Virus record (IMG/VR): IMGVR_UViG_3300025264_000152 | Location: 1 to 20,017 of that record | Source of the DNA: a virus | Reading direction: 5' to 3' (one strand) | DNA: 20,017 nucleotides | Part shown: positions 1 to 20,017 of the stretch, in pieces | Position numbering within the stretch: the first letter of the stretch is position 1 | How the letters are laid out: each line of letters opens with the position of its first letter | Made by a program: the position numbers and the translations under genes | Notes under the pieces: generated by a model | The model's database searches: none | What the model saw: the letters and a program-made list of their open reading frames with translations, nothing else | What the model was told of the DNA's origin: nothing

Positions 1-2172
1 GTCATCACGGTTACCGAACATCTGGAAAACTCCACCACTGGTTCCAATCGTCAGTCTTCGTCCTTCCTGGAGCCACTCGATCTTGTCCACAGTATCTGAA
101 GAAATCATGAGAGAGATCGCATTGTCCGAGTAGATCTGCTCTCCCATGATGCTTGCACCGGATGTGTTGAACTTGCCGGTCTGGACACCAAGCGGCTCCG
201 AGGAAGCAAAGTTGTCGAAGTCTCCTGATTTGGAGAAATGCACGGTCTGAGGCTCATCGAGAGTTCCTGCGAAAACAAGACGCTGCTGGAAGATCTGAAC
301 GCATCTCGGAAAACCTGAAGACTCGGAGAAGGATCCAAGTGCCCACTCAGTCGAGGAGCCGTCATAGGCCAGGTGCTCGTTGACCGTGCAGACAACTACG
401 GTCGTGCTTGTCACCGAATCCACTGTTGCATAGCCCCACATGATCTGAGGTGCTATCTCACTGTTGATCCTGATGATCCTGCCTACATCGGAATTTCCGC
501 TGCTTGCAGAGAAACCAACATCATCGTTGATCCCGGTCGTGGAACTGAAAGTCAGAGTCACCTTCGAGTTCTTTGGAATGAACTTCTTGAAGAACTTGAT
601 GTCCTTTGAAACAGAACCGATCCACTCAACCGGATCTCCAGTCTTGTCAGTGGAAAGCTTAAAAGTGTTCGTTGTTGCAGCAACCACATAATAAAGAGTC
701 CCTGCAGTCAGGCTCTGGATCCCGCTAAAGGAAATTGTGTGTGTGGGTGGCCCAGTAGATGTTACACCAGTAATATCAACAGGTTCACCTCCTTTCGTAA
801 GAGAAAGCTTGATCGTATTGGCTGCCTTATCAACCACATAATAAGTTGCCGAAGTTGACAATCCTGTCGGCAGAGTATTAGTCGTTGTCAACTTAACAAC
901 ATTTCCGTTCTCAAGCTCATGTCCATTGATCGTGATAGTGTCGGCACTTGCATCAACATCCCCATTCACAAAAGTTGCAGTCTGTTCACCCTCACCTCCG
1001 CGATAGAAGATCTGCTGCCCATTGACGAGAGGATGAGCGACCATAGTGAAGGAATGATCGGTATAGTCTGCATTTGCTCCGGAGATCTCTCCAATCAGCT
1101 CGAACCCATAGTCCTTATAGAAGATCTTACGGGTTCCAGTCCCTACATCCGTTATAGTTAAAGCTGTCCCTCCATAAGTGGTTGCCATCTTGAAATCATC
1201 AAGAGTTGCATTAACAACAAAATATTCAGATTCAGTTCCGAATGTGTCAGAACCACTTCCATAAGCAGGAAGATCACTGCCAGTAAATTTAACTGTCTGA
1301 CCATCAACCAGACCATGATTGACTACCGAGATTCTGTTTGTAGAAACATTTACATCTGCATCCACTAAAGTCTTGATTTCTGCATCAACCGAGTTCCTCG
1401 AAACCGTCACCGTTGTGGTCTCGGTGTTCACAGGCTTGTAAGGCCCATCCTTGAGTGTGAGTGTGGATAAAACCCAGTTGGTATCTGCCGTTCTCTTCAG
1501 CTCCCTTGGTGCAAAATCAGGATGGGAGATGAAAAGCACATCCGCAGACTGAGTGAAAAAGAGATCATCCAGGTCCGAAGTCGTATAGGTAGTCAGTTCC
1601 TGATAAGGCTCGACAAACGTCCTTGTGCCCGATCCTGCAGAAGTGAGATTCAGTGCAGTTCCAAGAACATTGTCTGCAAGAGATAAACGGATGGCTGCAC
1701 CAGAGACGTAATGAATAAAGTACCTCTGGCCGGTGATCAGACCTCCGGGAGCTGCTGCTCCTGCTCCAAGAGTCAGGTAGACATCGTCACCAACTGAAAG
1801 TCCATGACCAGTGCCTGAAAGAGTGATTGTCTGAGTTGAAGTGTTGACCGAAGAGATGTCACCGTTTGCAGGAAGTGCAGCGGTCAGGATGTTGTCAGTC
1901 CGGTAGAAGCGGACATAGAGATTCCCGAACTCCAGCACATAGCTTTCACCCTGGCCGAAGTTGAACGGAACCAGACGGACATCTGCATTGTCCTTCGTCT
2001 TTGAAACGAAGAAAGTCCCAGGTCTGCGGGTTACCGATCCTTGAGGAAGAGGGATGTAGTTCTCACAAACCTTGAGAGAACTCTTGTAGGAAGGCAGATC
2101 GACATATCCCTGCATCCTCGGAGATATCTGTCCATCTGCAAAAGAGGTCTGGACTGCCTGAATCCGAGGCAT
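1..2172 (-). CDS. Tail nozzle-like virion protein (T7 gp12 / tail tubular protein B type), partial
   Basis: The frame is open for 724 codons from the ATG at 2172 to the left edge, so the C-terminus is missing. The first 60 residues carry the signature of podovirus tail nozzle or stabilisation proteins: FADGQISPR, then VDLPSYKSSLKVCENY, then GSVTRRPGTFFV. Near the edge IEWLQEG and LTIGTSGGVFQM match the usual body of this family. Between residues about 112 and 513 there are several copies of a beta-rich module of about 65 residues (HGLxxGxxV ... YYVV ... KLS ... GxxV), which suggests inserted repeat domains. The start forms a TAATG overlap with the stop of the upstream gp11-like gene, with GAGGAGG just upstream. 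Such a protein would form the distal tail tube below the gp11-like adaptor. The family class is fairly sure; the role is inferred. Confidence 0.8.
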   Translation of the reverse strand, partial: MPRIQAVQTSFADGQISPRMQGYVDLPSYKSSLKVCENYIPLPQGSVTRRPGTFFVSKTKDNADVRLVPFNFGQGESYVLEFGNLYVRFYRTDNILTAALPANGDISSVNTSTQTITLSGTGHGLSVGDDVYLTLGAGAAAPGGLITGQRYFIHYVSGAAIRLSLADNVLGTALNLTSAGSGTRTFVEPYQELTTYTTSDLDDLFFTQSADVLFISHPDFAPRELKRTADTNWVLSTLTLKDGPYKPVNTETTTVTVSRNSVDAEIKTLVDADVNVSTNRISVVNHGLVDGQTVKFTGSDLPAYGSGSDTFGTESEYFVVNATLDDFKMATTYGGTALTITDVGTGTRKIFYKDYGFELIGEISGANADYTDHSFTMVAHPLVNGQQIFYRGGEGEQTATFVNGDVDASADTITINGHELENGNVVKLTTTNTLPTGLSTSATYYVVDKAANTIKLSLTKGGEPVDITGVTSTGPPTHTISFSGIQSLTAGTLYYVVAATTNTFKLSTDKTGDPVEWIGSVSKDIKFFKKFIPKNSKVTLTFSSTTGINDDVGFSASSGNSDVGRIIRINSEIAPQIMWGYATVDSVTSTTVVVCTVNEHLAYDGSSTEWALGSFSESSGFPRCVQIFQQRLVFAGTLDEPQTVHFSKSGDFDNFASSEPLGVQTGKFNTSGASIMGEQIYSDNAISLMISSDTVDKIEWLQEGRRLTIGTSGGVFQMFGNRDD

Positions 2173-2732
2173 TACCTCCTCGCTTCAATGAAAATATCTG
2201 CATAGATCGTGTTTACATAGGCTTTCTCAGCACTGTCCACGCTTCTGGCTTCAGACAGCGTCTGATTGTACCTTGCAAACATATTGTCCCTCAGTTCCGG
2301 ACGGCCTGTGAGAGCCTCCGCAATCTCGGATGCCAGTCTGAGGCCGATTGCCTGAATCAACAGGGAATCAAACTCGTTGGGATCCTCGATCCTCTTGACG
2401 TACTTGATCCAGGCTTGCTCTGCATCGGTAACGATAAACCCGTTCTCGACGTGGTGCTCCTTGTCCCAGTCATAGAGATCAATGAGCCTCAAACAGTCGC
2501 TGGGAAGCGCATACCGATACGAGAACTCCCAAACCGGATTGGTCGATGACCTTGCAAGCTTGACCCTGGTAACTGCACACGACCAGGGGTGAGCACGGAG
2601 CACGGAATCACGCACATCGTTGAAACGAAGATTGCAAAGCCGTGCCCGTTCGTTGTTGTCGCTCAAACTGGAGATCTTCTGATCCCCAAGGTTGGTGAGA
2701 CCGATGTTGCAGATCTCTACGACACTGGTCAT
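2172..2732 (-). CDS. Head-tail adaptor / tail tubular protein A (T7 gp11-like)
   Basis: The 186-residue length is typical of the gp11-like adaptor family. It begins VVEICNIGLTNLGDQKISSL and then shows the diagnostic stretch VRDSVLRAHPWSCAVTRVKLA followed by YRYALPSDCLRLIDLYD. The C-terminal helical part (LLIQAIGLRLASEIAEALTG, then a Tyr-Asn-rich tail) also fits. Known members form a dodecameric ring joining portal to tail nozzle. It lies directly upstream of the nozzle-like gene, as in T7-type modules. Its ATG overlaps the TAA of the preceding gene (TAATG) and has no strong Shine-Dalgarno, so translation is probably coupled. Confidence 0.87.
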   Translation of the reverse strand: MTSVVEICNIGLTNLGDQKISSLSDNNERARLCNLRFNDVRDSVLRAHPWSCAVTRVKLARSSTNPVWEFSYRYALPSDCLRLIDLYDWDKEHHVENGFIVTDAEQAWIKYVKRIEDPNEFDSLLIQAIGLRLASEIAEALTGRPELRDNMFARYNQTLSEARSVDSAEKAYVNTIYADIFIEARR

Positions 2733-3229
2733 TAATCTACAGTGTAGAAAATTTCCAGAGAGATGCTTCCAACAGCATCCGTTACGGCATCCTGAAGTTT
2801 AACCTTGACATCCAGAAGACCGCCTGGATCAGATGACTCAGATGCCACATAGTCCCAGAGGGCCGTCTGACCTGATGCAAAATCCTCAAGAAGAGAATTA
2901 GAACTTGCAGTTGCTACCGAGACACCGTCAAGAAGACCATTCGGATCATCTGCATTCGCAAGGTTGCCGTCTACTGCATAGACACCAACATCCGCAGTGG
3001 CACCAGAGGCACCGATGTTGTCCCAATAAAGAGTGGAACTCGGCAGAATGACTGCATTCGATGGCAGTCTTGCCAGGTGATATGTCGAATTGATGCTATC
3101 GTCATTGTTGGTTTCAACAGAGTCGAATGTGCAACGGACCCGACCATAATGATAACGGGAGTCCACAAAGGTCTGCTTTGTTGCCACCAGATCGGTGGTC
3201 TTTGTTCCTACTAAATTTACTTCGGCCAT
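2732..3229 (-). CDS. Putative virion protein downstream of the capsid gene
   Basis: This is a 165-residue acidic, Ser/Asp/Asn-rich protein with no signal peptide or membrane segment. After a polar N-terminus comes STYHLARLPSNAVILPSSTL and a beta-rich stretch (ADVGVYAVDG), ending SISLEIFYTVD. I recognise this only as a type of small conserved protein found next to capsid genes in podovirus-like phages. A head-decoration or minor capsid role is possible but not shown. The ATG has GGAG six bases upstream. The gene follows a strong terminator that comes after the capsid gene, so it is probably made in lower amounts than capsid. It is coupled by TAATG to the gp11-like gene. Confidence 0.6.
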   Translation of the reverse strand: MAEVNLVGTKTTDLVATKQTFVDSRYHYGRVRCTFDSVETNNDDSINSTYHLARLPSNAVILPSSTLYWDNIGASGATADVGVYAVDGNLANADDPNGLLDGVSVATASSNSLLEDFASGQTALWDYVASESSDPGGLLDVKVKLQDAVTDAVGSISLEIFYTVD

Positions 3230-3253
3230 AACTTACTCCATTCAGCTGGCGTT

Positions 3254-3288
3254 GATAAAAAGGCAGCCACTCACCAAGAGCAGCTGCC
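3254..3288 (-). terminator. Rho-independent terminator after the major capsid gene
   Basis: On the minus strand an 11-bp stem (arms 3288-3278 and 3272-3262, with two G-U pairs and a 5-nt loop UUGGU) is followed at once by TTTTTATC (3261-3254). It lies 13 bases past the capsid stop codon. It would end most late transcripts after the capsid gene and let some read through into the tail genes, a common arrangement in phages that need much capsid protein. Confidence 0.82.
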
Positions 3289-3300
3289 AGGGGTTACTGG

Positions 3301-4257
3301 TTACGCTGGGTGACAAGCAATCGAACAGACTTTCTCTTCCTGCAGACGGACGGATCCGACTGTCATCGAGAAATAAACATAGGTGCTGAAACGCTTGTCG
3401 GCACGTTCTGTGATCCGGGCACGAATATCATCCCACACACAGAATCCCATCCCTTCGCGATGCCACATCATGACGAGCTGGTCATCAGCAGAATCGGTGT
3501 TGAGAAGTTCTGTACGGATGAAACGCATTCCCATGAACTCAGAGATCTCACCGGATGCCAACTGGCGAACCTGACCCATATCGGCACCCATCGCAGTTCC
3601 AGGGGCTCCACTGGTGATCGTGATCGTTCCACCATGCTTGTGACCAAATGAGATGTCACTCAAGAGGTGAGCAAGCTGTAGTGAATTCACTGCAACGAAA
3701 ATGTTCGGATTGCCTTCCAGATCATAATCGTCACCCTCACCTGCATTGATCTTCTGACGGGCTTCCAAAAGCTTGGAAATGGTCAGACCGCAGTCACCTG
3801 TAGAGTTGCCGTAAGTTGCTGAACCAATTGCAACGGTGTTCGACAAAGAGGCAGATCCAGATCCGTCTGCACCCGTGGAAGCTGTTCCACTGAGAGCATC
3901 GAGGATCTCGTTATCGATCGCTCTTCCCATTGCACTAGCTGCGTTTTGAGCATAAACCGATGTGGGATCGATCAGCATTCTGACGCGATCGACATCATCG
4001 ATCATATCGCCCCAGTCATAGGAGACCGGAGTTACTCTGCGCCTTGAATGCGGGGTATCGATCTGCGGGGAATCCGCATGTCGGGAGGTCACCTTCTGGG
4101 CGGTTACCGAACCGATCCGCTCCATGTAGACCTCTTCTCCCCTCTTGCCGGTTTCAACCATAGTGGCATTCCGCAAACGGGATGCCCTCTGCTGAACCAG
4201 AGAGAGGATGTTGTCTGAATACTGCTTCGTAAAAGCAGTCGTGATATTAACGGACAT
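3301..4257 (-). CDS. Major capsid protein
   Basis: The 318-residue protein is of the HK97-fold phage capsid type found in podoviruses. Typical stretches are the N-terminal helix SVNITTAFTKQYSDNI, the positions around RRRVTPVSYDWGDMIDDVDR, and DPTSVYAQNAASAMGRAIDN. The Gly/Ser-rich stretch near residues 130-140 and the C-terminal TYVYFSMTVGSVRLQEEKV also fit. An in-frame ATG exists at 4293, but I chose 4257 because GGAG lies five bases before it and the upstream 36 bases form the arm and loop of a hairpin. The gene sits between the scaffold gene and a strong terminator, the expected place for the capsid gene. A 158-nt leader with several hairpins precedes it. Confidence 0.88.
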   Translation of the reverse strand: MSVNITTAFTKQYSDNILSLVQQRASRLRNATMVETGKRGEEVYMERIGSVTAQKVTSRHADSPQIDTPHSRRRVTPVSYDWGDMIDDVDRVRMLIDPTSVYAQNAASAMGRAIDNEILDALSGTASTGADGSGSASLSNTVAIGSATYGNSTGDCGLTISKLLEARQKINAGEGDDYDLEGNPNIFVAVNSLQLAHLLSDISFGHKHGGTITITSGAPGTAMGADMGQVRQLASGEISEFMGMRFIRTELLNTDSADDQLVMMWHREGMGFCVWDDIRARITERADKRFSTYVYFSMTVGSVRLQEEKVCSIACHPA

Positions 4258-4261
4258 AAAT

Positions 4262-4304
4262 ACTCCAATGAGTTTGGGTTGGTTTCCTGCCAAATCATTG
4301 GAGT
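4262..4304 (-). promoter_or_regulatory. RNA hairpin covering the capsid ribosome-binding site
   Basis: On the transcript, ACUCCAAUGA (4304-4295) pairs perfectly with UCAUUGGAGU (4271-4262). Inside it UUUGG pairs with CCAAA across one bulged C, leaving a 12-nt loop. The 3' arm contains the UUGGAG Shine-Dalgarno of the capsid gene, whose ATG is five bases further on. The fold would hide the ribosome site until it is opened, or it may be an RNase III-type processing site. No U-run follows, so it is not a terminator. Confidence 0.6.
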
Positions 4305-4424
4305 TGTCCGTATAAACGGGCTCCGGGCCCTTTTAGCTCTAGGGTTCTCGAAGAATTGTCCGAGGCCGTAAAGTGCGGGCAGGCTTAATTTACCTGGGAC
4401 TATCCCAGTTTGGGACTAGCCCAG
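4305..4424 (-). other. Capsid gene leader with tandem small hairpins
   Basis: This stretch lies between the scaffold stop and the capsid hairpin. On the plus strand 4393-4408 and 4409-4424 are two 16-nt copies differing at three positions, each able to fold (CTGGG/CCCAG with a 5-nt loop; TGGG/CCCA). The second copy includes the scaffold stop codon. A short GC hairpin (GGGC/GCCC, about 4319-4331) also lies here. No convincing sigma70 promoter was found. Confidence 0.4.
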
Positions 4425-5288
4425 ATACTGATACAGTTGCGTCATTTCCTTTACTGCCTCCGCATGCTTTGGATGGTTTGCACTGCGGTAAGCGATCATA
4501 AAATCCTGATCGGAGTTTAGTTCCTTGATCTTGGACTCTGCGGTTGCGGGAGACATCCCGCCGATTCGTCCATCGTCACCGGACATCAGCCGGTGATCCT
4601 CACTGAGGAACCTTCCAATCCTTGAAAACATCTTCGTCAGACCAGGATGATTGCCGAACCCTGATTCCTCCATCAGCTTGACAGTATCCTTGTCTGCAAA
4701 CTGAAGGAATGCCCTGCGGGCTAGTTCAGAGTTCTTCTGATAATCATCACCCCATTCATTCGATAGATCCTTGGTATACTTCAGCTGTTCTTCCTCATAG
4801 GACTTTGCAGCCTTCTCGTTCTCCGAGTTGGCAAGTTCCCCCATGTAGTTGAACATCTTCCCGGCCTGATCCTGAGATAAGCCGGTTGTGTGCATGAACT
4901 GCCTGAAATGATCCGGGGCTTCTCCTCCTAGCTGATAATCCTCCGGCTTCTCAGGGCGGCCCAGCCGCTCATAAACTTCCGTCAGATCACCGCCATTCGG
5001 GACTCGAATCAGCTCCTCTCCAGGAGCACCCAGCTTCTTCACGGCATGGACGTAGCTCTTGGCTAGATCATTCCAGTCCTTGAAGTTTCTGAGGGACGGT
5101 TCATTCCTTAATTCCACTGGTAGCGCATCCGGATTGAAAGATCCAACACTTTCTTGTCCGGTTCCGGGTATCGGGGTTTCACCCCCTCCCAGAATAGAGC
5201 CTAACGGTGGTGGAGCCTCCGGTAATGCCGGAGCCTCAGTAGTCTCAGTAGTATTAGTAGTCATCTCCGAGGTCGCGGTCTCGATCAT
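4416..5288 (-). CDS. Capsid scaffolding protein
   Basis: This is a 290-residue, highly polar protein rich in Glu, Pro and Thr at the N-terminus (TTNTTETTEAPALPEAPPP) and helical after that. Features shared with podovirus scaffolds are the NEPSLRNFKDWNDLAKSYVH segment, GRPEKPEDYQL, and the C-terminal stretch of small basic helices (NHPKHAEAVKEMTQLYQYLG). Scaffolds guide capsid assembly and are removed from the finished head. It lies just upstream of the capsid gene, as expected. I chose the ATG at 5288 because AGAGAG lies eight bases before it; an ATG at 5264 is possible, but its GGAG touches the start codon. The gene overlaps the 3' end of the Bbp19-like gene by 35 bases. Confidence 0.8.
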   Translation of the reverse strand: MIETATSEMTTNTTETTEAPALPEAPPPLGSILGGGETPIPGTGQESVGSFNPDALPVELRNEPSLRNFKDWNDLAKSYVHAVKKLGAPGEELIRVPNGGDLTEVYERLGRPEKPEDYQLGGEAPDHFRQFMHTTGLSQDQAGKMFNYMGELANSENEKAAKSYEEEQLKYTKDLSNEWGDDYQKNSELARRAFLQFADKDTVKLMEESGFGNHPGLTKMFSRIGRFLSEDHRLMSGDDGRIGGMSPATAESKIKELNSDQDFMIAYRSANHPKHAEAVKEMTQLYQYLG

Positions 5289-5523
5289 GCGATTGTCTCT
5301 CTAGTTGTTCCAGTTCTGCAACACTCACACTCAAAAACGACATCAGATCCGTTACTACAGAACGCCTGCCGTCATTGTAGTGTGTGTGGTAAGGATCTCC
5401 GGGCACCATTGCACTGGAGAAGACGAAATGCCTTCCGCAGAGATCCGCGAGAACACGCTTCCCGGCATCCGTGCCGAACGTGAGCTCATAGTCAGCCTTA
5501 AGCTGTTTCTTCCGCCTTAGCAA
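5254..5523 (-). CDS. Small Bbp19-like phage protein
   Basis: This 89-residue protein lies between the portal and scaffold genes. The core YELTFGTDAGKRVLADLCGR, then MVPGDPYHTHYNDGRRSVV, matches the pattern of the Bbp19-like phage family (phage BPP-1 protein Bbp19), which usually occupies this place. The function is unknown. The only sensible in-frame start is TTG at 5523, which overlaps the portal 3' end by 26 bases and has no good Shine-Dalgarno, so translation may be coupled. The C-terminus is charged (DRDRDLGDDY). Confidence 0.68.
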   Translation of the reverse strand: MLRRKKQLKADYELTFGTDAGKRVLADLCGRHFVFSSAMVPGDPYHTHYNDGRRSVVTDLMSFLSVSVAELEQLERQSHDRDRDLGDDY

Positions 5524-7204
5524 GGTTCAGTGATGCCTGTGAGCGGTTCCGGTCTGCCATCGATACCAGATTATCCGCCTGTGCTACTGCCATCTGTTCC
5601 TGCATCTGCGTGTTCACCGCCATCTGCTGGGCTTCCGCTTCCATCTCTGCTGCAAACTCCTCCTCAGTCTTGAATACAGACGGAGGCACCCTGAGTATCT
5701 CTGCTGCTATGGTTGCAACCCGAGCAGGATCAATCCTGCGGAGTACCGATGGATCAATCTGGGCCATTGGCGTCAAAAACTGAATGAGGGCACTGACCGA
5801 AGTCATCTCGCCTGCCCTCTGGGCAATTCCTACAGGATTCGTGTACTCCACCTGGAAATCCGCTTCAATCAGCATCTCTGGAGGTGGTGGAAGCATCTGG
5901 TTCTTTACCATAATCGTCAAAGTCCGATCCACCAATGGTCCGAGAAACTCAACCTCCTGGCGAGATACAATCGGGCCGAGTACAGAGAGACGGTCACGCT
6001 GCCTCTGCATGATCTCGGTCGCAGAAAAACGGAGTACGTCACCATCAGGTGCAGTTGGTCCGGGAAGCTCAAGAAGGTCAAGGTAGAACGAACGGTTTAT
6101 TGCGTCCCTGACCTGGCCCATCTTCGCTTCGTTCAAGTCCGGCCTTCCTCGAGTCTCCAGAGGCATGATCCGATCATTGGGGCCCAAACCAGCCCTGAAA
6201 TAGTTCAGCCCGCCTGGTGTCGTTCTAATGGGAGAGAGGAATCCATCATCAGGCACCAAAAGTGGCGGGTCCACCATCTTCGCAAGGGATTTGAGCCCCA
6301 GTTCCTCCATCTTGTTCAGCATCCTCACATCTGCAAGAGCCTCGATTCCAGGACCGCGGCCATAAATCTCCTGAGCCTGACGCTCCCATCTGCTGCACAC
6401 ATATGGAAACTGATCGTAGCCTGAAACAGAAAGAATTCTCTTCTGGTCATGAAGCATGTAGACACTCATCCAAGGCATGTTCATCGACCCTGCCTCACCA
6501 AAGTTCCGGTCCTTCCGAGGCTTCACAACATGCAGACAGGAAAACTTCTTGTAGGGATTTCCCTCCATGTACGACTTGCTGACCGATTCAGGCAATACCT
6601 CGATTCCAAACTGCTCCACCAGGGCCTTTGCAGTGTGCTCGAACTTCCGGTAAACCGTATCCACACGGCCCAGATGATTCATCTGCAGAAAACACTCGCC
6701 TAGATGAAAGGTCCGGAACATCGGACCCTGACCAGGCTCATCATAAACCATCATCACACCCGTCCCGAATGCACCCAGATCCAGATAGAACTCATGGGAT
6801 GCAGGATGAAAATTCGAGATAGGACGGTTGAATACCTCGATCACAAGACGCTGAGACTCCTCCAGCCAAAGCTGAACATCACGGTCCTGCATCAAAGGTC
6901 TTGGAACCGTCAGCTGAAACCAGCTCGTCTGAGCATTTGTGAGTGTGTTGTGGAGACCTGATGCAAACCTCGTTAAAGCACGAACTGCAGTGCCCTCGAA
7001 GATCTTGTTCCTGCGCTTCTCGCCAGGAGCATAACTCGCATTGAAATCGGCCCTCCGGGGAATCATGTGCTCTGCAATATCCTGCCAGTACGACTCCCAG
7101 TTGTGACGCTCCGTCTCAAGCTCCTGAAATTCCTGGGAAAGCTGCTTAGACAGCTCCTGCTCCTCTGGAGAAGGAGACGTATTCTCGGGTGTGAATTCAG
7201 CCAC
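5498..7204 (-). CDS. Portal protein (podovirus head-tail connector)
   Basis: The 568-residue length and sequence fit the podovirus head-tail connector portal family. Visible family stretches are RHNWESYWQDIAEHMIPRRA, RALTRFASGLHNTLTNAQT, and the basin around YDQFPYVCSRWERQAQEIYG followed by GPGIEALADVRMLNKMEELG. The C-terminal 80 residues are Met/Gln/Ala-rich and helical, like the portal crown or barrel. The dodecamer forms the DNA entry vertex and binds the terminase. The start is GTG at 7204, with GAGG five bases upstream, and the gene begins seven bases after the preceding stop. Confidence 0.9.
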   Translation of the reverse strand: MAEFTPENTSPSPEEQELSKQLSQEFQELETERHNWESYWQDIAEHMIPRRADFNASYAPGEKRRNKIFEGTAVRALTRFASGLHNTLTNAQTSWFQLTVPRPLMQDRDVQLWLEESQRLVIEVFNRPISNFHPASHEFYLDLGAFGTGVMMVYDEPGQGPMFRTFHLGECFLQMNHLGRVDTVYRKFEHTAKALVEQFGIEVLPESVSKSYMEGNPYKKFSCLHVVKPRKDRNFGEAGSMNMPWMSVYMLHDQKRILSVSGYDQFPYVCSRWERQAQEIYGRGPGIEALADVRMLNKMEELGLKSLAKMVDPPLLVPDDGFLSPIRTTPGGLNYFRAGLGPNDRIMPLETRGRPDLNEAKMGQVRDAINRSFYLDLLELPGPTAPDGDVLRFSATEIMQRQRDRLSVLGPIVSRQEVEFLGPLVDRTLTIMVKNQMLPPPPEMLIEADFQVEYTNPVGIAQRAGEMTSVSALIQFLTPMAQIDPSVLRRIDPARVATIAAEILRVPPSVFKTEEEFAAEMEAEAQQMAVNTQMQEQMAVAQADNLVSMADRNRSQASLNLAKAEETA

Positions 7205-7211
7205 TATGACC

Positions 7212-8009
7212 TCATGCGTAACCAGTTAAAGAACGTCCAGTACCCTCACCAAAACCACCCTTGGTCAGCTGAGTCTCTGCCCTGCCGTAACGGCCTGCAA
7301 GCATCCTTCTGATTCTTGCCAGACGATCACGCTCCGACATCTCTCCGGGCTTTGCAGCACCCGACATTAAAGCTGCCGCCTCCTCAGAGGTGTCAGGTGC
7401 CTCTCCCGGTCCAGATGTCACTGTTCCACCACCACTACCACCATCATCCGTAGTTGTCGTGGTCGTTGTGTTATCACTCCAAACATCTTCCTCATTACCA
7501 ATCATCTGCCTCTTCCAATGCTCTCCATACTTCTGAATATTTCCACCGAAAAGAAACTTGTTAAGCTCATCACCAGTTTGGGATAAGCCCTTCAAAGCAA
7601 GCCCAATCCCGCTCCTTTGATCCATGCCAACCAAAGTATCCATTGAACCCTTAAAAGCACTCATTGCCGTTCCAAGCGTTCCACCGCCAGGCTTCAACCA
7701 GTCCTGTTCAAGATTGAGCGTCCCAATATCCGTGTTCAGGTTTCCCAACGAACCTCCCTCTATGCTCATCCAGTCCGGCATGGACGGAGCATTCAGATTC
7801 GGATGCAACGATGGTATGTTCGGAGTACCCGTCAAAGCAGGGTTCAGCCCCGGCAAACTCGGCTTGAACTGTGTTATGTTGTAGTTCAGATTCGGAGTAG
7901 GTGCTACTCCTGCCGTGATATTCTGAAGATTCTCAGATCCAGTGAAGGTCTTGCCTATAACTCCTGCAGTTTTTTGAAAAGCCCTAACCATTTTGCTGAA
8001 CTCGCTCAT
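7212..8009 (-). CDS. Unrecognised protein upstream of portal, possible internal virion protein
   Basis: This 265-residue protein was not recognised. The N-terminus is weakly amphipathic (FSKMVRAFQKTAGVIGKTF) and is followed by a long Pro/Asn/Leu-rich stretch (residues about 35-110) that looks extended. Near residue 180 there is a run of seven threonines followed by a Gly/Ser linker. The C-terminal 50 residues are basic and more structured (ERDRLARIRRMLAGRYGRAE, then TKGGFGEGTGRSLTG). It sits between portal and a coiled-coil gene, so a minor virion or internal core protein is a reasonable guess. The ATG has GAGGG four bases upstream. Confidence 0.5.
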   Translation of the reverse strand: MSEFSKMVRAFQKTAGVIGKTFTGSENLQNITAGVAPTPNLNYNITQFKPSLPGLNPALTGTPNIPSLHPNLNAPSMPDWMSIEGGSLGNLNTDIGTLNLEQDWLKPGGGTLGTAMSAFKGSMDTLVGMDQRSGIGLALKGLSQTGDELNKFLFGGNIQKYGEHWKRQMIGNEEDVWSDNTTTTTTTDDGGSGGGTVTSGPGEAPDTSEEAAALMSGAAKPGEMSERDRLARIRRMLAGRYGRAETQLTKGGFGEGTGRSLTGYA

Positions 8010-8017
8010 AAATCCCT

Positions 8018-9478
8018 CTAGTAAAGATACGGTGAACGGCTCGTCAGCCGTGTTCTGCGGATCGCGCTTTCACGGGTTCCGCGCTTCCTTCCCTCCTGTG
8101 CAAGAGCAAGCTGATCTCCCATCCCAGGCAAAGACAGCCCAAGCTGCTCAAGTGTACCTCCATACGCCTTCACACGGGCAGTGGACTCAGTGATCGCTTT
8201 CTCGTATTTCGTCATCTGAGGCTGATACGTCTCTTTGATGTCCTTGTCATACCTCGCAACATCAGCTGAAAGCTGTGCAAGATTAGTCCGGTATGTACTG
8301 AATGCCTCTGCATCATATGCAGACTTGACTGCCTGGGCCTTGCCCTCAACATCATAGGCCGTTCCCAGATCCGTGATTGCCTTCGATCTTCCTTCAATGT
8401 CATAGAGGCTGACAAGATCCTCCCGCTCACCGGGAATCGCTTCTCCACGGGCCTTCAAACGACTCATCTCAGTTGTATAATCCTCATAGTCCAATTCATC
8501 AGGATCGCCTTCCGGATAAGCCCATTTCATTAAAGCTGAAAATGAAACATCGGTCCTCCCTTGACCCTCCGGAGAACGCGGGTTCCAATCAAATTCCTGT
8601 GAATAATCAGGGCCTTCAATCAGCTCCTTCTGGAGCGTCAGCATCGATTCCAGATCGGAAATCCCCTTCCGGCCCGGTGCAAGAGCTTCCTTCGCCTTGG
8701 TGATTGCCGACTCAAACTCAGTCCAGGGAGGTACATAACCCTCTTCAAACTGCTTCACATAGGGAGAAAGAATGGTCGAAAGCTCATCGACTCCATAAGT
8801 CTCATCACCCCAAGGTGACCAAGTCCCTGCCTTCCAGCCACTGAGCTGAGTCTCTGCTTCCGAAATTGCTGCCTCGGATGGAGCTATGTCCTCCTTCAGC
8901 TTATCTATCCATGAAGAAGCCGTGTACTCCGTATCATCCCCTTCCACAGTGAAGGTATCGCTCGGATCATAAGATCCGAACTTCTCAAGAAACGGAGCCA
9001 TCCTCTTGCCAAGATCACTGCCTGCAAAGTTCTTCTGAAGCGTCTCCATCTGAGAAGGAAGATTCTCGTACTCACTCGTAAGCCTGCCGTACTCACCTCC
9101 CAGCTCAAACTCTGCTCCACCAGAGACTGCATCCCAGTCCTGCTCGCCGTAGACCGACTCCACTGCAGACTTGTATGCCTGCTGGGCTACAGGAAGATCC
9201 TTCGCATAACCCTCCCTGGCCGTCCGGTATGCTCCCTTCGCTGTCTCCCATGCCCTGTATGCCTCAGATCCCTCCATCTCAGCCTTGGTCGCTCCATAGC
9301 TCTCTGCCGCTGCCTTGCGCTTGCCTGCAACCGACTCCGGTCCCTCACCAAAGATCGATTCCTGGAATGCCCCGTACTCACCAGAGATCTTCTTCAAATA
9401 TGCCTGCTCCTCCCAAAGACGGGAACCCGTATGACGATGCTTTGCCATCACATTGTAATACCTCGTCAAAACACTCAT
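8018..9478 (-). CDS. Large coiled-coil protein, possible internal virion protein
   Basis: The 486-residue protein is strongly helical and charged (Glu, Lys, Ala, Tyr), with long heptad-like stretches such as VAGKRKAAAESYGATKAEME and, near residue 400, LAQLSADVARYDKDIKETYQ. There is no membrane segment. It ends in a basic tail (GRKRGTRESAIRRTRLTSRS) that could bind DNA or another head protein. I do not recognise the family. Its place between terminase and portal suggests an internal or ejected virion protein. The ATG overlaps the terminase stop as ATGA, so translation is coupled; an ATG ten codons later is possible. Confidence 0.5.
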   Translation of the reverse strand: MSVLTRYYNVMAKHRHTGSRLWEEQAYLKKISGEYGAFQESIFGEGPESVAGKRKAAAESYGATKAEMEGSEAYRAWETAKGAYRTAREGYAKDLPVAQQAYKSAVESVYGEQDWDAVSGGAEFELGGEYGRLTSEYENLPSQMETLQKNFAGSDLGKRMAPFLEKFGSYDPSDTFTVEGDDTEYTASSWIDKLKEDIAPSEAAISEAETQLSGWKAGTWSPWGDETYGVDELSTILSPYVKQFEEGYVPPWTEFESAITKAKEALAPGRKGISDLESMLTLQKELIEGPDYSQEFDWNPRSPEGQGRTDVSFSALMKWAYPEGDPDELDYEDYTTEMSRLKARGEAIPGEREDLVSLYDIEGRSKAITDLGTAYDVEGKAQAVKSAYDAEAFSTYRTNLAQLSADVARYDKDIKETYQPQMTKYEKAITESTARVKAYGGTLEQLGLSLPGMGDQLALAQEGRKRGTRESAIRRTRLTSRSPYLY

Positions 9479-10944
9479 GAAACTGCCTCCATTACAGGCT
9501 CAAGATGCTGCTCAAAAGGCTTCCAGTTATGAGAACCCTCTGCATAGCGGGGACGAGGCTCATGACTGAGAACCCTTGCATAACGAAGAGACTGAACTGC
9601 ATAGCGGGTTGCACTCATCAAATCATCATGCTTCTTGATGATCTTCCCATCCATCCGATGATAAAGACGCATCTCCTCAAACCAGTCATTCAAATGTCCG
9701 AAGACCTTGAAACGCGAGGACTGCATCCTCTGGAGAATTTCCATGATCCCCGGCTCCACTGATAACCCACCTGAAGGATTCTGGAAATGCTCCCCAAGCA
9801 TCTCAACTCCAAGCCTTCTGTACTGAGCTGCCAACGGTGTCCCAGAACCCTTGTCATGTACATGACCATCATGCGGCCAGGATACAGGAATCCATGAACC
9901 GCGATCCTTAATTGCCTGGGCATGAATGACAGGAGTCGCGCCTGCAACCCGATAACAGTCATAGAGATAACAGACATCCGAGTCCCGATCATGCGCCAGC
10001 CAGACAACAGCAGTAGGATGGTCAAAGCCAAAATCAATTGCGGCAATGCGAGCCCAATGCGGAGGTATTGCAAAAGATGGAACCGAAATCTCATCCTCCT
10101 GCACCGGGAAGACAAGACCACTTCCGAGTACCGGGATTCCCTTCGAGCGCATCTCCCTCTCATGGTGAGGAAGCGCAGCCAAAATCTCATTCCTGATCTC
10201 CTTCGATAAATGAGGTGCATCATCCCAGGTCGCATGGTAAAGAGCCTGGGCAGGCTTTAAATGATTCATGAACTGAGCACACACATCAGTGAGACCCTGC
10301 TCCGGAGTGAACGTCATGTAAACCAAACCGCCCGTCTTCAAAGATGCCCTGAGTGCCTGAGAATAAATATCCTGCGGAGGCTCCTCATCCAGCCAGCACA
10401 CATGAAGCGCAGTTCCCATCCATGCCTGCTTGCCCTGCTCATAAGACTTCAGCTGCAGCTTCGAGTTCCTTCCGGATATGTGCTTGACCACTACCTGGGA
10501 AATCGCATTCGGAACACCAGGAGAACGCTCCGTCTTTACAATCAGATGCTTCGGAATGGCTCCCTTGCCGAACTCCTCCGGATCACCAGGCTCCCCCAAC
10601 AGCTCAAACTGAACAATGTCCCTCGTGTTATTCGTCGTGTTCCCTGCAGCCCACGCCTTGATCGGCTTCTCAAAACGCTTGCCCTCCCACCAGTCCGGAT
10701 AGATCCCAGTCAGATGATAGGCAAGCTCCATTGCACCACAGTAAGTCTTCCCCGTCTTGTTCCCTGCCATCAACATCCGCTGACGAGCTGAATTGCCAGC
10801 CTCATCACGGCCTGCATGGAACTTCCTCTGATAATCATACGGAGAATACGCCTGGAGCTTGTTCGTCTCCAAGATCTCTACATGCTCAGAAAGAAGATCA
10901 ACTACCTGATCGCCTACGTTGATGTCACCAAGTACTGCTTCCAT
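9475..10944 (-). CDS. Terminase large subunit
   Basis: This is the DNA-packaging motor: ATPase plus nuclease acting at the portal. The 489-residue protein shows an adenine-binding stretch (AYSPYDYQRKFH), Walker A AGNKTGKT at about residue 60, Walker B HVCWLDEEPP at about 182-191 with the catalytic Glu after Asp, and a coupling-type motif at VYMTFTPEQG. The RNase H-like nuclease has IDFGFDHPTAVVW (first Asp about 304), SWPHDG and the final HDDLMSATRYAV. This order and length fit the P22 gp2/podovirus large terminase group. I chose ATG 10944 over the in-frame GTG at 10947. No clear Shine-Dalgarno is present; the start follows a GAGTGTGTGTGAGTG tract. Confidence 0.92.
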   Translation of the reverse strand: MEAVLGDINVGDQVVDLLSEHVEILETNKLQAYSPYDYQRKFHAGRDEAGNSARQRMLMAGNKTGKTYCGAMELAYHLTGIYPDWWEGKRFEKPIKAWAAGNTTNNTRDIVQFELLGEPGDPEEFGKGAIPKHLIVKTERSPGVPNAISQVVVKHISGRNSKLQLKSYEQGKQAWMGTALHVCWLDEEPPQDIYSQALRASLKTGGLVYMTFTPEQGLTDVCAQFMNHLKPAQALYHATWDDAPHLSKEIRNEILAALPHHEREMRSKGIPVLGSGLVFPVQEDEISVPSFAIPPHWARIAAIDFGFDHPTAVVWLAHDRDSDVCYLYDCYRVAGATPVIHAQAIKDRGSWIPVSWPHDGHVHDKGSGTPLAAQYRRLGVEMLGEHFQNPSGGLSVEPGIMEILQRMQSSRFKVFGHLNDWFEEMRLYHRMDGKIIKKHDDLMSATRYAVQSLRYARVLSHEPRPRYAEGSHNWKPFEQHLEPVMEAVS

Positions 10945-10957
10945 CACTCACACACAC

Positions 10958-11062
10958 TCAATCAGACTTCTTGGGACGGCCTGCCTTCTTCTTTACCTTC
11001 TCCTTCACCTTCTCCTTCACCTTGTCCAGCTGCTTGTTGTTCTTCCAGTTCCAACTAGGCAT
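10958..11062 (-). CDS. Tiny Lys-rich protein (34 aa)
   Basis: A 34-codon ORF begins MPSWNWKNNKQLDK, continues with a Lys/Glu/Val heptad-like run (KVKEKVKEKVKKK), and ends AGRPKKSD. The ATG has a near-perfect Shine-Dalgarno (AAGGAGG, five bases upstream) and overlaps the stop of the preceding tiny ORF as TGATG. It is too short to assign. The AGRPKK end resembles an AT-hook core, so nucleic-acid binding is possible. Its position between the small-terminase-like and large terminase genes suggests a packaging or virion accessory role, but this is a guess. Confidence 0.55.
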   Translation of the reverse strand: MPSWNWKNNKQLDKVKEKVKEKVKKKAGRPKKSD

Positions 11063-11139
11063 CACTTCCTCCTTGGTGGTTTCTTCGGTTTCTTCTTCCC
11101 ATACATGCGCTCCTCCTTTCTCGGATCAGGGGGCATCAT
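11062..11139 (-). CDS. Tiny basic peptide (25 aa; possibly 14 aa)
   Basis: The ORF from ATG 11139 encodes 25 residues ending in MYGKKKPKKPPRRK. The ATG overlaps the TGA of the upstream gene (TGATG), and a second in-frame ATG at 11106 has AAGGAGG five bases before it and would give 14 residues. Of the last 13 residues nine are Lys or Arg. The two coupled starts and good ribosome sites argue for translation. The function is unknown. Confidence 0.45.
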   Translation of the reverse strand: MMPPDPRKEERMYGKKKPKKPPRRK

Positions 11140-11657
11140 CAATTAACAAGCTTTCGTTTACCCAGTAAAACCTCCGCTGTCTCCTTGCCAACTATCGATA
11201 CCAACTCGGCCTCCACCTCCTCCGGACTGCGAGGTGCCTTGATGTGCTGTATCTTCTCAACAGGCTTGAATCCAGCCATGTCCAAAATGTGGATGTTCGC
11301 CTTCAATCGTACCGCCTCCGATTCCGCAGTCTTTGCCAGCTTCAAAAGATTATCAAATGCCAAAGACGAAGACTTGCCCAAGTTCGCCTTGACCTGCTCC
11401 TCTACCTCGCTCTTCAAACGAGCAGCCTTTACACGCTCCGAAGGAGTTAGTAGCTGGCTCCGCTCCTGCGGAGTCAACAACGATGCCCTCTGGATGAACT
11501 CCACCGTGTCATCTCCAATCACCTTCCCCAGAGAGTTCCGATGCTCTATCGGATTCACTCGGATCTTCGGAACACGAACACGCTTCTTGGGAGAAGACTT
11601 GGGAGTGGCTTTCGTAGTGGTTTTGGTAGTGGTTTTGGCGGTGCTTGTGGATGGCAT
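11139..11657 (-). CDS. Small-terminase-like / DNA-packaging accessory protein
   Basis: The 172-residue protein has a low-complexity basic N-terminus (Thr/Lys repeats, then KKRVRVPKIRV) and a helical body. The body includes DDTVEFIQRASLLTPQERSQ and a conserved-looking SEAVRLKANIHILDMAGFKP, followed by an Arg/Glu tail ending KETAEVLLGKRKLVN. The RLKA..ILDMAGFKP stretch recalls the end of many phage small-terminase-like proteins, and it lies just upstream of the large terminase cluster, so that is the best guess. I chose ATG 11657 because upstream residues (an open frame back to GTG 11786) look non-coding. No strong Shine-Dalgarno is seen, so the start is uncertain. This is the first gene of the leftward block. 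Confidence 0.5.
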   Translation of the reverse strand: MPSTSTAKTTTKTTTKATPKSSPKKRVRVPKIRVNPIEHRNSLGKVIGDDTVEFIQRASLLTPQERSQLLTPSERVKAARLKSEVEEQVKANLGKSSSLAFDNLLKLAKTAESEAVRLKANIHILDMAGFKPVEKIQHIKAPRSPEEVEAELVSIVGKETAEVLLGKRKLVN

Positions 11658-11970
11658 AGAGGTTCGGTCGTTTTTTGCTCCCGAGTGTGGGGGGTGATAC
11701 ACCTCCAACCGCGCGCGAGGCAAATTTGTACCCCAGGGGGTCGAAATCAGGCCCCAGCAGTTCGCGTAAACATTTCTTTTATGCACTGTTAGCCGATCAT
11801 ATATGCGTGGTCAACAGGAAAAATCGCACGCAAAGACCACAATGTCAGAGAGGCCAGTGATTTCAATGGATGCAGGGGGTTAAGGATCCCCACGCGAGGG
11901 CCAAGGCCGGTTCGATCGGCCTGAATCCCGGGCGAAAACCACCACTCACATGTACCGAGTAAACATTACC
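11658..11970. other. Divergent intergenic control region
   Basis: About 300 bases without a convincing gene separate the leftward late block from the rightward early operon. A 6-bp inverted repeat AGGCCG/CGGCCT (11904-11909 and 11917-11922) can form a small hairpin. On the minus strand TATGAT (11801-11796) could be a -10 box for the late block, but no good -35 lies at the right distance. Short ORFs here lack ribosome sites. Confidence 0.45.
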
Positions 11971-11999
11971 TTGACAACGCCCGGATACATTGCTAGCTT
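11971..11999 (+). promoter_or_regulatory. Sigma70-type promoter for the rightward small-gene operon
   Basis: The -35 box TTGACA (11971-11976) is a perfect match. A 17-base spacer leads to TAGCTT (11994-11999), and TG one base upstream makes it an extended -10. Transcription would start near 12006, giving a leader of about 60 bases to the first gene at 12069. Confidence 0.65.
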
Positions 12000-12015
12000 G
12001 ATCACAGTCAATCAA
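11998..12015. promoter_or_regulatory. Possible operator at the early promoter start site
   Basis: TTGAT, eight bases, ATCAA forms a perfect 5-bp dyad of 18 bp that overlaps the end of the -10 box and the predicted transcription start. Its size and position suit a repressor such as the small helix-turn-helix protein at 15809-16015. Short dyads arise often by chance, so this is tentative. Confidence 0.3.
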
Positions 12016-12018
12016 TTT

Positions 12019-12038
12019 CCAGGCCCTGCAATGCCTGG
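12019..12038 (+). repeat. Leader hairpin before the first early gene
   Basis: CCAGGC (12019-12024) pairs with GCCTGG (12033-12038) around an 8-nt loop. It lies just before a leader element (12041-12068) that recurs almost unchanged before the second gene. Confidence 0.5.
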
Positions 12039-12040
12039 AC

Positions 12041-12068
12041 TTACAGCACCCAAACCAAACGAGGACAT
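12041..12068 (+). promoter_or_regulatory. Repeated translation leader, copy 1
   Basis: The stretch TTACAGCACCC ... AACCAAACGAGGACA ends just before ATG 12069. It is nearly identical to 12323-12352 before the second gene. GAGG serves as the Shine-Dalgarno; the flanking A/C-rich unstructured part is also conserved between copies. Confidence 0.6.
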
Positions 12069-12278
12069 ATGACCCTAATTGCAAACTACCCAAGCAAGAA
12101 AGAACTCAAAGCATCGGTCGGCAAACCTTTGAGGCATATTGAAACAAGTATGTTTGGCCCTGAATATAGGGACGATGGAATGCTAACGGTTGCCAACCGC
12201 CCGCACATTACCGGCCAGGGGCGGGAGTTTTTCGCTCAAGTCTGGATGCGTGAAGGTTTAATCGACAAGGTTAAGTAG
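12069..12278 (+). CDS. Small conserved phage protein of unknown function (69 aa)
   Basis: The sequence MTLIANYPSKKELKASVGKPL, then ETSMFGPEYRDDGMLTVANRP, ending MREGLIDKVK, looks like a small family found in early regions of many phages; I know no function. It appears to be a compact beta-rich protein without Cys or membrane segments. It is the first gene after the promoter at 11971-11999, with GAGG five bases from the ATG. Confidence 0.7.
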   Translation: MTLIANYPSKKELKASVGKPLRHIETSMFGPEYRDDGMLTVANRPHITGQGREFFAQVWMREGLIDKVK

Positions 12279-12280
12279 AT

Positions 12281-12320
12281 CCAGACCAGGGGCCTTGATC
12301 GCTCGAGGCCCCGAGCCTGG
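12281..12320 (+). repeat. Conserved intergenic RNA hairpin, copy A
   Basis: The 40-nt element has an inner 7-bp stem GGGGCCT/AGGCCCC (12289-12295 and 12306-12312) with a 10-nt loop, flanked by CCAG and CTGG that can also pair. Its partner at 12558-12597 has the same length and outer sequences. It begins two bases after a stop codon and precedes the repeated leader. Confidence 0.65.
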
Positions 12321-12322
12321 GT

Positions 12323-12352
12323 TTACAGCACCCCCAACCAAACGAGGACACT
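12323..12352 (+). promoter_or_regulatory. Repeated translation leader, copy 2
   Basis: TTACAGCACCCCCAACCAAA followed by CGAGGACACT precedes ATG 12353. It matches the copy at 12041-12068 apart from a two-base length difference and a few substitutions. Both copies directly follow a GCCTGG that ends a hairpin. Confidence 0.6.
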
Positions 12353-12556
12353 ATGAAAAGAATGAAATACCGGAGCAAGCATCACTTGATTAACAGGATT
12401 GCCAGCTTGCAAGCTAACAGGGGCTGGAGCTGGGAAATGATAAAATCTGACATCCCTAGACAGTGGACATTGTCGTCTACTGAGCTGTCAGAAATGATTG
12501 AAACCCTTAAAACATCAAGTAATGGTGATTTGCCGGATATGTTGATACCTGATTGA
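12353..12556 (+). CDS. Small hypothetical protein (67 aa)
   Basis: This is a basic N-terminus (MKRMKYRSKHHLINRIASLQ) followed by a mixed helical region with WSWEMIKSDIPRQW and a polar end. I do not recognise it. It has the good GAGG site of the repeated leader and lies between two hairpin copies, so it is probably a real early gene. Confidence 0.6.
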   Translation: MKRMKYRSKHHLINRIASLQANRGWSWEMIKSDIPRQWTLSSTELSEMIETLKTSSNGDLPDMLIPD

Positions 12557-12557
12557 T

Positions 12558-12597
12558 CCAGACCAGGGGCCATTCTTTCGAGTGGCTCCGAGCCTGG
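12558..12597 (+). repeat. Conserved intergenic RNA hairpin, copy B
   Basis: This is the same 40-nt layout as copy A. The inner stem is GGGGCCA/TGGCTCC (12566-12572 and 12583-12589). Relative to copy A the last pair changes from T-A to A-T and one G-C becomes G-U, so pairing is kept while the sequence changes. Flanks GATCCAGACCAGGGGCC and CCGAGCCTGG are conserved. Confidence 0.65.
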
Positions 12598-12662
12598 ACC
12601 ATACCGGCCAGGGGCAGCTGCTGCAACAGCTGAGATTTAAACACCCGATCAAGCGAGGTCTT

Positions 12663-12998
12663 ATGAGTAAAAAAGCATTAGCAATTAGGGAAAAAGCTGA
12701 ATCCATCGAACAATTGCGGGAGATATTCCCAAAGGGTTCTAGGGTTCACACCATTTGCCGGCATGTCAGCCAGTCCGGCATGTCTAGAGATATTTCTATT
12801 ATCAAATGTTGGGAGGGAACCAGTCTTGCTCCTTCCTACCTTGTTTCCAAGGCCGTGGAAATGCATTTCAAGGTTAGCAACGGACACGCTGCAGTAAGGG
12901 TGCGCGGTGCTGGCATGGATATGGGTTTCCACCTTGTCTACAACCTTTCCCAGGTTCTGCATGGTGATGGTTATGCTTTAAAACACAGCTGGCTATAG
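12663..12998 (+). CDS. Conserved phage protein of unknown function (111 aa)
   Basis: The pattern GSRVHTICRHVSQSGMSRDI near residue 25, then VRVRGAGMDMGFHLVYNLS and the end GYALKHSWL, matches a widespread small phage protein family that I know only as hypothetical. The invariant-looking Arg-His, SGMSR and GMDMGFHLVY may form an active or binding site, but no function is established to my knowledge. I chose ATG 12663 because it follows GAGG within the leader pattern (ACACCCGATCAAGCGAGG); the open frame reaches further upstream, to 12582, through a hairpin region. Confidence 0.75.
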   Translation: MSKKALAIREKAESIEQLREIFPKGSRVHTICRHVSQSGMSRDISIIKCWEGTSLAPSYLVSKAVEMHFKVSNGHAAVRVRGAGMDMGFHLVYNLSQVLHGDGYALKHSWL

Positions 12999-13005
12999 GG
13001 GGAGC

Positions 13006-13644
13006 ATGATTGACGAATACACAACCCCCAAGGAAGCTCAGACCCTCGCGGGGGGTCTCTCCGATCCCGGCAAAATGCCAGGAAAGGGCTGGAGCATATC
13101 AGCTCACCGTTGTGTGTGCGGATCAAGGTTGCGTGAGGTTCCTAATTCTGTTTGCTCAACCTGTTACGCAATGAAAGGGCGTTACCCTTTCGAGAACGTA
13201 CAAAACGCACAGGAAAGACGGCTGCTGCGCTTCGATCGCCACGGCTCCACCTGGGTGGACCTCATGACCCTGGCACTCAGTAATGAGCGCTGGTTTCGCT
13301 GGTTAGACTCTGGTGACTTGCAAACGGACACGATGTTAGAGCGCATCATTGAAGTTTGCGAGCGCACCCCCGACACCAGACACTGGTTGCCAACTCGCGA
13401 ATATCAAATAGTTCAGCGAGTCCTTCGCCGCCGATCCGTACCCGCTAACCTGCAAATCAGGCTATCAGCACACATGATCGATGGACCGGCCCCTTCCAAG
13501 TTAGCCAAGCGTTATGGTATCGGAACCAGCCAAGTATTAACGGATAACTGGGATTGTCCCGCGAATGAGCAGGGCAACTCTTGCCAGGATTGCAGACAGT
13601 GCTGGGATCCTGGAGTTTTGAATGTATCTTATCCACTTCACTAA
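13006..13644 (+). CDS. Cys-rich conserved phage protein (gp88-like)
   Basis: This 212-residue protein begins with TTPKEAQTLAGGLSDPGKMP. Conserved-looking stretches are CVCG (36-39), NSVCSTCYAMKGRYPF (47-62), FRWLDSGDLQ (97-106), HWLPTREYQIV (126-136), RLSAHMIDG (152-160) and a C-terminal cluster with Cys 184, 193, 196 and 199 (CPANEQGNSCQDCRQCWDP). This matches a common phage family that I associate with the mycobacteriophage 'gene product 88' domain. The Cys positions suggest metal or Fe-S binding, but no reaction is known to me. The start has GGGGGAG directly upstream. It is the largest gene of the early operon. Confidence 0.75.
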   Translation: MIDEYTTPKEAQTLAGGLSDPGKMPGKGWSISAHRCVCGSRLREVPNSVCSTCYAMKGRYPFENVQNAQERRLLRFDRHGSTWVDLMTLALSNERWFRWLDSGDLQTDTMLERIIEVCERTPDTRHWLPTREYQIVQRVLRRRSVPANLQIRLSAHMIDGPAPSKLAKRYGIGTSQVLTDNWDCPANEQGNSCQDCRQCWDPGVLNVSYPLH

Positions 13645-13657
13645 TCAGGAGAATCAT

Positions 13658-13858
13658 ATGGCATTTTCTCAGGCTATGGAGCCTTTTATCCAAAAATGCA
13701 GATGCTGCAACAAACCAGTTTTGAATTCAGACGGGTACCCCATTCACACCAAGTGCATAGTTAGACACTGGAGCAAGCACGCTCATGGTGTGAATGCCTC
13801 ACGTTGTCACGAATTCAAGAGAACCAATTCTGCGTGGAAAATTCTTTCCACTGATTAA
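13658..13858 (+). CDS. Small Cys/His-rich protein, probable zinc binder (66 aa)
   Basis: The protein has KCRCCNKPVL, then PIHTKCIVRHW, and later ASRCHEF. The CRCC ... HTKC ... H pattern suits a single zinc site. I do not recognise a named family. AGGAG lies six bases before ATG 13658, which I prefer over the open frame further upstream at 13622 that overlaps the preceding gene. Confidence 0.65.
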   Translation: MAFSQAMEPFIQKCRCCNKPVLNSDGYPIHTKCIVRHWSKHAHGVNASRCHEFKRTNSAWKILSTD

Positions 13859-13870
13859 CCCAACCACTAA

Positions 13871-13888
13871 GGGCCTGGAGACAGGCCC
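13871..13888 (+). repeat. Perfect 7-bp hairpin with a GAGA tetraloop before a small gene
   Basis: GGGCCTG (13871-13877), loop GAGA, CAGGCCC (13882-13888). GAGA is of the stable GNRA type. It ends just before the GGAAAGGAAAC ribosome site of the next gene and belongs by position to the same family of intergenic hairpins. Confidence 0.6.
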
Positions 13889-13899
13889 GGAAAGGAAAC

Positions 13900-14079
13900 A
13901 TGGCACATTTAACATACATTGAAGATGAGCGAGGGGACATTGTAGACCAGGAGGTATTTTGTTCAGATTATTGTGCAAAAGCTTCTGAATACTACCAGGG
14001 CTGGAACGGTTGCAATGAAATTTCAGTGACTGAACCTTGCTACGAGTGCGGCACTAGAGTTAACGGATTAGATGAATAG
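13900..14079 (+). CDS. Small zinc-ribbon-like protein (59 aa)
   Basis: The short ORF encodes acidic residues DERGDIVDQE, then VFCSDYCAKASEYYQGWNGC, then SVTEPCYECGTRV. The CxxxC plus CxxC pattern with aromatic spacers looks like a zinc ribbon or treble-clef fold seen in small phage and host proteins. AAGGAAAC precedes the ATG, and the upstream GNRA hairpin may guard or expose it. The function is unknown. Confidence 0.68.
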   Translation: MAHLTYIEDERGDIVDQEVFCSDYCAKASEYYQGWNGCNEISVTEPCYECGTRVNGLDE

Positions 14080-14102
14080 CACACACACACGAAAGGAGAA
14101 CG
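14080..14102 (+). promoter_or_regulatory. (CA)n leader with strong Shine-Dalgarno
   Basis: CACACACACACGAAAGGAG then AACG precedes ATG 14103 directly after the previous stop. It is the clearest example of the CA-tract leaders that also occur at 14284-14308, 15013-15035, 15430-15458 and 15708-15723. Confidence 0.6.
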
Positions 14103-14276
14103 ATGGAACCGAGAGAAATTGACCTAACCCCAACCTGGGAAACTGCTGTTTTTATCTGCTGTGAGGTTTTGAAGGATCCAGAAGCCAGACAGGACGGGAA
14201 GGTTTCAGCCCAGGCGGAGCTTATGCGATTAGCGAGGGAGTTCGATAAGCTCCAAGGCAAGACAGTGACAAAGTGA
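14103..14276 (+). CDS. Small hypothetical protein (57 aa)
   Basis: The ORF encodes EPREIDLTPTWETAVFICCE, then VLKDPEARQDGKVSAQAELM and a Lys-rich end. The TPTWETAV.I...VL..P pattern with a terminal LMRLAREFDKL helix resembles small helical proteins of phage early regions; I know no function. An ideal AAGGAG lies five bases upstream, after a (CA)n tract. Confidence 0.66.
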   Translation: MEPREIDLTPTWETAVFICCEVLKDPEARQDGKVSAQAELMRLAREFDKLQGKTVTK

Positions 14277-14308
14277 CATTTCAACACCCACACACGAAAG
14301 GGGACAGC
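14277..14308 (+). promoter_or_regulatory. CACCC/(CA)n leader
   Basis: CATTTCAACACCCACACACG then AAAGGGGACAGC leads to ATG 14309. Together with the AAGTGA just upstream (which ends the previous gene) this module recurs before 15036, 15459 and 15699. Confidence 0.55.
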
Positions 14309-14482
14309 ATGAGTGATCCATTCATTGGACGAGTAAACGAGAGACTCAGGAGAATTGAGACCCGACTCTCGCAGATCGAAGATCAGTTAGCGGATGAACG
14401 ATGGGAACTAGCAAGGAAAAAGGTATTTGAGCTGTACAAAGGGAAGGGAGACATAACCATTCAACCGAAAGGAACCCGATGA
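14309..14482 (+). CDS. Small coiled-coil protein (57 aa)
   Basis: The centre VNERLRRIETRLSQIEDQLA is an evident heptad repeat likely to form a dimeric or trimeric coiled coil; the C-terminus is basic (YKGKGDITIQPKGTR). AAAGGGG precedes ATG 14309, preferred over an upstream non-ATG start within the leader. The stop overlaps the next ATG (ATGA), so the two are co-translated. Confidence 0.62.
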   Translation: MSDPFIGRVNERLRRIETRLSQIEDQLADERWELARKKVFELYKGKGDITIQPKGTR

Positions 14483-14652
14483 AAGAATGCGAAGAGTGCG
14501 GATGCAAATATACTCCTCCTGATCGAACTGGAGGCCATTACAAAATCCATGACTTTGCTTTCAGTGAATGTCCGAACTGCGAGAAATACTTTGAGGAGCA
14601 GGACGAGATGGATGCTTATGAATGGGTGACGGATGGGCCGGTCTGGGAGTAA
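14479..14652 (+). CDS. Small zinc-finger-like protein (57 aa)
   Basis: MKECEECGCKYTPPDR, then HDFAFSECPNCEKYFEEQDE, is a two-knuckle CxxC ... CxxC zinc ribbon; the C-terminus is acidic (EEQDEMDAYEWV). Zinc ribbons of this size bind nucleic acid or proteins; the partner here is unknown. The gene is translationally coupled to the coiled-coil gene by ATGA, with AAAGGAA before the start. Confidence 0.66.
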   Translation: MKECEECGCKYTPPDRTGGHYKIHDFAFSECPNCEKYFEEQDEMDAYEWVTDGPVWE

Positions 14653-14658
14653 GAACCA

Positions 14659-14691
14659 AGCCTGGATCGCACTGCAAACGTGACCCAGGCT
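14659..14691 (+). repeat. Intergenic hairpin
   Basis: AGCCTGG (14659-14665) pairs perfectly with CCAGGCT (14685-14691), with a 19-nt loop in which CAC/GTG can pair further. It starts seven bases after a stop codon and shares the CCTGG/CCAGG core of the other hairpins in this operon. Confidence 0.5.
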
Positions 14692-14756
14692 CAGCCAACA
14701 CCCGCACGAGGAAGTGGCGGGACTTACAACATAACACAGTGACAAAGGAGAACAAG

Positions 14757-15002
14757 ATGATAACTGAAAAAGAGTTTGTACATAGAACGATAGCCGATTT
14801 CATGGAGCTGGTTTCATCCAAGCAGATCAAGATCATGTTTTATGACGAGGATAACAAATACCCAGATAACTATGCATACAAATACAACGGCAATAGCTCA
14901 TGGAATCGTCTATCTGGAGGAACACGAGAGGATCCTTTAGAGCTAGTTTTTAATTTCTACGGAAGAGTCTTAACCGATCGTGAATTCCCGAACAAAGACT
15001 GA
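14757..15002 (+). CDS. Small hypothetical protein (81 aa)
   Basis: The protein starts MITEKEFVHRTIADFMELVS, then has an aromatic, Asn-rich middle (YPDNYAYKYNGNSSWNRLSG) and ends LELVFNFYGRVLTDREFP. It looks like a compact alpha/beta fold. I do not recognise it. ACAAAGGAGAACAAG precedes ATG 14757; the frame stays open upstream into the leader and is not taken as coding. Confidence 0.62.
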   Translation: MITEKEFVHRTIADFMELVSSKQIKIMFYDEDNKYPDNYAYKYNGNSSWNRLSGGTREDPLELVFNFYGRVLTDREFPNKD

Positions 15003-15035
15003 AGTGACAACTGAAACACCACACACGAGGACGCA
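15003..15035 (+). promoter_or_regulatory. GTGACA ... CACACAC leader
   Basis: AGTGACAACTGAAACACCAC then ACACGAGGACGCA precedes ATG 15036. The CACACGAGGAC end matches the leaders at 12041 and 12323, linking the two leader types. Confidence 0.55.
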
Positions 15036-15230
15036 ATGAAAAAGAGCAATCAATGGTATGCAAAGCAAGGCTATGAATACTGGAAACTAGAAGCCATCCG
15101 TTGTTTGAAGGACGGATATAGTTGGGAAGATGTAGTTAAAGAAGCTGACAGGTTGTACGGAAAAACCAGACAAGAACGCATTAAAATTGCTAAGGAAGTC
15201 TGGAAAGATATTGAAGAAAGGACACAATGA
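15036..15230 (+). CDS. Small hypothetical protein (64 aa)
   Basis: This is a basic, fully helical-looking protein rich in Lys, Trp and Tyr (QWYAKQGYEYWKLEAIRCLK, then GYSWEDVVKEADRLYG). I do not recognise it. CGAGGAC precedes the start, and the stop overlaps the following ATG (ATGA). Confidence 0.62.
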   Translation: MKKSNQWYAKQGYEYWKLEAIRCLKDGYSWEDVVKEADRLYGKTRQERIKIAKEVWKDIEERTQ

Positions 15231-15418
15231 AAAAGAAGATAACGATGACTGAGAAAGAGATCCTGCTTTTCTTGCATGATTTTCTTGGCGAAGAGCTAGA
15301 AGCTAGAGACCGTGACATTTCCACAGACTACAAGCTTTCCCGCTGCTACGACTATTGCAACGAAACCCTGAAGAAAAAGTACAAGGTTTATGGATCAGGT
15401 CAAACATTCAAGAACTGA
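15227..15418 (+). CDS. Small hypothetical protein (63 aa)
   Basis: The protein starts MKKKITMTEKEILLFLHDFL, then has GEELEARDRDISTDYKLSRC and a Lys-rich tail. It is probably helical and is not recognised. It is coupled to the preceding gene by ATGA, with GAAAGGACACA before the start. The pair 15036-15418 may be one functional unit. Confidence 0.6.
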   Translation: MKKKITMTEKEILLFLHDFLGEELEARDRDISTDYKLSRCYDYCNETLKKKYKVYGSGQTFKN

Positions 15419-15458
15419 AGTGACAGATTCCCCACACCCACACACACAAGGAGATGCT
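15419..15458 (+). promoter_or_regulatory. GTGACA ... CACACCCACACACAC leader
   Basis: After the previous stop the GTGACA box is followed by CACACCCACACACACAAGG, then AGATGCT before ATG 15459. It is the longest of the CA leaders. Confidence 0.55.
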
Positions 15459-15698
15459 ATGGAAACATATCCAATGGCTTTACCGAATCCCCCTAGAATC
15501 CGAAGAGAAGCAGTAGAATCGACTGCTAAAGTGATAGGGCTTACCCTCGGGAAGAATGGTAAGTCTGACTTTTCATCTTGGAAACAGACCCACGATGGAT
15601 ATCGGTTTCATCGATGGGAATTAGTCGCAAAGGGGTTCAAAAGGCAAATTTTTTTGACACTGGAAGATGTTGATTTATTTTTGTCCAACCATATTTGA
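15459..15698 (+). CDS. Small hypothetical protein (79 aa)
   Basis: The protein has METYPMALPNPPRIRREAVE, then GLTLGKNGKSDFSSWKQTHD, then a central YRFHRWELVAKGFKRQIFLT and an end DVDLFLSNHI. The basic aromatic middle could bind nucleic acid, but no family is recognised. AAGGAG lies six bases before ATG 15459. Confidence 0.62.
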   Translation: METYPMALPNPPRIRREAVESTAKVIGLTLGKNGKSDFSSWKQTHDGYRFHRWELVAKGFKRQIFLTLEDVDLFLSNHI

Positions 15699-15731
15699 AA
15701 GTGACTAATCCCCCACACACACAAGAGCCTG

Positions 15732-15757
15732 CCCAGCCTGTAAAGCGCAAGGCTGGG
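15732..15757 (+). repeat. 8-bp hairpin after the last CA leader
   Basis: CCCAGCCT (15732-15739) pairs perfectly with AGGCTGGG (15750-15757) around a 10-nt loop. It lies between a CA leader without its own ATG (15699-15723) and the helix-turn-helix gene. No T-run follows. Confidence 0.5.
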
Positions 15758-15784
15758 AGACCTCCTGGTCAGCATCCTGACACG

Positions 15785-16426
15785 CTACGGATCCAGAGGC
15801 CTCCCCGGATGACCCCGGAGGAGCTCGCTGAGATCCGTAAACATCTTGGGCTGAGTTACCGAAAGATGGCGAGGATGCTCGGGCTGCTTGACTACATGAT
15901 CGTCAGCCGATGGGAGCACGGGTTCGTCCCGATCCCGCGATACATGAGCCTCTGCATCAGGCTCCTCGCTTTGGTCAAGGGAACTTTGGCGGGGGAGCGG
16001 TTTGGCCTGAAGTAGGTTATGCCAGCGTCCTACGCATAGATGCGGAGTGACATTTTCTTCGTGACATTTCCTGATTATCCGATCGATCTTTCCCTGGAGT
16101 TTTGAATCTGCTCTTGAGTATCTTCCCCACCAGTACTCGGAGATCCTTGAGACTTTCCTCCGGTACTGGACGAGGGTTTGCTTCTCTTCCGCCCGTGACC
16201 TCTTTGCCATATCCTTGAGAGCTTCAAGCACGTTTGCCGGTTGTGGAAAGTGACTCGTTCTGACCATCGCTTTCGTGCATGCCCTCTTGATATCCTCTTC
16301 TGAATATTTCTCCGAGTACATCGAAAGGGTTTCTGCCCACGTATCGATCAGCTCCTGGGTGATCTCCTTCGGTTTCGTTCTGATCGAGTTGAATTTTTTC
16401 AGGACAGCTCTTGCTAGCTCTTGCAT
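15785..16426 (-). CDS. Possible helicase-loader-like replication protein; 3' third doubtful
   Basis: The first 140 of 213 residues look like a real helical protein: MQELARAVLKKFNSIRTKPK, then ITQELIDTWAETLSMYSEKY, EEDIKRACTKAMV, and FPQPANVLEALKDM. This resembles phage helicase-loader or replisome-accessory proteins (the region with an FPP/FPQPA turn), and a later HLCVGRWHNLL also looks structured. The last 77 codons lie antisense to the helix-turn-helix gene at 15809-16015 and are Pro/His/Asp-rich, probably a run-on with no family meaning. The ATG follows CACACACACACTAGAGAGAG, the same kind of CA leader, and an in-frame stop sits just upstream. The 5' end overlaps the winged-helix ORF by 203 bases in another frame. 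Confidence 0.55.
   Translation of the reverse strand: MQELARAVLKKFNSIRTKPKEITQELIDTWAETLSMYSEKYSEEDIKRACTKAMVRTSHFPQPANVLEALKDMAKRSRAEEKQTLVQYRRKVSRISEYWWGRYSRADSKLQGKIDRIIRKCHEENVTPHLCVGRWHNLLQAKPLPRQSSLDQSEEPDAEAHVSRDRDEPVLPSADDHVVKQPEHPRHLSVTQPKMFTDLSELLRGHPGRPLDP
15809..16015 (+). CDS. Small helix-turn-helix transcription regulator (XRE-like)
   Basis: The 68-residue core MTPEELAEIRKHLGLSYRKM, then RMLGLLDYMIVSRWEHG and PIPRYMSLCIRLL, is a five-helix lambda-repressor/XRE-type DNA-binding domain; the recognition helix is about residues 28-38 and WEHG is the usual turn. The frame is open further upstream, through a basic AT-hook-like stretch (KRKAGRPPG), to GTG 15701 or TTG 15695, but those codons run through the CA leader and hairpin, so ATG 15809 is the safest start. 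The gene is richer in GC than its plus-strand neighbours and lies wholly inside the antisense of a minus ORF. It may regulate the early promoter; this is inferred. Confidence 0.7.
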   Translation: MTPEELAEIRKHLGLSYRKMARMLGLLDYMIVSRWEHGFVPIPRYMSLCIRLLALVKGTLAGERFGLK

Positions 16427-16820
16427 GCTCTGCTCTCTCTAGTGTGTGTGTGTTAGAGTGTGCTAGTTTGCTAATTATGTAAGAGTTAGCACTCTTGCTC
16501 TCTATGCTCTCTATACTAGCTCTAGCACCTTCTTCAATAATCCCCCCAAAATTTAGGGGGGGTTTCAGTTTGTATTGATTGGGTCTCCCTTTTTTGGATT
16601 GGACAGTGACCCAGTCAAGTTCCTGTAGACTCCGTAAAGCTGTTCTAACGGTCTCTATGGAACGAAAACCACATCTGAGGCATAGACCCCTGTGTGAGGG
16701 TTTCGCGATCGCTGTGGATGGATTTGAGAACGAATAGAGGGTAATCAGGAGGAGACGCTCGGTTGAACCAAGGCGTTTGTCGTAAAAGATCTCACTCGGG
16801 ATCGGAATGTCCTTTTTCAT
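16224..16820 (-). CDS. Winged-helix replication-type protein; C-terminal half uncertain
   Basis: Residues 1-90 of 198 form a clear winged helix-turn-helix as in phage replication initiators and other helix-turn-helix_36-type proteins: IPSEIFYDKRLGSTERLLLI, CGFRSIETVRTALRSLQELD, then WVTVQSKKGRPNQYKL. After residue 88 comes PPLNFGG, coded by a C7/G6 tract, then a Ser/Glu/Ala-rich linker. The last 67 residues overlap another frame that looks more genuine, so the true C-terminus is unclear. The start overlaps the methyltransferase end by 29 bases with AGGAG nine bases upstream. Likely roles are origin or operator binding. Confidence 0.65.
   Translation of the reverse strand: MKKDIPIPSEIFYDKRLGSTERLLLITLYSFSNPSTAIAKPSHRGLCLRCGFRSIETVRTALRSLQELDWVTVQSKKGRPNQYKLKPPLNFGGIIEEGARASIESIESKSANSYIISKLAHSNTHTLERAEHARASKSCPEKIQLDQNETEGDHPGADRYVGRNPFDVLGEIFRRGYQEGMHESDGQNESLSTTGKRA
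16542..16562. repeat. C6/G7 homopolymer inverted repeat
   Basis: On the plus strand six C (16542-16547), eight A/T bases, then seven G (16556-16562). Six G-C pairs can form on either strand. It sits where the conserved winged-helix domain ends. On the plus strand it is followed by TTTCAGTTTGT, so it could stop rightward transcription; on the minus strand the long homopolymers are possible slippage sites. Confidence 0.45.
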
Positions 16821-17763
16821 TGAAATGCTCTCCTGTTAGAATTTCTTTTGCCCTCAGCAGCGGGATCATGGCGCACCTTGGAACAACCGCATTTCCTAAT
16901 CCTTTAAGTCTGTCCACCCGATTGGGTATCCCATGAGCCACTCGACCCACGTCGGGTTCAGTGAGCCACCTTTCAAAGTCATGGTTTCCGGAGTCCTCAA
17001 TGGGTTTCCTGACCCGCCCCATTCTCCAATCGTTCCAACTTGGTGTTTTCCTGGAGCAGTTGGTGTCGGCCATAGCTTTACTGAGTCTGTTAAGTTTAAT
17101 CCCCAACGGGTTTTCCCGTCTGGAGACATTCTTCCTTCCGGTGTCAGACGTTCTATCGGATTTCCTATTTCCGTTGCCCTCGGTGTCGGCCACATAGCAG
17201 ACGCACCACCACCTCCGCCTGAGATGAGGCGCTCCCACATCGGCTGCGGATACAACCTTCCACTCACAATGATACCCTCGTCCGGCCAGCTCCCCGTAAA
17301 CTCTTCTAGCCCAAGCTCCCCCGTCTCCAGAAAGCAGACCTGGGACGTTTTCCAAAACGAGAATTGGTCTAGCTCCGCAATAGGCGTAGACCTCATCCAC
17401 AATTCGGACAATCTCAAAGAATAGTCCGCTTCGATCCGCTTCAATGCCTCTTCGCGCTCCAGCGTCAGATAAGTCCTGGCACGGGAACCCGGCGGTGATG
17501 AGGTCGATCCTTCCTTCTCTGGGAATAAGGTCAACTGGGTGAAGTTTCCGGACATCCTTAAAAATTGGTATTCCCGGGAAGTTCTTTGCTAAAATCTTCC
17601 ATGTAAATTCCTCGTTATCACAGAAGGCAATCGTATCAAAACCGCCCACCCACCTGGCGGCCAGTGCAAACCCACCGATTCCGCTGAAGAGATCGAGATG
17701 GGTCAGGCATGGGTAAGATATCTTCTCCAGGGAGCTTAAATCTCCCTCACCTTCACGAGACAA
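16792..17763 (-). CDS. DNA C5-cytosine methyltransferase
   Basis: The 323-residue protein contains the standard motif order: motif I LDLFSGIGGFALAARW (23-38, SAM binding), the NFPGIPIFKDVRKL region, motif IV GFPCQDLSDAGARRGI with catalytic Cys95 and RSGLFFEIVRI after it, motif VI LVLENVPGLLS (ENV, 138-140), motif VIII GAPHLRRRWWCVCYVAD, a target-recognition region (about 195-265), and motif X RLKGLGNAVVP near 286-295. It would add a methyl group to C5 of cytosine in an unknown target, probably protecting phage DNA. Length is at the short end of the family. The start is TTG 17763 with AAGGG upstream; it overlaps the RusA-like gene by 28 bases. A second ORF in another frame covers 16896-17555. 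Confidence 0.92.
   Translation of the reverse strand: MSREGEGDLSSLEKISYPCLTHLDLFSGIGGFALAARWVGGFDTIAFCDNEEFTWKILAKNFPGIPIFKDVRKLHPVDLIPREGRIDLITAGFPCQDLSDAGARRGIEADRSGLFFEIVRIVDEVYAYCGARPILVLENVPGLLSGDGGAWARRVYGELAGRGYHCEWKVVSAADVGAPHLRRRWWCVCYVADTEGNGNRKSDRTSDTGRKNVSRRENPLGIKLNRLSKAMADTNCSRKTPSWNDWRMGRVRKPIEDSGNHDFERWLTEPDVGRVAHGIPNRVDRLKGLGNAVVPRCAMIPLLRAKEILTGEHFNEKGHSDPE
16896..17555 (-). CDS. Nested out-of-frame ORF with a conserved phage signature (WPTP / LNPxWVEWLMGxPIGWT protein)
   Basis: This 219-residue ORF lies wholly inside the methyltransferase gene on the same strand but in another frame. Its sequence reads like a protein family common in phage and environmental genomes next to DNA methyltransferases: N-terminal FTQLTLFPEKEGSTSSPPGS, then WKTSQVCFLE, EEFTGSWPDEGIIVSGRLYP, two WPTP motifs (MWPTPRATEIG, KLWPTPTAPG), a Gly-rich run, and the ending SLNPTWVEWLMGYPIGWTDL. 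The frame encodes this over the same DNA that gives motifs IV, VI, VIII and X of the enzyme. The start at ATG 17555 has only AAGG touching it, so expression is uncertain. The function is unknown. Confidence 0.5.
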   Translation of the reverse strand: MSGNFTQLTLFPEKEGSTSSPPGSRARTYLTLEREEALKRIEADYSLRLSELWMRSTPIAELDQFSFWKTSQVCFLETGELGLEEFTGSWPDEGIIVSGRLYPQPMWERLISGGGGGASAMWPTPRATEIGNPIERLTPEGRMSPDGKTRWGLNLTDSVKLWPTPTAPGKHQVGTIGEWGGSGNPLRTPETMTLKGGSLNPTWVEWLMGYPIGWTDLKD

Positions 17764-18092
17764 TATCCCTTCTCCTCCGAGTAAACCTTCTCCACTATGA
17801 TCCTGTAGAGCTGGACATCGTCCTCCCAGATGATCCTGTTCAGTGAATCCAGGAGAACCTTGGAAATGTTGTCGGAGTCACGTTTTCGCAGATCAGGCGG
17901 GTACGCAATGATCATGCATTCGAGCTTCATCGGTTCAGGGTAGAGCGGCAGCTCATCGTGACTGAGCTGAAGCATGAGATGCTTCCTCATGTGACGCTTG
18001 TAGTCTTTTCCCTCCTTGGACACGACCATGCGGTTTCTCCATGCCCTCCAGTAACGGTTGATCGATGGAGGCCAGGGAACCTCGATCGTCAG
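17736..18092 (-). CDS. rusA: RusA-like Holliday-junction resolvase, CTG start
   Basis: The 118-residue protein fits the RusA family. Near the N-terminus VPWPPSINRYWRAWRNR matches the usual P-x-P-P-S-x-N-x-Y-W/R motif, and DLRKRDSDNISKVLLDSLN carries the catalytic Asp cluster (RDSDN) and Lys. WEDDVQLYRI follows. Known RusA proteins cut four-way DNA junctions as dimers, helping resolve phage DNA before packaging. The first ATG (18029) would remove the conserved PPSIN motif. CTG at 18092 keeps it, overlaps the upstream stop as CTGA, and has AGGAAG five bases before it; ATT at 18107 behind GAGG is another possibility. The gene overlaps the methyltransferase by 28 bases. Confidence 0.83.
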   Translation of the reverse strand: MTIEVPWPPSINRYWRAWRNRMVVSKEGKDYKRHMRKHLMLQLSHDELPLYPEPMKLECMIIAYPPDLRKRDSDNISKVLLDSLNRIIWEDDVQLYRIIVEKVYSEEKGYCLVKVREI

Positions 18093-18205
18093 TGGTGCTT
18101 CCTGAATGTGACCTCGTCATGCTGAAGAAAAACCCAGATCAGGAAACCCAATCCGGCAGCAATGGAAACTATGTAGATTAAAACAAAGATGAATTCTAAG
18201 CTCAT
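18089..18205 (-). CDS. Single-pass membrane peptide (38 aa)
   Basis: The ORF encodes MSLEFIFVLIYIVSIAAGLG followed by FLIWVFLQHD and a short polar tail rich in His/Lys. Residues 4-27 form one hydrophobic transmembrane helix. AAGGAGGGAG lies directly before the ATG, and the stop overlaps the RusA-like start (CTGA), so it is very likely translated and coupled to that gene. The function is unknown; a small membrane or holin-like role is possible but it lacks the usual charged-end layout I would need to call it a holin. Confidence 0.6.
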   Translation of the reverse strand: MSLEFIFVLIYIVSIAAGLGFLIWVFLQHDEVTFRKHH

Positions 18206-18229
18206 CTCCCTCCTTGGATCTGAGTAGCA

Positions 18230-18255
18230 GGGGCCCCAGGATTACGAAGGGCCCC
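18230..18255. repeat. GC-rich inverted repeat
   Basis: GGGGCCC (18230-18236) and GGGCCCC (18249-18255) form a perfect 7-bp stem with a 12-nt loop. It lies between a terminator and the membrane-peptide gene. No T-run is attached on either side. Confidence 0.5.
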
Positions 18256-18273
18256 CTAGAGAAGCTATCTCCA

Positions 18274-18308
18274 GAAAACCGGCCAGGAGAAATGCTTAAC
18301 CTGGCCGG
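18274..18308 (-). terminator. Rho-independent terminator after the 172-aa gene
   Basis: On the minus strand a perfect 9-bp stem CCGGCCAGG/CCTGGCCGG (18308-18300 and 18287-18279) with a 12-nt loop is followed by TTTTC (18278-18274). It lies 26 bases past the stop at 18334. Genes further left (membrane peptide, RusA-like, methyltransferase) would then depend on read-through or an unseen promoter. Confidence 0.72.
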
Positions 18309-18333
18309 AAAAGGAGATAAAACATGGCCGGTG

Positions 18334-18852
18334 TTACAACGCCACCTCCGGCTGGGCGATCTCAGGTTCCTCCGTCTTCCAGGGAAGCTTCCTGCGCTCC
18401 CTGAAAACCATCTTCTTCAATGCAGCAGTCCTTGTAAGTGCATCGCTATGCTCCTTCTTCTGGTTGGAATCCAGAAACCGGGGATCCGTATGCACTAGTC
18501 GAGACAACCCTCTCCGCATCGCTTTCTTCAGCTCCTTATGCATTGCTTTCTCTGAAACTTCAGCCTGTTCCACGGCTGGGACGTACTTGTAGCCCATCCC
18601 AGGCTGCGATACCAGAAGCACCTTGTACTCCGAGAGGAGCAGCTCCTGGAAACGCTGGTTCTGAGTCATGTACGCGAGCTGAATCTGGTCAGCCTTACTC
18701 TTGAGTGTGTGTGGTTCAATCTTTTCCAGACCAAACTTTTCAAACAGCCACTCATGAGTGACAACGTCACCAGGCTCGAACTTCTCTGCAATAAAATCCT
18801 GCACGGCTTGCTTCCATGCAGGGAAAAGCATTGTTTCTTTTTCTTTATTCAT
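18334..18852 (-). CDS. Conserved phage protein of unknown function (172 aa)
   Basis: The protein reads MNKEKETMLFPAWKQAVQDF, then IAEKFEPGDVVTHEWLFEKF, then QLAYMTQNQRFQELLLSEYK, LVSQPGMGYKYVPAVEQAEV, and a long basic helical C-terminus (HKELKKAMRRGLSRLVHTDP). GDVVTHEW...F and a GMGYKYV-type loop suggest a small winged or compact DNA-binding domain followed by a helical tail. I recall it as a conserved hypothetical phage protein. The ATG at 18852 has GGAGAGGACC before it. Codons upstream of it in the same frame come from the pentanucleotide array and are not counted. Confidence 0.65.
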   Translation of the reverse strand: MNKEKETMLFPAWKQAVQDFIAEKFEPGDVVTHEWLFEKFGLEKIEPHTLKSKADQIQLAYMTQNQRFQELLLSEYKVLLVSQPGMGYKYVPAVEQAEVSEKAMHKELKKAMRRGLSRLVHTDPRFLDSNQKKEHSDALTRTAALKKMVFRERRKLPWKTEEPEIAQPEVAL

Positions 18853-18868
18853 GGTCCTCTCCGTTTGG

Positions 18869-19088
18869 TTTCCATTCCTTTCCCTTCCAGTCCTATCCAA
18901 TCCCTTCCGTTCCGATCCTATCCCGTCCCCTCCTCTCCCGTCCATTCCGCTCCGCTCCCTTGCTTACCAGTCCTTTGCGGTCCTTTCCCTTCCAGTCCTT
19001 TCCTATCCTCTCCCCTCCGTTCCGTTCCGTTCCGCTCCTCTCCAGTTCCTTCCACTGCGCTCCGCTCCAATCCGTTCCGCTCCACTCC
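18869..19088. repeat. Degenerate pentanucleotide array, 44 units of NNTCC (GGANN on the minus strand)
   Basis: The 220 bases divide exactly into 44 five-base units without a single indel. On the plus strand 39 of 44 units read NNTCC; exceptions are units 19, 20, 22, 36 and 38, each off by one base in the TCC core. The first two bases vary freely. Three locally longer repeats contain CCAGTCCT. It fills the gap between two minus-strand genes, ending one base from the upstream gene's stop and 16 bases before the next ATG, whose own GGAGAGGACC site looks like two further units shifted by one base. On the mRNA this is a purine-rich ladder of GGA every five bases. Confidence 0.85.
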
Positions 19089-19089
19089 A

Positions 19090-19650
19090 TTAAACAATCT
19101 CGAAACGTCCGTATCCATTCATTCGGTTCTCGCAGAGTCCCTCGATTTCACCGCCTAGACGGATGATGTCAAGAACCTCCTGCATATCCATGATCGCCTC
19201 ATTGACGAGGAGAGTGAACGTGAGTGCCCACTCCCTGAAAATCGGTCTGCAGCGCATTACCCTGGAACCCTGAACAACGACAGATCGGATATCGTGATAT
19301 CCGCCTGACTCCCACATCCGATCCTTGCTCTTTGGCCCGTTGTACTCAATCGGAACTTCAGGCTCCAGGATCTGCACTCCACGCTGAATGTGACGGCCGC
19401 GCCTGCTCAACTTCGCGGAGGATCGAATCGTAGCTTTTATTGCATTTCCCGGCATGATCGGAACATCCTTGAAATAGAGCCCTCCTTCCCATTCAATACG
19501 GAAAATCTGAGCCCAGTCATCATCCGTTTTCTTTCGTTTTGAGGTAAATTCAGCAATCTCCTTCTTTAACGGACTCAAAGGATTGGAAAGCAATTCCGCA
19601 TGAACCATGAGCGGACTCGTCCCTTTAAGTTTGATTTCCTCTCTCTGCAT
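19090..19650 (-). CDS. Conserved phage protein with RAMP-like Gly-rich end
   Basis: The 186-residue protein reads EIKLKGTSPLMVHAELLSNP, then KKEIAEFTSKRKKTDDDWAQ, then GLYFKDVPIMPGNAIKATIR, KLSRRGRHIQRGVQI, a conserved-looking VMRCRPIFREWALTFTLL, and the end NRMNGYGRFEIV. I know this as a phage protein found near single-strand DNA binding or recombination genes. The LxVxGxSPLMVH start and the GxGRFE end resemble the ferredoxin-like RAMP fold (Cas5/6/7 relatives), but no catalytic residue is evident, so this is a structural guess. AAGGAGAG lies before the ATG; that site overlaps the stop of the previous gene. Confidence 0.65.
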   Translation of the reverse strand: MQREEIKLKGTSPLMVHAELLSNPLSPLKKEIAEFTSKRKKTDDDWAQIFRIEWEGGLYFKDVPIMPGNAIKATIRSSAKLSRRGRHIQRGVQILEPEVPIEYNGPKSKDRMWESGGYHDIRSVVVQGSRVMRCRPIFREWALTFTLLVNEAIMDMQEVLDIIRLGGEIEGLCENRMNGYGRFEIV

Positions 19651-19659
19651 ATTCTCTCC

Positions 19660-20017
19660 TTAGAATGGGATATCGTCACCAGTTGATGGTGCGCTATAGG
19701 GTTTGTAGTCCTTCACTTGAGGCTCACCCTTCCGATGGTGAATCACCATGTTCAGACGCTTGCCCTGGAGCTTTCTCATTGCCTCGAACAGGGCTTCGTC
19801 ATCCTGGATCTTCTCCTTCCAGTCAAATGCCTTGAGGAGCTTATTTAAATGCTCCCGTGCTATGTTCACTGCAGTCTCGTTGGGATTATCCAGGTTCAGA
19901 CGCTCCCAGTGCTTCCGGTTCATCATCAAATGCTCGATGATGAGAAACTGAAGCTCCAGGTAGTGACCGTTACCGGCTTTCGTTTTCTTGTAGTCCCAGA
20001 GGTCTAAGACAATGGGG
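19660..20017 (-). CDS. DUF669-like protein near single-strand DNA metabolism, partial
   Basis: The frame is open to the right edge, so the N-terminus is missing. The visible 118 residues read YLELQFLIIEH, then RKHWERLNLDNPNETAVNIA, then REHLNKLLKAFDWKEKIQDD, a GKRLNMVIHHRKGEPQVKDY segment, and end TGDDIPF. The order NLDNPN, an alpha-helical middle, GK.L.....G and KGYKP-like end fits DUF669, a phage family near recombinases; the acidic DDIPF tail resembles the C-terminal tip of single-strand DNA binding proteins. It likely acts in DNA replication or recombination. It is the most upstream visible gene of this minus-strand block. Confidence 0.72.
   Translation of the reverse strand, partial: PIVLDLWDYKKTKAGNGHYLELQFLIIEHLMMNRKHWERLNLDNPNETAVNIAREHLNKLLKAFDWKEKIQDDEALFEAMRKLQGKRLNMVIHHRKGEPQVKDYKPYSAPSTGDDIPF

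Follow-up and report, generated by a model that had tools for sequence, protein, structure and literature searches.

A gene nested in the +1 frame of a phage C5-cytosine methyltransferase gene, probably encoding the second subunit of the enzyme

The window analyzed here is a 20-kb virus record (20,017 nucleotides, the whole stretch of DNA under study) and carries two genes that occupy the same DNA (Table 1). The larger, alpha, encodes a C5-cytosine methyltransferase chain, while the smaller, beta (ORF2), sits wholly inside it on the same strand, in the +1 frame of alpha, and is 660 bases long. The original prediction of an ORF at 16896-17555 nested out of frame in a methyltransferase gene was verified in coordinates and frames, and the two readings it gave of the DNA at about 16893-16957 were correct. 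GGAGGAGAAGG is located shortly upstream of the TTG start of alpha. Alpha overlaps both of its neighbors by a few tens of bases: a RusA gene (17736-18029) lies upstream and a helix-turn-helix, replication-initiation-like gene (16224-16820) downstream. Elsewhere in the window, degenerate purine-rich GGANN pentamer repeats extend over ~220 bases (18870-19090, minus strand) before the gene at 18334-18945.

Table 1. Positions in the window of the two overlapping genes and of their sequence features.
Feature	Position	Strand	Basis
Alpha, predicted C5-cytosine methyltransferase subunit; frame 0, 323 aa, TTG start	16792..17763	(-)	ORF and motifs I-VIII and X, without motif IX; Pfam
Beta (ORF2), probable second subunit; +1 frame, 219 aa, ATG start	16896..17555	(-)	ORF, phrog_1008 match, selection tests
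Motif I of alpha (DLFSGIGG)	17671..17694	(-)	Sequence
Motif IV of alpha, catalytic Cys (GFPCQ)	17476..17490	(-)	Sequence
Motif VI of alpha (ENV)	17344..17352	(-)	Sequence
Motif VIII of alpha (HLRRR)	17212..17226	(-)	Sequence
First WPTP motif of beta, residues 122-125	17181..17192	(-)	Alignment of family
Stretch from alpha motif VIII to beta motif IX: presumed target-recognition region in beta, little-constrained spacer in alpha	16962..17192	(-)	Selection tests
Second WPTP motif of beta, residues 162-165	17061..17072	(-)	Alignment of family
Motif IX in beta (LNPTWVEWLMGYPIGWTDL), residues 199-217	16905..16961	(-)	Family alignment, single-chain relatives, M.HhaI alignment
Motif X of alpha (LGNAVVP), at and just past the beta stop codon	16879..16899	(-)	Sequence

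Protein searches were performed separately for each frame. Alpha matched Pfam DNA_methylase (PF00145) at 6e-43 (147.9 bits, cut-off 22), over profile positions 2-181 of 324 only. Beta matched phrog_1008 at 4e-18, with zero matches in Pfam or NCBIfam and none in a PDB sequence search. PHROG 1008 is labeled "DNA methyltransferase," whereas ORF2, despite its match, has no catalytic motifs (PCQ, ENV); only alpha belongs to PF00145, by a score above the cut-off together with these two motifs.

An open frame inside a conserved gene could be a shadow, with its openness and conserved look forced by the amino acids and codon usage of the methyltransferase. We permuted the synonymous codons of alpha within the overlap and rescored the +1 frame against a profile of the beta family. 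Among 57 lineages less than 60% identical, the real +1 frame had a median score of 131 bits vs. 28 bits in the shuffles, and in 57 of the 57 it exceeded all 50 shuffles. The ~28 bits show that part of the beta pattern outlasts synonymous shuffling, which speaks for a shadow, as does the location of nearly all ORF2 matches within methyltransferase genes. For the window, the profile was built excluding its own clade and 1000 permutations were made: the real frame scored 184.6 bits, compared with a mean of 47.8 (sd 13.4) and a maximum of 104.3 in the shuffles. A fully open +1 frame appeared in 0 of the 1000; the evidence was weighed on the scores, because the lack of stops is partly there by construction. 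The N-terminal and C-terminal halves of the window beta each passed the shuffle test separately.

Patterns of divergence showed a switch to the beta frame within the overlap. In 71 independent pairs, alpha position 3 was fastest in the alpha-only 5′ regions (.293 vs..111 at position 1). Within the C-terminal overlap, the fastest was alpha position 1, which corresponds to beta position 3 (.33 vs..27). For 44 close pairs alignable in beta, differences in the beta-C region at the three beta codon positions were.143/.154/.304, the third position was fastest in 42 pairs, and identity over the same sites amounted to.78 in beta vs..63 in the alpha frame. Alpha-only regions gave the normal alpha pattern (.102/.055/.275). 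Because beta third positions (.304) change about like free wobble sites (.275), the alpha frame in the beta-C region is nearly unconstrained. A comparison of a locus identical to the window (L088) with L162 over the stretch from alpha motif VIII to beta motif IX gave 52% identity in beta and 28% in the alpha frame at the same sites. The original prediction had assigned to the enzyme frame motifs IV, VI, and VIII, which are indeed there, and also most of the target-recognition region; by substitution pattern, the enzyme frame has almost no constraint over that region, and ORF2 is the constrained frame. With the alpha frame evolving almost neutrally in this stretch, selection suggests that target recognition resides in beta and not in alpha.

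The first ATG/GTG of beta was preceded by a Shine-Dalgarno match of at least 4 bases in 62% of 279 loci vs. 14% of control starts, and by one of at least 5 bases in 42% vs. 3%. The beta start of the window itself has only AAGG directly abutting the ATG and no well-spaced ribosome-binding site. We conclude that beta is a real gene and that both frames are under selection. The synonymous shuffles and the codon-position patterns led us to reject a shadow ORF, whose probability is negligible also in view of the Shine-Dalgarno enrichment and of relatives, described below, in which the beta segment is in frame in a single chain or forms a downstream gene. The claim that the second frame is more than a chance shadow was thus borne out: its hits come with strong constraint beyond that of the enzyme frame, not as shadow hits lacking it.

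A tblastn search with ORF2 gave matches at less than 60% identity in phages of Microcystis, Lacticaseibacillus, Acinetobacter, Paenibacillus, Pseudomonas, and others; in all seven examples inspected, the match lay in the +1 frame of a C5-methyltransferase. Scans of IMG/VR and GTDB genomes yielded hundreds of further ORF2-like loci, spanning Pseudomonadota, Bacillota, Bacteroidota, Spirochaetota, Planctomycetota, and other phyla. The possibility that beta is a stand-alone family unrelated to the methyltransferase was ruled out, as 243 of the 246 ORF2-like ORFs occupy the +1 frame of a methyltransferase. The nested +1 pair was present in 377 fetched loci forming 85 clusters at 60% alpha identity, in agreement with the earlier suggestion of an overprinted gene from a recurrent phage family. 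Methyltransferase queries, which do not select for ORF2, collected 125 loci: 102 had ORF2 in the +1 frame, 3 had it in a different frame relation, and those lacking it (20) were either canonical enzymes, whose motif IX is in frame, or frames that stop after motif VIII.

The nested arrangement occurs in dozens of distantly related phage lineages, and annotations usually miss or mislabel beta. In Paenibacillus larvae phages, a methyltransferase label is found on both frames. The methylase of Streptomyces phage phiBT1 (L397) is annotated as "may be inactive," and the +1 frame of that locus holds an ORF, absent from the annotation, in which LPTP, motif IX, and motif X are all found. Our literature search found no description of this nested arrangement in phages. 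Two-polypeptide C5-methyltransferases as a kind were already known; the present pair stands out by how widespread and how often mis-annotated it is.

The motif IX pattern was detected in the alpha frame of 1 of the 377 loci and in the beta frame of 337. The end of beta is formed by motif IX, LNPTWVEWLMGYPIGW, comparable to the LHPRECARVMGYPDSY that stands ahead of motif X in M.HhaI, and LNPTWVEWLMGYPIGWTDL at the beta end is nearly invariant in the family alignment; canonical enzymes from the same searches have RRLTPVECEALMGWP or RLTPLECERLMGFP as motif IX. The beta segment aligns with M.HhaI 273-310, a homology by position and pattern, as the segment alone scores 0 bits in HMMER. In single-chain relatives (L227 from a Pelosinus MAG, L440, L480, mycobacteriophage ArcusAngelus, and others), one frame carries the motif IX segment with motif X after it, and L227 has the order motifs I-VIII, recognition region, motif IX; when the alpha and beta fragments were aligned onto L227, motif IX did not align. 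In split relatives (mycobacteriophages Steamy, Zulu, and Bora; phiBT1), a +1-frame ORF with the motif IX segment and motif X starts inside alpha and continues beyond its end. The family thus exists in three forms, single chain, split, and nested, and a check for beta outside the nested form found it both in downstream genes that overlap in part and, in frame, within single-chain enzymes. In some actinophage single chains (L395, L401-L416), the +1 frame is still beta-like upstream of LPTP, which may be left over from a split or nested ancestor or may be a shadow.

M.HhaI and M.HaeIII share the same catalytic motifs but are single chains, whereas here the small-domain part forms a separate overprinted gene. 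An AlphaFold model of a single-chain relative (L407; pTM 0.71) had the M.HhaI fold over its whole length (residues 1-382; Z 23.0, 251 residues aligned, 3.6 Å), with pLDDT of about 84-96 in the motif IX region and low confidence in the presumed recognition region. Beta modeled alone gave no confident fold (mean pLDDT 61.7), which would not be surprising for a subunit whose folding depends on its partner, and a Foldseek search with this low-confidence model found no PDB match.

Because alpha lacks motif IX, beta ends in it, and relatives are single-chain or split, beta is probably the second, motif IX-carrying subunit of a two-polypeptide C5-methyltransferase. We assign a probability of about 0.88 to the reading that alpha and nested beta, encoded at this locus, are the two subunits of one C5-cytosine DNA methyltransferase. 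Alpha would form the catalytic body, with AdoMet binding, the PCQ nucleophile, ENV, motif VIII, the spacer, and motif X, and beta, once translated, would contribute the small domain, i.e., the WPTP-rich region (the probable target-recognition domain) and motif IX. The two would associate into an active enzyme, like the two chains of M.EcoHK31I, with a likely role in marking phage DNA against host restriction.

The L227 order is also exactly what ribosomal frameshifting from the alpha into the beta frame after motif VIII would produce, namely one chain with motifs I-VIII, the recognition region, and motif IX. Such a fusion would stop short of motif X, which is in the alpha frame, and would make no use of beta upstream of WPTP; yet this part is constrained in the window (64.6 bits vs. 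a mean of 29.3 and a maximum of 49.4 in shuffles). This N-terminal shuffle test, along with the Shine-Dalgarno enrichment that gives beta start sites of its own, disfavors the fusion, and we consider it unlikely. Beta could also act on alpha as an independent small inhibitor or regulator and be no structural part of the enzyme, and its nesting, with co-expression by position, would suit such a role. Against this, motif IX is absent from alpha and present in beta at the matching place, and alpha and beta are joined in single-chain relatives, which makes a regulator very unlikely. The original proposal that beta modulates the enzyme is too weak, as the evidence suggests that the enzyme needs beta as a second subunit, one that bears motif IX and probably the target-recognition domain too.

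M.EcoHK31I (YGGCCR) belongs to a bacterial restriction system, whereas the present pair is found in a phage; M.EaeI is also a two-polypeptide C5-methyltransferase. Lee, Kam and Shaw reportedly found in 1995 that the small-subunit gene of M.EcoHK31I lies inside the large-subunit gene in a different reading frame, as the second gene does here. The large M.EcoHK31I subunit has motifs I-VIII and X and the small polypeptide motif IX (PMC3404938), the same division as between alpha and beta, a likeness in anatomy; the enzyme has been termed naturally split (PMC3439449). Its predicted recognition domain is placed by review text in the large subunit (PMC3404938), whereas selection here suggests the small one. 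When an Acinetobacter beta served as the query to look for plasmid relatives resembling EcoHK31I, 4 records were returned, none from Escherichia. In M.AquI, two chains jointly form one enzyme, as proposed here, and the second chain holds both motifs IX and X (PMC3404938); here, in contrast, motif X remains in alpha, and beta is nested and stops at it. The M.AquI layout, not seen in the window beta, was found in Zulu, Bora, and phiBT1 and in Steamy gp77/gp76 and relatives.

Same-strand nested genes so long (660 bases, both selected) and so old (85 clusters, many bacterial phyla) are rare, and the nested pairs, from phages and prophages, are natural material well suited to testing the theory of overlapping genes. 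We lean toward a wider reading, in which specificity across dozens of phage lineages would be written in the nested, usually unannotated frame, the annotated frame would serve there as a nearly selection-free spacer to motif X, and paired frameshifts would move the family among its three forms. For many phage methyltransferases, the annotation lists only one of the two proteins or gives two "methyltransferases." If the two-subunit reading is true, alpha cloned alone would be a dead enzyme, and if recognition resides in beta, specificity predicted from alpha would rest on the wrong frame.

A further observation concerns the N-terminus of beta, close to which Q-L-T-L-F is encoded at 17523-17537 of the window (minus strand; MSGNFTQLTLFPE). 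It is present in ~80 of 325 distinct betas and resembles the bacterial sliding-clamp binding motif QL[SD]LF.

What the first reader, a model, noticed from the sequence alone, without database searches (positions are those of the whole stretch)
18869..19088. Uninterrupted 44-unit degenerate pentanucleotide array between two genes
The five-base period never slips over 220 bases, and the GGA core on the coding strand is kept in 39 of 44 units, while the other two bases vary freely. Simple slippage would give identical units, and neutral decay would spare no position. This points to selection on GGA every five bases, or to a mechanism that adds such units. GG every five bases could form stacked two-layer G-quadruplexes with 3-nt loops; it is also a ladder of Shine-Dalgarno-like sites leading into the gene at 18852, and a long purine/pyrimidine tract.
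Basis: seen in the sequence. Interest (0 to 1): 0.85.

Follow-up and report, generated by a model that had tools for sequence, protein, structure and literature searches.

The report
Phage RNA-guide array beside CRISPR-like protein
The strange 220-base repeat is very probably the guide-RNA part of a VIPR system, a recently reported CRISPR-like weapon of phages in which only two letters of every five-letter repeat carry the address of the DNA target, and this copy differs from the published ones in its repeat core (GGA instead of GGC/GGT), its length and its place between the two protein genes.

Summary
In detail: 44 contiguous five-base units on the minus strand (19088 to 18869), 39 with an exact GGA, the other two bases free. 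It is far beyond chance and identical in five near-identical contigs. It is not a G-quadruplex array or a Shine-Dalgarno ladder. The gene just upstream (19090-19650, 186 aa) is a homologue of the phage SUSP1 Vipr protein (PDB 36pp, E=1e-26) with a Cas7-type RAMP fold. The gene just downstream (172 aa) is in the same PHROG as the gene that follows vipr in SUSP1, presumably vap1. The locus is therefore a VIPR system (Viral Interference Programmable Repeat; preprint of April 2026), whose guide RNAs alternate a GG-pyrimidine core with variable NN pairs that read DNA with a one-base skip. GGA/NN arrays occur in about 30 other viral contigs, nearly always beside a Vipr homologue (28/31, against 4/146 microsatellite contigs). 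Between related phages the NN bases change while GGA stays (39/236 against 4/354 substitutions). The variant features are a GGA core near GGY-type Viprs, 44 uninterrupted units (published 9-16), a position between vipr and vap1, and no visible tail. I found no target, so one-base-skip reading by GGA guides is inferred.

The parts
18869..19088 (-). vrRNA-type guide array: 44 uninterrupted GGA/NN units (39 exact GGA)
   Evidence: unit table; same array in five near-identical contigs; kin arrays in ~30 other contigs
19090..19650 (-). vipr gene: 186-aa RAMP (Cas7-like) protein, PHROG 4652
   Evidence: PDB 36pp_D 'SUSP1 Vipr protein' E 1.2e-26 over residues 5-185; AlphaFold2 pLDDT 94.7; Foldseek best hits Csm3/Csm subunits E 3e-7
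18334..18852 (-). vap1-like gene: 172-aa accessory protein, PHROG 5926 (same PHROG as the gene directly after vipr in SUSP1, Medea1, LESphi2, LittleE)
   Evidence: blastp 36% to the Medea1 and 26% to the SUSP1 protein
18853..18868 (-). 16-nt junction CCAAACGGAGAGGACC between the last unit and the ATG, with the Shine-Dalgarno-like site of the 172-aa gene; no vrRNA-type structured tail seen
   Evidence: sequence; fold

Best explanation
The array is the guide-RNA locus of a phage VIPR system. vipr, array and vap1 lie on one strand with almost no spacing, so they are probably transcribed together (inferred). The array RNA would be bound by a row of Vipr (RAMP) subunits. Each subunit holds one GGA and presents the adjoining NN for pairing, so that successive NN pairs read double-stranded DNA with one skipped base between pairs. 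The skipped base falls on the codon wobble position when the target is a gene. Binding would repress a competitor phage, satellite or prophage, helped by Vap1. Shown here: the array, the homology of both proteins to SUSP1 VIPR proteins, the RAMP fold, the tight association of GGA/NN arrays with Vipr genes, and conserved core with variable NN between related phages. Known for the GGY relatives from PMC13142463: RNP formation, one-base skip, repression, anti-phage effect. Inferred for this locus: expression, processing of the 44 units into one or several guides, the skip rule for a GGA core, and the target.
For: Vipr homology: 186-aa protein to PDB 36pp_D 'SUSP1 Vipr protein', E 1.2e-26 over its full length, 2e-40 with a family profile, with Csm5 next at 2.7e-5. 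RAMP fold: pLDDT 94.7; top 50 Foldseek hits nearly all type III Csm3-type Cas7 subunits, E 3e-7. Accessory gene: PHROG 5926 shared with the gene after vipr in SUSP1. Association: Vipr homologue in 28 of 31 contigs with high-entropy GGANN arrays against 4 of 146 with low-entropy repeats, Fisher p = 5e-25; nearly all arrays on the vipr strand, many starting 5-60 nt after the vipr stop. NN variable, core fixed: 39/236 NN against 4/354 core substitutions in homologous arrays (p = 9e-13). L067 and L197 are 99.4% identical over 8.5 kb, yet one array has 7/24 NN and 0/36 core changes. L118 and L162 have 98% identical Viprs, core 1/129 and NN 61/86. Target-free hint of the one-base skip: NN composition over 32 contigs fits codon positions 1-2 best, +31 log units over phase-averaged, correlation 0.71. 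Published mechanism: PMC13142463.
Against: No target found. Four 8-unit slices of the window array with a one-base skip gave only chance matches in IMG/VR, none extending beyond 9 units, and there was nothing in phages by decoded peptide. The published core is GGY, here it is GGA; the published text allows 'a related consensus' but the supplement could not be read. The array has 44 units against 9-16. There is no structured 3' tail. The codon-phase fit is only suggestive (bootstrap range -2.8 to 65, 18 of 32 contigs favour it). No RNA or binding data exist for this phage.
Confidence: 0.92

Rival explanations
1. A VIPR relic: the Vipr and Vap1 genes are of the VIPR family, but this 44-unit array is a decayed or fused remnant (several guides merged, tails lost) that no longer guides anything.
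For: Five off-core units in two clusters (7-9 and 23-26), no tail, length outside the published 9-16, no target found.
Against: Core kept in 39/44 units with no indel; long perfect arrays also occur elsewhere (37 and 32 units in L159, 41 in L179); both protein genes intact; array identical across five contigs.
Confidence: 0.12
2. Structural or regulatory DNA/RNA element: stacked two-layer G-quadruplexes, or a ladder of Shine-Dalgarno sites feeding ribosomes into the 172-aa gene.
For: GG every five bases and purine richness.
Against: Kin arrays with GGC/GGT cores are not Shine-Dalgarno-like. Arrays are tied to Vipr genes rather than to any one downstream gene, and end in various tails, including terminators and tRNA-like sequence. 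The 172-aa gene has its own Shine-Dalgarno-like site. A quadruplex would not explain changes confined to the NN positions in one of four arrays of otherwise 99.4% identical phages.
Confidence: 0.03
3. An ordinary degenerate microsatellite produced by slippage and mutation.
For: Pentanucleotide period; simple GGAAG-type repeats are common in viral contigs.
Against: NN entropy 3.6 bits of 4, no indel over 44 units, core conserved while NN varies between relatives, and a strong association with Vipr that low-entropy repeats lack.
Confidence: 0.01

Closest known systems
VIPR of Escherichia phage SUSP1 (bioRxiv 2026.04.26.720920, PMC13142463; PDB 36pp)
   Same: Vipr homologue, PHROG 5926 gene after vipr, tandem five-base units with fixed GG-core and free NN, phage-borne, same strand and order of genes.
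   Different: Core GGA instead of GGT/GGC; 44 uninterrupted units instead of about 12-16 per RNA; array between vipr and vap1 instead of outside the gene pair; no structured tail; no target known; about 33% protein identity.
Loci of Pseudomonas phages Medea1 and vB_Pae_LESphi2 (GGY arrays)
   Same: Medea1 has the most similar Vipr among named phages (41%) and the most similar Vap1 (36%); arrays of 11-12 units flank the gene pair.
   Different: GGC/GGT cores and short arrays with tails.
GGA/NN arrays beside Vipr homologues in other IMG/VR contigs (e.g. L159, L118/L162, L062, L067, L179)
   Same: GGA core, free NN, same strand as vipr, often starting 5-8 nt after the vipr stop; long arrays in L159 (37, 32) and L179 (41).
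   Different: Usually several arrays with conserved tails such as GGCT/GGTT..., and no PHROG 5926 protein detected beside their vipr.
Class 1 CRISPR-Cas effectors (Cas7/Csm3 RAMPs on crRNA)
   Same: RAMP fold; oligomer on a guide RNA with periodically skipped bases.
   Different: CRISPR uses contiguous spacers, a 6-nt period, repeats with spacers and adaptation genes; none of these is here.

Membership tests
VIPR system | Vipr protein: small (~20 kD) RAMP homologue | tested here: met
   186 aa; E 1.2e-26 to SUSP1 Vipr 36pp_D; Csm3-like fold
VIPR system | Tandem five-base repeats with conserved core and hypervariable NN next to vipr | tested here: met
   44 units, 39 exact, NN entropy 3.6 bits; hypervariable NN shown in relatives, not within this species
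VIPR system | Core is GGY 'or a related consensus' | tested here: inconclusive
   Core is GGA, not GGY; whether GGA is in the authors' 'related consensus' (fig. S17) could not be read
VIPR system | 9-16 repeats per vrRNA | tested here: not met
   44 uninterrupted units; the preprint also mentions staggered, overlapping vrRNAs, which could reconcile this. This figure describes studied examples and is not treated here as a strict criterion
VIPR system | Invariable 3' tail after the repeat tract | tested here: not met
   Only 16 nt before the next ATG and no clear structure; many kin arrays do have tails. Described by the authors for the vrRNAs they studied; the seven types differ in array architecture
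VIPR system | vap accessory gene | tested here: met
   PHROG 5926, same as the gene after vipr in SUSP1; that this SUSP1 gene is the authors' vap1 is inferred from its position in the operon
VIPR system | Phage-encoded | tested here: met
   Terminase, portal-type adaptor, capsid and tail genes in the same window
VIPR system | NN pairs read DNA with a one-base skip | tested here: inconclusive
   No target found; NN composition fits codon positions 1-2 best over 32 contigs
VIPR system | vrRNA expressed and bound by Vipr; target repression | not testable with these tools
   needs RNA sequencing and reporter assays
CRISPR-Cas Class 1 | CRISPR array with contiguous spacers, cas1/cas2, several cas genes | tested here: not met
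   no such repeats; no cas gene among the window proteins scanned (defence library scan of three proteins)

The most novel reading that the evidence does not exclude
A VIPR variant in which a GGA-core array of 44 units works as one very long, or several overlapping, tail-less guide(s) embedded in the vipr-vap1 operon. Reading one target of up to about 130 bp with a row of some 40 Vipr subunits would go well beyond the published 9-16-unit guides, and it would show that the core base that Vipr recognises has switched between A and Y several times.
Probability: 0.3. Interest if true: 0.75.

Novelty: new variant of a known kind. Interest (0 to 1): 0.62.

Why it matters
VIPR is a very recent addition to RNA-guided systems and is proposed to be older than CRISPR. 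This locus, found from the array alone, extends it to a phage known only from metagenome contigs, to a GGA core that appears in at least four separate parts of the Vipr tree in this sample, and to much longer uninterrupted arrays. It offers natural material to ask how Vipr reads the third core base (a lysine/arginine difference at position 107 of the window protein is a lead), how long a guide may be, and whether tails are needed. The pairs of near-identical phages with changed NN bases (L067/L197, L118/L162) show guide turnover in nature.

Tried and rejected
Targets: all GGA arrays of 8 or more units were scanned with skips 0-3 against 1.7 Mb of fetched flanks (both strands), with no excess for any skip. 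Four 8-unit slices of the window array were scanned over IMG/VR, with chance matches only. Two arrays of the Zixiibacteriota locus L213 were searched in 133 genomes, and two GGY arrays of Methylobacterium L207 in 111 genomes: none. As one genome per species is held, these negatives say little. Decoded 'codon' peptides were run against PHROGs, Pfam and phages with no significant match. Rfam had nothing credible. No consensus promoter was found. CsrA-decoy, G-quadruplex and Shine-Dalgarno readings were considered and dropped once the Vipr neighbour was identified. Several profile scans failed for lack of conserved stretches. The supplement of the preprint could not be read, so its seven types and 'related consensus' list were not compared.

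Full report
**Observation.** The minus strand of 18869-19088 consists of 44 pentamers in one phase, 39 with an exact GGA. Position 1 is G in 44/44, position 2 G in 40/44, position 3 A in 43/44, and positions 4-5 are free. The best score of the same kind in 200 shuffles of the window is 4, against 33 here. Five other contigs of practically the same phage (99.96-100% identical over 2.3-5.7 kb) hold the same array unchanged. It is therefore real and, in these samples, stable.

**Neighbours.** The array begins one base after the stop codon of a 186-aa gene (19090-19650) and ends 16 bases before the ATG of a 172-aa gene (18334-18852), all on the minus strand. The 186-aa protein matches PDB 36pp chain D, 'SUSP1 Vipr protein', with E 1.2e-26 over residues 5-185. 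A profile of its relatives finds the same chain at 2e-40, then Csm5 of type III CRISPR at 2.7e-5. Its AlphaFold2 model (pLDDT 94.7) matches Csm3-type Cas7 subunits first (E 3e-7). The 172-aa protein belongs to PHROG 5926, as does the gene directly after vipr in SUSP1, Medea1, LESphi2, LittleE and others. I take that gene to be the vap1 of the preprint; this is inferred from its place in the operon.

**What is published.** PMC13142463, the only paper in the library on the subject, describes VIPR. It consists of an ancestral RAMP protein, guide RNAs of 9-16 YNNGG repeats with a constant tail, NN pairs that read double-stranded DNA with one skipped base, repression of competing phages and satellites, seven types, accessory vap genes, and array forms that include staggered overlapping guides. 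It says all types use GGY/NN 'or a related consensus'.

**Breadth.** Searching IMG/VR for seven and ten GGANN units gave two classes: low-entropy microsatellites, and contigs whose NN pairs are nearly random. The second class often has many arrays with constant tails. A Vipr homologue lies in 28 of 31 such contigs against 4 of 146 of the first class (Fisher p = 5e-25). The entropy cut of 3.1 bits was chosen after seeing the distribution, and two or three of the four low-entropy positives also look like genuine arrays. Nearly all arrays lie on the vipr strand, many 5-60 nt after its stop codon. Named phages with Vipr (SUSP1, Medea1, LESphi2, Trine, MakoManhole, LittleE) have GGC/GGT cores.

**How the arrays evolve.** In seven pairs of homologous arrays, core positions changed at 4 of 354 sites and NN positions at 39 of 236 (p = 9e-13). 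L067 and L197, 99.4% identical over 8.5 kb, have three identical arrays and one with 7/24 NN changes and none in the core. L118 and L162, whose Viprs are 98% identical, have arrays that share core (1/129 changed) but not NN (61/86 changed). This is what guides under changing targets should look like, and it is not expected of a structural element.

**The code.** No target was found, so the one-base skip could not be tested directly for a GGA core. A target-free test was possible. If NN pairs are read every third base in a fixed codon phase, their composition should match one codon phase. Over 2,174 NN pairs of 32 contigs, positions 1-2 (skip on the wobble base) fit best, 31 log units better than the phase average and 197 better than positions 3-1. 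A single orientation per array improves it by another 20. The bootstrap over contigs (-2.8 to 65) keeps this at 'suggestive'.

**What is different here.** (a) The core is GGA, though the nearest Viprs on the tree are those of GGY phages. GGA appears in at least four separate parts of the Vipr tree. The contigs were picked by their GGA arrays, so frequencies mean nothing, but the scatter does. (b) 44 units without a break, against 9-16. Long runs occur elsewhere too (37 and 32 perfect units in L159, 41 in L179). (c) The array lies between vipr and the vap1-like gene. (d) No tail: 16 nt separate the last unit from the ATG. The five off-core units form two clusters (7-9, 23-26), and the units GGACT GGAAG GGAAA recur at 19-21 and 40-42, which could mark two fused guides; this is a guess.

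A Shine-Dalgarno ladder is not needed, because the 172-aa gene has its own GGAGAGG site. It also fails for the GGC/GGT relatives. The RNA has no stable fold (z -0.81). Quadruplexes do not explain the Vipr link or the NN turnover.

**Verdict.** This is a VIPR locus in a metagenomic phage, with a GGA-core, long, tail-less, intra-operon array: a new variant of a known kind. Family membership rests on the tested proteins and repeat form. Length and tail descriptions are not met, and the GGA core may or may not be in the authors' list. Function for this copy is inferred.

Noticed in passing
L202 3690-3848; L201 2969-3028; L205 2735-2793 and 4201-4389; L152 6972-7025; L067 6887-6956: Sequences after several arrays look like 3' halves of tRNAs (GGTTCGANTCC...). 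ARAGORN calls a doubtful tRNA directly after an array in L067, L197 and L202 but nothing in L201, L205 or L152. They may be tRNA-like guide tails or processing signals.
   Followed up: partly
window 19090-19650, residue K107: In ten GGA-type and twelve GGY-type Viprs the GPK/GPR motif is mostly K with GGA and mostly R with GGY; not corrected for kinship. Possible reader of the third core base.
   Followed up: partly
window 18709-19166 (+ strand) and 18893-19118, 18334-18945 (- strand): Long open frames through the array are spurious: a TCC/NN pentamer cannot form a stop codon in any frame of its strand.
   Followed up: yes
L062 10498-11778 and L158: About 20 consecutive arrays, most ending GGAAAGGAAC GGCTGTA, with arrays gained, lost and shared between two related contigs: a natural record of guide turnover.
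   Followed up: partly
L150, L167, L060: High-entropy GGA/NN arrays without a Vipr homologue on the stretch held; a more distant RAMP or one outside the stretch is possible.
   Followed up: partly
window 16792-17763 and 16896-17555 (- strand): A C5 cytosine methyltransferase gene with a long overlapping open frame in another phase; the overlap was not examined.
   Followed up: no
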